DNA of 64,000 nt from Candidatus Schekmanbacteria bacterium. Its GTDB lineage: Bacteria > CSSED10-310 > JACPHN01. The notes beneath the pieces are model-generated. The model saw nothing but the letters and a program-made list of their open reading frames with translations, was not told the origin of the DNA and ran no database searches. A program made the translations under genes and the position numbers. The stretch spans positions 1-64,000 of the forward strand of contig JACPHN010000092.1 of the NCBI GenBank assembly GCA_016188575.1, given 5' to 3'. Positions 1 through 64,000 of this stretch are shown piece by piece; the stretch's first letter is position 1; every line of letters starts with the position of its first letter.

Positions 1-7
1 CGGCTCT

Positions 8-76
8 GTGGCACAGGCATCCTGCCTGTACAGCGCGGCACCGGGCCACCAGACACAGGCTGGAAGCCTGTGCCAC
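8..76. repeat. Nested palindromic (REP-like) element
   Basis: Two small palindromes lie inside one larger inverted repeat. The left arm GTGGCACAGGC (8-18) pairs with GCCTGTGCCAC (66-76). Inside, ACAGGCA-tcc-TGCCTGT (13-29) and CACAGGCT-gga-AGCCTGTG (54-72) are each self-complementary. It lies beyond the 3' end of the VWA/FHA gene. The rest of 1-265 shows no gene I can support. Confidence 0.6.
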
Positions 77-265
77 CAGTCTGCACCTGTAAAGGAGATT
101 CGGCCGACGCCGTTTTTTGTCGGGGTGGGGCCGGGCCGCGAATCCGCGACGTCGCCGTCCTCACCCGATGATGACCATGCCGCATTGCGTCCCGGGACTC
201 GCTCGGCGATTCGTCTGTAGCGTGTCGACCCGTGGCCGCAACGACACTCGCCGGGGCAAGCGATC

Positions 266-3200
266 CTACCGGGGCGGCTCGCCGCCGCCTTCCCCGCCGA
301 CAGCGACGTGGAGCGTGGTGTTCCCCAGGCGCAGGGAAGCATGCCCGGCGATACGCAAGTCGCTGCCGCCAGGCTCGCCCGGCGCGGCGCCGCGGCGGCC
401 ACCGAGGTCACGAAAAAACAGCTCGCCGTGCGACCAGTAGAGAATGGCATGGAAGCGCGACGCGGTCGGGTCGCCCCGGAGCACGACGTCGTTGCGCCGG
501 TCACGCCCGATTCTGATCGCCCGTGCCGCTTTGAAAACGAAGGGCCCCTGGCGCTGGCCATCGTAGCTCGCCGTCACGATCAACGAAGCCGCCGGCACAC
601 CCTCGCGACGACGCCGCGCGACCACCGCCGCGGTCAACGCCGCGGTCACCACCGCGAGCCCAATGATAACGGCAACCAGCACCGCGTCGACCGCACCCCA
701 GCGTGCCGCGCCGCCGCCGCCCCCCCCGCCGCCCCAACCGCCGGCGGCACCCGGCACCCGTCCCGGCGACGCCCCTGTCCGCGGCGTCTTGGCGGGCGCC
801 TCCACGACCTCGAGCCGCTGCTTGAGCCGCCGCGCCAGCGCCTGCCCGGCGGCACGCCATTCGGCGCGGATCGCGAGCGTGTGGGTCCCCGCCATCCGCG
901 GCACGTAGAGCGCCGGGAAAGCGGGACCGAGCGGCGTTGACGTGCCGTCGGGAAGCTCCGCCTCCGCGGTGTAGCGAACGTCCGCGCCCGCGCCCATTAC
1001 TTCCGGCCACAGCACCACGGTCTCCCCCACCGTCGCGCGGTCCTGGGTGAAGCGCAGCGCGAGGCGCAGCGGCGAGTCGCTCTGCACCGCCAGCCGGAAC
1101 GACTCACCTTCCGGGGGGACGTCGACGGCGCGGACGCGCAAGGAAACGCGCTCGCCGAGGTTGCTCGGCAGCACCGCCACCAGGTGGCGCGGGCCACGGC
1201 GCACGGCGATTCCTGCCGCGGCGGCGCCGGCGGCATCGACGACGTCGAGCTCCAGCTTGCTCCCTGCCCAGGAAAGCGTCGCCGTCGTCTCCATAAGGAA
1301 TGAGTCGAGCGCGACCTCGAAGCTCCGGGTCGCCCCTGGATGGATATGCTCGGTCTGATCGAGGAGCACGGCCTGCTCGCGCCCCGCCGCGAGAATGCGG
1401 TCAAAGATCGGCATGAGGTCCGCCGCTGCGGGGGCCGCAAAGTAGCTCCCCTTGGTCTCCGCCGCCACCTGCTCCAGAAGCGCCGCGCCTGCCTGTGCCG
1501 ACAGCCCGATCGCGAAAGTCTGAACGCCGAGCTGGTCGAGCGACGCGCCCTGCCCCTGTGGCGGCGCCCCCGACTGATCCTGACCGTCGCTCAGTAGCAG
1601 GACGAGCGAGCGACGCGGCTCCGAGCGGTCCGCGAGGCGCCCAAAAAGCTGCGCCGCGGCGGCGATCGCCGCCGGAATGTCGGTGCCGCCCGCGGCGTCG
1701 ACGCGATGCAGCGCCGCGGCCAGCTCCGCCCTGCCCTCGCCGGCAAGCTGCCGAATCGCCATGAGCGAGCGCTGGCCATTGTCGAAGTCGAGAACGCCCA
1801 GTCGGTCCGTGTCGCGCAGGCGCGCGGCGAACAGCGCCGCCGCCTCGACGCGCAGGCGCGAGGGATCCGTGTCCTTCATGCTCCCCGAGCTGTCGAGCAC
1901 CAGCAGGGCGTCCACCGGAGGCGGCCAGGCGCCGTTGGCAACGCGGTGGAAATGCGTGATCAGCCCCGCGCAGTAGTCGATCGCGATAGGCAGAAGAATG
2001 TTGGCCTGGGCCTCGAGTTGCTCCTCGGTGAACCCCCACCTTGCCGTCGCGGCATCCCACGTCGCGATTTCGGCGTTGTCGGCCCCCGGATCGGTGAGCC
2101 CCGGGATCGTCGCGTCCGAGTAGAAGTTACCGTGCGCAATTCTCGCCATGCTCCGCAGGTATTCTTCCAGGCTCGGCAGCTCCACGCCGTGCTTGGAGAA
2201 GGTGTGCAGCACCTTGCCGCGCCAGACGGCCTGCTGGCCGGGTGCTCGGACGAGCCGCGACATCCCTGCGAGCGAGGCCGTGGCGGCCTCCGCGTCGCGG
2301 CCGGCGGCGCCCGGCGGCGCGAGCTGGTCCCGCCAACGGAGGTGGTAGTGGCGCGCGCAGTGCTCTTCGAAGCGGTCGGGGTTGTGGACCGTGTCCCAGG
2401 TATGGGCGGGAACGGCGAGGTCCTGCAGCACGTGCAGCACGTGGCCGAGGTTCTCGTAGGCTTCGGCGCGTAGGTGCCGCGCTTGGGCGGCGTCGCCGGC
2501 AGTCTCCGCGAGCCGCGCGGCGCGGTACAGCGCCAGCGCCCGATTCCAGGAGAAATCGCGAAAGTACCGTGCCACGTCCTCCGGCGCCGTGGCCGGCAAT
2601 GAGAACTGCGCCGAGGCGAGGTGAATCAGCGCCGGGCCGCTCCCGACCAGGCCCTGTCGGCGCCGCCGCAGCAGCTCCGCGGCCACCGGCTCGACCAGGT
2701 CGCTGTCCACCTCCTGGCCGTAGCGCGCCCAGGAGAGCGAGCTCGGGAGCGCACCCCACCGCTGCCTCATGTCCTCCACGAGCACGTCCATGTCGCCGGG
2801 GACCACCCAGTCGATCCAGCCGCCCGCGCCCTGCCCGGAGCGCGGTGCGAGCACACCCCCGGCGCGATGCGAGGCGGCGGCGGCGGCCGCGAACCGCTCG
2901 ATCGCGTCATAGGTCAGCCCCGAGCCGGTGTCGGGATTGAAAAAGTGGTTCCAGGCGCGGAAGCCGACGTAGTTGAGCAGCGGGTGCCGGGGGACCAGGC
3001 AAGGAGACCGCTCTCCCCAGGGCACATCGCACTCGACGGGCACCACCAGATCCTCCTCGAACGTGCCTTTGAGGAGGTCGTTGAGGTGCTCGGTGGCTTC
3101 TGTGGCGGCGTCGCCGCGAAGTCGGCTCAGCGCCATTAGCGTCAGGAAGGGATGCGTGGAGGTGGCATCCCAGGTGGCGTAGCGCTCGACGGCGGGTCGT

Positions 3201-3310
3201 GGGGTGATCTGAAACGCGAGCCCGCCGCCGGCGCACAGTAGCAGCGCGATGGTGAGCGCGGCGCGCAGGCGCCGGCCCGGTATCTGCCGGCATGAGGTGT
3301 CGAGGATCAT
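266..3310 (-). CDS. Membrane protein: phospholipase C-like domain, VWA domain, TM helix, FHA domain
   Basis: A 1014-aa protein that spans the membrane once. Residues ~13-33 are a signal peptide. Residues ~45-330 resemble the zinc-dependent phospholipase C / S1-P1 nuclease fold: HVLQDLAVPAHT (~293-304) has the H-x3-D-x5-H spacing of its zinc ligands. A VWA domain follows, with MIDAS residues DSSGS (~473-477) and a downstream GGTDIP. Then come a Gly-rich linker, one TM helix (~868-895) and a C-terminal FHA domain (IGRDRRND, SRFH). This order puts VWA outside and FHA, a phosphothreonine reader, in the cytoplasm; a link to the neighbouring Ser/Thr kinases is inference. The start at 3310 was chosen because AGGAAG lies just upstream and a signal peptide follows at once; the frame stays open for 164 more codons without signal-like sequence. 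Zinc-domain activity is unproven. Confidence 0.8.
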   Translation of the reverse strand: MILDTSCRQIPGRRLRAALTIALLLCAGGGLAFQITPRPAVERYATWDATSTHPFLTLMALSRLRGDAATEATEHLNDLLKGTFEEDLVVPVECDVPWGERSPCLVPRHPLLNYVGFRAWNHFFNPDTGSGLTYDAIERFAAAAAASHRAGGVLAPRSGQGAGGWIDWVVPGDMDVLVEDMRQRWGALPSSLSWARYGQEVDSDLVEPVAAELLRRRRQGLVGSGPALIHLASAQFSLPATAPEDVARYFRDFSWNRALALYRAARLAETAGDAAQARHLRAEAYENLGHVLHVLQDLAVPAHTWDTVHNPDRFEEHCARHYHLRWRDQLAPPGAAGRDAEAATASLAGMSRLVRAPGQQAVWRGKVLHTFSKHGVELPSLEEYLRSMARIAHGNFYSDATIPGLTDPGADNAEIATWDAATARWGFTEEQLEAQANILLPIAIDYCAGLITHFHRVANGAWPPPVDALLVLDSSGSMKDTDPSRLRVEAAALFAARLRDTDRLGVLDFDNGQRSLMAIRQLAGEGRAELAAALHRVDAAGGTDIPAAIAAAAQLFGRLADRSEPRRSLVLLLSDGQDQSGAPPQGQGASLDQLGVQTFAIGLSAQAGAALLEQVAAETKGSYFAAPAAADLMPIFDRILAAGREQAVLLDQTEHIHPGATRSFEVALDSFLMETTATLSWAGSKLELDVVDAAGAAAAGIAVRRGPRHLVAVLPSNLGERVSLRVRAVDVPPEGESFRLAVQSDSPLRLALRFTQDRATVGETVVLWPEVMGAGADVRYTAEAELPDGTSTPLGPAFPALYVPRMAGTHTLAIRAEWRAAGQALARRLKQRLEVVEAPAKTPRTGASPGRVPGAAGGWGGGGGGGGAARWGAVDAVLVAVIIGLAVVTAALTAAVVARRRREGVPAASLIVTASYDGQRQGPFVFKAARAIRIGRDRRNDVVLRGDPTASRFHAILYWSHGELFFRDLGGRRGAAPGEPGGSDLRIAGHASLRLGNTTLHVAVGGEGGGEPPR

Positions 3311-3498
3311 GGATCTTCCTTTCGGCCCGGCACCGCCGGGCGATGCAGCTCCGGGGCGGTTTCGCCGTCTGCGGTGCAATCCTCGCGCCAGCCGGGGGTG
3401 CGCCGGCAGCGCCGCTACCTCCCCGCGCTTGACCGGTGCTGCAGGGAAGCCTGTCACGCCTTGCCCGGGCCTTCGCCGACGAATGGATGACGGACTTT

Positions 3499-3617
3499 CG
3501 TGGGCGCTGCGAACGGCCTGCCGCCGGGGCGACGCAGGCGTCGCCCACGTACGAGTCGGGCCTCTACTGGGGGCGGCCTTTCTGGCCTCCCTGGCCGCCG
3601 GCGGGCAGGATACCCGC
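3499..3617. repeat. Palindromic repeats in the divergent intergenic region
   Basis: The 543-bp gap between two divergent genes (3311-3853) holds no gene I can support. GGGCGACGC-ag-GCGTCGCCC (3527-3546) is a perfect 9-bp palindrome. It sits within an outer pair CGTGGGCG (3499-3506) and CGCCCACG (3542-3549). A second inverted repeat, GGCGGG/CCCGCC, lies at ~3599-3617. Promoters for both flanking genes must lie in this gap, but I see no convincing -35/-10 pair. Confidence 0.5.
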
Positions 3618-3853
3618 CTCCCACGACCGGCCGAATCCAGGAACGAGCTCCTGCGGCGGGGTGTCGCGTTTTGCTGACGGGGCGCAGGGAGTCTTGTCGC
3701 CGGCTCGCGTCGCTTTCCGCATCCGGTGTTGAGCCGGAGTCTCCGCCACGCCCGTACCGCACCTGCCCGCAGCGCTCCGGGCGTCTGGCACGTTTTCTGC
3801 AACTAGCGGCGGCAAGGCCCTCCCGACAAACCGCTACGAAGGGAAGCAAACCG

Positions 3854-5914
3854 ATGCCCACGCTGCTTTTGCTCGCGCCTCCGCCCGGGGACCGGCGGCG
3901 GCATCCGCCGCGGCGTCTCCTCACGGCAATCGTCCTCACGGTCTCCACGGCAGCGTGCGCGTCGGCGCATGCCGCCTCCTGGGAGCTGACCTCCGACCGC
4001 ATCACGCACGGCTCTGCACTGACACTGACCAGCGCGGACGCCCCCTGGGCCCTCCACCTCAGCTCCGCCGCCACCGGTTTCGGCGTGTCCGCGGCGAAGC
4101 GCCCAAAGGCGGACGACTATGAGCTCTCGGGAACGTACGAAGCGATCACCCACACGCTGGGCGGCGCCGCCCCTCTGGAGGTCCCCGAGCTCGCCGGACT
4201 GCGCAGCGACGCAATCGGCTGGAGCTGGGCCAAGCCGGCGGAGCTCGTGGATACGGCGGGCCTGGCCTTCGAGGGCTGGGACTGGGAGACGCTCTACGGC
4301 GACGGAGACGACGCGCTCGAGTGGAAGTGGAGGAACGAGCCAGGCAAGGAGTTGGCGCATTCCGAAACAGGACTCGCCGCCAACAGCCCCGTTCACCGCG
4401 TCGTCCTCGCCGAGGCGGACGGCTGGCGCAGCGAGTGCTGGTGGGATGGGAGCACCGCGAAGGTCGCCTGCGGCGATCGGGAGCTCTGCACCCGGCCGGG
4501 CGAGCCAGATCTGCTCGGGGTCAAGGTCAGCACGGTCAACCCGCGGTACATGGAGATCACCCTGACGGCAATGTCGGCGTGCCCGGCCGGCAAAAACGTC
4601 GAGTACGCCGTTTTCGCGGACACCTGGCCCTACGCGCGCTTCCTGACCGATACGGATGGCATCGGAGGCGGCACCGGTGACGGTGTCGCGGGCCTCCCCA
4701 TGAGCTGCGACGCCGCCGACGAGCTCATCCCCACGGACACCGGGTGGTCAGCCGCCACCGCCCGCGTTCACGGCCCACTCCCCGCGGCGGCCTACTTCTC
4801 CTATCGGGTCAGAGCGCGGAACAACGTGGCAATATACCCCACCGGGTCGGCGTCCCTCACATGCAGCGCCGCGGAGGGACTGTTCTCCCCCTTTCCTGCC
4901 GACCTGCCCGCAGACCTGCCGATCACCGTGCCCACGAACGGTCAAGTCAAGGAGGTCATCCACGTGAGCGCCCAAAGCGGCGACGACGCCAATTCCGGAG
5001 AGGTGGCCACCCCCGTCAAGACGATCACGAAGGGGCTGGAGCTGGCGAGGGAGAACAATACGCCGGGACCCGACAACTACGCGCTCGTCTACGTCTGGCC
5101 CGGCACCTACCGAGCGGACGAGACGTTCCCGCTCACCGTCAGCGAATACGTCATCCTGCGCGGGCACGGCGCCGACGTCGAGGGGGTGCGGCTCGACGCC
5201 GGAAGCACGGTCACCGGAAACGTGGTGAAGCTGGAGTCCAACAGCATGATCATCGGATTCTGGATCACCTGGGCGGCCGCCGACCCGCCCAACGAGCTCG
5301 CCGCCATCTCCGCCGCCATCGCCGCCGACAGCGTCGAAAACGTGCTGATCGCCAACAACATCATCGCGGCGGGGGGCGGTCACGGGATTCGCGTCGAGGG
5401 GCGAAAGAATCCCGCCGGCGGACTCTTCGTCTACCATAATACGATTGTCGCGCCGGCCGTTCACGGGCTTTACCTGCGCTATCCGGGGGCAACGGTGGCA
5501 TCTGGCAATGTCTTCTACGCGGCGTGCCAGGCGGCCATCTATTACTACGTCCCGTACCACGTCCCGGGAGCGTCCGATTTGACGCTGTCGAACAACCTGG
5601 CGACCACCGGGGCGGCTGCGGCCGGCTGCGCAGGGCTCGCGCACGATCTCGGCGGGGAGCCGGCGTCCGGAAGCTCGGACAACGAGACCGTAGGTGTCGA
5701 GGCGCTGAAGCTGACCGCCGACAACGGCTACCGCTTGCCGTCGCGGAACGGTGCGTCCATGGACCGCGGCGCTCACACAGGGGACTTCGCCCTCCCCGGC
5801 TACCTCGCGCCTGCGACCGGGGTCCCCGCGCTGATGCCGCTCGCGTGCCTGGTTGCGCTGATCCTGGGAGGCGTGGCAATGGGACTTCGCTGGTGGCGGG
5901 AGGTGCGGCCATGA
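3854..5914 (+). CDS. Secreted right-handed beta-helix (DUF1565-type) protein with C-terminal anchor
   Basis: 686 aa. An N-terminal signal sequence runs to about residue 42 (LLTAIVLTVSTAACASAHA). The middle is of unknown fold. Residues ~369-640 start with VIHVSAQSGDDANSG and contain KTITKGLELA, YVWPGTYRADE and repeated short beta strands (VYHNTIVAP, NVFYAA), as in DUF1565/parallel beta-helix surface proteins. The C-terminus has one hydrophobic helix followed by a basic tail (GLRWWREVRP), the layout of a sorting or anchoring signal. The start at 3854 follows AAGGGAAG and gives the signal peptide directly. The stop overlaps the next start by 4 bases (ATGA), so the two are translationally coupled. 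Ligand or enzyme activity cannot be read from the sequence. Confidence 0.75.
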   Translation: MPTLLLLAPPPGDRRRHPPRRLLTAIVLTVSTAACASAHAASWELTSDRITHGSALTLTSADAPWALHLSSAATGFGVSAAKRPKADDYELSGTYEAITHTLGGAAPLEVPELAGLRSDAIGWSWAKPAELVDTAGLAFEGWDWETLYGDGDDALEWKWRNEPGKELAHSETGLAANSPVHRVVLAEADGWRSECWWDGSTAKVACGDRELCTRPGEPDLLGVKVSTVNPRYMEITLTAMSACPAGKNVEYAVFADTWPYARFLTDTDGIGGGTGDGVAGLPMSCDAADELIPTDTGWSAATARVHGPLPAAAYFSYRVRARNNVAIYPTGSASLTCSAAEGLFSPFPADLPADLPITVPTNGQVKEVIHVSAQSGDDANSGEVATPVKTITKGLELARENNTPGPDNYALVYVWPGTYRADETFPLTVSEYVILRGHGADVEGVRLDAGSTVTGNVVKLESNSMIIGFWITWAAADPPNELAAISAAIAADSVENVLIANNIIAAGGGHGIRVEGRKNPAGGLFVYHNTIVAPAVHGLYLRYPGATVASGNVFYAACQAAIYYYVPYHVPGASDLTLSNNLATTGAAAAGCAGLAHDLGGEPASGSSDNETVGVEALKLTADNGYRLPSRNGASMDRGAHTGDFALPGYLAPATGVPALMPLACLVALILGGVAMGLRWWREVRP

Positions 5915-7278
5915 GCGCGGCAGGGGCACGGCAAACGAGAACTGGATCGCACCGGCTGCCGGCGGTCGCAGTCGCTGGACTGCTGGCCTGGTGGGGCGTA
6001 GGCGTCGGCTCGGCGCGCGGCGAGGCGCCACCTGCGGCTCCGGAGACATACTGGTGGCCGAGCGACGACGGAGCAGAGGTTTCCGTGTACTGGTTGCCGG
6101 TGGACCGCGTCTGGCAATATCGCCTGTACCGGAACCAGAGCGGCTCGGCACCCGAGCTGCTCGCCCCCGCCAACACCGACACCGGCAGTGGCTACCATGA
6201 AGTCGCTTGCGTCGCTGGTAGCCATTGCGCTCCGGGCAATACGATCTCGGTTACGGCCCTCGACGCCTTCGGCAACGAGAGCGACTTCGGGGATCCACCC
6301 CTCCCCCCGCTGGCGAAGGTGCCTGCCACTGCCTGCAACATCGGAGCCGCCGGCGACGGCAAGTCGCTGACCTGGACCGACGCGTACACGAGCAACACGG
6401 GCTACGAAATCATCCGCGACAGCGACGGCACCTCGTTCGATTCGCTGGAAGAACCGGACAAGTCGAGTTGGTCGCCGCCGAGCCCCACGACCCGGTGCAC
6501 GGCGCTATACCGGGTGCGCGCTCACTTCGGCCCATACCGCGCTGTCGACTGCAAATCGAGCGACGGCAGACGGGAGGTCCAGCTCGATTTCAGCGGCGAA
6601 GATGGGGCGAAACCCACCAACGTGGCCACCGGCAGGGTCACGGCGGACAGCATCGAGGTGCGCTGGGCCGAATCGACGTCGGGCTGTGCCGTGAGCGGCT
6701 ACGAGGTCGTGCAGTCGAGCCCCGCCGCGGGTGTCGTCGGCTCCACCGGCGCCGGTGCCACGAGCTTCACGGTGTCCAATCTCGCCGAGAACACCACCTA
6801 CTGCTTCCAGGCCAGGGCGGTTTACACCAACGGCTCCCGCTCGGGCGCCACGCCCGCCGGCGGCGCCTGCGCCACCACCTCCACCACCTGCACCGTCTAT
6901 CAACCGCCGAGCCAGTCAAGCAGCGGCGAGGACGTCGTCTTCTCCGGCCTGCCCGCCGGCCGGCCCATCGAGATTTCGGCGGGGGGAACGATCAAGTTCA
7001 CAGATGGCGATGTTTGCTCGCCCAAGGGACCAGACGGCTTCAACGTAACGTGCGATGAGCTGATCAACGACTGCGACGATCGCGAGTGCTACACGAGCGA
7101 CCCATGTCCTTCACTCGTACATGGTGCTCTTTTCCGCTCAGGCTGCCGGCTCGTTGGCACCAGATCGACTGTATCAGCGTCCGAAAACGATGGCAGCATT
7201 CGTCTTTCCATAAACGACAGAGAGCTGGCGAACAACAGTGGATCCTTCACGATCTCCATTACGGTGACATGCCCATGA
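5911..7278 (+). CDS. Secreted fibronectin type III domain protein
   Basis: 455 aa. A signal peptide (LPAVAVAGLLAWWGVGVGSARG) is followed by Cys-containing beta domains. The clearest FN3 unit is at ~230-330 (KPTNVATGRVTADSIEVRW ... SFTVSNLAENTTYCFQARA). A first FN3-like unit at ~45-125 has YWLPVDRVWQYRLYRNQ and SVTALDAFGNESDFG. The C-terminal ~130 residues are Cys-rich and of unknown fold. Probably extracytoplasmic and structural or adhesive; no catalytic motif is visible. The start overlaps the upstream stop (ATGA). Confidence 0.7.
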   Translation: MSAAGARQTRTGSHRLPAVAVAGLLAWWGVGVGSARGEAPPAAPETYWWPSDDGAEVSVYWLPVDRVWQYRLYRNQSGSAPELLAPANTDTGSGYHEVACVAGSHCAPGNTISVTALDAFGNESDFGDPPLPPLAKVPATACNIGAAGDGKSLTWTDAYTSNTGYEIIRDSDGTSFDSLEEPDKSSWSPPSPTTRCTALYRVRAHFGPYRAVDCKSSDGRREVQLDFSGEDGAKPTNVATGRVTADSIEVRWAESTSGCAVSGYEVVQSSPAAGVVGSTGAGATSFTVSNLAENTTYCFQARAVYTNGSRSGATPAGGACATTSTTCTVYQPPSQSSSGEDVVFSGLPAGRPIEISAGGTIKFTDGDVCSPKGPDGFNVTCDELINDCDDRECYTSDPCPSLVHGALFRSGCRLVGTRSTVSASENDGSIRLSINDRELANNSGSFTISITVTCP

Positions 7279-7784
7279 TCAACGACGCGCAACGCCGACG
7301 CACGCACCTCCTGGCTCTGATTGTGGCGGCGACCCTGCTTTCGTTCGCGGCGCTCTCCTGCGGCCGAACCGCCATGCAGCACCCGTCACTCGAGGCTGCG
7401 TTCAAGGGCAAGTCGATAGACGGCAGATTCGAGCTCTGCACCCACATCGAAAAAGGAGCCTGCCAGAACGCCAAGATGCAGTTCAGCACCCGTGGCGACA
7501 AGCAGGTAGCCCTGCTGCTCAAGTTCGTCGGTGTCCGCGCCATGGATGAGGCGGACAGAGACCGAACGGTCATCAAGTGGTACGCGAAAGGCATCCTCAT
7601 CCATGAGACGGCGCCGACCCCTCTGATCCGCGACGAGGTATTCCCGACATTCTACCGGTGGAGCATCGTGTCACAGACGCTGGACATCTCGCGACTGCCG
7701 GAAGCGTTTTTCGGCGAATGGACGGTTGCCGTCACCGTGAATGAGTCTGTCTACGGGACAAAGACATTCCAGATCGTCGCCTGA
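7275..7784 (+). CDS. Small secreted or lipoprotein of unknown function
   Basis: 169 aa. The N-terminus is basic, then hydrophobic (LLALIVAATLLSFAALSCG), with a possible but weak lipobox (ALSC). The mature part has no family I recognise; it looks like a beta-sandwich (GRFELCTHIEKG, AKMQFSTRGDKQVALLLKF, FGEWTVAVTVNESVYGTKTF). ATG codons at 7269 and 7275 both fit; 7275 was chosen because ATGA overlaps the upstream stop, as in the preceding pair. Confidence 0.6.
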   Translation: MINDAQRRRTHLLALIVAATLLSFAALSCGRTAMQHPSLEAAFKGKSIDGRFELCTHIEKGACQNAKMQFSTRGDKQVALLLKFVGVRAMDEADRDRTVIKWYAKGILIHETAPTPLIRDEVFPTFYRWSIVSQTLDISRLPEAFFGEWTVAVTVNESVYGTKTFQIVA

Positions 7785-7820
7785 GACCTGATCGGGCCTT
7801 AGGGAACAGGAGAATCATCC

Positions 7821-8807
7821 ATGCCGAACAGATCCTCGCAGATCGCTCATCGCCCAGCCGCTGGCCGCCTTTGCCTGGCCGGCGCGGTGGCGATGCTGCT
7901 CGCCACTTCGCCATGGCCACGCGTACTTGGGCTCCACACCGCGGCGAGCGCCGAGGATAGCCAAGTCGTCATCGCGCACGAGCCGCTGGGGCAGACCTTC
8001 GTCGGCGTCGACGTCGAGCTCCGCATCGCGGTCCCCGAGCCTGTCGACCGAGCTGTGGTGTATTACCGCCCGGTGACGTACTCCAGCTACACCACCCGGG
8101 ACATGCAGCCGGACAACGGCGGCTTCGTTCGCAATCTGCCGTTCTCGCAGTCCGACACCGCCAACACCGAGACTCTGGAATACTACTTCCAGGTTTGGAG
8201 GGGCGGCTCCGTGGCGGGGACCTCCCCGGTGTACACGTTGCAGTTCACGGCGCTGCCCGCGTTCGGACCGCCTGCGGTCGAAAACGTGGAGTCGCTGAGT
8301 CAGTCTCAGTTTCGGCGGCTGCTGACCGCGGGCAAGCCGAATCCCCTGTGGACCCGCTGGTGGGTCTGGGCCATCGCCGGTGCCGTCGTCGCCGGAGGAG
8401 CGTACGCAGCCGCCTCTGGTGGCGGCGACTCAACCTCAACTGCGACCTTGACGGCAGAGCTCACGTTTCTTAACTGCGAAGGTTGTCCGGTCACGGTGAT
8501 CAGCGGAGGAAACCAAGAACAAATAGTTTACGGAAACCGCGTCCCTATAGCGTTTGATTACAGGGTCTCTGCATTAAGAGGCACTGAACCATACTCGGCG
8601 TCGATTACTTGCCATCCACCAAGTGGAGAGGGCTGGCAATGTGCAAGCAACACTACCTTCTCGTCAACAAGTCCATGGACTGGAACGTACTATGAATCCG
8701 AGGCAAGGAGCACATCGGGGGCGTGGCAATATGAAATCGCGCTGACAGGAAAGAATCAATCGTCTCCGCACGTTTTTATCCTCGTAAGGATTCGCGTACC
8801 CCAGTAA
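7821..8807 (+). CDS. Secreted protein with Ig-like N-terminal domain and one TM helix
   Basis: 328 aa. The start follows AGGAG. Signal peptide ~18-46, then a beta domain (EPLGQTFVGVDVELRIAV, VVYYRPVTYSSYTT, LEYYFQVW) of a kind common next to bacterial Ser/Thr kinases. A TM segment (WWVWAIAGAVVAGGAYAAAS, ~178-198) ends in a Gly/Ser stretch. The last ~110 residues are a separate Cys-containing beta domain. That last third, from about 8440 to 8800, is visibly richer in A+T than its surroundings, suggesting a separately acquired module. Function unknown. Confidence 0.65.
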   Translation: MPNRSSQIAHRPAAGRLCLAGAVAMLLATSPWPRVLGLHTAASAEDSQVVIAHEPLGQTFVGVDVELRIAVPEPVDRAVVYYRPVTYSSYTTRDMQPDNGGFVRNLPFSQSDTANTETLEYYFQVWRGGSVAGTSPVYTLQFTALPAFGPPAVENVESLSQSQFRRLLTAGKPNPLWTRWWVWAIAGAVVAGGAYAAASGGGDSTSTATLTAELTFLNCEGCPVTVISGGNQEQIVYGNRVPIAFDYRVSALRGTEPYSASITCHPPSGEGWQCASNTTFSSTSPWTGTYYESEARSTSGAWQYEIALTGKNQSSPHVFILVRIRVPQ

Positions 8808-8826
8808 CCCCCACCCGAGCCCACCC

Positions 8827-9522
8827 ATGCTCATTCCGAGCTCCCCGCTCCGCCACCCGACCACCCGCACCCTGCTGGCCCTGGCCGCCTCGCTCGCCGT
8901 CTCCGCCTGCGCCGCCGGCCTGCAGGGCCGCGTGGTCGCCGACCCGGGCGGGTGGGGGGTAAAGGACGCCAACGTCACGGTGACCTCCGACCCGGACGGC
9001 ATGCACGTCGTCTCCAAGCTGAAAACCGTCGAGCAGGGCGCCTACCGCCTCGGCGGGCTCGCACCTGGAGCCCGTTACTACGTCTGGATCGCCGCATTCG
9101 GATTCGAGGAGATCAAGGACGACCTCGTTCACGACGTCAGCGGCACGACCAAATGGACGCACCACTTGCCGCGGAAGTACGAGCTGCGCGGCATCGTGCG
9201 CCTGCCCGACGGTCGCGTCGCCGCCGGCGCGCTCATCACCGTCGACAAGATCGGTGCCGGCAAGAAGCTCACGAAATATGCCGGCGACGACGGCACCTTC
9301 GTCATCCCGGAGATCACCAAGGGCACCTACGACCTGCGCGTGGAGTCCAGCGAAGGCTACGTTTACGCGCAGCAGGGGAGGAAGCTGCCCGAGGATGGTC
9401 TGGAGCTCGACTTGGTGCTCAGCTACGACCCGCAGATCTCCGCGGGCAAGGCCGGCACGACCGCGATCTCCACGACGACGGTCCCGAAGGACCCGACGGC
9501 GCCGGCAACCTCGGGGCAGTGA
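8827..9522 (+). CDS. Lipoprotein with two carboxypeptidase-regulatory-like domains
   Basis: 231 aa. The signal sequence ends in a good lipobox (AVSAC). Two consecutive carboxypeptidase-regulatory-like beta-sandwiches follow: ~32-115 (LQGRVVADPG ... YRLGGLAPGARYYVWIAAFGFEE) and ~118-205 (YELRGIVRLPDGRVAAGALITVD ... GTFVIPEITKGTYDLRVES). These domains usually stabilise or display surface proteins rather than catalyse. The C-terminus is a Ser/Thr/Pro tail. It sits in the tightly packed envelope run. Confidence 0.75.
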   Translation: MLIPSSPLRHPTTRTLLALAASLAVSACAAGLQGRVVADPGGWGVKDANVTVTSDPDGMHVVSKLKTVEQGAYRLGGLAPGARYYVWIAAFGFEEIKDDLVHDVSGTTKWTHHLPRKYELRGIVRLPDGRVAAGALITVDKIGAGKKLTKYAGDDGTFVIPEITKGTYDLRVESSEGYVYAQQGRKLPEDGLELDLVLSYDPQISAGKAGTTAISTTTVPKDPTAPATSGQ

Positions 9523-9527
9523 GGGCG

Positions 9528-11135
9528 ATGGCGGCACCGCGCGGCATCGAGCTGAGCTGCCCGTTCTGCGATGCAGTGCTCGCGGAACCCTGGCGCTGCT
9601 GCGGGAGCTGTGGGGCGGTGGTGGCGGAGCTCGTCGTCCCCACGCTCGCCGACCTCGCCCGCGCCGCTGCGCGGGACGGCCGGGCCGAGGCCGCGCTGGC
9701 GCTCTGGAGCGCGGTGCTCGCGGTCAATCCCGCTGACCGCGAGGCGGCGGATGGACAGGCGGCCGCCCGGCGGCTGAAGCGTCCGCCGGCGGCATCGTCG
9801 CAAAGCGCCACGGCGCCGGCGATGACGCTGCCGGACACCGACCCACTCGTTGGCCACGCGAGCGCGGAAACGGCATCATCAGCCGGCGGCGCCGTGCCCG
9901 CAGGCGAGCTCGACGCCTGGGCGGAAGCGGATGGCACATACGTCTTTTCTCGGAAGGAGCTCGGTCTCGAATCGGCGCCGCCCGTGAGCAGCCTGGCCGC
10001 GCTCACCGCCGGGCCGGTGCCCGCGGTCGCGCCGTCGCACCGTCCGCGCGACCGGCGCCGCCTCGCCGCGATCGTCGCCGGCGGCGGTCTCGGAGTGCTC
10101 GCGGGGATCGCCGTCGCGCTGCTTCTCTACCTGAACGTCACCTCGACTCCCCCCAGCGCACCCGGCGCAGGGCGCACCGTCTTTGGGTATCCGCCGACTC
10201 CCCATCAGGGCGCACGGGAGCTCGCCGCGCCGCCCGCGCTGGTCGCCGAGCTCCCGCGGCAAACCGATGCCGCGTTTCCCACGCCATCGCCTTCCGAGGT
10301 TCCGACCACCCCGCCCGCCACCGCACCGCCCGTCACCGTCGCCTTGCGACCCGTCACCGTCGCCCGCACCGCGATACCCGTCGCGACCCGGCAGGCGGCG
10401 ACGCCGGCGCCCACCACACCCGCGGCGCCGCAACCATCGCCACCTACACCTGCCATGCCGCCCGCACCGCCGGCCGCCCCGCCATCCGGCTCCGCCGCCG
10501 ACCTCATCGCCCGAGCCCATGACCTCCTCGAACGCGGCCGCGCCGAAGACAACGACGGCCTCATCCGCGACGCCATCCGCGTGCTCGAAGCCGTCGACGC
10601 GAAGGCGGGCGCCGCCTACTTTCAAGCGCTGCTCATGGCCGGGGAAACATACCAGTACGAGCTGAGCCTGCCCACGGACGCCGAGAGCGTCTATGGCAAG
10701 ATCCTCAGGAAGGAACCCGGGCATCCGATCGTCTACTATCACCTGGCAAAGCTCCTCCTACTCGGGCGCCGGCATGCGGAGTGTCTGAAAGCGGCGGGTG
10801 ACTTCCGCACCAACCTCAACGTCAACCCGGCCGAAATCCCCGAGAAGCTCAAATACCTGTGCGAGGTCCAGTACATCGAGGCGATGTGCCAGTCGGACCG
10901 CGCGCGCTGCCTCGCCGACGGAAGTTGCTCGGACCTCTTCGCTCCGGAGATCACGCCGCAATGGGAGCTCGGCGAGTCGCAGCGCAGCGCGAACCTCTGG
11001 GACATCTTTGCCGTCGAGTGCTGCGAGCTCCACAAGCAATGTCTGCCCGCCTGGCAGGAGATGGCGCAGGAGCGGGTTACATCGCTGCAGACGCGCATTC
11101 TGGAGCTGCAGCGGCATCTGGAGGAAAAGCCGTGA
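9528..11135 (+). CDS. Zinc-ribbon membrane protein with C-terminal helical-repeat domain
   Basis: 535 aa. The N-terminus has paired CxxC knuckles (CPFC at ~11-14 and CGSC at ~24-27), a zinc ribbon. A short helical stretch follows (AARDGRAEAALALWSAVLAVNP, TPR-like), then a TM helix (~180-202, LAAIVAGGGLGVLAGIAVALLLYL) and a long Pro/Ala/Thr-rich linker. The C-terminal ~190 residues (DLIARAHDLLERGRAEDNDG ... CEVQYIEAMCQSDRARC) are helical and Cys-rich, probably TPR-like. Expected topology: ribbon inside, repeats outside. It starts 5 bp after the upstream gene behind GAGGG. Confidence 0.65.
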   Translation: MAAPRGIELSCPFCDAVLAEPWRCCGSCGAVVAELVVPTLADLARAAARDGRAEAALALWSAVLAVNPADREAADGQAAARRLKRPPAASSQSATAPAMTLPDTDPLVGHASAETASSAGGAVPAGELDAWAEADGTYVFSRKELGLESAPPVSSLAALTAGPVPAVAPSHRPRDRRRLAAIVAGGGLGVLAGIAVALLLYLNVTSTPPSAPGAGRTVFGYPPTPHQGARELAAPPALVAELPRQTDAAFPTPSPSEVPTTPPATAPPVTVALRPVTVARTAIPVATRQAATPAPTTPAAPQPSPPTPAMPPAPPAAPPSGSAADLIARAHDLLERGRAEDNDGLIRDAIRVLEAVDAKAGAAYFQALLMAGETYQYELSLPTDAESVYGKILRKEPGHPIVYYHLAKLLLLGRRHAECLKAAGDFRTNLNVNPAEIPEKLKYLCEVQYIEAMCQSDRARCLADGSCSDLFAPEITPQWELGESQRSANLWDIFAVECCELHKQCLPAWQEMAQERVTSLQTRILELQRHLEEKP

Positions 11136-11180
11136 TCGCGAATGACCGCGGAAGGAATGGGCACGCTGCCATTTCCCGCC

Positions 11181-11346
11181 CACCCAAACCCTCCCTCCGC
11201 GAGCCGGGAGAGAGGAAATCATGCCTGTCACCTCCGCCCGCTCCCGGGGGGATGGGAAATCGTGCCTGGCACCTCCGCCCGCTTGCGGGGCAAGGCAGGG
11301 CGTTTGTGCACCTCCCCCCGCTTGCGGGGCAAGGCAGGGAGGGGGG
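11181..11346. repeat. Cluster of C/G-rich palindromic repeat copies
   Basis: At least two full copies, 11271-11300 and 11310-11339, are identical at 29 of 30 bases (ACCTCC.CCCGCTTGCGGGG, then CAAGGCAGGG). More degenerate copies lie at ~11230-11257 and ~11183-11215. Each contains a C-run, a GCTTGC-like centre and a G-run that can form a hairpin. The G-rich end (GGGAGGGGGG) lies just before the next ATG (11348) and may act as its ribosome-binding site. Related copies occur at 13787-13827, 16691-16736, 19204-19257 and 19508-19548. Confidence 0.7.
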
Positions 11347-11347
11347 C

Positions 11348-12580
11348 ATGTCTGCGAAGCCCTCCATGTTCTTGCTCCTGGCGCTGCTGCTGCCCTGCTT
11401 GCTTGCGCCCGCCGCGGTTGCAGTGGACGCGGAGCGGGTGCCGCTGCGCGCGGCCGAAGACCGGGAGCAGGACCGCCTCGTGGCCCCGCGCCTGAGCCCC
11501 GATGGTCGCTACCTCGCCTACGTGCAGCTTCGGGCCGCGGCGGAAGTCTTGCTGGTGACGGATTTGCGCGATCATCGCGCGCTCGACCCGCGGCCGCGAG
11601 GGATGCGCAGGAAAAATGCCATGTTCGACCAGACCGAGGAACGGGTGTTCCTCGGCGAGCATTCCTGGTGTGCCGGCAGCCGGCCCGGCGCCCCCAATCT
11701 GCTGCTGTTTAGCGCGGCCCGGGCGAAAGATGAGAAGGACGTCTACCTGTGGGCACCCGGCTGGGAGGAGCCGATCAGCATCTCGCAGAGCCCCGCCAAC
11801 GATGGCTTCGCGCGATTCTCTCCCGATTGCGGCGCGATCGTGTTTCTTTCCGGCAGGGGGCGAGAGAGCGGCGCGGACCCATACCTGGTGACGCTCGCCG
11901 GAAGCGGGGGTGCCCTGCCACCGCGGCCGGGACCGGTGCGGCGCCTCGCAAGCCTCCCGAGCGGGGCGCTCTTTCCAACGTTCTCGGCGGACGGTACCCG
12001 AGTGCTCTTCGTTTCGGCCGGCGATGACCCCCAGCGCGAGCTCGCCGTCTACGCGACGGCGGGACCGCTCGGCGGCGAGCCAACGGTCTCCGCGCTGTTG
12101 AGGATTCCCGAGCACGACATCGTCGCCCCGTCACCTTCGCCGGACGACGCCTATCTGGCCTACTACGTGTCCAGCTTCGCGCCCAAGGAGACCAGAGCCC
12201 GCGACCGCGGCGAGCGCACCGCGATTCGGCAGGACATCCACGTCGCGCGCCTGACCGTGAGCGGCGGCAAGCTGGCCGCGGCCCCCGGCGCGGCACCTCT
12301 GGTCACAGACGTCGCGGATGCGCATGAGAACACCTATCTCCACGGCCCGCTGTGGGAACCCGACGGCGACTCTATCGTCACCGTGCTCCGCGACCACCAG
12401 CGCGGTAACCCTGTCATCCGCGTCAACGTTCCCGGCGGCAAGGTTCTGGAGACCTACGGCGGCGTCGACTTTCCCAAGGATCTCACCTTCGGCGCGCTGG
12501 ACGGCCGGCGGGTACTGCTCTTCTCCGGGCTCGATGGGCAGACCACGAGCGTGTTTCAACGCGCGCAGGGGACGCCATGA
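11348..12580 (+). CDS. Secreted TolB/PD40-type beta-propeller protein
   Basis: 410 aa. Signal peptide ~7-26 (FLLLALLLPCLLAPAAVAV). The mature part has repeated WD40-like PD40 blades: LVAPRLSPDGRYLAYVQL, GFARFSPDCGAIVFLSG, LFPTFSADGTRVLFVS, VAPSPSPDDAYLAYYVS and LWEPDGDSIVTVL. Such propellers act as periplasmic docking modules (TolB, tricorn, DPP IV); no peptidase domain follows, so this is a bare propeller. The start lies directly behind the G-rich end of a palindromic repeat, which supplies the only Shine-Dalgarno-like sequence. Its stop overlaps the next start (ATGA). Confidence 0.7.
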   Translation: MSAKPSMFLLLALLLPCLLAPAAVAVDAERVPLRAAEDREQDRLVAPRLSPDGRYLAYVQLRAAAEVLLVTDLRDHRALDPRPRGMRRKNAMFDQTEERVFLGEHSWCAGSRPGAPNLLLFSAARAKDEKDVYLWAPGWEEPISISQSPANDGFARFSPDCGAIVFLSGRGRESGADPYLVTLAGSGGALPPRPGPVRRLASLPSGALFPTFSADGTRVLFVSAGDDPQRELAVYATAGPLGGEPTVSALLRIPEHDIVAPSPSPDDAYLAYYVSSFAPKETRARDRGERTAIRQDIHVARLTVSGGKLAAAPGAAPLVTDVADAHENTYLHGPLWEPDGDSIVTVLRDHQRGNPVIRVNVPGGKVLETYGGVDFPKDLTFGALDGRRVLLFSGLDGQTTSVFQRAQGTP

Positions 12581-13719
12581 GCAGGAACCGAATCGCAACG
12601 GGGGTGGCGCGGCAGGCAGCATGCGCGGCGGCGGTAGCCATGGTCGCGGCGTGCGGCGGCGAGGACGTCGCGTCGCGGGTGAACGCCACGCCGTCGTCGC
12701 CGGGCTCCTACGCGCTGGAGCTGCAAGCGGGCGTCGATCTGCCGCTGCCGATGACCGCGGACGGTGTCGATGACGGGCTGCGAGCGCTGGTGTTCGACCA
12801 TTGGTCCGACGCGATCGCTACCTATCGAGGTCGCCTCGGCGAGGTGCAGCGGCGACGATCGCCGACGCTGGCGTTGCGCGCGGCGCTGGGCGCGGCCGAG
12901 CTCGGCAGGGCGCTGGTGGCGGCGCGAGCGGCACGGCTCGCGGCGGCGATCATTGCCGAAGCGGAGGATCGCACCGGGGCAAGCCAAGCTGCCCACCACC
13001 CGGAAACTCTGGCGGCGGTGGAGCGGATTGTCCAGGAGAGCTTCGCCGCGGCCCGCGACACCCTGGAGCCGCTGGCGCCGGCGCTCGCGGCCGAGGGAGG
13101 GGACGCGGAAACGGCCGGCCTGCTCCGTGCCCTGTCCGAGCTCGCCCGGGCTGGCGCCGCACCTGCCGCGGGCCGGCGGGAAGAAGCCGCCGCCGCGCTT
13201 CGCCGACTCGACCAGGCGCTTCCTGATCTCCATTCCGCCGCCACGGCCGCGCGCCTCGTTGCCTGCCACATCGCTGCCCTGGGTGCGGTGCCGGACCGCC
13301 AGGCGCGCTGCAGGCAGGCCTGGGATGCGCTCGGAAAGCTAAGTGCCGCGGGTGCCTTTGATGAGCAGCCCCTCTGCCGGCGCGCCCAGGCGCTGCTCGG
13401 CGCGCTCCTTGACGCGGAGCTGGACGAAGAGCGTTCCGCGCGCCCGAAGCCGCCGATGCTGCCCGAAGAGACCCGCTTTTGTGCCCCCTTCGACCTCGGC
13501 CAGCCGACCTGGGAGGGCGCTCACCCACTCTTGCTGCTCGCGTTCGCGCACCGCCACTTCGCCGGCAAGAGTTGCCAGGCACTCCTACAGGCCGCTCCGT
13601 TTCTCGACGCCCTGGATCGGCCCGAGCTCAACGAGCTGTTTTCCCCCTCCCTGCGCAGTCTCTTTAACCGCGTCTACGCGGACTGCGGCCGGGGCATCGA
13701 ACCACCGGTACAAGGATAA
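12577..13719 (+). CDS. Alpha-helical lipoprotein, TPR-like
   Basis: 380 aa. The signal sequence ends in lipobox VAAC followed by GG, so a lipoprotein is likely. The rest is almost all Ala/Leu/Arg-rich helix with pairs resembling degenerate TPR or solenoid repeats (DHWSDAIATYRGRLGEV, GRREEAAAALRRLDQALPDL, PDRQARCRQAWDALGKL). No catalytic motif is visible. It is coupled to the propeller gene upstream by an ATGA overlap, so the two may work together. Confidence 0.6.
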   Translation: MSRNRIATGVARQAACAAAVAMVAACGGEDVASRVNATPSSPGSYALELQAGVDLPLPMTADGVDDGLRALVFDHWSDAIATYRGRLGEVQRRRSPTLALRAALGAAELGRALVAARAARLAAAIIAEAEDRTGASQAAHHPETLAAVERIVQESFAAARDTLEPLAPALAAEGGDAETAGLLRALSELARAGAAPAAGRREEAAAALRRLDQALPDLHSAATAARLVACHIAALGAVPDRQARCRQAWDALGKLSAAGAFDEQPLCRRAQALLGALLDAELDEERSARPKPPMLPEETRFCAPFDLGQPTWEGAHPLLLLAFAHRHFAGKSCQALLQAAPFLDALDRPELNELFSPSLRSLFNRVYADCGRGIEPPVQG

Positions 13720-13786
13720 ACAAGGATGTGTCGTTTCCCCGGATCGCCCGCCTGGCCATGCCGATGCGATCATGCCACCCTCCCTA

Positions 13787-13827
13787 CCTGCCCCCGCCGG
13801 CGCGGGGAGGTGACGTGGGGGGGCCTG
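13787..13827. repeat. Palindromic repeat copy before the peptide-binding protein gene
   Basis: Degenerate member of the C/G-rich family: CCCCCGC (13791-13797) and GCGGGG (13802-13806) form the stem around a short centre, followed by GTGGGGGGG. It occupies the gap between two cluster genes, and its G-run is the only candidate ribosome-binding site for the ATG at 13831. Confidence 0.5.
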
Positions 13828-13830
13828 GCA

Positions 13831-15681
13831 ATGCACCTCCGAGGATACCTGCGGCCGAACAGCCGGGTAATGCGGGGACTCCTGAGGGCGGTGTGGCTGG
13901 CGCTGGTAGTCGGTGGTGTCGCCTGGGGCGCGGCCGCGGCCCGCGCCGATCCGGGCTTGACGGCCGAGCTGCCGCGCGGCGGCACGCTGCTCTACTCGTC
14001 ACTGCTCCCCCTGCGCGCCTACGATCCCTATTCTCGGCCCAATGTCGCCAGCATCCGCCTGAGCACGTTGTTGTTCGAGAGCCTCGTGGACCATTCCTTT
14101 GAGGACCGCAGCGTCGTCGGACGCCTGGCGGAATCGTTCGACGCAACTCCGGATCGCATCACATTCCACCTCAAGAAGGGAGTGACCTGGCACGACGGTA
14201 CGCCGCTCTCGGCCGCGGACGTGGCGTTCACCATGGACGTCGTGCGCAGCCCCCAAACGGGCTCCGCGCTTGGGACGGCCTACTCCTTCGTCGCCTCCAC
14301 TGCCGTGGGCAATGACCAGACGATCACCTTCTCCTTCACTCGACCGGTTGTGCAACCCGCCGACTACTTCGTGCCGCTACGGATTCTTCCCCGCCACCTT
14401 TTCGGCACAGTCGTCGACGCGCGGCGGCTGCCGGCGTTGGCCGGGCAGGCCGGAAATGTCGCCTACGCCGGCCTCACGCTGCGCGTCGAGCCGCGCGACG
14501 AGGCGCGTGCCGTCGCGTTGCTCGAGAAAGGCAGCCGCATCCAGGTCGACGAGGTCAGCGACACCTGGATTCGCGGCACCATGCAATCGAGCAGCGGCAC
14601 GAAGTCGGGGTGGCTGCCTCGTTATCGCGCTGTGCTCGATCTCGATTCGCCGATCTGCCTGCGCCCCGTCGGTTCCGGGCCGTACCAGCTCGAATCCGTG
14701 CAGTTCAGCGAGCCGTCCGCAAAACGGTACGAACGCTACCACGGTCGGCCCCACGCCATCGAGCGCGTGGTGCGAAAACGGACGACGGACAAGGCCACGC
14801 TCGCCCAGCATCTCGCTTATGGCACGCTCAACCTCGCGACGGAGCTGCCCTACGATCTCGTCACTGCCGTGGAAGCGGGAGGTCAGACCCGCACGATCGC
14901 CTACCCGAGCCTCGGTTTCGTCGGCCTGATGCACAACAACCGCAACCCCTGGCTGGCGAAGCCGGAAGTGCGCCGCGCGCTCACCCTGGCATTCGACCGT
15001 CAAACCCTCCACGCTCGCTTCTACCACGGGCTCGGCGAGGTGATCTCGGGGCCGTTTTCTCCCTACTCCTACGTCTGGGAGCGCGACCCGGCGCTGGCGC
15101 CGCTGAGCTTCAGCCCTACCGACGCCGCGCTCCTGCTCGATCGCGCCCTGATGACGCGAGCGGCGAACGGCGCGCGCGTCGGACCGGACGGCAACCCCGT
15201 GACGTTCGCGCTGATTGTCAGTGCCGAGCGCTCCACCGAGGACATCTCCGTGTGCGAGGCGTTTGCCGACGCGATGAAGGCGATCGGCATCGACGTCCAG
15301 GTGACGCGCGAAGAACACGGCAGATTCGCCGAGCGCCTGGTTGCCGGTGATTTCGACATCGCCTTTCAGGACTGGGTGCTGAGCTACAGCTACTTCGTCA
15401 AGCCGCTTTTCTATCCCAATGGAGCGCAAAACTACATCGCCTACAAGAACGAGGCCCTGCGCGCGCTGTGGGACGAGCTGGAAAATACCACGAGCACCGA
15501 TGAGATCATCGCCAAGACGCGCGCCATCTGGACCGTGCTGCGGGAAGACTGTCCTTACACGTTTTTGTGGTCGCTCCCCAAGATCGCTGCCGCCCGCTAC
15601 CAGGTGCTCGGAATCAGCGGTCACAACATTCACCCCTATTACTTCTTTACGCGCATGGATGAATGGTGGATCCGGCAGTGA
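13831..15681 (+). CDS. Periplasmic oligopeptide-type substrate-binding protein with SH3-like insertion
   Basis: 616 aa, SBP_bac_5 (DppA/OppA) family. The signal peptide is at ~14-42. Family signature WHDGTPLSAADVAFTMD (~118-134) follows RLAESFDATPDRITFHLKKGV. Later family blocks are intact: LMHNNRNPWLAKPEVRRALTLAFDR and a C-terminal half up to MDEWWIRQ. Between the two halves of lobe I, residues ~212-268 read like a bacterial SH3 domain (LRVEPRDEARAVALLEKGSRIQVDEV, then DTWIRG and SGWLPRY), which ordinary members lack. No ABC permease or ATPase is encoded nearby, so import is not assured; a receptor or wall-binding role is possible. ATG 13870 is an alternative start. The 3' end overlaps the next gene by 19 bp. 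Confidence 0.8.
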   Translation: MHLRGYLRPNSRVMRGLLRAVWLALVVGGVAWGAAAARADPGLTAELPRGGTLLYSSLLPLRAYDPYSRPNVASIRLSTLLFESLVDHSFEDRSVVGRLAESFDATPDRITFHLKKGVTWHDGTPLSAADVAFTMDVVRSPQTGSALGTAYSFVASTAVGNDQTITFSFTRPVVQPADYFVPLRILPRHLFGTVVDARRLPALAGQAGNVAYAGLTLRVEPRDEARAVALLEKGSRIQVDEVSDTWIRGTMQSSSGTKSGWLPRYRAVLDLDSPICLRPVGSGPYQLESVQFSEPSAKRYERYHGRPHAIERVVRKRTTDKATLAQHLAYGTLNLATELPYDLVTAVEAGGQTRTIAYPSLGFVGLMHNNRNPWLAKPEVRRALTLAFDRQTLHARFYHGLGEVISGPFSPYSYVWERDPALAPLSFSPTDAALLLDRALMTRAANGARVGPDGNPVTFALIVSAERSTEDISVCEAFADAMKAIGIDVQVTREEHGRFAERLVAGDFDIAFQDWVLSYSYFVKPLFYPNGAQNYIAYKNEALRALWDELENTTSTDEIIAKTRAIWTVLREDCPYTFLWSLPKIAAARYQVLGISGHNIHPYYFFTRMDEWWIRQ

Positions 15682-17927
15682 CTACCACTGCACGAGGACG
15701 ATCGCGGAGGACGACTTGCCGCGGTGCGTTCGTGGTCATGGGGATGGCAATCGCGCTCGCCGCCGGCGCCGCGGCGGCCCAGAGCCTGCCTCCATTCGGC
15801 AGCACGCCACCCCCGCCGCCGCGGACAATGTCTGCGCCTGCCGCCGAGCAGACGCGAGCCGGAACGTGTGTGGGATTGGCATCGTACCTTCCGGCAACGA
15901 CCAGTTTCTACATCCAGGTCTCCGGCCTGTCGCGGCTGATTGACAGGCTCCGGGGCAACCCGGCAGTGACACGGTTCCTTGCTGTCCCGGACGTGGCCGA
16001 GCTGGTAGCCGAGATCCGCCGGGAGCATACCGGCGCGCTCGCGGATCCCGAAGTGGGGCCCTGGCTGCGTCTCGTGGAAGCCGGTGTCGGCGAGCAAATC
16101 TCCGTCGGGGTTCCACCGGAAAGCTTCGATCATGTCGATGACCTGGTGCGCGCACTCGTTCTGGACGCCGTGCTCCGGGGACTGCTGAATCCTGAAACCA
16201 CGGCCGCGCACTCCGACGGCGCAGCCGCCATCGGCCGCCTGCGCCAGTCCTTCACTGAGGAGGTCAAACGCCTGCAGCTTCCCGGCTTCACCATGGGATT
16301 GCGCGTCACAGATCCGAAGGTGACGGCGTCGCTACTGGAACGACTCGTTCCGGCGCTGTGGGAAGACCTCGAGCGCGAGCTTGCGGGAACGATGGGGCGC
16401 ACCGTGGGTCCGCCGCCTCTGGCGTACCTGAGGGTCACGAGCCACGGCGTGCGCGTACACCGCTTCGAAGTCTCGCCAGGGCGACTCTTGGGCTTCGGCG
16501 CAGTGGAGACCACGCATCGGCGGGAGCCGACTGCTGACTTCACGGCGCAGGTGGACAGAGCTGTCGGCGCCCTGCGGTACCGCCTCGATCTGGCTGTGGT
16601 CGGCTCGCACCTCGTCATGGCGGCGAACGCGGACATGACCGTGCCCGAACCGGTGCCGCGGACACCAAATCCATCGCCGTTTCGCGTAAATTCCCCTCCC
16701 GCCGCTTACGGGGGAAGGGTTGGGGAGGGTGGCAAGTTGTCCGAGCGGCTGGCGTCGAGGCACCCTGGATGCCGCGAAAGCGGTGAACCCCTGCTGCTTT
16801 CTTACGTTGACGCGACCCGCGTCCGCAGGCGACCGAGGACAACGGGGCTACTGCGCGAGCTCGCCGGAGCGAGCGTGCTCGCCGTGCTCGGAGCGCCACC
16901 TGTCGTGGCGGAACAGTTGGACCGGGTCGCGAGTCGGCTCGATGCGCTCGCCGTAGCGGGGAGCGATGGGGCGGCCACCTTCTTCCGTGTCAATCCCGGA
17001 ATCGAGGTCATGACCACATACTGGCGGGCCAAAGGGATGGCGTCCGCAGTGCCGGGAACGCTTTCCATTCCCAGGCGGGTTCCGGACGACGCGAGCGGCT
17101 ACGTCGCAACAAGAAAGGACTTGCAGGCGATTTTTATGGGCGGAGCCGCCGCGCCCGCCGGCGCTCCGCAGCCGTGGCAGCCCGGAAAGCCCGCGACCGC
17201 CGGCCGTGCCGAGAAGCTGCCGGATTCCTGGACAGGGCTGCTCGGACTGCTCGCCGGGACCGCCTGCAGTGAGGCCGGAGCCGTGCTGGGCGCGGCGCGG
17301 GACCTGACAACGCGGCTGCAGGCGGCATCCCCGCGAGGCGTGGGCATCGTCATTCCCCCTGTGGCCTTCGTGTACGTCTGCACGGAGCCGGCGCTCATCG
17401 CACGCGCTCTGCAGCTCGGGTGGGCGGCGGCGGCTCCGGGTGTCGCCGAGCTCGCGCCCGCCACACCGGCCTCGGGCGCCGCGGAGTACTTCGAGCTGCG
17501 ACTGGCCGGCGCTTCGTGGTCGGGGCCGGCGCCGCACGTGGCGGCGGGTTCCGGCATGGTCGTCGCGTCGACCTCCACCGAGCTGACGCGGAAGATCTTC
17601 GCAGCTTCCGCCGGCCGCCTGGCGAGCATCGAGACGCAAGGGCTGCATCGAGCGCTTGCCGGCATGCGAGCGGCTCAGGCTTCCGAGGTCGTATTCCTCG
17701 ACGGGAAGCGCGGCGTTGCGTTGGTACAGCGGCTGCTAGAAGACAGCGGGGCCCCGCGCCGAGGTGATCGCGGAAGCGTTCTCTGGGGCTTCGTCGACCT
17801 CCTTGGAACGGTGGAAGCGGTAACCAGCATCACCACTGCCACGGGGGGCGCCACGGAGGAAAGCAAGCTCGTCATTTCCTTTGCGGATGCGGCTCCGCGC
17901 GGTGCCGCTACGTTGAGGGAACGCTGA
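15663..17927 (+). CDS. Large secreted protein of unknown function, repeat-interrupted
   Basis: 754 aa. Signal peptide ~25-41 (VMGMAIALAAGAAAAQS), then a Pro-rich spacer. The body alternates helices and strands (LASYLPATTSFYIQVSGLSRLIDRL, FDHVDDLVRALVLDAV) as in DUF3352-like periplasmic proteins; the assignment is tentative. Residues ~343-358 (NSPPAAYGGRVGEGGK) are encoded by a copy of the local palindromic repeat, which therefore seems inserted in frame without breaking the gene; the following ~25 residues look atypical too. It overlaps the upstream gene by 19 bp and, tail to tail, the regulator gene by 20 bp. Confidence 0.6.
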   Translation: MVDPAVTTTARGRSRRTTCRGAFVVMGMAIALAAGAAAAQSLPPFGSTPPPPPRTMSAPAAEQTRAGTCVGLASYLPATTSFYIQVSGLSRLIDRLRGNPAVTRFLAVPDVAELVAEIRREHTGALADPEVGPWLRLVEAGVGEQISVGVPPESFDHVDDLVRALVLDAVLRGLLNPETTAAHSDGAAAIGRLRQSFTEEVKRLQLPGFTMGLRVTDPKVTASLLERLVPALWEDLERELAGTMGRTVGPPPLAYLRVTSHGVRVHRFEVSPGRLLGFGAVETTHRREPTADFTAQVDRAVGALRYRLDLAVVGSHLVMAANADMTVPEPVPRTPNPSPFRVNSPPAAYGGRVGEGGKLSERLASRHPGCRESGEPLLLSYVDATRVRRRPRTTGLLRELAGASVLAVLGAPPVVAEQLDRVASRLDALAVAGSDGAATFFRVNPGIEVMTTYWRAKGMASAVPGTLSIPRRVPDDASGYVATRKDLQAIFMGGAAAPAGAPQPWQPGKPATAGRAEKLPDSWTGLLGLLAGTACSEAGAVLGAARDLTTRLQAASPRGVGIVIPPVAFVYVCTEPALIARALQLGWAAAAPGVAELAPATPASGAAEYFELRLAGASWSGPAPHVAAGSGMVVASTSTELTRKIFAASAGRLASIETQGLHRALAGMRAAQASEVVFLDGKRGVALVQRLLEDSGAPRRGDRGSVLWGFVDLLGTVEAVTSITTATGGATEESKLVISFADAAPRGAATLRER
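16691..16736. repeat. Palindromic repeat copy inside a coding sequence
   Basis: TTCCCCTCCC followed by a GCCGCTTAC centre and GGGGGAAGGG, then TTGGGGAGGGT, has the C-run/centre/G-run structure of the copies near 11.3 kb and 19.2 kb. The reading frame runs through it without a stop. Confidence 0.6.
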
Positions 17928-19317
17928 TCCCGAGCTGCTTGCACTTCACCGACAGCGATTGGCGAGCGAGCCCGAGCAAACGTGCGGCGCCGGAGATCGT
18001 CCCCGTTCGGCGCAGCGCGTCGGCAATCACCTTGCGAGCAGCCTGCTCCATGTGACGGCGATAGCTCAGAATGAGCTCGTGCTCGTCCGCCGCTCCGTCG
18101 CCGTCACTCCGGAAGCCGAGATGCTGCTGGACCTGGTCGGCGCGGATTTCGCCACCGTCGACCATGATGGCGAGCCGCCGCACGGCGTTTCGTAGCTCTC
18201 TCACGTTCCCCGGCCAGTGGTGGCCGCGCAGCCGCGCCAGAGCGCACGGCGCCCATGACAAGGTCTTGCCGAGCAGCCCCGCCTCGGTCGAAAGAAAGCG
18301 CCACGCTATCGACTCGACATCGTCCGGAAGGTCGCGCAGCGGCGGCAAGCGGAGTGTCACGACATTCAGCCGGAAAAAGAGGTCCGCTCGAAATTCGCCG
18401 TTGTCTATCGCCCTGGTGAGATCGGCGTTGGTGGCAGCGAGGATGCGGATATCGTGAGCTCGCTCTACCTTGCCCCCGATCCGGCGGCTGCGCCCGTTCT
18501 CCAGAACGCGCAGCAACTTGGCCTGCAAGGACAGGGGGCAATTCCCAATCTCGTCGAGAAACAGGGTGCCGCCTTCGGCCAGCTCCAGCACTCCCGATCG
18601 GGAAGTGACGCCGGTGGCGACTCCAGCTTCGATTCCGAAGATTTCCGCCTCCAGCAGGCTGTCCGGAAACGCCGCGCAGTTCACTGCGACGAATGCTCGG
18701 GCGCTGCGTCTGGACGCATCGTGGATCGCGCGCGACAGGATTTCCTTGCCGCTGCCCGTCTCGCCGAGCAGCAGGACCGTGGCGTCCGTGGGCGCCACCT
18801 TGGCGGCTTCGCGCAACACCCTGGCCATCTGAGGCGTGCGGGTTTCGATGGGGCCGAAGGTGACGACGCCCTGCGGACGTCTCGCGGACGCTTCTTCGCG
18901 AGGTCGCCGGGCGGCGCGATCGGGGCTCGTCTGCAACGTCTCCGAAATCTTCGCGAACCACCCGATCATCTCGCCGGCATCGCCGGGACCGTCGCTGTGC
19001 TCTCTCCCGTGTGGCGGCGTCTCGCCTCCGATCATCAGCGTTGCCACAGTCCCGGTGCTTCCACGAAAGGTGATGACCCTCCCGTTGCGAATGCCCAGCG
19101 CTTCGCATTCGACACACGAGGGGTGGGAAACGGATGCCCGGGTGGATTCGCAGGGCGAGGCGCGCTCGCTGGTGAGCGCAAACGCTCCGCCGCGGAGATC
19201 CTGGGGCAACTGGTCACCTCCCCCCCGCAAGCGGGGGGGACAGAGGGGATGCGGCGCAGATACATCCTGGGTGCTGCTTTGGAAATCTCGAATCGGTCGC
19301 CTGGCAGGCTCGGACAT
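17908..19317 (-). CDS. Sigma-54-type AAA+ activator with divergent GAFTGA loop
   Basis: 469 aa. The N-terminal ~150 residues have no receiver domain; a short block at ~64-98 (CVECEALGIRNGRVITFRG) may be a small sensor. The AAA+ domain has Walker A GETGSGKE (~185-192), Walker B TLFLDEIG (~251-258) and sensor I LAATNADL. The L1 loop that normally reads GAFTGA and contacts sigma-54 is GVATGV (~232-237). A Fis-type HTH ends the protein (ISGAARLLGLARQSLSVKCKQLGI). Start 19317 follows GGAGAA at good spacing. Residues ~21-38 are encoded by a palindromic-repeat copy. It is likely the regulator of this cluster, but the loop change makes sigma-54 contact uncertain. Confidence 0.85.
   Translation of the reverse strand: MSEPARRPIRDFQSSTQDVSAPHPLCPPRLRGGGDQLPQDLRGGAFALTSERASPCESTRASVSHPSCVECEALGIRNGRVITFRGSTGTVATLMIGGETPPHGREHSDGPGDAGEMIGWFAKISETLQTSPDRAARRPREEASARRPQGVVTFGPIETRTPQMARVLREAAKVAPTDATVLLLGETGSGKEILSRAIHDASRRSARAFVAVNCAAFPDSLLEAEIFGIEAGVATGVTSRSGVLELAEGGTLFLDEIGNCPLSLQAKLLRVLENGRSRRIGGKVERAHDIRILAATNADLTRAIDNGEFRADLFFRLNVVTLRLPPLRDLPDDVESIAWRFLSTEAGLLGKTLSWAPCALARLRGHHWPGNVRELRNAVRRLAIMVDGGEIRADQVQQHLGFRSDGDGAADEHELILSYRRHMEQAARKVIADALRRTGTISGAARLLGLARQSLSVKCKQLGISVPST
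19204..19257. repeat. Palindromic repeat copy inside the activator gene
   Basis: CCCCCCGC (19221-19228), AA, GCGGGGGG (19231-19238) form a perfect stem extending at least one more pair. It is translated near the activator's N-terminus as APHPLCPPRLRGGGDQLP, a Pro/Gly/Arg-rich stretch unlike the rest of the protein. Confidence 0.65.
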
Positions 19318-19507
19318 ACTGTTTCTCCGCCGTTGGAGCTTCCCGGATTTCGCGAGACAGTTTACCGCGTTTGGGAGCACGCGCTCAGGATCATTGTGCG
19401 GATTTGCGCAAGGTGTCGCAAGATGCAAGCAGTTGATGCTATTCGGATGCAATTGCTTGCACTGTTTACAGAGGCGTTTACGCGTAATGACCGCGTGTGA
19501 TGCCTAT

Positions 19508-19548
19508 TCACCCCCCCTCCCTCGCAAGCGGGGGAAGGATCGGGGTGC
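19508..19548. repeat. Palindromic repeat copy between activator and kinase genes
   Basis: CCCCCCTCCCTCGC, AA, GCGGGGGAAGG has the same layout as the copy 290 bp away inside the activator gene. The 292-bp intergenic region 19318-19609 otherwise contains only the upstream region of the activator; I see no further gene there. Confidence 0.55.
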
Positions 19549-19609
19549 TGTCGTCCATGGTCTGAGCGCCACCTATTGCGCTCGCAGAACACTCGCATCG
19601 CGCAGCGCT

Positions 19610-21550
19610 TCAGTCCGCCCAGTCGAGCTCGACCTCGCGGTCGGCGCGCCCGAGACCGATCTCCAGCCGGCGCCCCCGATTCTCCCGAAATCGCCCGCGG
19701 ATCCGGCCTACGAAGGTGTGTTTCCGGTCAAGATCCGTGACCCTCACCACGAGCATCTGGTCTCCCGGAGGCACGGTGGCGGTGCCCTCGAACTTGACGC
19801 GGTAGACGCCCTTGCGGCCGAGCTTGAACAGCGGGCGGCCCACGACTTCTTTTTGCCAGATCGCAAGCTCGCCGGCGGCGATCTCTACGTGAGCGGCGCG
19901 AATCGGTAGCGAGCCTGCGATCAGGAGCCGCGCCGGCTTTGCTTCCGGAGCGGCCACGGCAGTCAGCGCGGCGTCGTCGAGCGGTTCGCTGCCGGCGGCC
20001 GGCGTGGGGGGCGGCGACAGCGCCGCCGGGGAGTTCGGCGCGGCGACGAGCGCGAAGGTCGGCGCGCTTGTCGGAGCCGGCGCGGTCGCGGTCGAGGCGG
20101 GCGGCGCCGCTGCGAATCCGGTCGACACCGAGGCCACGGCGGTCGCACCGGCCAGGGGTTCCGCGCGATCCGGCGCCTGGCGATACCGGCTCATCCAGAG
20201 CGCCCCACACACGAGCGCAATCGCGGCCCCAGTCCCCGCGAGGACGACGCGCCGCGGCCTCCGGCCTCGCCGAAGCGGAGTCGTGAGCACCACCGCAGGC
20301 GGCACCACCGCAGGCGGCACCGCCTCGTCTTCGGGAAGCTCGGGCACCACCAAACCCGTGGCGACGGAGCTACCCTCCTCCGGGAATGGGAGATCGGGGG
20401 GCGCCGGGATCAGCGCGAGGCCTGCGACCGCCGCCGGCGCCGCTGCGGAGACCCCGTGACCGCCACCTGCAGCGCGCTTGTTCTCCACAGGCGCTCCCTG
20501 GAAGTCGGCCGGGGAGGCGGCGTCGCCGAGGCCCTCTTGCGGCACGAGATCTTCTTCTGGAAGCTCGGGCACCAGGAAACCTGTGGACGCGGAGCCAATC
20601 TCGTCTGGCAATGGCAGCGCAGGAGGCGCCGGGGCGAGCTCGGTGCCCGCAGTCCCCGCCGGCGCCGGCGTCAGCGCCGCCGCCGCGAGCACCACACGGC
20701 TACCCGCCGCGCCATCGCTCTCCGCCAGCGCTTCCCGAAAGGCGGCCAGGAACGCGGCGGCGTTCTCGAACCTGTCTTGCGCCCGCTTCTCCATTGCCCT
20801 GCCGAGCACCGCGTCCAACCGCGCGGACAGCGCTGTTGGTTCCAGCTCCAGGTGATGCGGGAGCTCGTGCAGTGTCCGGTAGGCCATCGAGCTGTCCGTA
20901 GCTGCGGCGAAGGGCAAACGACCGGTGAGCATTTCGTAGATCATGACCGCAAGCGAAAAGAGGTCGCTGCGGCGATCCAGCGGACGGCCGAGGAGCTGCT
21001 CGGGCGACATGTACGGCGGCGATCCGACCGTGAACCCGGTGCGCGTGATCCGCTCGTCCTGCAGGTGTGCGACGCCGAAGTCGGTGATCTTCACGCGGCC
21101 GTCCGCGGTAAGGAAGATGTTGGCCGGTTTGAGGTCGCGATGAATGACGTCGCGATCGTGAGCATGATCGAGCGCCGCGCAGAGCTGCTCGAGGGTGGCC
21201 AGAATTGCCCCAAGGGGACAGGGGCCGCGGCGCTGTAGCACCTGGGCGAGATCTTCGCCTTCGAGAAGCTCCATGGCGAGATACGGCGTCTGATCTTCCT
21301 GGCCGAAGTCGTGAACGACGACGATGCCGGGATGGCTCAGCAGGCCAGCGGCGCGCGCTTCGCGGCGAAACCGCGCGAGCGCCTCGGCGATCTCCTCGGC
21401 GTCGGAGTCCGCGAACAGCCGCACGGCCTTGATGGCGACGTGCCGCCCGATCAGCGGGTCCCACGCGCGGTAGACGACGCCCATGCCGCCACGTGCCAGT
21501 GTCCCGCGCACTTCGTAGCGACCGAAACACCGAGGCGTCGTGGTCTGCAC
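19610..21550 (-). CDS. Transmembrane Ser/Thr protein kinase
   Basis: 646 aa. The kinase domain (~10-275) is complete: glycine loop GTLARGGMGVVY, VAIK lysine, HRDLKPANIFL catalytic loop, DFG, and SPPYMSPEQLLG. A Pro-rich linker holds an internal duplication: LPLPDEIGSASTGFLVPELPEE and LPFPEEGSSVATGLVVPELPED. After a TM helix (~437-455) comes a Ser/Pro/Ala-rich stretch and a C-terminal beta domain (ARLLIAGSLPIRAAHVEI ... KHTFVGRIRGRF). No ATG lies near the domain start; GTG 21550, 7-8 nt after GAGGG, was chosen. Likely partners are the FHA protein, the activator and the secreted proteins of this cluster (inference). Confidence 0.85.
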   Translation of the reverse strand: MQTTTPRCFGRYEVRGTLARGGMGVVYRAWDPLIGRHVAIKAVRLFADSDAEEIAEALARFRREARAAGLLSHPGIVVVHDFGQEDQTPYLAMELLEGEDLAQVLQRRGPCPLGAILATLEQLCAALDHAHDRDVIHRDLKPANIFLTADGRVKITDFGVAHLQDERITRTGFTVGSPPYMSPEQLLGRPLDRRSDLFSLAVMIYEMLTGRLPFAAATDSSMAYRTLHELPHHLELEPTALSARLDAVLGRAMEKRAQDRFENAAAFLAAFREALAESDGAAGSRVVLAAAALTPAPAGTAGTELAPAPPALPLPDEIGSASTGFLVPELPEEDLVPQEGLGDAASPADFQGAPVENKRAAGGGHGVSAAAPAAVAGLALIPAPPDLPFPEEGSSVATGLVVPELPEDEAVPPAVVPPAVVLTTPLRRGRRPRRVVLAGTGAAIALVCGALWMSRYRQAPDRAEPLAGATAVASVSTGFAAAPPASTATAPAPTSAPTFALVAAPNSPAALSPPPTPAAGSEPLDDAALTAVAAPEAKPARLLIAGSLPIRAAHVEIAAGELAIWQKEVVGRPLFKLGRKGVYRVKFEGTATVPPGDQMLVVRVTDLDRKHTFVGRIRGRFRENRGRRLEIGLGRADREVELDWAD

Positions 21551-21666
21551 CGTTCTGCCCTCGCGCCGATGAAGGAAACACTCGCCGGCCAGCCTATCGC
21601 GTCCGGCGCAGCCGGTCAAGAGCGCGGGCGCCATCTTGCGCCATCCGGCGACGAAACCGGCGCCGC

Positions 21667-23868
21667 CTACTCCTCGAGACAGCTCAGCTCGCCATCTGCC
21701 GTCCAGACATAGAGACACCCGCGACCGGGAGCGACACTGGCGATCGACGCCACCTCCGTGCGCTCGTCCCTCCAAAGCTCGTCGCCGTCGGGCCGAATGG
21801 CGCGCAGCACCGGGTCGCTGAGCACGATGACGTCGGCGGAGCAGAGCCAGACACGCGCGGCGAAGCGGGCGATCTCGGCGGCGACGCCCGTCTCCCGGAC
21901 GACGCGATAGAGCCCCCGCCCGGCCGCACCTCCCGATCCCGCGGCGAGACAAAGCGCATAGTCGGGGGCCAGAGCGATCGGCTCCGGTGCCATGCCGGCA
22001 TCCGGCGCCGCTTGTTCCGCGCCCACGGGCCCCGCCCACGATTGGGTCGCCATCGCCGCCCTCTTGTCGCCGTCGAGGTCAAAGAGCCACAGATCTGGAA
22101 AGGAGACGGCGACGACGCCGTAGGGATCCAGAAGCGCTCGCGCCGCGCCGGCACCCGGCGAGACGGGAGCAGTCCAGAGTAGCGATCCGGTCTCGGCGTC
22201 GAGGATTTCCAGGCCGGCGCTGGTGGGGAGCGCGACGCGTTTTCCGGAACGTTCGATCAGCGGTACGTCGGCGCCGTGGCGCGGCGCGAGCTCCTTTTGC
22301 CAGAGCTCGCGTGAAGGCGCCCCCGTGCGGCCCATGATGTATGCAGTGAGCACTACGGCAAGCTCGTCTCGATCGATCTCCGCGATGAGGATCTTGTCGC
22401 CGCCGCAGCGCAGAAACCGCACCCAGCTCGGTGCGCTCCGAGGTTCCTGTGCGAGGGGCCTCTTCAGCATCTCGGTGCCGCTGTTGAGGCTCGTGGCGTG
22501 CAACGTATCGCCGGCAATGGCGAGAATCGTCCACCGCGAAATGGCCAGTGAAGACACGGTATCCTCGTATTCGTGGCGCCGCAGGATCGCGCCCGACGCC
22601 GGGTCGAGGACGACCCATGAACGCTCCGAGCAGGCGATGGGCCGCCCCGAGGAAGCCACGTGCAGCGCTCCCGGAGCAGTTTCGAGGCGCAGTCGCCAGC
22701 GGCAGCGCGGCGACTGCCGCGGCAGCGCTCCCGCAAAGTATCGGCTGCCGCCGCCGTCGCCGGCATGCCGCTCCCCGGCCCACAGCAGCACCTCGGCCGC
22801 GAGCGCGGGCGTCGGCGCCGGCTCGCCTTGCGGCCTGCTGTCGGCGCCCTCGGCGCCACGCGGCGCCTCCGACTCCGCGGCGCTTTCCGCGCGGCGTGTC
22901 GCTGATTCCGCCGCGGGGGCCTCGGCGCCCGCCTGGGCGATCTTCGCGGAGAGCACGGCCCACTTCAGGCCCCGGCGAATCTCGGCCGCATCGGTCTCCC
23001 GCGCCCGCCGCAGCCGGTACTTGCCGGTCTCTCCCTCGCGCAGCACGAGCCGCAGCGCCGCTCTGGGAAATATCGCCTTGTCGGACGCGTAGCAGGTGAG
23101 GTCGGGACCCGAAAACGCTCGGGAGGCTCCCGCCGGTCCCCCGTCGGGCAGCCCCAGGCTGTTCTTTGCGGGTGCGGTCATCAGGCCGAGGTCGCTCAGG
23201 GAGCGAAGGATGACCTTCTCAGGCAATGGAAAATCGTCGCGGGTCAGGTTCCACTCGCGCCCAAAACGCGCCAGTTGGGTCAGACCGCTGGGCGAAGCCG
23301 CGCTCCGGTAGGGGCCAAAGGAGCTCAGAAACACGACGTCGCCGCTGGAGCGCGCCGCGCCGTCGCCGCTGTCCTCGGGATGCGAAAGCTCGACGCGCTT
23401 GAGCTCCAAGCTCGTGAGATCCAGGCTGTCGCCCCAGGGGTAGCGAGAACCATGCGGCCCCCGCGCGGCGATTTCCCACTCGTAATAGTATGGGATCGAG
23501 ATCCCCAGGAAATCACAGATCGACGCGGCGAGAAACGGCTCCATTTCGATGACGTACTCATCGTCCAGCCGATCGGATAACATGTCGTCGGAAATGATAC
23601 TGCCGACGTCGAACATGCTCTGGAGCTCCGACCAGACGTCGAGGGTCAGCAGCGTCGTCGAAATGTAGTAGTCCGGTGTCTCGACATCCGCCTCGTCGAC
23701 GGCATTCAGGTGCTGATAGTCGACGTCCTTGGGAATGACGGCAATGGGGCAGGTGCCTGACCAACCAATGTGATAGATCCCGCCGGGGATATGCGCGAAC
23801 GAGATTCCCGCCTTTTCCAGGGCGGCAAGTTTCGCCTTCAAGCTCATTCCGCTCGTACTCACTATCAT
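21667..23868 (-). CDS. Fusion of formylglycine-generating-enzyme-like domain and PQQ-type propeller
   Basis: 733 aa. Residues ~18-290 resemble the FGE-sulfatase/SUMF1 fold (IPGGIYHIGW, DYYISTTLLTLDVW, YEWEIAARGPHGSRYPWGD at ~129-147), a fold used by formylglycine-generating enzymes, EgtB and many kinase-associated domains. An Ala/Glu-rich linker (~310-365) leads into a beta-propeller of PQQ-like repeats (WVVLDPASGAILRRHE, GLEILDAETGSLLWTAPV, CLYVWTADGELSCLEE). No signal peptide or TM helix is seen, so it is probably cytoplasmic. It lies 116 bp upstream of the kinase gene, same strand. The N-terminal copper-site cysteines of true FGE are not evident, so a binding role is more likely. Confidence 0.7.
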   Translation of the reverse strand: MIVSTSGMSLKAKLAALEKAGISFAHIPGGIYHIGWSGTCPIAVIPKDVDYQHLNAVDEADVETPDYYISTTLLTLDVWSELQSMFDVGSIISDDMLSDRLDDEYVIEMEPFLAASICDFLGISIPYYYEWEIAARGPHGSRYPWGDSLDLTSLELKRVELSHPEDSGDGAARSSGDVVFLSSFGPYRSAASPSGLTQLARFGREWNLTRDDFPLPEKVILRSLSDLGLMTAPAKNSLGLPDGGPAGASRAFSGPDLTCYASDKAIFPRAALRLVLREGETGKYRLRRARETDAAEIRRGLKWAVLSAKIAQAGAEAPAAESATRRAESAAESEAPRGAEGADSRPQGEPAPTPALAAEVLLWAGERHAGDGGGSRYFAGALPRQSPRCRWRLRLETAPGALHVASSGRPIACSERSWVVLDPASGAILRRHEYEDTVSSLAISRWTILAIAGDTLHATSLNSGTEMLKRPLAQEPRSAPSWVRFLRCGGDKILIAEIDRDELAVVLTAYIMGRTGAPSRELWQKELAPRHGADVPLIERSGKRVALPTSAGLEILDAETGSLLWTAPVSPGAGAARALLDPYGVVAVSFPDLWLFDLDGDKRAAMATQSWAGPVGAEQAAPDAGMAPEPIALAPDYALCLAAGSGGAAGRGLYRVVRETGVAAEIARFAARVWLCSADVIVLSDPVLRAIRPDGDELWRDERTEVASIASVAPGRGCLYVWTADGELSCLEE

Positions 23869-23938
23869 GGCGCTCGCCGGTTGACGCGAGGGCCGTTGGG
23901 AACTGTACCGCCAGGAGTCCGGCGGCGACCATCGGTGC

Positions 23939-25033
23939 TCAAGGACCGCGGAGGGCCTCCTTGAGGCGACCCGCGTAGGCGCTGGAGGCTACGAGAATCT
24001 TGTCGCCCGACCGCACGACGACCAGGTCGCGCAGACCCATGAGCACCAGGTGAGGGCCTGGGGTGTCTGCCGTTTGCGGGGACGACTCGAAAATGACCGT
24101 GTCGGCGACGTCGAGCATCCGCGCGGCCCGGGCGCTACCAACCGCGACGTTCCCCGCGCCATCGGTAGCCAGAGCGCGTTTCAGCGCGGCCCAGTTGCCG
24201 ATGTCGTCCCATGAGAACTGAGCAGGGATGCAATACGTTCCCGGCGCATGCTCCATGATGCCGAAATCGATCGAAATCTTCTCCATGGCGGGGTAGGCGG
24301 CGTCAAGCGCGGTGGGAAGTCGCGGCGTGTCGAGCGCCTCGAGGAGGCTCGGAAAGGTGGCGGCGATGCCCGGAAGAAAGCGGCCGAACAGGCTTCGGAG
24401 GCGCTGCACCTGCCAGATGAAGATGCCTGAATTCCACAGACATCCTTGCTCGAGATAGCCGGCCGCAGCCTGCGCATCGGGCTTCTCGAGAAACCGGTCG
24501 ACGGCCAGGATGGTTTCACCGAGAAACTGCTCCCTCGCTGCCCGCGGTAGCAGATAACCGTAGCCGGTATCGGCGCGGTCCGGCTGGATGCCGAACGTTA
24601 CGGAAGTCGCGCGTTCGCAGGCGAGCGCCGCCCCGCGCTCGAAATCGCGCCAAAACGCCGAGACATCAGGGATGAAGTGATCCGCTGCGACGAGCGCAAC
24701 GGCGGCATCGGGTCCACCGCGTTTTTCGGCGAGCGCGCAGGCCAGGGCAAGCGCGGCGGCGGTGTCGCGGCCGTGGGGTTCGATCAGCAGGTTCGCGGCG
24801 GGAAGTGACGGTAGCTGCGCCCGGGTGATCTGAGCGTGGCTGGCGCCAACAACGACCAGGACTTGTTCCGCCGCAAGGACGTGTCGCAGGCGATCGAATG
24901 TCTGCTGGATGAGGGTCCGGCCATCGGCGAAGATATCCATGAACGGCTTGGGCCGCTCGTCGGTGGAGACGGGCCAGAAGCGCTCGCCCTTGCCACCGGC
25001 CAGGATCGCGGCGTAGAGCTTGGGGGCGTTCAC
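23939..25033 (-). CDS. manC: Mannose-1-phosphate guanylyltransferase
   Basis: 364 aa. Makes GDP-mannose from mannose-1-phosphate and GTP, for glycans. The nucleotidyltransferase signature AAILAGGKGERFWPVS is at ~8-23; HGRDTAAALALA, DRFLEKPDAQ and WNSGIFIWQ are the conserved substrate-binding blocks, and a WDDIGNW block ends the catalytic region. The length matches single-domain forms; the C-terminal isomerase part of bifunctional ManC/AlgA is missing and is supplied by the separate cupin gene upstream, which overlaps its start by 4 bp. Confidence 0.92.
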   Translation of the reverse strand: MNAPKLYAAILAGGKGERFWPVSTDERPKPFMDIFADGRTLIQQTFDRLRHVLAAEQVLVVVGASHAQITRAQLPSLPAANLLIEPHGRDTAAALALACALAEKRGGPDAAVALVAADHFIPDVSAFWRDFERGAALACERATSVTFGIQPDRADTGYGYLLPRAAREQFLGETILAVDRFLEKPDAQAAAGYLEQGCLWNSGIFIWQVQRLRSLFGRFLPGIAATFPSLLEALDTPRLPTALDAAYPAMEKISIDFGIMEHAPGTYCIPAQFSWDDIGNWAALKRALATDGAGNVAVGSARAARMLDVADTVIFESSPQTADTPGPHLVLMGLRDLVVVRSGDKILVASSAYAGRLKEALRGP

Positions 25034-25395
25034 GCCGGCGCTCCGTGGCGGCGGTAGTCGTCTTCGTAGCGGATAATGTCGGTCTCCTCGAAAGACTCGC
25101 CGATCTGCACTTCCATGATGACCACCGGCTCGGCGCCGTGGTTGGCGACGCGATGTCGCATACCGGCGGGGACGAACACGCTTTCGCCGTATCCAAGCTC
25201 ACACGTCTGGCCATCGAGGTGAATGGTCGGCCGCCCGGACACCACGACCCAGTGCTCGCTGCGGTGCCGGTGAGACTGCAGGCTGAGGCGCTGACCCGGT
25301 TGCACGCAAAGGCGTTTCACCTTGTAACAGGGCTCATCCAGGAGCACCTCGAAGGTGCCCCATGGTCGGGTTTCAAAAGCGAAGCGCGGCGTCAT
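25030..25395 (-). CDS. Cupin, mannose-6-phosphate isomerase type II-like
   Basis: 121 aa, equal in length to the isomerase domain of bifunctional GDP-mannose enzymes. Family blocks are [39 protein letters not shown] (metal-binding H-x-H and E) and [16 protein letters not shown]. Expected reaction: fructose-6-phosphate to mannose-6-phosphate. The two domains are encoded separately here, coupled by ATGA with the guanylyltransferase gene. The frame opens 25 codons further upstream, but a good sigma-70 promoter lies in that stretch, so ATG 25395 was chosen. Confidence 0.85.
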
Positions 25396-25441
25396 GGCGG
25401 CAGATTGCTCGTGAGGATTCGCGGCGAAAAACGACTGCACT

Positions 25442-25470
25442 ATGCTACTCCCATGGTGTTGTCTTGACAA
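25442..25470 (-). promoter_or_regulatory. Sigma-70-type promoter for the cupin-manC operon
   Basis: Minus strand: -35 TTGTCA (25465-25470), 17-bp spacer, -10 TAGCAT (25442-25447). The predicted transcript starts about 40 nt before ATG 25395. The 155-bp divergent gap to the NUDIX gene holds no other gene. Confidence 0.5.
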
Positions 25471-25550
25471 GGTGGGGACGCCGGCAGTACGTCTGCGATA
25501 CCACTGTCACTCATCGACTTCCCCGCGCCCATCGGCGCTGGTGCGTGCGG

Positions 25551-25970
25551 ATGACCGCATCGCGGATTTATAGAAACCCGGTACCTACCGTCGACATCAT
25601 CGTCCGCCTTCCGGACGAACGCGTCGTGCTCATCAGGCGTCGCAATCCGCCCCACGGTTGGGCGCTGCCCGGCGGCTTCGTCGACTACGGAGAAAGCCTC
25701 GAACAGGCGGCCGTGCGCGAGGCGCGGGAAGAAACATCGCTGGACGTGCGGCTTGTGGGTCAGCTCCATACCTACTCAGATCCGCAGCGAGATCCGCGGC
25801 AGCACACGATCTCTACCGTATTTGTGGCGGTGGCGGAGGGCGAACCGGTGGCTCGGGACGATGCGGGCGAAGTCGGCGTCTTCTCTGCAGGCGAGCTTCC
25901 CAGGCCGCTGTGCTTCGATCACGAGCGCATTCTTCAGGACTACTTCAGCGGCCGTCATGCCGTCGATTGA
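25551..25970 (+). CDS. NUDIX hydrolase
   Basis: 139 aa. The Nudix box is complete: [20 protein letters not shown] fits G-x5-E-x7-REUxEExGU apart from Thr-Ser in place of the final Gly. It hydrolyses a nucleoside diphosphate linked to another group; LPGGF and the C-terminal [10 protein letters not shown] resemble the ADP-ribose pyrophosphatase/MutT group, but the substrate cannot be fixed. It heads a plus-strand operon, 9 bp before yicC. Confidence 0.85.
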
Positions 25971-25979
25971 GAGGGTTTC

Positions 25980-26903
25980 ATGCCGGCACCGCGCAGCATG
26001 ACCGGGTTTGGCGCCGCGGCGCGGGAAAATGACCGCTGCCGCGTCAGCGTGGAAATCAAGACGATCAACCATCGCTACCTCGATACCGCGTGGCGCTTGC
26101 CAAAGCAATGGCCGGACCTCGAAGCGGTGGTTCGGGCCGAAATCGAGGCACGGATGCAGCGCGGGCGTATCGAAGTCTCCGTGGCGGCGGACGCCGTCGG
26201 TAGCCCGGGCGTGGTCGTTACCGTAAACGAACCGCTCGCCCGCCAGTTTGCCGCGGCGATCAAGCACCTTTCGGATGGGCTCGGCCTGCGGCAAGATTTC
26301 TCCGTTGAGGCGCTGCTGCGCTACCCCGACATCCTCGCCGTGACTGCCGTGGAAGCGCCGGCGGAGACAGCCGGCGTGGTGCGAGAGCTGGTCCGCGCGG
26401 CGACGGCGGAAGCCGCCGAGCAGACCGTGGCAATGAGGCGTCAGGAGGGCGAGCGGCTCGCGGAGGACCTGCGCGGCCGCCTCGCTCGCATCCGGCAACT
26501 CGTCGTGCAGGCCGAGGGCCACGCGGGAGAGGTAGTCCAGAAATACGCGGAACGTCTGCGCAAACGCCTCGGGCGCCTTCTCGATGCCGTGGGCACCACC
26601 GCGGAGGCGCTGGGTGAAGAGGCCTCCGGACGCCTGGAAATGGAAGTCGCCGTGATCGCTGACCGCTGCGACATCACCGAGGAGCTCACGCGCGCGCGCG
26701 CGCACCTGGACACGCTCGGAGAGCTTCTCGACGTTCCGGAGGGGACCGCCGTCGGCCGCCGGATGGACTTTCTTTGCCAGGAGCTGCACCGCGAGCTGAC
26801 GACCATGTCCAACAAGGGCGGCAGCACCGAGATTTCCGCGGTCGGCGTTGAAGCGCGAGCGGAGCTCGAAAAGATCCGGGAGCAGATTCAAAACCTGGAG
26901 TGA
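25980..26903 (+). CDS. yicC: YicC family endoribonuclease
   Basis: 308 codons with stop, the usual family size. The N-terminal signature SMTGFGAAARE (6-16), NHRYLDTAWRLP, and the C-terminal block MDFLCQELHRELTTMSNKGGS are those of the YicC/YloC family, described as endoribonucleases in E. coli and B. subtilis. The start follows GAGAGGG. It is placed before gmk as in many proteobacteria. The short remA-like gene often found between yicC and gmk is absent. Confidence 0.92.
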   Translation: MPAPRSMTGFGAAARENDRCRVSVEIKTINHRYLDTAWRLPKQWPDLEAVVRAEIEARMQRGRIEVSVAADAVGSPGVVVTVNEPLARQFAAAIKHLSDGLGLRQDFSVEALLRYPDILAVTAVEAPAETAGVVRELVRAATAEAAEQTVAMRRQEGERLAEDLRGRLARIRQLVVQAEGHAGEVVQKYAERLRKRLGRLLDAVGTTAEALGEEASGRLEMEVAVIADRCDITEELTRARAHLDTLGELLDVPEGTAVGRRMDFLCQELHRELTTMSNKGGSTEISAVGVEARAELEKIREQIQNLE

Positions 26904-27029
26904 GCGACCGCGGACGCCGGACGCACCGCCGCCGGGGGTTTACAATCCGGAGATCGCGCAGTACGATCCCGAGTGCCTCCAGAGAGCGGTTTTCATTTCA
27001 TCGGTTCCGACGTTCGGGGACGGCCTGCG

Positions 27030-27671
27030 GTGGAAAAGAGACGAGGGTTTCTGTTGGTGTTGTCGGCGCCTTCCGGGGCGGGCAAGACGTCGCTTACGAA
27101 ACGGCTTCTGAGCATCTGCCCGGAAATGCGCTACTCCATCTCGTACTCGACGCGCCCGCGCCGCGACCACGAGATCAACGGGGTCGACTACCACTTCGTC
27201 TCGAAGGAGTCCTTCATGGAGCGAGTGGCGGCCGGCCAGTTCGTCGAATGGGCGGAGGTGCATGGGAATCTCTACGGGACCGCGCGCCTGTTTCTCGAGC
27301 AAGCGGTCGCGGGCGGACACGACTGCATTCTCGACATCGACGTTCAGGGCGCAGCGCAGATCCGCACAGAAATGAAAAAGGACGGGGTGTTTGTCTTCGT
27401 GCTGCCGCCGAGCTGGGCCGTGCTCAACGAGCGGCTGCGCCGCCGCGGCAGCGATTCGCCGGCGGAGATCGAACGTCGGCTCGACGGTGCGCGGCGCGAG
27501 GTCGAGCGCTACGGCGAATACGACTACGTCATCATTAACGACGACCTGGATCACGCGACGCGAATCCTGCACGCCATCATCACTGCGGAACGGGCGCGAG
27601 CGTGGCGATTCGAGCGGAGCCCCGCCAGGGAGATGTTCGGGGCGGAAGCGGCCGCCGCCGGCATGCCATGA
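27030..27671 (+). CDS. gmk: Guanylate kinase
   Basis: 213 aa. Phosphorylates GMP to GDP with ATP. P-loop SAPSGAGKTSL (~10-20), GMP-binding STRPRRDHEINGVDYHFVS and the conserved block EWAEVHGNLYGT are intact; the adjacent ILDIDVQGAAQIR is also typical. GTG 27030 was chosen because it gives the usual short N-terminus before the P-loop; GTG 26973 would add 19 residues. The stop overlaps the coaBC start (ATGA). Confidence 0.93.
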   Translation: MEKRRGFLLVLSAPSGAGKTSLTKRLLSICPEMRYSISYSTRPRRDHEINGVDYHFVSKESFMERVAAGQFVEWAEVHGNLYGTARLFLEQAVAGGHDCILDIDVQGAAQIRTEMKKDGVFVFVLPPSWAVLNERLRRRGSDSPAEIERRLDGARREVERYGEYDYVIINDDLDHATRILHAIITAERARAWRFERSPAREMFGAEAAAAGMP

Positions 27672-28921
27672 CCGCCGCGCCGCAGGCTGGGGCGGCATCT
27701 GCGCGCGCCTGCAGTCTCGCCGGGCGGCACGTGGTGCTCGGCGTAACCGGGAGCATCGCCGCGTACAAGGCGGCCGAGTTGCTGAGGATGCTCACCAGGA
27801 ACGGCGCCGAAGCGCAGCCGGTCATGACTCAGGGCGCCACGCACTTTCTGGGGCCACTGACGCTGGCAACGCTGGCGGGCCGCGAGACCTTCGTCGAGAT
27901 GTTTGCTCGGGATGACGCCGATATTCGGCACATCGCCCTGGCGCGCTGGGCGGACATCGCGGTCGTGGCACCTGCGACCGCCGACTTCCTCGGCAAGTAC
28001 CGCAGCGGCATCGTCGACGACGTGCTGCTCAACCTGCTGCTCGCGCTTCCGAGTCAGCGCGTCCCGGTGGTGGTGGCGCCAGCGATGAACGACGAAATGT
28101 TCGCGCACCCCGCGGTCCAGGAAAACCTCGAGACGCTCGCGCGCCGCGGTGTGTTCGTGGTCCCTCCGGAGCACGGCGAGCTGGCGTGCAAGACGATCGG
28201 CCCCGGCCGGCTCGCCGACCTCGCCCGCATCGTGCAGCACTGCGAGCGGGCGCTGTGCGCAGCCAGCAGCGCCGCCGATTTCCGCGGCCGGCGCGTGGTG
28301 GTTACCGCCGGCCCGACCCGCCAGTACCTCGATCCGGTGCGCTTCCTTTCCAATCCCTCGACCGGGAGGATGGGAGCCGCGGTGGCGCGCGCGGCGTGGA
28401 CGCGCGGCGCCGACGTTTCGGTCGTCGCCGGGCCCATGGACCGGGCCCTGCTTCCCGCTGACGTCGCCACCGTGTTCGTCGAGTCGGTTCAGGACATGCT
28501 TGAGGCGGTGCGCGCCGCCATGTCCGCGGACGCGATGCTGGTAATGACGGCCGCGGTGGGCGACTTCGCACCGCCGCGCGCGCCCGAGAAGATCAAAAAG
28601 ACCGGCCAGGTGCGGACTCTGGAGCTGCTGCCGACCCCCGACATTCTCACTGCCGTGCGCGCCCAACACCCGCGGGCGACGCTCGCCGGCTTTGCCGCCG
28701 AAACCAGCGACGTTTGTGCCCGTGCGCGCGAAAAGCTCGTCAGGAAGAAACTGGATGTCATCGTCGGCAATCGCGTGGGGGTCGCGGATAGTGGATTTGC
28801 CGGCCCCACGACCGACGCCGTGCTCATCGATCGGACCGGATGGGAACAGGACGTGGGTGCGGTGGAAAAGACGGCGCTGGCACACCTCATTCTGGACCGC
28901 CTGCGGGAGCTCGCGCCGTGA
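27668..28921 (+). CDS. coaBC: Bifunctional phosphopantothenoylcysteine decarboxylase / phosphopantothenate-cysteine ligase
   Basis: 417 aa, the family's usual length. Two consecutive steps of coenzyme A synthesis. The CoaC half has GVTGSIAAYKAAEL, PAMNDEMF and the Cys-containing substrate flap (LACKTIGPGRL). The CoaB half begins near 205 with VVVTAGPTRQYLDPVRFLSNPSTGRMG, followed by AAVGDF and KIKKTG. The usual Glu of the PT-x-E signature is Gln here, a minor change. Coupled to gmk by ATGA. Confidence 0.93.
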   Translation: MTAAPQAGAASARACSLAGRHVVLGVTGSIAAYKAAELLRMLTRNGAEAQPVMTQGATHFLGPLTLATLAGRETFVEMFARDDADIRHIALARWADIAVVAPATADFLGKYRSGIVDDVLLNLLLALPSQRVPVVVAPAMNDEMFAHPAVQENLETLARRGVFVVPPEHGELACKTIGPGRLADLARIVQHCERALCAASSAADFRGRRVVVTAGPTRQYLDPVRFLSNPSTGRMGAAVARAAWTRGADVSVVAGPMDRALLPADVATVFVESVQDMLEAVRAAMSADAMLVMTAAVGDFAPPRAPEKIKKTGQVRTLELLPTPDILTAVRAQHPRATLAGFAAETSDVCARAREKLVRKKLDVIVGNRVGVADSGFAGPTTDAVLIDRTGWEQDVGAVEKTALAHLILDRLRELAP

Positions 28922-28952
28922 AGCGGGCAAGCGCGGCGCGGCGACGCGGCCT

Positions 28953-29888
28953 GTGAGCCCGCCGCCGGACAGCGAGGACGACGCCACGCGGGCACCGGCA
29001 CCTACGCTCGGGCAAGTGGCGGCAGAGCTGCTGCGCCTCGAGCTGTCGCGCGGAGCACTGTGGGTGCAGCGACCGACCGCTGCGGAGACACCGGCCGCGG
29101 GCGCGCCGGGCGTGAGAGGTCGCGGCGGGACCCCGGATCACCTCACCGGGCGGCGACAGGTGGCCGCGAGGCCGTCGCGAGACGTGCCCCCACGGCACCT
29201 GCCGCCGCGCCCGCAAGCCGCAACGGAGGGAATCAATGAGGATCCCGCCGCGCAAGCGCTTGCGGTCATCGCCGCGGAAGCGGCAGCGTGCACGGCCTGC
29301 CCACTTTTCCGGACGCGCCGGAACAACGTTCCCGGTGAAGGTAGCGCGCACGCCACGCTGATGTTTGTCGGGGAAGGGCCGGGCGCTGAAGAAGACCGCC
29401 TGGGGCGCCCCTTCGTCGGCGTCGCCGGTGAGCTCCTCACGCGAATCATCGGCGCCATGAACCTGCGACGCGAGGAGGTGTTTATCGCCAACGCGGTGAA
29501 GTGCCGGCCGCCGCAAAACCGCACACCAACCCCTGCGGAGACGCTGGCGTGCCGCGCTTTTCTCATTCGCCAGATTCGCGCGATCCGACCGAAGGTCATC
29601 TGCGCGCTCGGACGCCCCGCCGCCAATACGCTGTTGCAGGATACCGCTCCCATCTCCGCGATCCGGGGCCGGTTCTTCGAGATCGCGGTTACTGCCGACC
29701 TCAGCCTGCTCAAGGGCGCGCCGGTCGCTGCCAACGCCGCGGTCGAGCTTCCCGCCGAGGGCGAGCCGCTGCGCCTGCTGGTGCTCCCCACGTTTCATCC
29801 CGCCTACCTGTTGCGAAACCCGGCCGACAAGCGCCTGGTCTGGGAGGACGTACAGAAGATCGTGGCGCTCTTGCAGAAAGCGCAATGA
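28953..29888 (+). CDS. Family 4 uracil-DNA glycosylase (4Fe-4S)
   Basis: 311 aa. Removes uracil from DNA in base-excision repair. Catalytic block GEGPGAEEDRLGRPFVGVAGELL is at ~142-164; the cluster cysteines are CTACPLF, NAVKCRPP and TLAC; FHPAYLLRNP is the second active-site motif. The first ~110 residues are a variable Pro/Ala-rich extension. No ATG precedes the domain; GTG 28953, 31 bp after coaBC, is the best start but has no clear ribosome-binding site. Its stop overlaps the priA start (ATGA). Confidence 0.9.
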   Translation: MSPPPDSEDDATRAPAPTLGQVAAELLRLELSRGALWVQRPTAAETPAAGAPGVRGRGGTPDHLTGRRQVAARPSRDVPPRHLPPRPQAATEGINEDPAAQALAVIAAEAAACTACPLFRTRRNNVPGEGSAHATLMFVGEGPGAEEDRLGRPFVGVAGELLTRIIGAMNLRREEVFIANAVKCRPPQNRTPTPAETLACRAFLIRQIRAIRPKVICALGRPAANTLLQDTAPISAIRGRFFEIAVTADLSLLKGAPVAANAAVELPAEGEPLRLLVLPTFHPAYLLRNPADKRLVWEDVQKIVALLQKAQ

Positions 29889-32206
29889 CGACCGCACCCC
29901 TCGTCGAGGTGGTCGTTCCGGGGCGCGTCGCCAAGACGTACACGTATCGCGTCGCCGCCGCGGATGCCGGCCGCCTTGCGGAAGATCTGTGGGGGTGGCG
30001 GGTGCTCGTCCCGTTTGGACGCAAGCAGGCTACCGGCTACGTGTGCGGCCTGGCGGCCGCCGCGCCGCCAGGCGAGATCAAGGAAATCGAGCGCTTTCTG
30101 GACCCGGAACCGGTGCTCACCAAGGACCTGTGGGAGCTGGTGCGCTGGGTCAGTTTGTACTACGCGTGTTCTCTGGGCATCGCGCTGCGGGCCGCGCTGC
30201 CGGGCCCGCTGCACCGCGGGGAGGCGGGCTGCGATCCGCGCCTCACGCTGGTCTCGGTGGCGCGGCTCGCGGCTCGATCGGCCGCCGCCGACGCGGCGCC
30301 GGGTGCCGGCGAGGTCGGCAAGCTGACGCGCGCCCCACAGCAACAGCGGCTTTTCGAGATGATTCGGAGCTCGGGCGGCGCGGGTCTGGACCTGGCGCCG
30401 GCAGCGTCGCGAGAAGCGTGGATTGGCCGCGCTCTTCGCGAGCTCGTCAAACGGGAGCTGGTGCGCGTGGACACCGTGAAGCGCCGGCCAGCCGCGGACC
30501 AGGCGACCGCGGGCGTGCGCGGAGACCGCACCGCGACGGGAATTCCGGAGCTCGGGGAGGATCAGGGTCGGGCGCTGGCGGCGATCATCGCGCGCCTGGA
30601 AAGCGTGGAGCGCGACGCGCCGGAGCGCCGCCTATTCCTGCTGCAGGGGGTGACGGGAAGCGGCAAGACGGAGGTGTTCATGCGCGCGATGGCAGTATGC
30701 CGGCAGCTTGGCCGGCAGGCCATCGTGCTCGTTCCCGAAATTTCCCTGACGCCGGCTCTGGAGGCCGTTTTCGCGACGCGATTCCCTGGTGACGTGGCGA
30801 TCGTGCACTCGCGGCTGACCGAACGGCAGCGCGTCGCCTCGTGGTGGCGCATCCGGCGCGGCGAGGCCGGCGTGGTGCTCGGGCCGCGCTCGGCAATCTT
30901 CGCCCCCGCGCCCAATGTCGGTCTGATCGTCGTGGACGAGGAGCACGACAGCTCGTACAAGCAGGATGCCGCCCAGCCCTACTACCATGCCCGCGATCTC
31001 GCTGCAGTCCGCGCCCGCGTCAGCGGCGCCGTGACCGTCCTGGTGACGGCGACGCCGGCACTCGAGACGACGGCGGCGAGCCGGCGCGAAGAGCTGACCA
31101 CCGTGGTGTTGCCCTGCCGCGTTTCGGCGCGGCCGCTGCCGGCCGTATCGCTGATCGACCTGCGAAAGAAGGCGGAAACGCCGATGGCAACCGCCCACCT
31201 CTCACAGCCGCTGCGGGCGGCCATCGCGCAGCGACTGGAATGCGGTGAGCAGACGATCGTGCTCGCCAATCGCCGTGGCTACTCGCCGTTTGTGCGGTGC
31301 ACGAGCTGTGGGCTGGTGCCGCAGTGCGGTGATTGCGACGTGTCGCTCACCTACCATCGCGGGGAGAGCCTCCTGCGGTGCCACTATTGCGGCTTCAGCA
31401 AGGCCATAATGGAGCACTGCCCGGCCTGCGAGCACGGACAGCTCAAGACTCCGGGCGTGGCCATCGAGAAGATCGCGCAGGAGCTCCGCGGGCTGTTTCC
31501 GGAGGCGCGCATCGAGCGCATGGACAGCGACACCGTGCGCGGCGGTGTTGGACACGACGAGGTCCTGGCGCGGCTAGCCGCAGGGGATATCCAGGTGCTC
31601 GTGGGCACCCAGATGGTCGCCAAGGGGCATCACTATCCCGAGGTGACGCTGGTCGGCGTGACCCTGGCCGACCTCGGTCTGTATCTGCCTGACTATCGCG
31701 CTGCCGAGCGGACATTTCAGCTCTTGACCCAGGTCGCGGGACGCGCAGGCCGCGGCGAGAAGCCGGGGGAGGTCCTGATTCAAACCTGCCATCCGGAGCA
31801 TTACGTCATCAGTCTGGCGCAGGCACAGAACCACGCGGCGTTTGCCGATCGGGAGCTGGCGCTGCGCGAGCGCCTGCGGCTGCCTCCGTATCGCCGCCTG
31901 GCGCTACTGACCGTGCGCGGCAGGCGGCTGGAGGAGGTATCGGAGCTGGCTTACGAGGTCGCCGGAATCCTCGGGGAGCTGGCGGTGCGCGCGCCGGACC
32001 GGGAGCGGGGCTTCACGGTGTCCGGGCCTTTTCCGGCGCCGCTCGGTCGGTTACGCGGCCTGTATCGCCTGCATATCCTCGTGCGGGCGCAGTGGAAGAC
32101 GGCGCTCGGACCACGAATCGGGCGCGTGTTGCGCGACCACAAGATGGATCGGCCGAGCAGTCGGGGTCAGGTGCTGGTGGACGTCGACCCCGTGAGTGTC
32201 TTGTAA
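29885..32206 (+). CDS. priA: Primosomal replication-restart helicase PriA
   Basis: 773 aa, normal length. The N-terminal 3'-DNA-binding domain (VEVVVPGRVAKTYTYRV) is followed by the helicase: Walker A GVTGSGKTEVFM (~258), LVPEISLTP, DEEHDSSYKQ (DEAH-like) and VTATPAL. Eight cysteines in four CxxC-type pairs (CTSC, CGDC, CHYC, CPAC) form the two structural zinc sites. GTQMVAKGHHYP and QVAGRAGRG are the late helicase motifs. It closes the housekeeping operon. Confidence 0.95.
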   Translation: MTTAPLVEVVVPGRVAKTYTYRVAAADAGRLAEDLWGWRVLVPFGRKQATGYVCGLAAAAPPGEIKEIERFLDPEPVLTKDLWELVRWVSLYYACSLGIALRAALPGPLHRGEAGCDPRLTLVSVARLAARSAAADAAPGAGEVGKLTRAPQQQRLFEMIRSSGGAGLDLAPAASREAWIGRALRELVKRELVRVDTVKRRPAADQATAGVRGDRTATGIPELGEDQGRALAAIIARLESVERDAPERRLFLLQGVTGSGKTEVFMRAMAVCRQLGRQAIVLVPEISLTPALEAVFATRFPGDVAIVHSRLTERQRVASWWRIRRGEAGVVLGPRSAIFAPAPNVGLIVVDEEHDSSYKQDAAQPYYHARDLAAVRARVSGAVTVLVTATPALETTAASRREELTTVVLPCRVSARPLPAVSLIDLRKKAETPMATAHLSQPLRAAIAQRLECGEQTIVLANRRGYSPFVRCTSCGLVPQCGDCDVSLTYHRGESLLRCHYCGFSKAIMEHCPACEHGQLKTPGVAIEKIAQELRGLFPEARIERMDSDTVRGGVGHDEVLARLAAGDIQVLVGTQMVAKGHHYPEVTLVGVTLADLGLYLPDYRAAERTFQLLTQVAGRAGRGEKPGEVLIQTCHPEHYVISLAQAQNHAAFADRELALRERLRLPPYRRLALLTVRGRRLEEVSELAYEVAGILGELAVRAPDRERGFTVSGPFPAPLGRLRGLYRLHILVRAQWKTALGPRIGRVLRDHKMDRPSSRGQVLVDVDPVSVL

Positions 32207-32230
32207 GGGACGGCGGCGCCGGAGTGGCGG

Positions 32231-32258
32231 CCCGAGCTGCCGGGGATGGCGGCTCGGG
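32231..32258. terminator. GC-rich hairpin between convergent genes
   Basis: CCCGAGCTGCC (32231-32241), loop GGGGAT, GGCGGCTCGGG (32248-32258): an 11-bp stem with one G-U pair, between the 3' ends of priA and the RTX-like gene. No T-run follows on either strand, so termination is only inferred. Confidence 0.4.
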
Positions 32259-32300
32259 CCGCGGAGCTGGCGGCCGCGCGGAGCGCGGCAATCGCGGTGA

Positions 32301-32996
32301 CTATGGGCACATTACGGTCGTGTCCGCGCCGTCTACGGCGAAGGTGTCCACGCCGAAGCCGCAGTGCACGAGGTCGGCGGTGCCGCCGTCATTGGCGCGG
32401 AGCTCGTCCTTGCCGAAGCCACCCTGGAGCGTGTCCTCGCCGCCCCGCCCGTCAATGAGATCGTCGCCGCCGGAACCTCGGAGCGTATCGGCGCTGTCGG
32501 ATCCGATCAGAGTGTCGTGGTCGATGCCGCCGTCGAAGGTCAGCGCGAAGGTGCTCGCCGGGTCGGATTCCAGGACGTCGTCGCCGGAGCCGCCGAGCGC
32601 GATGACAGCGGCATCGTCGCTCTTCGGGAAGGTGCTGTCCGTCCAGAGCAGGACGTCGTCGAGATCGCCGAGATCGGCATGGACTTCGAGGTCGCGGAAG
32701 ATCGACTGGCACACGACGACGTTGGGATTGCCGAAGGGATGGACGCAGCCGCCCGGAATCGGGCCGCCAATGACGGCAGCGGGGTCATCGAAGCGCACGA
32801 TCCAGTTGTTGATGGTACCAGAAGCCGTGATCTGGATGTCGTTGGCTTCTCCGGGGTTGGCGATGAATTCGATGGCTTCCTTGGAGGGGGTGAGAGCAAA
32901 GCGGTTGAGCTGTCCGGCGGCAGCGAAGGGGACAGAGGTGGAGAGGAGGAGTCCGGAGGCGAGGACGAGGCGAGCGGTTTTCTTGAGGATGGACAT
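32301..32996 (-). CDS. Secreted protein with RTX-type Ca2+-binding nonapeptide repeats
   Basis: 231 aa. Signal peptide ~4-27 (LKKTARLVLASGLLLSTSVPFAAAG). An N-terminal beta domain is followed by glycine/aspartate-rich repeats (GGSGDDVLES, SADTLRGSGGDDLIDGRGGEDTL) that match the RTX calcium-roll consensus GGxGxDxLx in about four units. Two late cysteines (VHCGF, VMCP) could form a disulfide. RTX repeats bind calcium on secretion; no toxin or enzyme domain is present, so this is probably a small extracellular structural protein. Start 32996 was chosen for the signal peptide. Confidence 0.75.
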   Translation of the reverse strand: MSILKKTARLVLASGLLLSTSVPFAAAGQLNRFALTPSKEAIEFIANPGEANDIQITASGTINNWIVRFDDPAAVIGGPIPGGCVHPFGNPNVVVCQSIFRDLEVHADLGDLDDVLLWTDSTFPKSDDAAVIALGGSGDDVLESDPASTFALTFDGGIDHDTLIGSDSADTLRGSGGDDLIDGRGGEDTLQGGFGKDELRANDGGTADLVHCGFGVDTFAVDGADTTVMCP

Positions 32997-33234
32997 GGAT
33001 GTTACTTTCGGTTGTGAGTTGTCGGTGGTGACTGGTTGCGGCGAAGTGCCGCGCTGGTGAACTGATGAGCAATTTCCGGGCCAAAGCTCGTCGGTGCGTG
33101 CGAGGGGCGGCCTGGGTGCTCGGATGAGGCGCGGGCAGGCACCAGCTCCACTTCGGCGCGGTTGGTGGAGGAGGGCCACAGGATCCCATCGGGTGCGCGG
33201 TCGGGGGAAAGTGAGGGGTGGGGGGCGGGATTAG

Positions 33235-33289
33235 GCGGTATCTACCGCGTTTATGGCTATTTGCGCCTCGCCCCGCCACGCGATACACT
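33235..33289 (+). promoter_or_regulatory. Promoter with adjacent palindrome before the radical SAM gene
   Basis: A perfect palindrome GCGGTA-TC-TACCGC (33235-33248) lies 12 bp before a weak -35 TTGCGC (33261-33266), with a 17-bp spacer and -10 TACACT (33284-33289). The start GTG is at 33322 after GGAGGAAG. The palindrome could be an operator. The rest of the 325-bp divergent gap (32997-33321) shows no gene. Confidence 0.4.
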
Positions 33290-33321
33290 CCCCACCTCAG
33301 GTTCTCACCGGAGGAAGCACA

Positions 33322-34677
33322 GTGCCGACGCTTGCCCTGATCTATCCGCTCTACACCAACGAAAAGCTCGACCGCAACGCGCGGACGATTTACCCTCTTG
33401 GACTCGCCTACCTCGCCGCCTACGCCCCCGAGGACTGGAACGTCACCGTCATTGACGAACAGTTCACGGCCGTCAACTACGACATGGCGGTCGACCTCAT
33501 CGGCATCACCACGACCACCCTGACCGCGACACGGTCCTACGCGATCGCCGACGAGTTCCGCAAGCGCGGCAAGAAAGTCATCCTCGGCGGCGTCCACGCC
33601 TCCACGTGCCCCGACGAAGCCCTCCAGTACGCGGACTCCGTATGCATCGGCGACGGCGAGCACGTCATCGCGAACATGCTGCAGGATTACGCCCGCGGTG
33701 AGCTGAAAGAGCGGTATTCCGCACCGCCTCAACCGCTCGATGGCCTGCGGCCACCGCGCCACGACCTCTTTCCGGCCAAGTACACCTTCCTGCCCGTGTC
33801 GACGAGCCGCGGCTGCCCATTCAACTGCACCTTCTGCTGCATCAACGAATTCTACATGGGCCGCTACCGCCTCCGCCCCGTCGAGGAAGTCATCGCCGAG
33901 CTGAAGTCGCTGCCGCGCGGCTACGATATCGTCTTCTTCACCGACGGCAACATGTTCGGCTATTCCAAGAAAGATGCCAAGCGCTTCAAGGAGCTCTGCC
34001 GGCGCATGGCCGAGGAGCGAAAGCTCGGAACGCTCCCGTTCAAGTATTTTACCTGCTACGGATCGATCAACGCGCTGGCGGATGACGAGGCGCTCGACCT
34101 CGCGGTGGCTTCCGGCTGCGTCGCGATGTTGGTCGGCTTCGAGTCCATCAACCCCGAGTCGCTCAAGTCCATGAACAAGGTCTTGAACCTCAAGTACGGA
34201 GTCGATTCCTACTTCGAGCTCGTGCTCAACGCCCAGAAACGCGGCCTGCTGGTGGTCGGGGAGATGATCGTCGGCAGCGATGGCGACGACCAGAAGGCGC
34301 TGGACGACACGCGCACGTTCCTCGACAAGATCAACTTCGACATCCTCCGGTTGCAGATCCTGCAGCCGCTGCCGGGCACCAAGCTGTTCGGCGCCTTGAA
34401 GGAGGAAGGGCGACTCCATCTCAAGGACTTCCCGCGCGACTGGGACCGCCTCCGCGACGGCTTTCTCGTGGGCGTGTCCTTCGATCTCAAGCAGCTCGAG
34501 GCGACTTCGCTGCAGCGCTGGGTAAAGGATACCGGCATGGCCTTCTATGCCTACCCGCGAATTGCCGTCCGCGCCATGAAGACCCTGCGGCACAGTTGGA
34601 GCCCGCGGCTCGCGGCCACCCTTGTCAAGATGAACCTGCGTTCGCGCCGCACCTACGCAAACCTGGAAATCGCCTGA
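33322..34677 (+). CDS. B12-binding radical SAM enzyme
   Basis: 451 aa. The N-terminal Rossmann-type cobalamin-binding domain (~1-130) has NVTVIDEQF, DLIGITTTTLTA and KVILGGVHAS. The radical SAM barrel has the cluster motif CPFNCTFC (CxxxCxxC, ~167-174) followed by the SAM-contact strands (IVFFTDGNMFG, VAMLVGFESIN, VVGEMIVG). Such enzymes do difficult methylations, cyclisations or C-C bond chemistry, often on lipids or tetrapyrroles; the substrate is unknown. GTG 33322 was chosen because GGAGGAAG precedes it. Next on the same strand is a UbiA-type prenyltransferase, suggesting isoprenoid-linked chemistry. Confidence 0.85.
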   Translation: MPTLALIYPLYTNEKLDRNARTIYPLGLAYLAAYAPEDWNVTVIDEQFTAVNYDMAVDLIGITTTTLTATRSYAIADEFRKRGKKVILGGVHASTCPDEALQYADSVCIGDGEHVIANMLQDYARGELKERYSAPPQPLDGLRPPRHDLFPAKYTFLPVSTSRGCPFNCTFCCINEFYMGRYRLRPVEEVIAELKSLPRGYDIVFFTDGNMFGYSKKDAKRFKELCRRMAEERKLGTLPFKYFTCYGSINALADDEALDLAVASGCVAMLVGFESINPESLKSMNKVLNLKYGVDSYFELVLNAQKRGLLVVGEMIVGSDGDDQKALDDTRTFLDKINFDILRLQILQPLPGTKLFGALKEEGRLHLKDFPRDWDRLRDGFLVGVSFDLKQLEATSLQRWVKDTGMAFYAYPRIAVRAMKTLRHSWSPRLAATLVKMNLRSRRTYANLEIA

Positions 34678-34784
34678 GGCACATTGAGCAACAAGGATGC
34701 CGGCCTTCAGGTCGAGGTTTCGGGCCGGCTGATGACCGGATCGACGTCTACCTGCTCGCCCGACGGCGAGGCTGAAGGAGGACA

Positions 34785-35723
34785 GTGGCGCGCACGACTC
34801 TTGGTGTACTGAAGGCCTACTACGCGTACTCGCGGCAGCGGTTTCCGCTTTCCGGAGCGCTGCTCTATGCGGGTTCGCTGTTCAGCGCCGCGTACTGCTT
34901 CGCCGGGCTGCTTGGGCAGTCGGAGCCGGCTGCGGTTGCGCCCTGGCTCCTGGGGGTCTTCGTCAGCTTCGCATCGCTCCTCAGGCTGCGCATCGTCGAC
35001 GAGCACAAGGATAGCGCCAAGGATCGCCTTGCCTATCCCGATCGCCTGCTGAGCCGGGGCGAGGTCACGCTTTCAGGGCTGCGGCGGATCTATGCCGCCT
35101 GCATCGTCGCTGAGGCGGCGATCAGCGCGTCCCGGGGCACCGCCGTCCTCGCGGCGTGGCTGGTGTTGCTCGGCTACTCGTTGCTGATGTCCGCGGAATT
35201 TTTTGCGCCGCGCGTGCTCAACAGGAGTATGGGCCTCTACCTGGTGACACACCAGCTCCTGGTCCCGGTGACGGCGCTGTACGGCGTGGTCTTCCGCGGC
35301 GGCGCCTGGGATCGGGCCACCAGCGAGCCGGCGATGCTCGCGCTCTTCCTCTTTACGGCGATCTGCAGCACCATCACCTACGAAATCGCGCGCAAGACGT
35401 GGCATCCGGAGCGCGAGCGGGAGGGCGCCGACTCGTACACGAAAAGCTGGGGACACGGCGCCACGGTGGCGGCAAATGCGGCCTTCGCGGCCGGGGCGCT
35501 GGCTGGCTTCGGGGCGCTGTTCTCCCGGTACGCGGCGCACCCAGCCCACCCTACAGTGGCGCTCGCGCTGTTCCTCGGGGTCGCGATCACCGCAATCCGC
35601 TTCTACCGGCAGCCGACTGCCGCGCGTTCGAGCGCGGTGGCGGGCGCCGGAGCCGCCTTTCTGGTGGGCCAGCTTGCCAACGCGGCGATCGCCTTTGCCC
35701 TTTCCTCCGCCGCCGCGGGATGA
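34785..35723 (+). CDS. UbiA-family prenyltransferase-like integral membrane protein
   Basis: 312 aa with eight or nine hydrophobic helices. The first Asp-rich motif of the UbiA superfamily is recognisable: LRIVDEHKDSAKDRLAYPDRLLSRGEV (~68-94, compare DExKD...D then R...RG in the family). The second Asp motif is less clear (EIARKTWHPERE, ~199-210). Expected role: transfer of a prenyl chain to an aromatic or other acceptor in the membrane. The start GTG has a strong GGAGG. It lies 107 bp after the radical SAM gene. Confidence 0.7.
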   Translation: MARTTLGVLKAYYAYSRQRFPLSGALLYAGSLFSAAYCFAGLLGQSEPAAVAPWLLGVFVSFASLLRLRIVDEHKDSAKDRLAYPDRLLSRGEVTLSGLRRIYAACIVAEAAISASRGTAVLAAWLVLLGYSLLMSAEFFAPRVLNRSMGLYLVTHQLLVPVTALYGVVFRGGAWDRATSEPAMLALFLFTAICSTITYEIARKTWHPEREREGADSYTKSWGHGATVAANAAFAAGALAGFGALFSRYAAHPAHPTVALALFLGVAITAIRFYRQPTAARSSAVAGAGAAFLVGQLANAAIAFALSSAAAG

Positions 35724-35747
35724 TGCACCCGGCGCGCCGCCGGCCGG

Positions 35748-36371
35748 CTACCGGGCAACCAGCCCTCCTACCCTGGCCAGCCACGCTGCGATGCGGTCCG
35801 CGGCGCCATCGACGTCACTGTCCGTCACGTCCAGCTCCAGCACGGGCAGCGGCGACCGCGCCGCGAGCTCCCGAAAAACGTCCTGCTCGCGCCGAAAACG
35901 GTCGAGGTCGTCGTATTGCGAGGCGTTTCCAGACACGCGCAGGCGCATGTCGCGGGCCGCTGCGAAAGAGCTCGGCTGCCGCGTGCAGAGCACGACGTGG
36001 AACCCCAGGTTCACGAGGCGCTCCTCGAGCCACCCGAAGTCGTACTCGCGGCCGCAATGCAGACGCTGATGAACGCACGTCGACAGGTGAAAGCGATCGA
36101 CAATCCAGGAGTAGTACCGCAGCAGCTCGAACAGCCGCATCCAGGTTGCGTAGGTCTCCATCGCCTGGCCTTCCTCTTCCTTTGCAAAGTTGATCAGGCC
36201 GCGGCCCCACGGAAAGTTTGTAAACCCGCACCATTCCGCGGAGACCACTGGAGAGTGGTAGCGATAACGGCGCGGACCGACGATCGCGGGGTGTTCGTTG
36301 AGGCGAAACGCGATCTCGGTCTTGAATGTCAGGCGGGTGCCTTCGAGGATGATCTTCGGGCAGAGTTTCAT
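35748..36371 (-). CDS. P-loop kinase-like protein with altered Walker A
   Basis: 207 aa. It has the outline of deoxynucleoside/thymidylate kinases: first strand IILEG, then a helix, HLSTCVHQRLHCGREYDF in the LID/DR region, and VVLCTRQPSSF late. The Walker A, normally G-x4-GK-[ST], reads GTRLTFKT (~11-18), so the second Gly is Phe. Fold assignment is inferred from pattern only. ATG 36371 follows GGAA and starts directly at the first strand. It is convergent with the prenyltransferase gene (24-bp gap) and divergent from the tricorn gene. Confidence 0.5.
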   Translation of the reverse strand: MKLCPKIILEGTRLTFKTEIAFRLNEHPAIVGPRRYRYHSPVVSAEWCGFTNFPWGRGLINFAKEEEGQAMETYATWMRLFELLRYYSWIVDRFHLSTCVHQRLHCGREYDFGWLEERLVNLGFHVVLCTRQPSSFAAARDMRLRVSGNASQYDDLDRFRREQDVFRELAARSPLPVLELDVTDSDVDGAADRIAAWLARVGGLVAR

Positions 36372-36476
36372 GTCTGGTTTCCAGAGGCTCGCGGCGCCGG
36401 ATCGCGGACCCCGGCGCGCTGGCGCCGACGGGCGGCAGCCGGGTCGATCGCCGCAGTATAGCGCGACCCTTCTCCA

Positions 36477-36506
36477 TAGACAGCAGCAGCCAGTCGCCTG
36501 TATACT
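36477..36506 (+). promoter_or_regulatory. Strong sigma-70-type promoter for the tricorn protease gene
   Basis: -35 TAGACA (36477-36482), 18-bp spacer, -10 TATACT (36501-36506), each 5 of 6 to consensus. The transcript would start about 46 nt before ATG 36559. A minus-strand TATACT (36455-36460) nearby could serve the divergent kinase-like gene. Confidence 0.55.
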
Positions 36507-36558
36507 CGGCGGCCCCAAGGAACCACGGCCACTTCTCCCGCTGAGGCTTCGACCCGCC

Positions 36559-39500
36559 ATGTGCCACCGCATTCCACACCCCGCTCGTCTACTGCTCGCC
36601 ATCCTTTCGCCGGCGCTCTGGGTCGCGGTCGCGGCCGCGGCGGAACCGCCCTACCTCCGCTACCCGGATCTCCATGGCAACCGTCTGGTGCTCAACACCG
36701 GCGGAGACCTCTGGATCACCGATCTCGAGCCCGGCGCCACGGCGCGGCGCCTGACCTCCCACGCGGGCGACGAGGTTTACCCGTGCTTTTCCCCCGACGG
36801 CGCGACCATCGCCTTCAGCGGCAGCTACGACGGCAACGTCGACGTCTACGTCGTCGGCGCGGACGGCGGTGAACCGCGTCGCCTCACCTGGCATCCGAGC
36901 CCCGATGGCGTGGTCGGCTGGCTCCCCGACGGCCGTGTGCTCTTTCGCTCCCGCCGCGAAGAACCTCACGGGTCGTTTGAGCTGTTTGCAATTGCCGCAA
37001 GCGGCGGCGACCCCGAGCGCCTGCCGATCGGCTGGGCGGCGCGACTCGCCGCCGATCCCGAGTCTGGGCTCTGGGCGTTTACGCGGCTCACCCGCGAGCG
37101 CAACACCTGGAAGCGGTATCGGGGCGGTACCAACGAAAACATCTGGGTGGGCCACCCGGACCGCGGTGATTTTCGGCAGATCACGAGCTTCGACGGGATC
37201 GACGCGTTTCCCATGTGGCACGCGGGCAGGATCTGGTTTTTGAACGACCGAGGCGGCAGTGCCAACCTCTGGTCCATGGATCCTACCGGCGGCGACGCCG
37301 TGCGCCACACTCAGCACGAGGAATGGGATGTGCGCTACCCCAACATGAGCCCCGATGGACGAATCGTGTACATGTTGGGAGGCGACATCTGGCTCTACTC
37401 GCCAGAATCCGGCGACAGCCGCAAGCTCGCCGTTGACATCCCCGACGATCGCATCCTCGTGCGCCGGCGCTACCCCGATCCCGACCGCTTCGTGACCTCA
37501 TTCGCCGTCAGCCCCGACGGCGATCGCCTGCTCCTGGAAGTGCGCGGTGACCTTTTTTCCGTGCCCGCCAAGAAAGGGGTGACCCTGCCGCTCACGAGCA
37601 CGAGCGGGGCACGGGAGCGCGGCGCCTCATACGACGCGAAGGGCGAGCGCGCGGTCTACATCACCGATCAGACCGGCGAGGAGGCAATCGCCATCCGCGA
37701 TGCCTTCGGCCGTGGCGAGCCGACAGTGGTCAAGGCTGCAGCGCAGAGCGGCTGGCACTTCCCGCCGCGGTGGTCGCCCGACGCCAGGCACCTCGCTTTT
37801 TCGGACCAGACGCAAACCCTGTACATCGTCCCCTCCGCCGGCGGCGCGGCGACCACCGTGGATCATAGTGAGCAGGCGGAGATCCGCGACTACGCGTGGA
37901 GCCCGGACGGCCGGTGGCTGGCCTACTCCAAACTCGATCGGCGGAGCTTCAGCGCCGTCTACATTTTCGACACTCGGGACGGCAAGCGCCACCGGATAAC
38001 CGGCGAAGCGACGAGCGACGCTGCGCCGGAGTGGGATCCGAAGGGCCGTTACCTCTATTTTCTCGGCGACCGGACGATCAATCCCCTGCTCGGTGAGCGC
38101 GACTTCGAGGAGATCGACGTGCACACCACGCGTCCCTATCTGCTGTTGCTGCGTCGCGACGTGCCCAACCCGCTGACGCCGCGCCGAGGACTTCCCGGCG
38201 AAGGTGACAAGGACGAGGCGGACGACGAAAACAAGGAAGGCAGTGCCGGCTCAGGCAAGCGGGACAAGGCGTCGAAGGCGGAACCGACGCCGGCGCCGCC
38301 GGCGCCAGTCGACATCGAGCTCGACGGCCTGGCGAGTCGCGTCGTGGAGCTTCCAGTGGACCCTGGGAAATACCAGAGCCTGGCGGCCAACTCCAAACGC
38401 CTCTTCTTTTTGTCGGTGCCAGTACACGGCATCGCGGACGATAATGACCTGCCCCGCGGTGAGATCAAACCGGAGCGGACGCTGCTGGCCTTTACGCTGG
38501 ACGAGCCGGAGAAGGGTGCGGTGACCGTGGCCGGCGGCATCGCTGATTTCAGGCTCGCGAGCAACGGCAAGAAGCTCGTCACCATGGGCAAGCGTGGGGT
38601 CTTCCACGTGGTGGAGGCGGACAAGGATGGCGCCGCGGGCGGTGGCAAGGGCGGCAGCAAGGGCGGCGGCAAGGGCAGCGACGACGACGACAGCGTCGAT
38701 CTTGGCAATGTCGTGCTGGAGGTCGAGCCGCGCGCCGAATGGCGGCAGATGTTCCAGGAGGCCTGGCGGCACATGCGCGATTTCCACTGGGAACCGACGC
38801 TCGGCGGCCTCGACTGGCAGGCCATGCGCGCGCAATATGGCAACTTGCTGCCGCGGATCAGCAACCGCGACGAGCTCGGCGATCTGATCGGTGAGCTCAT
38901 CGGCGAGCTCGCGACGTCGCACACCTACGTGTGGGGTGGCGACAGCGGCGTGGAGCCCCACGAGGTCACCACCGGCCTGCTGGGCGCCGAGCTGCGGCGC
39001 GAAGGAGGCTACTACCGAGTGGCGCGAATTCTACGCGGCGACCCTGCGGACCGCGTGCGATCTCCGCTGGACGAGCCGGGGTCGCAGGTGGCAGAGGGCG
39101 AGTACCTGCTCGCTGTGAACAACCGCCCGTTCGCGGCGGGCACGTCCTACTTGGCGGCGCTAGCGAATCTCGCAAAGCACCCAACGCTGCTCTCCGTGAG
39201 CTCGCGCCCGTCGCTGGAGGGCGCACGCACGGTGGTCGTTGTCCCCGTTGCCGACGACGGTCCGCTCCGCTACGCCGACTGGGTGCGGCGGAATCGCGAA
39301 TACGTGGGCGAGCGCTCCCACGGCAAGTACGGCTACGTGCACATTCCTGACATGGGCGCCGATGGGCTGGTGGCGTTCGAAACGTGGTTCTATCCACAGC
39401 TCGACAAGGAAGGGCTGGTCGTCGACGCGCGTTGGAACGGCGGCGGTTTCGTCTCGCAGCTCGTCCTGGCGCGCCTGCAGCGGCGGGTTGTCAGCTTTGG

Positions 39501-39951
39501 CCGGTCGCGAGGAGGTGAGCAGTGGACCTATCCTTATCGCGCTCTCAACGGCCCCTTCGTCGTGCTGGCGGACGAGCACGCCGGCTCCGATGGCGATATC
39601 TTCCCGAAGGCGGTCCAGCTCCTGGGCCTGGCGCCGGTGATCGGCACGCGAACGTGGGGCGGAGTCATCGGGATTCGCGCTGACAAGCCTTTGGTGGACG
39701 GCGGAATGCTGACGCAACCCGAATACGCGAGCTGGTACCCGGACGGGGGGTGGATCGTGGAAAACCAGGGAGTAAAGCCCGACGTCGAGGTCGTGAACCT
39801 TCCTCAGGACGTCGCGCGCGGCGTCGACGCCCAGCTCGACCGGGGCATCGCCGAGCTCGATCGCCTGCGCGAGCAGCACCCACCACTGCGTCCGGCGTTC
39901 GGACCGGAGCCCATCAAGACCCGGGAGACGTTCCGCGGCGAGCTGAAATAG
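36559..39951 (+). CDS. Tricorn-type serine protease (secreted)
   Basis: 1130 aa, signal peptide ~8-30. Two beta-propellers of PD40 repeats (YPCFSPDGATIAFSG, VRYPNMSPDGRIVYM, YAWSPDGRWLAYSK) precede a low-complexity Asp/Glu/Lys linker, the C1 helical domain (WRQMFQEAWRHMRDFHW), a PDZ domain and the C2 protease domain. All four catalytic positions of archaeal tricorn are present: Ser-His in ATSHTYV (~793), the nucleophile in EHAGSDGD (~1013) and Glu in ENQGVKPDVEV (~1072). A second Gly/Lys-rich linker (GGGKGGSKGGGKG) lies before C1. It degrades peptides, probably in the periplasm. Confidence 0.92.
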   Translation: MCHRIPHPARLLLAILSPALWVAVAAAAEPPYLRYPDLHGNRLVLNTGGDLWITDLEPGATARRLTSHAGDEVYPCFSPDGATIAFSGSYDGNVDVYVVGADGGEPRRLTWHPSPDGVVGWLPDGRVLFRSRREEPHGSFELFAIAASGGDPERLPIGWAARLAADPESGLWAFTRLTRERNTWKRYRGGTNENIWVGHPDRGDFRQITSFDGIDAFPMWHAGRIWFLNDRGGSANLWSMDPTGGDAVRHTQHEEWDVRYPNMSPDGRIVYMLGGDIWLYSPESGDSRKLAVDIPDDRILVRRRYPDPDRFVTSFAVSPDGDRLLLEVRGDLFSVPAKKGVTLPLTSTSGARERGASYDAKGERAVYITDQTGEEAIAIRDAFGRGEPTVVKAAAQSGWHFPPRWSPDARHLAFSDQTQTLYIVPSAGGAATTVDHSEQAEIRDYAWSPDGRWLAYSKLDRRSFSAVYIFDTRDGKRHRITGEATSDAAPEWDPKGRYLYFLGDRTINPLLGERDFEEIDVHTTRPYLLLLRRDVPNPLTPRRGLPGEGDKDEADDENKEGSAGSGKRDKASKAEPTPAPPAPVDIELDGLASRVVELPVDPGKYQSLAANSKRLFFLSVPVHGIADDNDLPRGEIKPERTLLAFTLDEPEKGAVTVAGGIADFRLASNGKKLVTMGKRGVFHVVEADKDGAAGGGKGGSKGGGKGSDDDDSVDLGNVVLEVEPRAEWRQMFQEAWRHMRDFHWEPTLGGLDWQAMRAQYGNLLPRISNRDELGDLIGELIGELATSHTYVWGGDSGVEPHEVTTGLLGAELRREGGYYRVARILRGDPADRVRSPLDEPGSQVAEGEYLLAVNNRPFAAGTSYLAALANLAKHPTLLSVSSRPSLEGARTVVVVPVADDGPLRYADWVRRNREYVGERSHGKYGYVHIPDMGADGLVAFETWFYPQLDKEGLVVDARWNGGGFVSQLVLARLQRRVVSFGRSRGGEQWTYPYRALNGPFVVLADEHAGSDGDIFPKAVQLLGLAPVIGTRTWGGVIGIRADKPLVDGGMLTQPEYASWYPDGGWIVENQGVKPDVEVVNLPQDVARGVDAQLDRGIAELDRLREQHPPLRPAFGPEPIKTRETFRGELK

Positions 39952-39969
39952 AAGCTCTGGAGCTTCTGC

Positions 39970-39999
39970 GTGACCTCGAGCGCAAAGAGATGATACACT
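39970..39999 (+). promoter_or_regulatory. Weak promoter before the two-kinase gene
   Basis: -35-like GTGACC (39970-39975), 18-bp spacer, -10 TACACT (39994-39999). GAGGGG follows just before ATG 40018. The short gap also has a small hairpin, GAAGCT-ctgg-AGCTTC, right after the tricorn stop. Confidence 0.35.
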
Positions 40000-40017
40000 G
40001 CGCATGAGGGGTCTTCC

Positions 40018-43000
40018 ATGGCTTTCAGCACGTACGATCAGGAACTGGACGCGTTTGCGGATCAACGGTCGCCCGTGCCGGGTCTGCCGTACCATAGTGC
40101 GCATCGCCGGGCCACTCTCCCGGTCGCGATCGATGGATACCGGATAACGCGCGAGCTTGGCCGGGGCGGCGCCTGTGTGGTGTATTTGGTGAAGGATGAT
40201 GTGGGCAATCCGTTCGCCTTGAAGATCCCGTACCCGGCGGCGAAGAAGCCTCGCACGATTGGCCGGCTCCTCGAACGTGAAGTGAGGCTCCAGCAAGCGC
40301 TGGATCATCCCGGCATCGCGAAAATCGTGCTCGTGGGCGCGGTTGGCGAGCTCCCGTACCTGCTGCTCGAATACGCGGATGGTGGCGACCTGGCGCACCT
40401 GTGGGAGCATCGCAAGGCGATGCGCACGACGGGGGAACGGATCATCGAGGCGCTGAAGCTGCTCGACCAGGTCGCGGGCGCGATCGCATACGCCCACGAG
40501 CACGGCGTCCTCCACCGCGACATCAAGGCGCGAAACATCCTGGTAGTGGGCGGCGAGCTCAAGGTGAGCGACTTCGGTCTTGCGGTGGCGATGGCTGGAG
40601 ACGAGGTGATGCACTCACGCACGGCGACGCGAGACAGGATGGGCACGCTCGGGTACATGGCGCCGGAGCTGGAGATCAGCGCCAAGAACGCGACGGTGGC
40701 ATCGGACGTGTATGCGCTGGGGGCGATGGTGTACTGGATGGTGACAGATGTGGTGCCATGGGCGGACGACCCGGACTGGTCGCACCGCCCGCTGCTGAGC
40801 ACGCTGCTGGGTGAGCACGCGGAGTCGCGCGTGCACGCAGTGGTCGAGGAGACTTTCCTGGGGTGGATCGCGGAGAAACCCCAACGTCGACCGGCCAGCG
40901 TGGCGGTCATGCGGGAGCAGATCGCGACGCTGTTGCGTCTCGGGACAGCGGGTGTGCTGCGGAGCAACTCGGCGTCGGCGTCGATGCTGGCGGAACCGGT
41001 CGCGACGCCGGAAATGCCGATCGTCGCGGCCAGGTCCGAACGCCAGGTCCAGGTGAGAACAGACCCGCGGGTGATCCTGGTGCCGGAGCTCGTGGCACAC
41101 CGTGGTCGGATCGGGCCGGTAGCGGTGGAATCGTTCATTGGGCAGGGCGGCTTCGGGCAAGTGTTCCGCGGACAGTGGCAGGGCCAGCAAGTTGCGGTCA
41201 AGCTCGTGCCCGAGACCGACGACCGCGCCGCCGCACGGTTCCGTGACGAGATGCGCACGCTGTCGAGCTTCCAGCACCCCAACATCGTCCGCATGCTCGA
41301 CGTCGTCCACGACCCCGACCTCGGCGCCGTCGGACTCGTCATGGAGTATCTGCCGCACACCCTCACGGATTGGTTACAAAACGCCTCCGCTTCGTTCGAC
41401 GAGCGCGTTGAAATGGTCTGTCGGATCGCCAGTGGCCTGGACTATCTTCATTCCGCGGGCATGTTTCACTTCGATCTGAAGCCGGACAACATCCTCGTGC
41501 GAGAGGACGGGAGTCCGGCCATTGCCGACTTTGGTCTTGCCGCACGAGCCAGGGATGCTGCGCGGCATGGTGGAACCGTTACTTACATGGCGCCTGAGAT
41601 GCTGGCACGGGTGCGGTCTGACTTGGCCGAGCGTTATCCGGACTTGGCCACGGCGCCGCTCGATGAACGCGCGGATCTGTTCGGGCTCGGCGCGATCGCC
41701 TTTGAGATCTTCACAGGGCGCACGCCCTTCGTCGCCGACGATTGGGCGATGCGCTTCGCGTGGCGCGCGGATCTGGAAGCCGCCATCGGTGTACCGTTCG
41801 ATGTGCAGCCCACGATTTTCCGCCTCTTGTCCTCCCAGCCGAGCGCACGACCGCGCAGTGCCGTCGAGGTCGTGGCGGCCTTGCGACCTGATGAACCGTA
41901 TCCGACCCAGGCCGAAGCCCTGCGTCGGTGTCATCGCCCACCGCGCACCGACACGGCGGATGCTTGGCTGCGCACGCTTGCTTCCGATGTCGCGACGACC
42001 GTCGCGCCCGCGACCGTGCTGTTGCAGGGGCCGCGTTGGAGCGGCCGAACCCGGCTCTTGAGTGACCTTGTCGACCTGCTGCGCCTGGAACATGGCCTGT
42101 CCGCGGTTTGGGTTGACAGCGACATCGAGGGCGCGTCGATTCTCGCCGTCGATGATTTCGATTGCCTGGAGCCAGCGCGGCTCGATGCCCTGGCGAGCCA
42201 TCGCGGCGTGTTGCTGGGGGCGATAGCACATGATCCGGACGTCTCGCGTCTTGAGACCCACGGGAGCACCGTGCGCATCATACCGTTGCCCGCGTTCGAC
42301 ACGCGTGATGCCGCAGGCTTGCTCAGCGCGCTCTTGGGGCGAGTCGAGATGCTGGAGCAAACCGCCGCGCATCTCGTACGCGAGTCGGGAAGCCGCCCCG
42401 GCCTGTTCATGAGCCTACTACGTGGACTGATAAAAATCGGCGCCGTGACGCTGACGCCTACACCGTCCTGGAACGTCGATCTTGACCGTCTCGATGAAGC
42501 GACCGCGCGCCAGGCTAGCATGGTCGAGGCGCATCGGCAGTTGTTGGCAAATGTCGATGCCGACGGGCTGCGTTTGTTGGGCTACCTGGCCTGCGCAAAC
42601 GCGTCCATTGCGGTTGGTGTGCTGGCCAGGCTGCTTGCAAGGTCCGAGGGCGAGGTGCGCGAGCTCGCCAGGCAACAGCAGGCATGGGTGTCGGAGCCTC
42701 AGCATGGTGCGCTGGCACTTTACAATGGTTTTGTCCGGCTCCTGCTTCGACAGACGGCGCCAGCCGGGGTCTCGATGCGGGCGTTTGCGATGGAAATCGA
42801 GCCCACGAACCCGCACGAGGCCTGGCGGATCTGGCTTCGCGATACGGACGACCTGGCGCGAACGCAGGCGGGACGACTCGGGGCGCTTCTGGTCCAAGAC
42901 GATTGGAACGTCCCCGAGCTGTCACCCTATGCCACGCGAGATCTCGTGGAGCGCATGGAGGCCAACGCCTTGTGGTTGAGCAACCGCGATCGCGCCCTGG

Positions 43001-44424
43001 GCCTCGTGCAACTTGCCTGTGCCGTGCGCCGCATCGTGGGCATGAAAGCGCGCGGCGTGGCGACCATGTTGGCGCCGGCAGTGGAAATCGCAGCCGGGCT
43101 CGGTGATCCTGAGCTCGAAGCTGCGGTGATGGCCGCTCGGGCTCTGTGCGAGGAAGAAACGCCGGCAGCGGAGCGGATCGCCTGTGCGTTGCGCTGTCAG
43201 CAGCTCGCGGAGACATGCGGCCAAGCGAACCTGCGTTTTCTTGGCCAGCTTGCTGAAGGCAAGGTGCGTTGTTACCACACGGCCGATGCGGATGCGGCGG
43301 AAGCGGCATTCCAGGCGCGCTGGCTGGCGTTTGGGGAGGTGTGGAGGCTGCCGCCGGGCATTCTGTACGAGCTCTTTGTCTTTGCTTCCCGTCACGTGCT
43401 TGCCGGTGCGATCCTCGTGCACGTACAGCAGTGCTGTGCCAACCAGGCGGCAAGCGCTTCACGGCCATATCTGAGACTTGCGCTTCTCGAGCTCGAAGCT
43501 GCCGTTGCTCGTGCGCGCTTGCAGTTTGCCCCAGCGAGCGAGAAATACGCGCTCATTTCGGCAGAGTCCCTGCGGCTGCGCATGATGGCCGCGTGGCCGA
43601 TCGCATCCAACGCTGCCTCTGGCATGGCGGCGTTTACAGGAAACATGAGCACGGCCCTGCGACATGCCAATGCGGTGATGCGCAGCGGCATCGACCTGGG
43701 ACGGCGGCGGGCATCCCACTTGATGCAGCTCGCTGAATTTCACCGGCTTTGTGGACGGTATTCCCAGGCGCTCGCTTTTGTGAACGCGGCCGTGGCGGCT
43801 GCGGACCCCCGTTTCCGAGCCAACCACCTGGCGGTGCGGTGTTTGCTGCTCACCGATCTTGGCATGGATACTCGCGAGGAGCTCGCGGACGTGCTCGCGC
43901 AAGCGCAGACCGAGGATAACCGTTGCCTGGTCCGTTTCGCACTGGCCCGCGCGTGGTTGGCCCAAGGGCAAACCAGGGAAGCCGATGAGTGGGGACGGCA
44001 GTGCGTTGAAAGCAAGGTGGGTCCTGGTTCCGATTTACGGCATACAGCTCACACGGTAGCGGCGCGCGCGGCAGCGCGGTGTTACCTCGAAACAGCGGAT
44101 GGCCTACACCGGCGGCGCGCGCTCGCGTACTTGAACGAAGTGCCCCGCGATTGCCATCGCTGGACGCCGGTTCGCTTGCTCGTTGAAGCGCGCGTCGCCG
44201 ACACCTCAGCCGAAAGCACTGCATTCGCGAGAGAAGCCCTCGATGTTGCCTTGCGCACGGGGATGTACGCCTTCGCCCTCGAAGCTATCGCTCTGTTGCA
44301 GGAAAGTGCGACAGCATGCGAATATGACGGCTTGGTCGATCGCTTATTGCAATTGTGTTTAGAAGGTCTCAGTGATACAATGAAGCAAAGTTTCATGAAC
44401 CACTGGAGAAACTTATGCGTTTGA
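40018..44424 (+). CDS. Two-kinase / STAND-like NTPase / helical-repeat regulator
   Basis: 1468 aa. Two full Ser/Thr kinase domains in tandem. Kinase 1 (~40-300): GRGGACVVY, ALK, HRDIKARN, DFG, GYMAPE. Kinase 2 (~365-640): GQGGFGQVF, AVK, HFDLKPDN (HRD Arg replaced by Phe, so non-RD), ADFG, TYMAPE. Next is an AAA/STAND-like module: Walker A GPRWSGRT (~674-681; Arg for the usual Lys) and Walker B ILAVDDFD. The C-terminal half is helical, TPR-like (ALAFVNAAVAAADPR, DEWGRQCVESK). The layout recalls PknK-type kinases but with an extra kinase. No TM helix is evident. Its 3' end overlaps the next gene by 10 bp, implying coupled translation. Confidence 0.88.
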   Translation: MAFSTYDQELDAFADQRSPVPGLPYHSAHRRATLPVAIDGYRITRELGRGGACVVYLVKDDVGNPFALKIPYPAAKKPRTIGRLLEREVRLQQALDHPGIAKIVLVGAVGELPYLLLEYADGGDLAHLWEHRKAMRTTGERIIEALKLLDQVAGAIAYAHEHGVLHRDIKARNILVVGGELKVSDFGLAVAMAGDEVMHSRTATRDRMGTLGYMAPELEISAKNATVASDVYALGAMVYWMVTDVVPWADDPDWSHRPLLSTLLGEHAESRVHAVVEETFLGWIAEKPQRRPASVAVMREQIATLLRLGTAGVLRSNSASASMLAEPVATPEMPIVAARSERQVQVRTDPRVILVPELVAHRGRIGPVAVESFIGQGGFGQVFRGQWQGQQVAVKLVPETDDRAAARFRDEMRTLSSFQHPNIVRMLDVVHDPDLGAVGLVMEYLPHTLTDWLQNASASFDERVEMVCRIASGLDYLHSAGMFHFDLKPDNILVREDGSPAIADFGLAARARDAARHGGTVTYMAPEMLARVRSDLAERYPDLATAPLDERADLFGLGAIAFEIFTGRTPFVADDWAMRFAWRADLEAAIGVPFDVQPTIFRLLSSQPSARPRSAVEVVAALRPDEPYPTQAEALRRCHRPPRTDTADAWLRTLASDVATTVAPATVLLQGPRWSGRTRLLSDLVDLLRLEHGLSAVWVDSDIEGASILAVDDFDCLEPARLDALASHRGVLLGAIAHDPDVSRLETHGSTVRIIPLPAFDTRDAAGLLSALLGRVEMLEQTAAHLVRESGSRPGLFMSLLRGLIKIGAVTLTPTPSWNVDLDRLDEATARQASMVEAHRQLLANVDADGLRLLGYLACANASIAVGVLARLLARSEGEVRELARQQQAWVSEPQHGALALYNGFVRLLLRQTAPAGVSMRAFAMEIEPTNPHEAWRIWLRDTDDLARTQAGRLGALLVQDDWNVPELSPYATRDLVERMEANALWLSNRDRALGLVQLACAVRRIVGMKARGVATMLAPAVEIAAGLGDPELEAAVMAARALCEEETPAAERIACALRCQQLAETCGQANLRFLGQLAEGKVRCYHTADADAAEAAFQARWLAFGEVWRLPPGILYELFVFASRHVLAGAILVHVQQCCANQAASASRPYLRLALLELEAAVARARLQFAPASEKYALISAESLRLRMMAAWPIASNAASGMAAFTGNMSTALRHANAVMRSGIDLGRRRASHLMQLAEFHRLCGRYSQALAFVNAAVAAADPRFRANHLAVRCLLLTDLGMDTREELADVLAQAQTEDNRCLVRFALARAWLAQGQTREADEWGRQCVESKVGPGSDLRHTAHTVAARAAARCYLETADGLHRRRALAYLNEVPRDCHRWTPVRLLVEARVADTSAESTAFAREALDVALRTGMYAFALEAIALLQESATACEYDGLVDRLLQLCLEGLSDTMKQSFMNHWRNLCV

Positions 44425-45815
44425 AGTGGACCATTCTATACGCGCTCGTGCTGTTGTCCGCCGGCAGAGCCAATGCCACCGGCTCGGTGACCGCCGAGGC
44501 CGATCAACTTCTCGGTATTGCTCAGTTGCGCGCCGAAACCGGTCTGACCGGCAAAGGCGTAAAGGTGGCGGTCATTGGTCCAGGCATCACGGATTGGCAA
44601 GAACGCGTTGCGAGCGGCGATCTTCCATCGGATCTTTGGCTGATCGATGACTACGCGGGAACGGATTACCGAACGCTTGGCGTCATCGAGACCATTCACG
44701 ACCTGGCGCCGGAGGCCACGTTGATGTTCGGTGCTCTGGTAAATGCACTCGGGGCGGTTCCCCAAGCTCTGGCTGCGGGCGCCGACATCATTGTTGCGAC
44801 GGATGATGTGCCATTCTTGTCCGTTTTCGAGGACGAACCGCGTAACAAAGCATTTCAGGACGCTGCGCAGGGAGGCACTTTGGTGATCGCGCCGGCGGGG
44901 AACTTCGGCGTTGGCCACTACCGGGGCACGTTCAAGGATGCTGGCGACAATCATCACGACTTCGGAAGTGGAGTAACACGCATTCCGATCACAGTGCCGG
45001 CGCTGCGCGAGCCCGTCATTAACCTTAACTGGGCTGAAGACGTTTACACCAACGCGTTCAGCAATTACGTCTTACGCGTCTATACAGCTACTGGCGAGTG
45101 GATTGGGGATTACGGAGGTGCCGGGGCTTTTGCCAGCGTAGCTGTTCAGTATGCCGATCAAACTAACGATTACGGCTTGCTGCTGAGTGTCTGGCGAGAG
45201 CCTGGTGCGCCGGACTTGCCATTTGATTTGTTTGTCCAAGGCTGGCCGTGGCCAGTTTCAGCAGATCCACCGCAACTGGATGCGTTGTACCAAGTCGCAC
45301 GCGGTTCAATTGCTGGCATTGGTGCGTTGCCGGAGGTGTTTACCGTAGGCGCTCTCGATCAAACAAAGGTTATCGATGTACCCAACAATATATATGCCAT
45401 ACGGGATTATTCGAGCCATGGACCTGCCGAAGTGTTATTGGCGTCACCTGTGAATCGACAGAAACCAGATCTCATGGCTCCTGACTGCCAAACGGGTTAC
45501 GGCGGAACGCCTTGGTGCGGCGCTGCGATTAGCGCAGGTGTCGTTGGTGGCGTCGCAGCGCTTCTCCAGCAAAAGTACCATTTCGAGCGCACGATCGACA
45601 TGAAGCAGCAGCTCACGAGTACCGCAGACGATCTCGGCGCGACGGGATACGACTACGAAACGGGGTACGGGCAAATTAATCCAAGAGCTGCGCTCACGGA
45701 TCCGCTGGTACCAGTTCGGCCAGTTGCTTTATTTGTTCTTCTGGTATTATTCGTCGTACTATTTCCTCACGTTAAACCCAAATTTTTCGTATCTGATATC
45801 AAGCAGCTCATTTGA
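44415..45815 (+). CDS. Catalytically dead subtilisin-fold membrane protein
   Basis: 466 aa. Signal peptide ~5-22, C-terminal TM helix (~430-450) with a short cytoplasmic tail. The fold of S8 peptidases is clear (GLTGKGVKVAVIGPGI, ETIHDLAPEATLMFG, VIAPAGNFG, KPDLMAPD), but every catalytic position is changed. The Asp strand, usually VxxxDTG or LSDG, reads VIGPG (53-57). The His segment is YRTLGVIETIHDL, with no His or Glu at the expected place. The Ser motif GTSxxxP is GAAISAG with Ala371. The oxyanion Asn (PAGN) remains. A binding or sensor role for the overlapping kinase is inference. The DNA is visibly AT-richer than flanking genes. Confidence 0.8.
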   Translation: MRLKWTILYALVLLSAGRANATGSVTAEADQLLGIAQLRAETGLTGKGVKVAVIGPGITDWQERVASGDLPSDLWLIDDYAGTDYRTLGVIETIHDLAPEATLMFGALVNALGAVPQALAAGADIIVATDDVPFLSVFEDEPRNKAFQDAAQGGTLVIAPAGNFGVGHYRGTFKDAGDNHHDFGSGVTRIPITVPALREPVINLNWAEDVYTNAFSNYVLRVYTATGEWIGDYGGAGAFASVAVQYADQTNDYGLLLSVWREPGAPDLPFDLFVQGWPWPVSADPPQLDALYQVARGSIAGIGALPEVFTVGALDQTKVIDVPNNIYAIRDYSSHGPAEVLLASPVNRQKPDLMAPDCQTGYGGTPWCGAAISAGVVGGVAALLQQKYHFERTIDMKQQLTSTADDLGATGYDYETGYGQINPRAALTDPLVPVRPVALFVLLVLFVVLFPHVKPKFFVSDIKQLI

Positions 45816-46730
45816 TATCAGGGTGACGCGCTGTTGGATATTAAGGTCAGTACCAATACATGCCGCTGTTATTGGATTGCCATACTGGTCCAGTTTAGGA
45901 CAATCGGGATATGGGTCGTTTTCCCATTCCGTGCATGACCGTACAGTCCACCCGGCGACAGATTTACCCGTTGTTTGCCATGTAAACGTGAGTTGGTCCC
46001 ACAGCTTTGGATTCACAGGATCGATGTGGAAAACGTGGTAGTTGGCGTGAAGCTGCCCGCATTGCGTTTGCGTTTCATCGCTGCACATTTGGTCCGGATT
46101 GTCGTACGGTCCTTCAAATGGTAACTTTACCGTATAGCCGCTCGATCCAAGAAAATTCTCGAAGCCGAACGGTGTCGTCACGTTTGGATATTCCGGGCTG
46201 CTGAAGCTAGAAGCCCTGTACGCGAGCATGCGATATCGTGCATTCGAAATCCCAGGCCTCAGGACCACGTCGATTGTAAGAGAAGATTGGCTAGCACGCC
46301 GCACCGCGAACCCTAGTTTTGCGGCGTACGTGTGGTTGAAAACCCACTTGATTCCGTCCCAAGCATCGCACGAATGATCTGCTGTAACTTTCCCCGCGAT
46401 CACAAAGTAAGGCTTTGTGCTACTATACTGCGTACCTGTTAGCTTTACATACCCGAAGTTGTCCGTAGTATAGGCTCCCTTGTAGGACGCGTGATCGTAC
46501 ACGAGCACTGGGCAGCCGACGCAGGCTTGGCTTCCATCCACCACCCGAACAGTTGCGATCGAGGAAACGGCCATCGTGGAAACGTCGGTCGTCCGGCTGG
46601 CCTGGGTGGCCATGTTCTGTTCGACCTTGGTCCGCCGAGCCAAATGCTCCCACTTCCCAGGCACCAACGCGTCTGCCTGTCCCGCTGTCCATGCCATGAA
46701 CAGCGCTACCATTGCCGCCAACTTCTTCAC
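45759..46730 (-). CDS. Secreted protein of unknown function
   Basis: 323 aa. Signal peptide ~1-20 (VKKLAAMVALFMAWTAGQADA). The middle reads like a Cys-containing beta domain (VRVVDGSQACVGCPVLVYDHASYKGAYTTDNFGYVKLTG), possibly a carboxypeptidase-regulatory-like or Ig-like module; the rest is unrecognised, with several Cys pairs. GTG 46730 follows GGAGG at ideal distance and overlaps the upstream stop (GTGA). The gene is AT-rich for this genome. Its 3' end overlaps the pseudo-subtilisin gene tail to tail by 57 bp. Confidence 0.65.
   Translation of the reverse strand: MKKLAAMVALFMAWTAGQADALVPGKWEHLARRTKVEQNMATQASRTTDVSTMAVSSIATVRVVDGSQACVGCPVLVYDHASYKGAYTTDNFGYVKLTGTQYSSTKPYFVIAGKVTADHSCDAWDGIKWVFNHTYAAKLGFAVRRASQSSLTIDVVLRPGISNARYRMLAYRASSFSSPEYPNVTTPFGFENFLGSSGYTVKLPFEGPYDNPDQMCSDETQTQCGQLHANYHVFHIDPVNPKLWDQLTFTWQTTGKSVAGWTVRSCTEWENDPYPDCPKLDQYGNPITAACIGTDLNIQQRVTLISNELLDIRYEKFGFNVRK
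45793..45821. terminator. Perfect hairpin at the convergent gene ends
   Basis: CTGATATCA (45793-45801), 11-nt loop, TGATATCAG (45813-45821). The right arm begins with the TGA stop of the pseudo-subtilisin gene, and the hairpin lies inside the last 63 bp of the opposing gene. It may end transcription from the plus strand; no T-run follows. Confidence 0.45.
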
Positions 46731-47533
46731 TTGCCATCCTCCGTTGTGATGCGACGTGCCAGGGCGATGAGGTCTGCCGCTCTGGCGGGTTCGATCCGCC
46801 CCAAGAACTGGGCGGCGTTGATGATGATCCCCGGATCCTCTGGAGACGCTTGCAAATGCGTCTCCCAAATGGCGATTGCCTGCTCATAGTCCTGCACGCC
46901 GTCACTTTCGATCAGCGAGGCGAAGCTCGTACCCGCGATAGGCAACTGTGGGAAGCGCTCGAACAATTCCAATATATGCGCGTTTCGGCGCGTCCATCGC
47001 GGCATTTCGCTGTCCGCGTGGGCGGCGTAATAACCGAGAGCGCGAATGCGTGGAGCAGGATCGTCTGGTTTGGCGCCGATCGCGGCTTCTTCGGCGCGGA
47101 ACGTCGCGGCGTCCATCCGGGCGCCTTCGCTGGCGATGGCCTCGAAGCGTTCGCGCTCGTCGCGCTGCAGCTCGTACGCCGCAAGCAAGACTTGTTCGAG
47201 GATCGCGGCATCGCGCTGCCGCTCGTTGTGAGCACGGATGTTCGGGTCTTCCTCGATGGCATCAGGCGCGGCCACCGGATGGTCTGTACTGCGCGTGGCT
47301 GGATGTGCTGGTGCCACGGATGTCGCCGGAGCCAGGGCGCGGCTCTCGAGGCCAGTCTTCAGTTGGCGTGCGGGGCTCTCGGGGAGCTCCGCGGATGCGC
47401 GGACCGACTGGAGGCGCTGAGGTTGGGCATCCGGGACTGCCTGGATCCCGTGGGGGGCCATCCAGTGGATCGCTCCGAGGATGACGGCGATGGCGGTGGT
47501 GAGGCTGGCGATGGCAAGGCGTGGGTATGACAT
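46727..47533 (-). CDS. Membrane-anchored helical (TPR-like) protein
   Basis: 268 aa. One N-terminal TM helix (~7-27, LAIASLTTAIAVILGAIHWM), an Ala/Pro-rich spacer, then helices with TPR-like spacing (ILEQVLLAAYELQRDERERF, VQDYEQAIAIWETHLQASPEDPGIIINAAQFLG). Its stop overlaps the GTG start of the secreted protein gene, so they form a two-gene unit opposing the kinase pair. ATG 47551 is an alternative start. No clear ribosome-binding site is seen. Confidence 0.6.
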   Translation of the reverse strand: MSYPRLAIASLTTAIAVILGAIHWMAPHGIQAVPDAQPQRLQSVRASAELPESPARQLKTGLESRALAPATSVAPAHPATRSTDHPVAAPDAIEEDPNIRAHNERQRDAAILEQVLLAAYELQRDERERFEAIASEGARMDAATFRAEEAAIGAKPDDPAPRIRALGYYAAHADSEMPRWTRRNAHILELFERFPQLPIAGTSFASLIESDGVQDYEQAIAIWETHLQASPEDPGIIINAAQFLGRIEPARAADLIALARRITTEDGK

Positions 47534-47843
47534 GCTGGTGTCAAGATGCAAGAATCATGCCCTTGTTATCATCCCAATCCATGCCTCTATTGCGCGGCTG
47601 TCTTCCAAGTATGGCAACCGCCACGTGTGATGTCAAGGTTACACCTGGACACGGATGTCCCATATCTTGGTCTATCCATCCAAGAACGGCGCCGGGGCCT
47701 AGCGCGGACCGAATCGCGGCCCGGCGTTTTCCCCGGCACCAGAAAAGTCCAGGAAGAAACTCACGTTGCGAGGTCGTCCGTTTCATCCGGCGCGGGGTGC
47801 GACCTCCCCTCGGTCCCAAGGAGAGGTCGCTAATCAGGCGCGC
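47534..47843. other. Intergenic region with hairpin after the large protease gene
   Basis: No gene is supportable. GCGACCTCCCCT (47799-47810) and AGGAGAGGTCGC (47819-47830) form a 12-bp stem with one mismatch, 14 bp beyond the protease stop at 47844; a terminator role is plausible although no T-run follows. Confidence 0.45.
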
Positions 47844-50800
47844 CTATTCCTGGCGCTTCCGGACCCGCTTCAGCCCTGCTCCAAGACCGGCCAACAGCAT
47901 CAACAGGCCGGCGCCGCCGCTGACGGGGACCCGCGTCGCACCGCCTGCCGCCACGACGATGCGGCTCTCTCCCTGCGCTTGCTCATTCCATGCGGCGTAC
48001 ACCGTGCCGACCGTGTCGATGGCCATGTCCGGCAGCAGGTTGGCGGCCTCCGCCCTCCTGCTTACCCGGCTGCTCGAGCCAAAGCTCTGCCCGGCGTCGA
48101 GGCTGACCGCTGCGTCTATCGCCACCTGACCTTCACCCGACACGCTGCTCCAGGCCACATAAATGTGCCCGTTGCGACCCGCCAGCGAGGGGTGTCCGGT
48201 GCCCGTGGTGCCCTGCCCGAGCGTCAGCCGCGGCCAAAAGCTCGCGCCGCCATCGGTGCTGCGCCGGTAATTCACACCAGTCGAGCCGGCGCCGGCCGCG
48301 GCTGCCCAGGCGACATGCACCTGGCCGAGGCGATCGACGAGGACCGCAGGAGCCGTCGTGTCGACCGCCCAATCCGCCGCGAATGTGTCCGTCTCCTCGC
48401 TGATCCGGACGTTCGCCTCGAAGCTCAGGCCGAAATCGCGGCTGACAGCGGCGTGCACGTCTCCCCCACCGAATCGCTCATCTTGCCAGGCGACGAAGAT
48501 GGCGCCGTCCGGAGCGACGTCGATCGCCGGGAACTTCTGCCGCACGCCGCCGATCCCGTCGTCGTTGAGACGCACGTTCGCCTCAAAGCTGCTGCCACCG
48601 TCGCGGCTACGGGCGAAGTAGATATCGGGGTCCCCGTAACGGTAGTCGTGCCAGGCGACCAGTGGCCATCCGGACGGGCTCACCACCACTGCCGGAGATG
48701 CCTGCCAGACGGCGGCCGTCCCCGTGTCGTCGACGCGCGTGGAATCGTCGAAAGCGACCGCCCCCGGCACGAGGCGGGCGGCGTAGATGTCCGGATTGCC
48801 GGATCGCTGGTCTTGCCAGACGACGTGCACGGTCCCGTCGGGAGACACGGCGATATCCGGTTGGAGCTGATCTTCGCCACTGCCGGCAGCGTCGTCGACG
48901 GGGATTCCGGCGGCGAAGGTCAGGCCGTGATCCAGACTGCGGGCGTAGTAGACGCGCGCGGGGGCGGCTCGCCGGTCCTCCCAGACGATGTGCACAATGC
49001 CGTCGCCGCCGACCGCGACGGCGGACCGGTTCGGAGCGTCTCCAAGCCCCGCCTCCCCGGTCACCTCGGTGGCATCGCCGAATCCCGCATCGCCGCCGCT
49101 CTGGCCATCCGATGCGATGTGGATCTGCGCCGTCTCGATCACGCCCAGGTCCCAGCCGACGAGATCGCAAACGTGCAGCAACCAGATGCCGCTCGCGGGC
49201 TCGTCATTGAAGTCGTCCAGGCCACCCGGGCCGCTCGGTACGAGCGTCAAATCGAAATTCCCGGCGACGTCGCCGCCGTCTTGCCAACTGAGATCCCACA
49301 GGCGCACGGTGGTCTGGCGGGGCGAGATGAGATCGACGGTCAGATCGGAAGTGAAGGGGTGGCGGATGACGACGTCGAGATTGAGGTCGGTCACCCGACC
49401 GCTGGCGTCGACCGGCAGCGCACAGTAGGCGCCGTTCGCTGACCCATCGGGGATCTCCACCGCAGCTTCGCCGCAGATCGGCATGTCGGCGGCCACGCTG
49501 AAATGAACGGCAGGGCTCGCCTCCCCGGTTCCACATCCATTGATCGCGAAAACTCTGAAGTAGTAGGAGCCTGCTTCCAGCGAGTCGACGGTCAGATCGG
49601 GGTTGGCGACCTCATGATCGCGCACGATTTGCTGGAATCCGGAATCTCCGGCGATCTGCAGTCGATATGAGGTGGCATTGCTGACGCTGTACCAGGCGAA
49701 AAACGCGGGCACGGGTAAGAGGATGGCACCATCTTGGGGATCGTAGGGTGTGGGGGTTTCGGTGATCGGCGCGCTGACAACCACGGGAATCGTGCCGTCG
49801 ATGGCGAAATTTCCCGCGACCGTCTTGATGCCGGCGCTGTAGGCGCCTGGTTCGGCACCATCATCGATGGTAAGCGGCAGATCCGCCGTCCCGGGGACGC
49901 TGACAGTAACGGGTCCCTGGCCGCCGCCGGTGACGACTCCGCTGCCGGGCCGCAGCGCGACCGTGGCGTTCCCGGAATAGCCGTTGAGCGTGGATACGAC
50001 CACGTGGGCCACGGACGATTCTCCAGGGCATGCGGCGACCTCGGCCTGCGCGACCGCCTTGACCGCGGGCCGGGTGGTGCCGGTCAACGTGAGCTCGAGC
50101 TCGTCGATGACGCCATCATCCGCGGCTTCCGTGTCGAGCGCCGAAAACCACCACAGGCCGCGGGAGCTCTGGCCAATGAAATCGTCCATCTCTCCAGGTC
50201 CGTCAACCGCCAACGTGTCGTCAAAGCTGCCCACCATCGCAGTCGACGTGTGGTTGTGCAGAATCACGGCATCCTGGTCCGGATCGGGTGCGGCGAGCGA
50301 GAGCTCGAGGTCGGAGGGCCAGTCATGCTCGATTGCCACGGCGAGCTCGACGTCCGTGACCGCGTAGTCGGCCTCGACCTCGAAGGAGCACGTGGCAGGG
50401 CCGCCCGGTGTGTCCGGAATCGCCAGGGGCAGCACGGGACAAGCGATGACCGTCCGGGCGGCCGTCTCGAAGGGTTGCGCGTCCGAGCTTTCCCCGTCGC
50501 CACAGGAGTTACGGCCACCAACGCGCCAGTAGTAGATCTTCTCGCCGTCGAGGGCGGGCAGGCGTAGCGAGGTCGCCGCGGTGAGCTCGTCCAGGACGAT
50601 GTCCGAGAGCTCGGCGTCCCGGGCAAGCTGGACGCGGTACAGATCCGCGGATTCGAGCGCGCTCCAGAAGAGCTCGCTTCTCGGAGGAACGGCGATCTGT
50701 CCGGCAAACGGGACCAGCAAGGAGGTTCCGGCCAGTTTTTCGTCGACGCGCACCGACACCGAGACGAAGCGCTGAAGCTCACCCGAAGTCCCGCGGATCG

Positions 50801-53474
50801 TCAGCTCGTGGGGCCCGACCGGCGCACCAGCGGCAATGCTCAGGGCCATCACGGTGTTCGCCGGCGGCGATACCGCGGCCGCGAGATCTACGGTCATAAA
50901 GGATGGGAGATCGACGACTTCCAGCGCCACGGTCTCGTCGAATCCACTGATTTGGCCCACCGTCAGCGCGAACGCGAGCTCGCCGGAGCCGCAGATGAGC
51001 CGCTGGTCATCGTCGGCCGCAAGGTAGAAACCGGGTGCCTGGCTGACATTATAAGCGACCAGCGCAAAGTCTTGATCGGTGGCGTCGGCGTTTTGCGGGA
51101 CGCCGTCGCCGGCGATGGCGGCCGCGACGACGCGAATCCGCACGCCGCCCATGACGCCGGCGGGGAGGTAGACGGCCTCGAAGTTGTTCGCGCGATCGCT
51201 GTCGCCGCCGGGGGAGCTCCAGGGCCCCGCAAAGTGGTTGCCGCGGTAGAGCTCACCATCGACGAAGACCTCGAGATCGAGATCGTTCACTTGCGGGTCG
51301 GCATAGGCGGCCCCCGGCGCGTCCGTCCAGGTCAGCACAATGCGGGTCGGGCGATCGTTCTCGGCGGTCCCACCGAAGACCTCCCAGGAGCCGCCGGTCT
51401 CCCCGAGCGTGACGCTCTGGTCGACGACGATGCGCGCGGCTTCGTCGAAGGCGGCACCGAGGTCGGGTAGCCCGAGGCCCTGGTTGTTGCTCGGGAGGTC
51501 ATCGGTGGCGTCGACACCGGAAATCGACCGCGTGTGCGCCAGCAAGTAGGCCTTGACCGCCGCCGGGCTCGGGTCGGCACCTCCCGTGTGGTGCGTGCGC
51601 AGCCAGTAGTGCAGCAGCGAGGATGCGCCGGCAACCGCCGGCGTCGAGTGACTGGTGCCGGAGGACAGGGCGAGCTCGGATTGACCCGCGGGAAAGTAGG
51701 CGTCACACACGGAGTACCCGGTATAGGCGGGAGCGGTGCTGGCAGTGCCCTGGATGTGCGTGCCCGGCGCAACGATTTCGGGCTTCACCCGGTCGCCACC
51801 GGCCGGGCCACGGCTGGAGAAGTGGATGATGTCCTGCAGATTATCCGCCCCCTCGGTGCCGACACCGCAGCCGTCGACAAAGCCGGGTCGCGGATTTTCG
51901 GAGGCGCCCACGGAGATGACGTTTTTCGCCGTCGCGGGGCTGCCGACGGTCGCCGGCCCTGGACCCGAGTTTCCCGCGGCGAAGACAAACAACATCTGCT
52001 GATTGCCGGCGGAATCCGGCAAGGCGTCGCGTGCCCCTGCATCATACGCCTGGGCAATGGCGTCGTACTCGCCATAGGCATCGGCGCCCCAGCTATTGGA
52101 GCTGATGCGCGCGCCGTTGGCGTAGACCGCAGCGATCAACGCGGCATCACTGCCGTCGCCACAGCTCCCGGTATTCCAGGAGCCCAAGTCGCCGAAAACT
52201 CGGGTCCCAGCAAGCCGGGTGAAGGGGTTCACGCCGAGAGCGCGCGCAAAGCCGTTGTCGTCCTGAAAGGGGGCCCCACTGCGCTCGTCGTAGCCGCCCA
52301 CGATGCTCGCGTTGATGTGACCGTGGCCATCGAGCCCGTGCGGCCCGTCTCCCGTGCAGTCCCCGAGATAGGCAACGCGCGTCGCCCATGCGGCGTTTCC
52401 GCCTTCGTGCAGCGTCGGATCACCGGTGTCGAGCGTGCCGTCGCCGATACCATCGTCGACCACGTCCACGATCGGGTAGTCGGCAGGATTCGCGCTCACG
52501 CCGTGATCGCGCAACCAGTCGAGGTAGCCGGGGCCGGCGGGCGATGCCGCGCCGGCAGTGAAGTTGCCGGCCACGACCTGGTCCTGAATTTCGTCCAGCC
52601 TGCGCCGCGGCGCGGCCCGGTCGACCCAGACGACATCGGGAACGGCGAGCAGCTCGGTCAGGCTGGAGGCCGCGAGGCGAATCGTCGCATTCTCGTACTG
52701 TTGGACTCGCCACCAGCGCTGCAGATAGGTCGCGCCGGCGCGACGCAGCAGGCGCGAGAGCACCCCGCGGTCGCTGCCCGCGTAACGCTGGACGTTCAGC
52801 GTCAGCGCGGCGCCAGCGCCGGACTTTTCGCGCGCCTCGCCCACCAAGGCCGCGGCCGCCTTGTAGAACGGGTGGTATGCGCCCACGTATTGCAGCGGCG
52901 AGCGGTCCTGGTGAAAAAGGTCGACGAGCTTCGCGAGCGCACCAGGTGGTGCCCAGACGAGGTAGCCGTTGGCCGGAAAGGGTTGGATGAGAGCAATGCC
53001 GCAATCGCGCAGTGCCTGGAGCCAGCGGTCTTGCGGGGGGCCGACGAGCTGCACGAGATAAAGTCCCGCGGTCGCGGTGTGGGGCGCGGTGAGGGCGGGC
53101 GGAATGGGCGGAAAGGAGCTCGTGGGAGCCGTTTCGAGGGTCGCCGCGTGCAGGTGCAGGACATCGAGCTCGCCGGGCGCTGAGAGCCGAGGCGCGCGGC
53201 TCGGGTCGGCTGCCGCGGCGGCGGTCTCGATCAGGTCGAAGGCGCCGTAGTGGGCAAGCACGGCGAAATCGGCCGTGTCGGAGGCGTTGGAGAGCGCGGG
53301 AACAAGCGCCCGCTCGCCGTGCGCGGGCCGGCGCAGGCCCGCTGTCGGCAGCTCCGGATTCGCGGCCGCGGCCGCCAGATCGGCAACCGCGAGCGCCAAT
53401 ATCCCCGCCATGGTCATGACGCGCGGTGCAACCGCGCGACGTCGAGGTATCTGTCCAGAATGGGTAGACATCAT
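47844..53474 (-). CDS. Giant secreted subtilisin with P-domains, FN3-like and sialidase-like repeats
   Basis: 1876 aa. Start follows AAAAGGAG. Signal peptide ~20-38. A long prodomain precedes the S8 catalytic domain with Asp in IVDVVDDGIGDG (~333), His in DGHGHINASIVGG (~380) and Ser in SSGTSHSTPAVAG (~606). Then beta-sandwich domains: two proprotein-convertase P-like units (AVEIEHD-like ... SRGLWWFSALD and VVIRHPFTSDLTVDL ... ASGIWLLHVCD), two FN3-like units and a C-terminal region of about seven sialidase/BNR-like repeats (PDIAVSPDGTVHVVWQD, PAIDVAPDGAIFVAWQD). The tail, VPVSGGAGLLMLLAGLGAG then a basic end, resembles PEP-CTERM-type sorting signals. No sortase gene is in the window. Confidence 0.9.
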   Translation of the reverse strand: MMSTHSGQIPRRRAVAPRVMTMAGILALAVADLAAAAANPELPTAGLRRPAHGERALVPALSNASDTADFAVLAHYGAFDLIETAAAAADPSRAPRLSAPGELDVLHLHAATLETAPTSSFPPIPPALTAPHTATAGLYLVQLVGPPQDRWLQALRDCGIALIQPFPANGYLVWAPPGALAKLVDLFHQDRSPLQYVGAYHPFYKAAAALVGEAREKSGAGAALTLNVQRYAGSDRGVLSRLLRRAGATYLQRWWRVQQYENATIRLAASSLTELLAVPDVVWVDRAAPRRRLDEIQDQVVAGNFTAGAASPAGPGYLDWLRDHGVSANPADYPIVDVVDDGIGDGTLDTGDPTLHEGGNAAWATRVAYLGDCTGDGPHGLDGHGHINASIVGGYDERSGAPFQDDNGFARALGVNPFTRLAGTRVFGDLGSWNTGSCGDGSDAALIAAVYANGARISSNSWGADAYGEYDAIAQAYDAGARDALPDSAGNQQMLFVFAAGNSGPGPATVGSPATAKNVISVGASENPRPGFVDGCGVGTEGADNLQDIIHFSSRGPAGGDRVKPEIVAPGTHIQGTASTAPAYTGYSVCDAYFPAGQSELALSSGTSHSTPAVAGASSLLHYWLRTHHTGGADPSPAAVKAYLLAHTRSISGVDATDDLPSNNQGLGLPDLGAAFDEAARIVVDQSVTLGETGGSWEVFGGTAENDRPTRIVLTWTDAPGAAYADPQVNDLDLEVFVDGELYRGNHFAGPWSSPGGDSDRANNFEAVYLPAGVMGGVRIRVVAAAIAGDGVPQNADATDQDFALVAYNVSQAPGFYLAADDDQRLICGSGELAFALTVGQISGFDETVALEVVDLPSFMTVDLAAAVSPPANTVMALSIAAGAPVGPHELTIRGTSGELQRFVSVSVRVDEKLAGTSLLVPFAGQIAVPPRSELFWSALESADLYRVQLARDAELSDIVLDELTAATSLRLPALDGEKIYYWRVGGRNSCGDGESSDAQPFETAARTVIACPVLPLAIPDTPGGPATCSFEVEADYAVTDVELAVAIEHDWPSDLELSLAAPDPDQDAVILHNHTSTAMVGSFDDTLAVDGPGEMDDFIGQSSRGLWWFSALDTEAADDGVIDELELTLTGTTRPAVKAVAQAEVAACPGESSVAHVVVSTLNGYSGNATVALRPGSGVVTGGGQGPVTVSVPGTADLPLTIDDGAEPGAYSAGIKTVAGNFAIDGTIPVVVSAPITETPTPYDPQDGAILLPVPAFFAWYSVSNATSYRLQIAGDSGFQQIVRDHEVANPDLTVDSLEAGSYYFRVFAINGCGTGEASPAVHFSVAADMPICGEAAVEIPDGSANGAYCALPVDASGRVTDLNLDVVIRHPFTSDLTVDLISPRQTTVRLWDLSWQDGGDVAGNFDLTLVPSGPGGLDDFNDEPASGIWLLHVCDLVGWDLGVIETAQIHIASDGQSGGDAGFGDATEVTGEAGLGDAPNRSAVAVGGDGIVHIVWEDRRAAPARVYYARSLDHGLTFAAGIPVDDAAGSGEDQLQPDIAVSPDGTVHVVWQDQRSGNPDIYAARLVPGAVAFDDSTRVDDTGTAAVWQASPAVVVSPSGWPLVAWHDYRYGDPDIYFARSRDGGSSFEANVRLNDDGIGGVRQKFPAIDVAPDGAIFVAWQDERFGGGDVHAAVSRDFGLSFEANVRISEETDTFAADWAVDTTAPAVLVDRLGQVHVAWAAAAGAGSTGVNYRRSTDGGASFWPRLTLGQGTTGTGHPSLAGRNGHIYVAWSSVSGEGQVAIDAAVSLDAGQSFGSSSRVSRRAEAANLLPDMAIDTVGTVYAAWNEQAQGESRIVVAAGGATRVPVSGGAGLLMLLAGLGAGLKRVRKRQE

Positions 53475-53519
53475 GGTGACTCCTTTTGTACCGAGCCGCG
53501 CACCCCTTATCCGGCGCGG

Positions 53520-53537
53520 TTGCCATCACCATGGCAA
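53520..53537. promoter_or_regulatory. Operator-like palindrome upstream of the giant subtilisin gene
   Basis: TTGCCAT-CACC-ATGGCAA, a perfect 7-bp inverted repeat, 46 bp before the start. A clear -10 is not seen. The 577-bp gap 53475-54051 otherwise holds only a doubtful minus-strand frame. Confidence 0.4.
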
Positions 53538-53663
53538 GAACCGCGCCAGGCAAGAGACCTTCAATCGACGGCAAAGAAGTGCTCCACGAAGCGATCGAAA
53601 GGCAACGCGAGGCGACCGGCGTCACCCTCGCGAGTGGCGGGCACGCCGGTCACGTGTGGGCAT

Positions 53664-54086
53664 TCACGCGCGGATGGCCCGCCCCACGACCCCCCGCGGC
53701 CGGCTGCTGGCGGATGTAGCCGGGCGCGCAGCCCGCGCCCTCCAACAATCCTCCGCCAACCGGCCGGTCGCCTCCTCGGCGCTTTCGTGTCGCGGCTTGG
53801 TCTCCACCATTCGAGCATCCAGGTCCAGGCGCAATACCTCCGTAAGGGCCGCCTCGCACTCGGCGATGAGATGCTGCTGGTCGCTCCATTCGGCCAGGCT
53901 CAGGTCAACCTCCCATACATTTCCTGGACGATCACATGCCTTGAGCCACCGGCCCAAAGCAATCGATGCGATGACTGAGCTGTAATCTGAGGTTCCGCCT
54001 TCACCAGCGCCGTCTCGACCCGGCCCTGCATGGTTACGGAGACAACCAATCGTGTGGTTTTCATCACCTGTCGACAAGCTGAGCAA
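53664..54086 (-). CDS. Doubtful hypothetical protein, possibly a gene remnant
   Basis: 140 codons. The middle (GNVWEVDLSLAEWSDQQHLIAECEAALTEVLRLDLDARMVE) looks like real protein, but the N-terminus overlaps the start of the plus-strand TPR gene and a neighbouring frame also looks protein-like there (TTRLVVSVTMQGRVETALV), as if one gene had been frameshifted near 53930. No ribosome-binding site was found. Possibly a decayed gene in an eroded region. Confidence 0.2.
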   Translation of the reverse strand: MLSLSTGDENHTIGCLRNHAGPGRDGAGEGGTSDYSSVIASIALGRWLKACDRPGNVWEVDLSLAEWSDQQHLIAECEAALTEVLRLDLDARMVETKPRHESAEEATGRLAEDCWRARAARPATSASSRPRGVVGRAIRA

Positions 54087-54351
54087 TACGGCATTGAATG
54101 CCGCCGAAGCAGGAGACTATAGCAAGGCCGAGCAGCTCTGCCAGCGCCCCCTGCGCGAGCACCCCGAAGCTCTGGATGGTCACGAACGTCTGGCGATGCT
54201 GCGCGAAGCCCAAGGCCGTTACGATGAGGCCGCGGCGGCATACGCGGCCGCCCTGGAAACCGTCCGCACCCACCCCGACGACTACGATCGCAACACCAAA
54301 TGGCTCCTGGAAACCAGCCGCAAGCAGGCGTTGGCCATGGCGAAACGATAG
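54052..54351 (+). CDS. Small TPR protein
   Basis: 99 aa. Two TPR motifs: NAAEAGDYSKAEQLCQRPLREHPEA (~16-40) and RLAMLREAQGRYDEAAAAYAAALE (~46-69). No signal peptide; probably a cytoplasmic scaffold. The start GTG has GGAG 10 nt upstream. No partner gene is obvious. Confidence 0.6.
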   Translation: MWFSSPVDKLSNTALNAAEAGDYSKAEQLCQRPLREHPEALDGHERLAMLREAQGRYDEAAAAYAAALETVRTHPDDYDRNTKWLLETSRKQALAMAKR

Positions 54352-54548
54352 CCTCGGGGCACAACACCTACCCTACGCCGGGCCCGCCCGGCGCGGAACG
54401 TGAGCACCCAAGCGCTGCTCGGCACCATTCAGAGTGGGCAGGGACACGATGGGAATGCTCTCCAAGGTCTCCCCTGCCATCTCGGCATGCCACGTGCCTC
54501 ACCGTTCGCGAAAAACATCCGGGCCAGCTCATCCCGTGGAGGTGCTCG

Positions 54549-54887
54549 ATGCCCGCCGAAGTCCCGAAGCTTCACCATGAAAATCTCGATTGCTACCAGA
54601 CCGCCCTCTCGCTGCTGGCTCTCGCCACCCGCCTCCTGAAGGACTTGCCACGGAGACAGGGCGAGCTCGGTGACCAGCTTCGCCGGGCAACCATCTCAAT
54701 CCCGCCGGGCATCGCAGAAGGCCACGCCAAGCGGAGTCCCCGCGATCGATCGCGTTCGTACGACAGCGCACGAGGGTCGGCTACCGAATCCGGGGCAATC
54801 CTCGATGCGGCCAGGATCCTCGGAGCTCTTGATGAGGAAAGGTACGCCGAAGGCAAGACAATGCTGCACAGACTCGTTTGCTGGTGA
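54549..54887 (+). CDS. Four-helix bundle protein (S23/IVP family)
   Basis: 112 aa. Matches the family of small four-helix-bundle proteins first seen in 23S rRNA intervening sequences: NLDCYQTALSLLALATRLLKDLP, LGDQLRRATISIPPGIAEGHAKRS and SYDSARGSATESGAILDAARILG. The family's function is unknown. The start follows GTGGAGG. The C-terminus ends a few residues early (MLHRLVCW), and a +1 or +2 shift would add VKMSTP, so a late frameshift is possible. No rRNA is nearby. Confidence 0.75.
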   Translation: MPAEVPKLHHENLDCYQTALSLLALATRLLKDLPRRQGELGDQLRRATISIPPGIAEGHAKRSPRDRSRSYDSARGSATESGAILDAARILGALDEERYAEGKTMLHRLVCW

Positions 54888-54997
54888 AGATGAGCACACC
54901 ATGAGGTCGAGCCATCGGGCACCCACACGACCACGCCGAGGGCGACGGCCAGGGCTACGGGAGGAGCTCCGGGGCGGCCGGGAACATCGCTCAACGC

Positions 54998-56248
54998 CTA
55001 CTGGGATAGGCTCTTATTGACGGGCTCGAACGCCCTATGATGAACGTCCTCGTCCCGACGCCCACGAGCTTCTACGCTCCACATACGTCCGTATGGCCTC
55101 TCGGCCCTCGGTGGTGCCACACGTTTCATCCGTCGGGGCGAAGCTGGATTCATGAAGGATCTATTGGTCGATTTCTCTTTCGTGGCCGTAACAGGCACGG
55201 TCAACCATGCTTGCGGTTTGGCGAGCCACATTCCTCGCATGAGCCACGACAATACCTGAGGCCGCTCCGCGAACAACCGGCGCACGAGCTCCGGTCCGTC
55301 GACGTCAGGCAGGACAGGGGCGGCGATCATGAGGTCGACAGGGGTTGACAGCGACGTGGCGTGAGCGAGCGCGGACGCCCCCTCGGCGACTTCCGCCACG
55401 TCGAAGCCACGCCGGCGCAGAAGCTGTGCGAGAGAAACGTGGGTGTCGAGTTGATGGTCGACGAGCAGAATCCTCGGGCGGCTACCGCTCACTTCCAAGG
55501 GTCTGGTCCTTGCCGGCACCTCGTCGCGTTGCTCGGCAAGCGGAAAGAGCACCTCGAACGTCGTGCCACAGCCCGGGACGCTGTCGACGGGAATGGCGGC
55601 GCCGTACTGCCGGGCGATGCCGAGAACGATAGATAACTCGAGACCTGTGCCCTTGCCCTCCTCCTTGGTCGTGAAGAAGGGCTCGAAGATTATCTCTTGG
55701 GTCGCTTCGTCCATGCCGACGCCCGTGTCGGTGATCTCGAGCACGACGTAGGCGCCAGGTGGCAGAGCCGTCCCAACGCGCTTGTCAACGTTCTTGCGGC
55801 GGGCGGCTATGGTCACTGCTCCGCCATTGGGCATCGCGTTGGCGGCGTTGATCGCCGGATTCATCAGGACCTGTTGAAGCTGAGTCGGGTCGACCTCTAC
55901 AGAAGCGCCGGCGGACTCGAGAATGCTCCGCACCGTGATCCGTTCACCCAGCAGCCGTTCGAGGAGCCGAGACGTATCCTGGAGCAAGGGGTCTACCGGA
56001 ATGACCTTGGGCTCCTCTGGCCGGCGGCGGCGAAAGGCCAGGAGCTGCCGGACCAATCCCGCCGCGCTCTGCAGCGCGTCGTTCACCGCGTGCCGATAAA
56101 GACGCGCAGGGTGGCCCGCCGGAAGCTCGTCGTCAATCAGACCGAAGAGGATGGAGATGGTATGCTACGCATTGTTGAAGTCGCGGATCACCGACCGCCC
56201 CTGTTCAAACCCGGCCGCCCGAGGCGGTGATGCCGAGAGGTGTGCGCA
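54998..56248 (-). pseudogene. Broken hybrid histidine kinase / receiver
   Basis: The main open part (GTG 56086 to 54998, 362 aa) has an HATPase_c domain: NPAINAANAMPNGG, DTGVGMD, FEPFFTTKEEGKGTGLELS. A receiver-like domain follows (RILLVDHQLDTH). The same frame continues upstream through an in-frame TAG at 56165-56167 into VIRDFNNA, which corresponds to the HisKA H-box (HDFNN) with Arg for the phosphoacceptor His. The receiver lacks its acceptor Asp (LMIAAPVLPDVDG), G2 reads LEL for LGL, and the C-terminus turns into unrelated Arg/Pro-rich sequence. Several independent lesions indicate a pseudogene. Confidence 0.75.
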
Positions 56249-56267
56249 TCCGCGCACCCGCCTATAC
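56241..56267 (+). promoter_or_regulatory. Candidate promoter with palindrome before the 60-aa gene
   Basis: GTGCGC-ATCC-GCGCAC (56241-56256) lies just before a -10-like TATACT (56262-56267). No consensus -35 is present, so activator or repressor binding at the palindrome is conceivable. The 60-aa gene starts 140 bp downstream. Confidence 0.3.
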
Positions 56268-56406
56268 TGGACAATTGGGTTGCCTGCCTCCGGGGCAGCC
56301 AGGACGAGCGCCCCGCAGCATCTCGACGGCGCGATCGAGGTTGCCGGAGGCCGCCGCCGTCGGTTGAGACGGTTGCCGGGACAGGCTACAGGAGAATGGA
56401 GGTGCC

Positions 56407-56589
56407 ATGAACTTAGAGACGCTGATTCTCGGAGTTGTCGCCTTGCTCGGAATGGTGCTGGTGGTGTCGACGATCCGCAGCATTCTGCGGACGACGTGGT
56501 CGCTGCTCGGCGTGTTGGTTCGCGTAGCCCTGCTTGTTGTGCTCATCTGGGCCGGCCTGGCCATGCTGGGAAGTGCCCCGCACTGGTGA
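56407..56589 (+). CDS. 60-aa two-helix membrane protein
   Basis: Two hydrophobic segments, ~5-24 (TLILGVVALLGMVLVVSTI) and ~33-54 (LLGVLVRVALLVVLIWAGLAML), joined by a short basic loop. A strong ribosome-binding site (AGGAGAATGGAGG) precedes the ATG. No family recognised. Its end overlaps by 47 bp the downstream end of the transposase remnant on the other strand, as if the element inserted right beside it. Confidence 0.55.
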   Translation: MNLETLILGVVALLGMVLVVSTIRSILRTTWSLLGVLVRVALLVVLIWAGLAMLGSAPHW

Positions 56590-57502
56590 TTGCCTGCAGG
56601 CCGACGACAATTTGTGCGCGGGCGAGCCGATGGGGCGAGCTCCCTGGACGGTGATTCGCTTCGCCTTCCTTCTCATCGCGCTGAGCGCTTGGTCGGATGC
56701 CTGCGACGGACCGGCCCACGGCGGTAGCGGGCTCAGTCTCATTCACGTGGCAACACACGAAATGCCCGTAGGCACGCACCGGCCAGAGATCCTGGCGCTC
56801 GAAAACGGCCAACTGATGGTCATCGTCGTACAACCGACGGATGCCGTCGATGGCATCGACGAATGTCAAGTCCCGTAGCTCATCGCAGCAAGCGTAGAAG
56901 AGGGGGTCGATGGTACGGTGATCTCGGCGATGGCGGGATTCGAGTGCCAGCATGATGTAGCGGATACACACGATTGTAGTGTGAGCGCAGAGCATGTCGT
57001 AGGAGCGCCCTTGGAGCTCCTTTGAGAGCTTTAGATATATTTTGCACATCTTGAAGAAAACCCCGAATTCCCAGCGTTCTCCATAGAATCGGACGACTTC
57101 TCCTTCGGAAAGGTTCGCGTCAGTGCTGAGCAGAGCGAGCCAGCTTCGCTTCTTGGTGCGTTGTCGGACGAAGACGATCTTCGTAGGGGAGGATCCGGCA
57201 AGTGGATGGCAACAGAAGGTAACGATAGCTGACGCAAGGATCTTGGCTCGGCCGCGCCGCTTCCGCAGGGTGGCGTAGAGACGTTCGAGGTTGTACATCT
57301 GGTCCCCATGTCAATAGATGATATGTTGGTGGTTCTTGAGTCTGGTGATGACTTTGATGCCAGCCGCGCCCAGGTCTGTCACCATTTGTGGCATGGAGAA
57401 CCACCTGTCGACGAGCAAGTAGCGCGCCCGAATCCCGAAGGTGAAAGCTTGGCGGATAAGATCAGCGAGACGTCGACCGCGGGGCACATGCTCTCGTGTC
57501 AC
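56543..57502 (-). pseudogene. IS4-type DDE transposase remnant
   Basis: The upper part (57502-57311) encodes ARYLLVDRWFSMPQMVTDL and VITRLKNHQHIIY, ending in TGA. The same frame resumes at MYNLERLYATLRKRRGRAK and contains IVFVRQRTKKRSWLALLSTD and the YGERWEFGVFFKMCKIYLK block (the Y-x2-R...E...K region of IS4-family transposases), then RSYDMLCAHTTIV and LFYACCDEL. The first half is missing and the stop disables it. The last ~70 codons look like flanking sequence. No terminal inverted repeats were found. Confidence 0.8.
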
Positions 57503-57782
57503 CGCATTGCGCCAATGGTTCGCGCATCGATGGTGGGGTTGGCCTCATGGTGTCGGTTGGCGGGGTCGGATGAGCTGAGCAGAGCGTCGGCATCAGTGCC
57601 TGGCGGCTCCGGCGAAAATGACCCGCCCGTCAATCGCCAACCTGCCCGAAACTGTGCTCGGTCACAGGCTCGGGCCGGCCTCGAAAGCCAGCCAGGACGA
57701 TGCACCTCACATCGCCGAGAACTTCCGCGGCGCCTTCGAGTCCCTCTGGCGTCACGAAACGCTCTTCTGCGGGTCAATGTTA
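57503..57782. other. Intergenic region beside the transposase remnant
   Basis: 280 bp between the truncated transposase and the end of the kinase gene. No gene, repeat or convincing promoter is seen. Confidence 0.4.
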
Positions 57783-59687
57783 CTAATTTTCCCCGAACCA
57801 GAAGGTGCCGCCAATCCGGAGCCGCGGCTGCGGCGACAGAACAACGGAGACGCCTCCGCATTGAATGCGGTCGATGCTCCCGTCGAGAACGCAGGGGGCG
57901 GTCCAGCCCGCCGCTGTCGCCGCCCGCTCCCACAGCCCGTCGATGTCGTGGGAGACCAAAGCCTGCTGCAGTGCGGCATGCTCCCCGCCGGCGGCCCGGC
58001 GCTCCCCGGGATTCCCAGGCCTCGCACCTGTCGGAGCCGTTCCGAAACGACCCGAGATCGTCAGGAGCTCTTGCCGAGCAGCCTGCGCAAGCGCCCCGAG
58101 AGCGCCCAGGCAGCCGACATACCGCCGCAGGAGAGCTTCATTTCCCCCCGCGATCTGTACGGCCGCGCGCACCGTCGCGGCCTCCCCGAGCGCCTTCGCC
58201 CTGCCCACGTCCACCCAACCATCGCTCCCCACTGGGGAAAGGCCCAGATCGGCCGGCAACAGCGGCCAGGGGAGACCTTTGCACGCGTTCACCCGCCCCG
58301 CGGCACGCAGCTCGTTTAGCGGCATGTCGAAATCGATATCCGGTGGCGAGTCCGCCGCCGGCTGGCCATCGCTGTGCCCGGGCGGGACTGAGGCAGCCGT
58401 GCTCGGTGGGGAGGGGAGCGGCGAAGGGGGCAATCGATCGGCGGTGGAGTTGTCGGTTCGCGGGATCGGCAGGCTGAAGCCATGACCACCGAGGAGTACC
58501 GCGACCGCGGCGCCGGCGACTGTGAGCGCCACGAGCGGAGCGAGCCACGCAGCTCGCCGCCTTCGCGGCTCCGCGTTCGCGGACCGGGGTGCGCTGCTCG
58601 CGTGCGGCGTCGCCCCCGGCTCGGGCGCCGGCGCCTCGGCGTCTGCCGTTTCATCGCTCGAGTCAGTGCGATGCTCGAGCATCTGCAGCACCGCCGCAAT
58701 GTTTCTTGGGCGATCGTTCGGGTTGCGCTGCAGACATGCGAGAATAGCTTGTTGCCAGTGGTGCGGCGTCTCGGACCGAAAGGTCCGGGGCGGACGCGCT
58801 GCCCCGGCGAGCCGATTCCGGATCAGCTCGCGCGGCCTCGTTCCCGCGAAGGGCAGGCGGCCGGTGATGAGCTCGCAAAGAACCAGGCCGAAGGCGTAAA
58901 TATCGGAAGCGGTGGTCGCTGGCTCACCCAGGAGCTGCTCAGGCGCCATATACAGCGGGGTCCCTACGATCGCGTCACCCCTGGAGGCAAGCGAGCCGCC
59001 GCGGCCGACCGCGACCCGGGCGAGACCGAAGTCGGTGATAACCGCCCGGCGATTTGCTCCATTGCGCCCGGATAGCATCACGTTTGCTGGCTTCAGGTCA
59101 CGATGGATCACCCCCGCGGCGTGGGCTTCCGCCAGCCCCATACCGATTTGCCGCGCCATGTCCAGGGCCTCGTCGACGGGCACGGGGCCCTCCCCGGCGA
59201 GGTGCTCTTTCAGACTCTGCCCCTCGATGAGCTCCATTGTGATGAAGAGGATTTCGCCGCTCCCGCTCTCGTTGCGGTGCACTCCCAGGTCGTGGACGCG
59301 ACACACGTTTCGGTGAGTTACCCGCCGGGCCAGCAGAAGCTCTTTCTTCAACCGTCGAACCGCCTCGCGGTCCGCAAACCGCTCGCGGTGGAGGCACTTG
59401 AGCGCCAGCACCTCCCCGAGCCGTTCATCTTTGGCCGCGTAGACCTCTCCCATTCCGCCTTGTGCGATGAAGTGGTCGATACGGTAACGACTGCCGATGA
59501 GCGCTCCCGCCGCGAAGGTGGAACGAGCATTGTTCGCCAGCGGCGGCGCCAGCGACGGGGCGCTCGACAAGGAACCCGTGACCGCGCTCGCTTCGTTCGC
59601 AGCTTCGGGGCGAAGCGCCTGCCGCGGCTCGCCCCCCTCTACTCCGTCTGCTGGGCCCGAATGGTCCGCTATTTGACCAGCACGCAT
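57783..59687 (-). CDS. Transmembrane Ser/Thr protein kinase
   Basis: 634 aa. The kinase domain (~62-335) is complete: FIAQGGMGEVYAAKDE, ALKCL, HRDLKPANVML, DFGLARV, GTPLYMAPEQLLG. The TM helix is near 385-405 (AAWLAPLVALTVAGAAVAVLLGG). The outer part is Pro/Ser-rich, then a Cys-containing domain (LRAAGRVNACKGLPWPLLP, CVLDGSIDRIQCGGVSVVL) of unknown fold. ATG 59687 overlaps the upstream OB-fold gene by 19 bp and is the first reasonable start; the frame is open further but only in shadow of that gene. It is the last gene of a minus-strand operon. Confidence 0.85.
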   Translation of the reverse strand: MRAGQIADHSGPADGVEGGEPRQALRPEAANEASAVTGSLSSAPSLAPPLANNARSTFAAGALIGSRYRIDHFIAQGGMGEVYAAKDERLGEVLALKCLHRERFADREAVRRLKKELLLARRVTHRNVCRVHDLGVHRNESGSGEILFITMELIEGQSLKEHLAGEGPVPVDEALDMARQIGMGLAEAHAAGVIHRDLKPANVMLSGRNGANRRAVITDFGLARVAVGRGGSLASRGDAIVGTPLYMAPEQLLGEPATTASDIYAFGLVLCELITGRLPFAGTRPRELIRNRLAGAARPPRTFRSETPHHWQQAILACLQRNPNDRPRNIAAVLQMLEHRTDSSDETADAEAPAPEPGATPHASSAPRSANAEPRRRRAAWLAPLVALTVAGAAVAVLLGGHGFSLPIPRTDNSTADRLPPSPLPSPPSTAASVPPGHSDGQPAADSPPDIDFDMPLNELRAAGRVNACKGLPWPLLPADLGLSPVGSDGWVDVGRAKALGEAATVRAAVQIAGGNEALLRRYVGCLGALGALAQAARQELLTISGRFGTAPTGARPGNPGERRAAGGEHAALQQALVSHDIDGLWERAATAAGWTAPCVLDGSIDRIQCGGVSVVLSPQPRLRIGGTFWFGEN

Positions 59688-60400
59688 TCGTTGACGCCCA
59701 ACTGGCTGCCCAAAACCTCGCCATAAACGCCGCGGACTGTCAACGGCTGGCCGTTCTCCAACTGGTAGAGATCTTCGTCCTGGTCGGGGCTCAGGGAGCA
59801 GCGAAGCACCTGCTGGCTCTGCTGTCCGCCGACTCGCGAGTCGGCCAGCACCAGGGCTTTTTCGTGAACCTCCTGCAGCGCACCAGAAAACTGTAGCACT
59901 GCGCCCTCGTATTTCTTCTCGGCCACGAACTCGTTCTTGCGGTGCTCGTCGAAGAAGTCCCGCAGTGTGATTTCGTAGTCGGCCGTCTCGTAGCGAGCTG
60001 TTCTGCAGCGTTCGAAACAGACCACCTCGCAACGACTCAGCGAGATTTTCTCGGTGTGGGTCTCGTCGGTTGCCATGACGATGCCGGAAACCAGGACGGT
60101 CTTGCCGTCGGCCAGTTTGGCGTCGTTCAGCATGCCGCCGTCCGAGAGTTTGCAGGCCACGGCGCTGTTCAAATACACAATGTCGAGCCAGGCCTCCTTG
60201 GCGCGACCGGTGATCTTGCCCACCACGTGGTATCTCCGAAACGGATTGAAGTTGCCTTGGTCCGCTTCCTTGAAGGCGCCGAGCATCTTTCCGGCGATGA
60301 ACGGAGCGTCCTGGTCGCCCGGGTCGGCGAAGGATGGCGTGATCCCGAGCGCGCTCGAAAGGATCAGTAACATCGAAACAACAAAACGCGGCTGGCGCAT
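59669..60400 (-). CDS. Secreted OB-fold (tRNA_anti-like) protein
   Basis: 243 aa. Start follows CAGGAGA. Signal peptide ~6-25. Two similar beta-barrel halves: NFNPFRRYHVVGKITGRAKEAWLDIVYLN and YEGAVLQFSGALQEVHEKALVLADSRVG ... PLTVRGVYGEVLG, the second with the outline of the tRNA_anti-like OB family seen in secreted proteins. A Cys trio (RCEVVCFERC) lies between. Ligand unknown. Cotranscribed with the kinase downstream. Confidence 0.65.
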   Translation of the reverse strand: MRQPRFVVSMLLILSSALGITPSFADPGDQDAPFIAGKMLGAFKEADQGNFNPFRRYHVVGKITGRAKEAWLDIVYLNSAVACKLSDGGMLNDAKLADGKTVLVSGIVMATDETHTEKISLSRCEVVCFERCRTARYETADYEITLRDFFDEHRKNEFVAEKKYEGAVLQFSGALQEVHEKALVLADSRVGGQQSQQVLRCSLSPDQDEDLYQLENGQPLTVRGVYGEVLGSQLGVNECVLVK

Positions 60401-60416
60401 CGTAGGGTCTCCTGGG

Positions 60417-61805
60417 CTAGTGGCGCTGGGAAGCAGAATCGAAATACCGAGAGATGAGATGCCTGAGCAGCGGGAGATTTCCGTCGCGGGCGGCTCGGTT
60501 CAGCGCGCACAGCGCCCGCGCCTTATCGTCCGCCGAGTCGGCGCTCGCCGCGTTGGCCGCGAACCAGATGAAGAACGGCGCTTCGTGTCCAAATGACACC
60601 TGGCCACCGGTTCGCGCGTTGGCTAGCTCCTGACCGATCGCCACCGGAATCCGGACGGAGTCGATCTCGCCGTCAGGGGCAATGCTCACGTAGGCGTCGG
60701 GACCCAGGCGCAGCAGCCGGGAAGCGCCGGCCTGCTCGGCGGTCCAACTGCAAGTGGCGGTATCCTCGAGCAGTCGGTCGAGCTCGAGCTGGAACGGGGC
60801 AGGAAGAGCCATGAGCGGCTTCCGTGGCGGCTGGGCAGTCGCGTTGGCGGCCGCCGCAGCTTCGCTCTTCAGGCGCGCCGCCATGGCGCCCGTGCAGAGC
60901 CCCGCGTCTCTCGCATCCGGTAAGGCGCACACCTCCTTCACCGCCGCGCCATCGCGCGCTTGCAGCGCCCCGTAGTACGCGGCTTCCGCGAACCGAAGCC
61001 GCTGATGGCGCGTCGGCGCGGTCAGCGCCGTCCGGGCCGCGACGAGCTCGGGCGGTGGTGCCGCGCCGCCGTGAGTGTTCGATAGCAGCGGCGCGATTGC
61101 GGCAAGCGCGGCTCGGTAGGCCAAGGCGTCATGGTAGATGGCGCAGCGCGACTCGCTCGCGCCGTTGCGGCACCCTGCCGGCATCCGCCCCGCGACTCGA
61201 CCCGTGTCGGAAACGGCCTGCTCGACCATGCAACCGATGGCCGCCGCCCCCTCCCGAAAGTGGCAAGGGGAACGGCGAAGCACTTCTTGGCGGGCTGCAC
61301 CTCCGGGAGCTCCCCGCGCCGACGGCTGTCGGGGCAGGCGCACGCCACCTTGATTGGCTTCGTCCAGGAGCCGCGCCGACCAGTAGTAGACCTTCGCCCG
61401 AAACACCAGGAAATCGTCGCTTTCTTCCACGGGTTCGGATGCGATCCTGGCGCCGAACATCTCCCTTGCCGTGCTTGCCCAGAGCCCCTCGCCGCCAGGC
61501 CAGTGGCGCGTGAGGATGCCATCGGCGGCGGAATGCGCCTCGGTGAGCTCGCCCTTTCCCAGATGCGCCCGCACGGCTTCCAGCCTGGCCTTGGTCCCAA
61601 GAATCGCGCGATCTGCCGAGTAGAGACTCGAGACGTTGATCAGATCGCGGAGGATCGGCATCGCCTCGTCGAAACGGCCGGTATCGACGAGCTCGGTGGC
61701 GTGGCTCAAGGCTGCACGTTCCTCGGCGTTGCGGTCCTCCTCCTCCTCGACGGCGGCGATCGCAGAGGGCAGGTCGAGAGATAGCACCCGAGCCCGATCG
61801 CCCAT
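60417..61805 (-). CDS. Helical-repeat protein of unknown function
   Basis: 462 aa as called. The N-terminal third is TPR-like (LVDTGRFDEAMPILRDLI, ARLEAVRAHLGKGELTEAH); the C-terminal ~110 residues form a different domain (TCSWTAEQAGASRLLRLGPDAYVSIAPDG ... VSFGHEAPFFIWFAAN). No signal peptide at this start. The call overlaps the upstream FN3 gene by 100 bp, more than usual, so the true start may be later. It lies 16 bp before the OB-fold gene. Confidence 0.6.
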   Translation of the reverse strand: MGDRARVLSLDLPSAIAAVEEEEDRNAEERAALSHATELVDTGRFDEAMPILRDLINVSSLYSADRAILGTKARLEAVRAHLGKGELTEAHSAADGILTRHWPGGEGLWASTAREMFGARIASEPVEESDDFLVFRAKVYYWSARLLDEANQGGVRLPRQPSARGAPGGAARQEVLRRSPCHFREGAAAIGCMVEQAVSDTGRVAGRMPAGCRNGASESRCAIYHDALAYRAALAAIAPLLSNTHGGAAPPPELVAARTALTAPTRHQRLRFAEAAYYGALQARDGAAVKEVCALPDARDAGLCTGAMAARLKSEAAAAANATAQPPRKPLMALPAPFQLELDRLLEDTATCSWTAEQAGASRLLRLGPDAYVSIAPDGEIDSVRIPVAIGQELANARTGGQVSFGHEAPFFIWFAANAASADSADDKARALCALNRAARDGNLPLLRHLISRYFDSASQRH

Positions 61806-64000
61806 CCCGTGAGCCAGGCGGCAAGCAACGGAGTCATCGCGGGCACCGCAGTGATCGGCGCCGTCTCACTGGCGACCGCCGTAACGACATTCGAGATCTC
61901 GGCGACGTTCAGCCGCTCGTCCATGGATCGAACCCCGAAGTAGTAGCGGGTTCCTGGCTCCAGCCCACTGACCAGGAGCTGCTCGGCGGTCCCTCCGGGC
62001 CGCGGCGCCGGAGCGCGGACCATGACGGCGTGGTCGTACCAGTACTCCTCCGACAGTGTCGACGTGCGATAGCGGACATCGTATTCCCGGGCTCCCTGGG
62101 GCGCGGTCCACTCCAGGACGACATACCCGCCACCTGCATCTGCGCGTGCGGCGCCGATGACCTCCTTGGCGGCGCTCTTCGCGCGCAAATCCGTCACTCG
62201 AGGCGGCGGCGTCTGGTCCGTGCCGGGGCCGAAGATGCGGAGCTCGTAGGTGCCTACGCTCGGACAGCATGCATAGTCGGAGGGAGACACCTTGACATAG
62301 TAGCGCTGCTTGCCCGGCGGGGTTGGCACGAAGGTCGCTTGACGATGGACGAGACCTTCTCCGCCCGTCGGATTGTCGAGCTCGAGGACCTCGCTTGTCG
62401 AGGCCGGCGCCACCCAGACGACCTCGAAGGAGGCGTCGACGCCGGCGGAGCGCAGGATCGCGATGTCGTATCGTTCTCCCTGATCGGCGTCGAAGCTGTA
62501 GTAGTGCTCATCTCCATCGGTCGCGATCACGCCCGGCACCAGCGTTCCATCGGTCTCGACGGGGGTGGCCGCCAGGAAGACGTCGTCGTCGATCGGATCC
62601 GCTGCCCCCTCCTCACGCACGCGCAGCTCGTACAACCCCACTTTGGGAGAGCCGTAGCCAGAAGCCAGCTTCACGTAGATCCACCCAGGGTCGTTCAACC
62701 GGACGCTCGCGCGCCGGCCAACGTAACCTTCGCTGACCTGGCCGAGCGGGGTCGGCTCGCCATTTTCCAGGTCCGCTTCGCGGTAGAGAGCGCCGGTAAA
62801 GTAGTAGTAGTCGAGTTTCACGTCGCTGCCGGTGGGCCGGAGCAAGTCCACGACGTAGCGCTTGCCGCCCTCCGCTGCAAAGCGATACCAATCGACATCG
62901 CCCGGATAGTCTATGGCTCGCTGCAGGGGAAAGTCCGAAGGGGCGACCACGTTTGCCCCCTCGTAGCTCTCGCTGTCGTCGTCGGGAACGGCCTCGGCCG
63001 CGATGGTGACTTCCGTGGTCTCGCCGGATCGTACGGTCGCGCCGCGGAAGCCGGTGGCGCCGATGGAGCTATGCTCGGCGATGAGGTCGTAGGTCCCGGC
63101 TGGCAGGTCGAGAGCGAATCGCCCTTCGCCATCGGTGAATGCCTCGTGGCCCGAGCGCGCCGTACGCACGCGGACGCCGGCCGCGGAACCCTGGTCGACC
63201 TGCACCTGTCCGGCGAGGCGGCCGGTCGGGGCTACCGCCGAACCGGCAAAGGAGATCTCATAGCTGGCGGTCGCCTGCGATGAGACCAAGCTGAGCAGGT
63301 AGCCGCCCGCGAACGGCGCGGTAAAGTCGATCGTCGCCTCGTAGGCCGCGCCGGACCTCCACATCGACTTTCTCGCGATCTCGTATCCCGAAGGATACGC
63401 CAGGGAGAGGTCCGGGGAGGACGCCGTTCCGGTGAGCTTCGCGGTGGCGACCAGCCGCTGGCCAGCCGCGAGATCGATGCGGTAGCCGGCGCGGACATTG
63501 GGCGGCGAGGCGAATTCGCCGCGGATCGCTCCGTCTGCCAGACGCACTGGCTGGGCCGCAACCAGCAGGCCGCCGGTCTCCCCGCCGCCGTTGGTCAGCG
63601 GACCGGATGCGCTGCCCAGGCGCGTGCGAAAATAGTAGCTATCGGCCGCCGACCCAGATCGATAGACTCTCACGAAGCAAGTGGCCGTGCGGTGAGCTCG
63701 ATAGGCGATGCGGTTGCGGACGCCGTTATCCATATACGATTGAGCTCGCGCACGGCCGAGGTAGGTCGTGCCACCGTCCTGAGCATCGGCGTATAGCTCC
63801 AGCTCGAGGTTAACCTCCGGTGCATTGTAAAGCTCGAACAGATACACTTCACCTTCATCGAGCTCCACCTTGATCCAATCTTCGTCGTCGGCAGAGTCCA
63901 AGTCGTGGAACTGCTCGGTGCCAAACTGATACACGTTTGTGGTCGTGCTCCAGTCGTCGTCGCCCTGATCTTCAAACTCATCCTCCGCCGGCGCGGCTCC
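61706..64000 (-). CDS. Secreted FN3 / pre-peptidase-like multidomain protein (5' end outside window)
   Basis: Partial: the frame is open to the window edge, 764 codons visible. Several bacterial pre-peptidase C-terminal-like beta domains (HDLDSADDEDWIKVELDEGEVYLFEL, AIDYPGDVDWYRFAAEGGKRYVVDLL, GDEHYYSFDADQGERYDIAIL) bind or stabilise secreted proteins. Between them is a carboxypeptidase-regulatory-like unit (AFTDGEGRFALDLPAGTYDLIAEH). An FN3 domain follows (YVVLEWTAPQGAREYDVRYR ... LEPGTRYYFGVRS). One TM helix (TPLLAAWLTGWAIGLGCYL) and a basic tail end the protein. A catalytic domain, if any, must lie upstream of the window. Confidence 0.75.
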   Translation of the reverse strand, partial: GAAPAEDEFEDQGDDDWSTTTNVYQFGTEQFHDLDSADDEDWIKVELDEGEVYLFELYNAPEVNLELELYADAQDGGTTYLGRARAQSYMDNGVRNRIAYRAHRTATCFVRVYRSGSAADSYYFRTRLGSASGPLTNGGGETGGLLVAAQPVRLADGAIRGEFASPPNVRAGYRIDLAAGQRLVATAKLTGTASSPDLSLAYPSGYEIARKSMWRSGAAYEATIDFTAPFAGGYLLSLVSSQATASYEISFAGSAVAPTGRLAGQVQVDQGSAAGVRVRTARSGHEAFTDGEGRFALDLPAGTYDLIAEHSSIGATGFRGATVRSGETTEVTIAAEAVPDDDSESYEGANVVAPSDFPLQRAIDYPGDVDWYRFAAEGGKRYVVDLLRPTGSDVKLDYYYFTGALYREADLENGEPTPLGQVSEGYVGRRASVRLNDPGWIYVKLASGYGSPKVGLYELRVREEGAADPIDDDVFLAATPVETDGTLVPGVIATDGDEHYYSFDADQGERYDIAILRSAGVDASFEVVWVAPASTSEVLELDNPTGGEGLVHRQATFVPTPPGKQRYYVKVSPSDYACCPSVGTYELRIFGPGTDQTPPPRVTDLRAKSAAKEVIGAARADAGGGYVVLEWTAPQGAREYDVRYRTSTLSEEYWYDHAVMVRAPAPRPGGTAEQLLVSGLEPGTRYYFGVRSMDERLNVAEISNVVTAVASETAPITAVPAMTPLLAAWLTGWAIGLGCYLSTCPLRSPPSRRRRTATPRNVQP

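Follow-up and report, generated by a model that had tools for sequence, protein, structure and literature searches.

A dead subtilase encoded beside a two-kinase regulator belongs to a multicopy, mosaic gene module in a Candidatus Schekmanbacteria genome

The window analysed here is a stretch of 64,000 nucleotides on contig C217 of a Candidatus Schekmanbacteria MAG (9.2 Mb in 275 contigs; 93.8% complete, 3.7% contaminated). Four of its genes form two convergent pairs. The plus strand encodes a regulator of 1468 amino acids (40018..44424), with two kinase domains, a P-loop (STAND/AAA_16-like) NTPase domain and a TPR region, and, overlapping it by 10 bp, a subtilase of 466 amino acids without catalytic motifs (44415..45815). 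The minus strand encodes a protein of 268 amino acids with an N-terminal membrane anchor and a weak TPR-like signal (46727..47533; Pfam scan and hydropathy), and a secreted protein of 323 amino acids that starts with GTG and belongs to no known family (45759..46730). The sequence GTGA is common to these two genes. The pairs meet tail to tail, with a 3' overlap of 57 bp. All four genes are real and, like the three overlaps, lie where the original prediction had placed them.

The arrangement is not confined to the window. Complete cores of kinase, subtilase and secreted-protein genes are scattered over eight places in the genome, namely the window (W) and contigs C98, C153, C207, C85, C110, C253 and C224. 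Seven full relatives of the subtilase, with 35-44% identity, are encoded in its own genome, besides a shortened one on C252, and every full copy sits directly downstream of a kinase/P-loop/TPR gene. Order and orientation are the same for all four genes at C98, C153 and C207, and for the first three at C85, C110, C253 and C224. Because it is found eight times in the genome, the arrangement of the window exceeds chance. Homologues of the genes do co-occur, and the suggestion that the four belong together is borne out by the recurrence of the set. The kinase and subtilase genes overlap in all eight copies (by 4, 10, 19 or 28 bp). In seven of them, the 3' ends of the subtilase and secreted-protein genes overlap as well, C85 having a gap of 146 bp instead. 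The subtilase reading frame is open in every complete copy, and dN/dS (NG86) is 0.11-0.35 in nearly all module genes compared. For five copies, the contig measures 7-16 kb and breaks off within the kinase gene.

Two further copies, on C252 and C52, are broken. On C252, the subtilase is interrupted after about 50 amino acids by the end of an element that we take, by its end motif, to be IS21-like. The same end is present at contig ends of C252 (L017:3750-3890), C224 (L015:1-140) and C98 (L009:19564-19687). C52 (L168:1-2700, minus strand) carries the remnant of a module with the alpha type of kinase 1, a domain that is mostly deleted there, and the start of a beta-type kinase follows immediately downstream, as though a module had been placed inside a second one.

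In the regulator of the window, Pfam detects two Pkinase domains (271.9 bits), and TPR_5 below its cut-off. Both kinase domains contain the K, HxD and DFG motifs of Hanks-type Ser/Thr kinases, with HFD replacing HRD in the second. The NTPase domain has a Walker A-like motif, GPRWSGRT (42028..42051), and does not reach the cut-off of the AAA_16 profile. This cut-off (32.6) is exceeded by the paralogues on C224 (32.9) and C253 (37.1), and the C85 paralogue has a weak nSTAND5 match. The paralogues lend some support to the originally proposed "STAND" label, the window copy itself contributing the P-loop motif only. Hydropathy reveals no convincing transmembrane segment in the kinase protein, so a signal link, if there is any, would have to run through another part, such as the subtilase tail. 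The genome as a whole yields some 70 kinase matches with E values of 1e-20 or better, and the neighbours of the kinase genes that were read are varied.

The window subtilase is recognised by the PF00082 profile (26.5 bits against a cut-off of 21.8), and the C224 copy falls just under the cut-off (19.8 bits). Most named relatives carry the motifs ISDGVD, GDEGTAMLEIVHDIAPGA, AGN and GTSAAAPH. All eight own copies have lost ISDGVD, the DEGT/HGT part of GDEGTAMLEIVHDIAPGA and the APH of GTSAAAPH. Of the Asp-His-Ser triad, the Asp and His/Glu motifs are thus missing throughout, and the Ser is lost in four copies: it is present in C98, C207, C153 and C253, but replaced by Ala in the window, C85 and C224, and by Trp in C110. 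In the window protein, G55 (in VIGPG) occupies the canonical Asp site, there is no His/Glu motif, A370/A371 are found at the Ser site, and the oxyanion Asn (N163) is retained. In view of the lost catalytic motifs, we call the protein a dead subtilase (pseudoprotease) and not a peptidase. As dN/dS between copies is 0.11-0.28 (NG86), it is maintained, and by this measure it is kept under purifying selection. The "dead subtilisin" of the original prediction is therefore a real pseudo-enzyme.

The subtilisin fold, with a beta insertion, is retained in a structure model of the protein (pLDDT 65), which matches a subtilisin over 236 residues (VIA Z 23.6, rmsd 3.2). Foldseek ranks CspA, CspB and CspC as the best matches, with 13-15% identity in the structural matches. 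The N-terminus of the window protein resembles a signal peptide, and the tails of all eight copies contain VP followed by a hydrophobic stretch, with a basic end in several. From the tails and the hydropathy, the dead subtilase is predicted to be exported and tail-anchored. A neighbouring subtilase of 1876 amino acids (47844-53474, minus strand), which is absent from the sets of the other copies, has intact D, H and S motifs, and its VP/hydrophobic/basic tail resembles those of the dead subtilases. The genome contains one exosortase-like gene.

A profile of the secreted proteins finds one of them facing the subtilase at all eight loci, C85 included. Since the protein has neither a Pfam or NCBIfam match nor a convincing PDB match, it is likely to represent a new family; its structure model is not confident (pLDDT 36.6). 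Among the eight complete copies, the membrane TPR gene is present only in the window and at C98, C153 and C207. In its first 79 codons, dN/dS between the window and C98 is near 1 (NG86).

The copies differ in how their parts are combined. Kinase domain 1 (40138..40962 in the window) exists in two very different types, alpha in the window and C98 (89% amino acid identity) and beta in C207, C153, C253 and C224 (80-92%), with 20-26% identity between types. C110 and C252 match beta DNA as well. From the C-lobe of kinase 2 onward, the copies fall into C98/C153/C207/C252, C253/C224/C110, W and C85. In C98, the first part, as far as kinase 2, resembles W, the core resembles C153, and the sequence is W-like once more between the midpoint of the TPR gene and a position some 117 bp upstream of this gene; similarity of its outer ends to the window is 83-98% on the left and 75-84% on the right. 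The left breakpoint lies in the N-lobe of kinase 2, an island (41104..41360) with 58-93% amino acid identity among six comparable copies, where the W-like similarity stops at about 41348. The right breakpoint lies in a block (47265..47650) that comprises the 5' half of the TPR gene and the roughly 117 bp upstream, and is 79.5% identical to C98.

Tree tests reject the grouping of C98 with C153 for kinase 1 (AU p 2e-83) and of C98 with W for the core (AU p 4.5e-5), so that a single history for kinase 1 and the core is rejected. The distances of the TPR half of the kinase protein, the subtilase and the secreted protein agree closely (Mantel r 0.94-0.97, p 0.0002-0.0004; seven copies), which does not by itself show contact, because the core genes are linked. 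Kinase 1 distances agree with no part of the core (Mantel r -0.04 to 0.08; six copies). The dS (NG86) of kinase 1 is 0.11-0.27 between copies, and that of the core is 0.71 for even the close pair C98/C153. By these comparisons, the kinase 1 types have been swapped independently of the remaining module. An assembly chimera is an unlikely source of C98, as its exact matches, at most 90 nt to W (inside kinase 1) and 35 nt to C153, are shorter than the contig-end overlaps of about 120 nt. A search for terminal inverted repeats at the module ends gave only a chance-level match (16 points).

The original prediction noted a fall in base composition from about 44 to 46.7 kb and proposed an acquired module. 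The fall is real: the GC content of 44415-46730 is 54.8%, versus 66.7% for the window, and the lowest value elsewhere in the window at that length is 61.7%. The dip spans the subtilase and secreted-protein genes, after which GC rises to 64.8% in the TPR gene. Across the module copies, GC3 is 0.57-0.79 in subtilase and secreted-protein genes, versus 0.74-0.86 in kinase and TPR genes; the values of the C85, C224 and C253 subtilases overlap with the kinase range. Because lowered values are common among exported genes in other copies as well, the dip is no evidence for one acquisition and is, by codon composition, a trend among the exported genes of the family. A plasmid search gave no match. Together with the low GC3 of the exported genes in the other copies, this led us to reject a recent single acquisition as stated. 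Carriage by viruses was also rejected, as viral contigs yielded a single distant relative of the subtilase (25% identity) but no copy of the module. The block is a local multigene family, and "acquired" is not supported in the form proposed.

Among 386 genomes searched, including 7 others of the same phylum, the kinase core and the secreted family were found in their own genome only. The parent S8 subtilases, which belong to the same family by sequence (ISDGVD / GDEGTAMLEIVHDIAPGA / GTSAAAPH) but keep the GTS motif, are widespread in archaea and bacteria (25-35% identity; best 80 of 429 relatives). At these 80 loci, no homologue of the kinase, secreted or TPR protein adjoins the subtilase, and kinase genes are found near it in three cases, never adjacent. 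Tree building with the relatives puts all eight own subtilases in one clade (bootstrap 89). The pairing of kinase and subtilase is conserved at the eight loci of its own genome, but not beside the best 80 of 429 relatives elsewhere. A search of the available literature found no relevant paper on a kinase and dead-subtilase pair or on this gene set.

As to function, we lean, tentatively, towards a diversified family of sensors, in which an exported pseudoprotease and its secreted partner would act as the receptor for a cytoplasmic kinase. The dead subtilase, exported and anchored by its C-terminal tail, would form an envelope receptor together with its secreted partner, joined in four copies by the membrane TPR protein. 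Such a receptor would bind a ligand rather than cut it. The signal might perhaps reach the regulator at its C-terminal TPR/NTPase half, by way of the pseudoprotease tail, and from there both kinase domains. Between copies, the receptor core would have diversified, and kinase 1, as the output end, would be drawn from two interchangeable types, so that many signals could feed few output channels. An envelope-sensing role, as originally proposed, seems reasonable, since the subtilase is a genuine pseudo-enzyme that purifying selection maintains.

On the sensing side, the module appears to resemble the Csp proteins. CspC and CspA are subtilisin-like pseudoproteases that sense germinants in Clostridioides difficile spores (PMC12880746). 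The dead subtilase has a similar fold, has likewise lost catalytic residues, and finds its best Foldseek matches there. Unlike the Csp proteins, it is multicopy and has a kinase partner, a putative tail anchor and a secreted partner; its neighbours are genes for the kinase, the secreted protein and the TPR protein, and not those of a cspBAC context. On the output side, the module seems closest to Hanks kinase / AAA_16 or STAND / TPR regulators, with which it shares the domain order, but from which it differs by its two kinase domains, the overlapping dead subtilase and the cassette exchange. The defining context of neither group is present. To our knowledge, the spore-germination Csp proteins are the dead-subtilase sensors that have been established experimentally. 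If the dead subtilase tied to the two-kinase regulator is a sensor, it would be a second, independent case. The cassette exchange amounts to a natural domain-swap experiment, indicating which parts interchange and which travel together.

It is possible, though rather doubtful, that the module is a recognition system of constant and variable parts, in which diversified receptor cores, made up of the pseudoprotease, its secreted partner and the TPR half of the kinase protein, would be swapped as cassettes between loci and plugged into one of the two kinase types, so that recombination would maintain and reshuffle a sensor repertoire. Somewhat less probable is a role in conflict or self/non-self recognition, with variable cores that detect invaders or neighbours and a kinase/STAND half that triggers a response at the level of the cell. 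Such a role would account for the expanded paralogues with a variable core and a common output end, and for the P-loop/STAND-like NTPase with TPR. The diversifying NTP-dependent conflict systems described in 2020 also combine an NTPase with variable, often inactive parts, and occur in several copies per genome (PMC7159879). However, their vWA-MoxR cores are absent here: Pfam scans show no vWA, MoxR, VMAP or EAD domain in the proteins of the module, and no toxin, nuclease, protease or pore effector was recognised in the module. PADLOC matches are generic kinase-domain matches, and the exported parts point to an outside signal.

Alternatively, the dead subtilase could help, in a structural or chaperone role, to export or assemble the secreted protein, with the kinase regulating expression only. 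Mycosins (MycP) in type VII secretion have a structural as well as a proteolytic role. Like them, the subtilase appears to be tail-anchored, its best NCBIfam match is mycosin (TIGR03921), and a secreted partner is present in all complete copies. However, the match reaches 59.3 bits, far under the equivalog cut-off of 278.75, the catalytic motifs are lost, and the module contains neither ESX nor other secretion-system genes, all of which makes this explanation improbable. It is very unlikely that the copies are a decaying or selfish gene family that does nothing for the cell and multiplied through duplication and insertion elements: the remnant on C52, the copy cut on C252 and the several copies that end at repeats would fit, but open subtilase frames and operon overlaps are kept in all eight copies, and dN/dS is low in nearly all genes, the start of the TPR gene in the window and C98 being the exception.

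Finally, that the subtilase is still an active protease with a non-canonical site is scarcely credible, as the loss of the Asp, Glu/His and APH motifs in all eight copies and Ala or Trp at the Ser site in four outweigh the Ser at the GTS position of the other four and the Glu that the parent family already has for the subtilisin His. In most parent subtilases (L057-L136), the site of the subtilisin HGTH, with its His, reads GDEG, and this widespread family may perhaps operate with a sedolisin-like triad.
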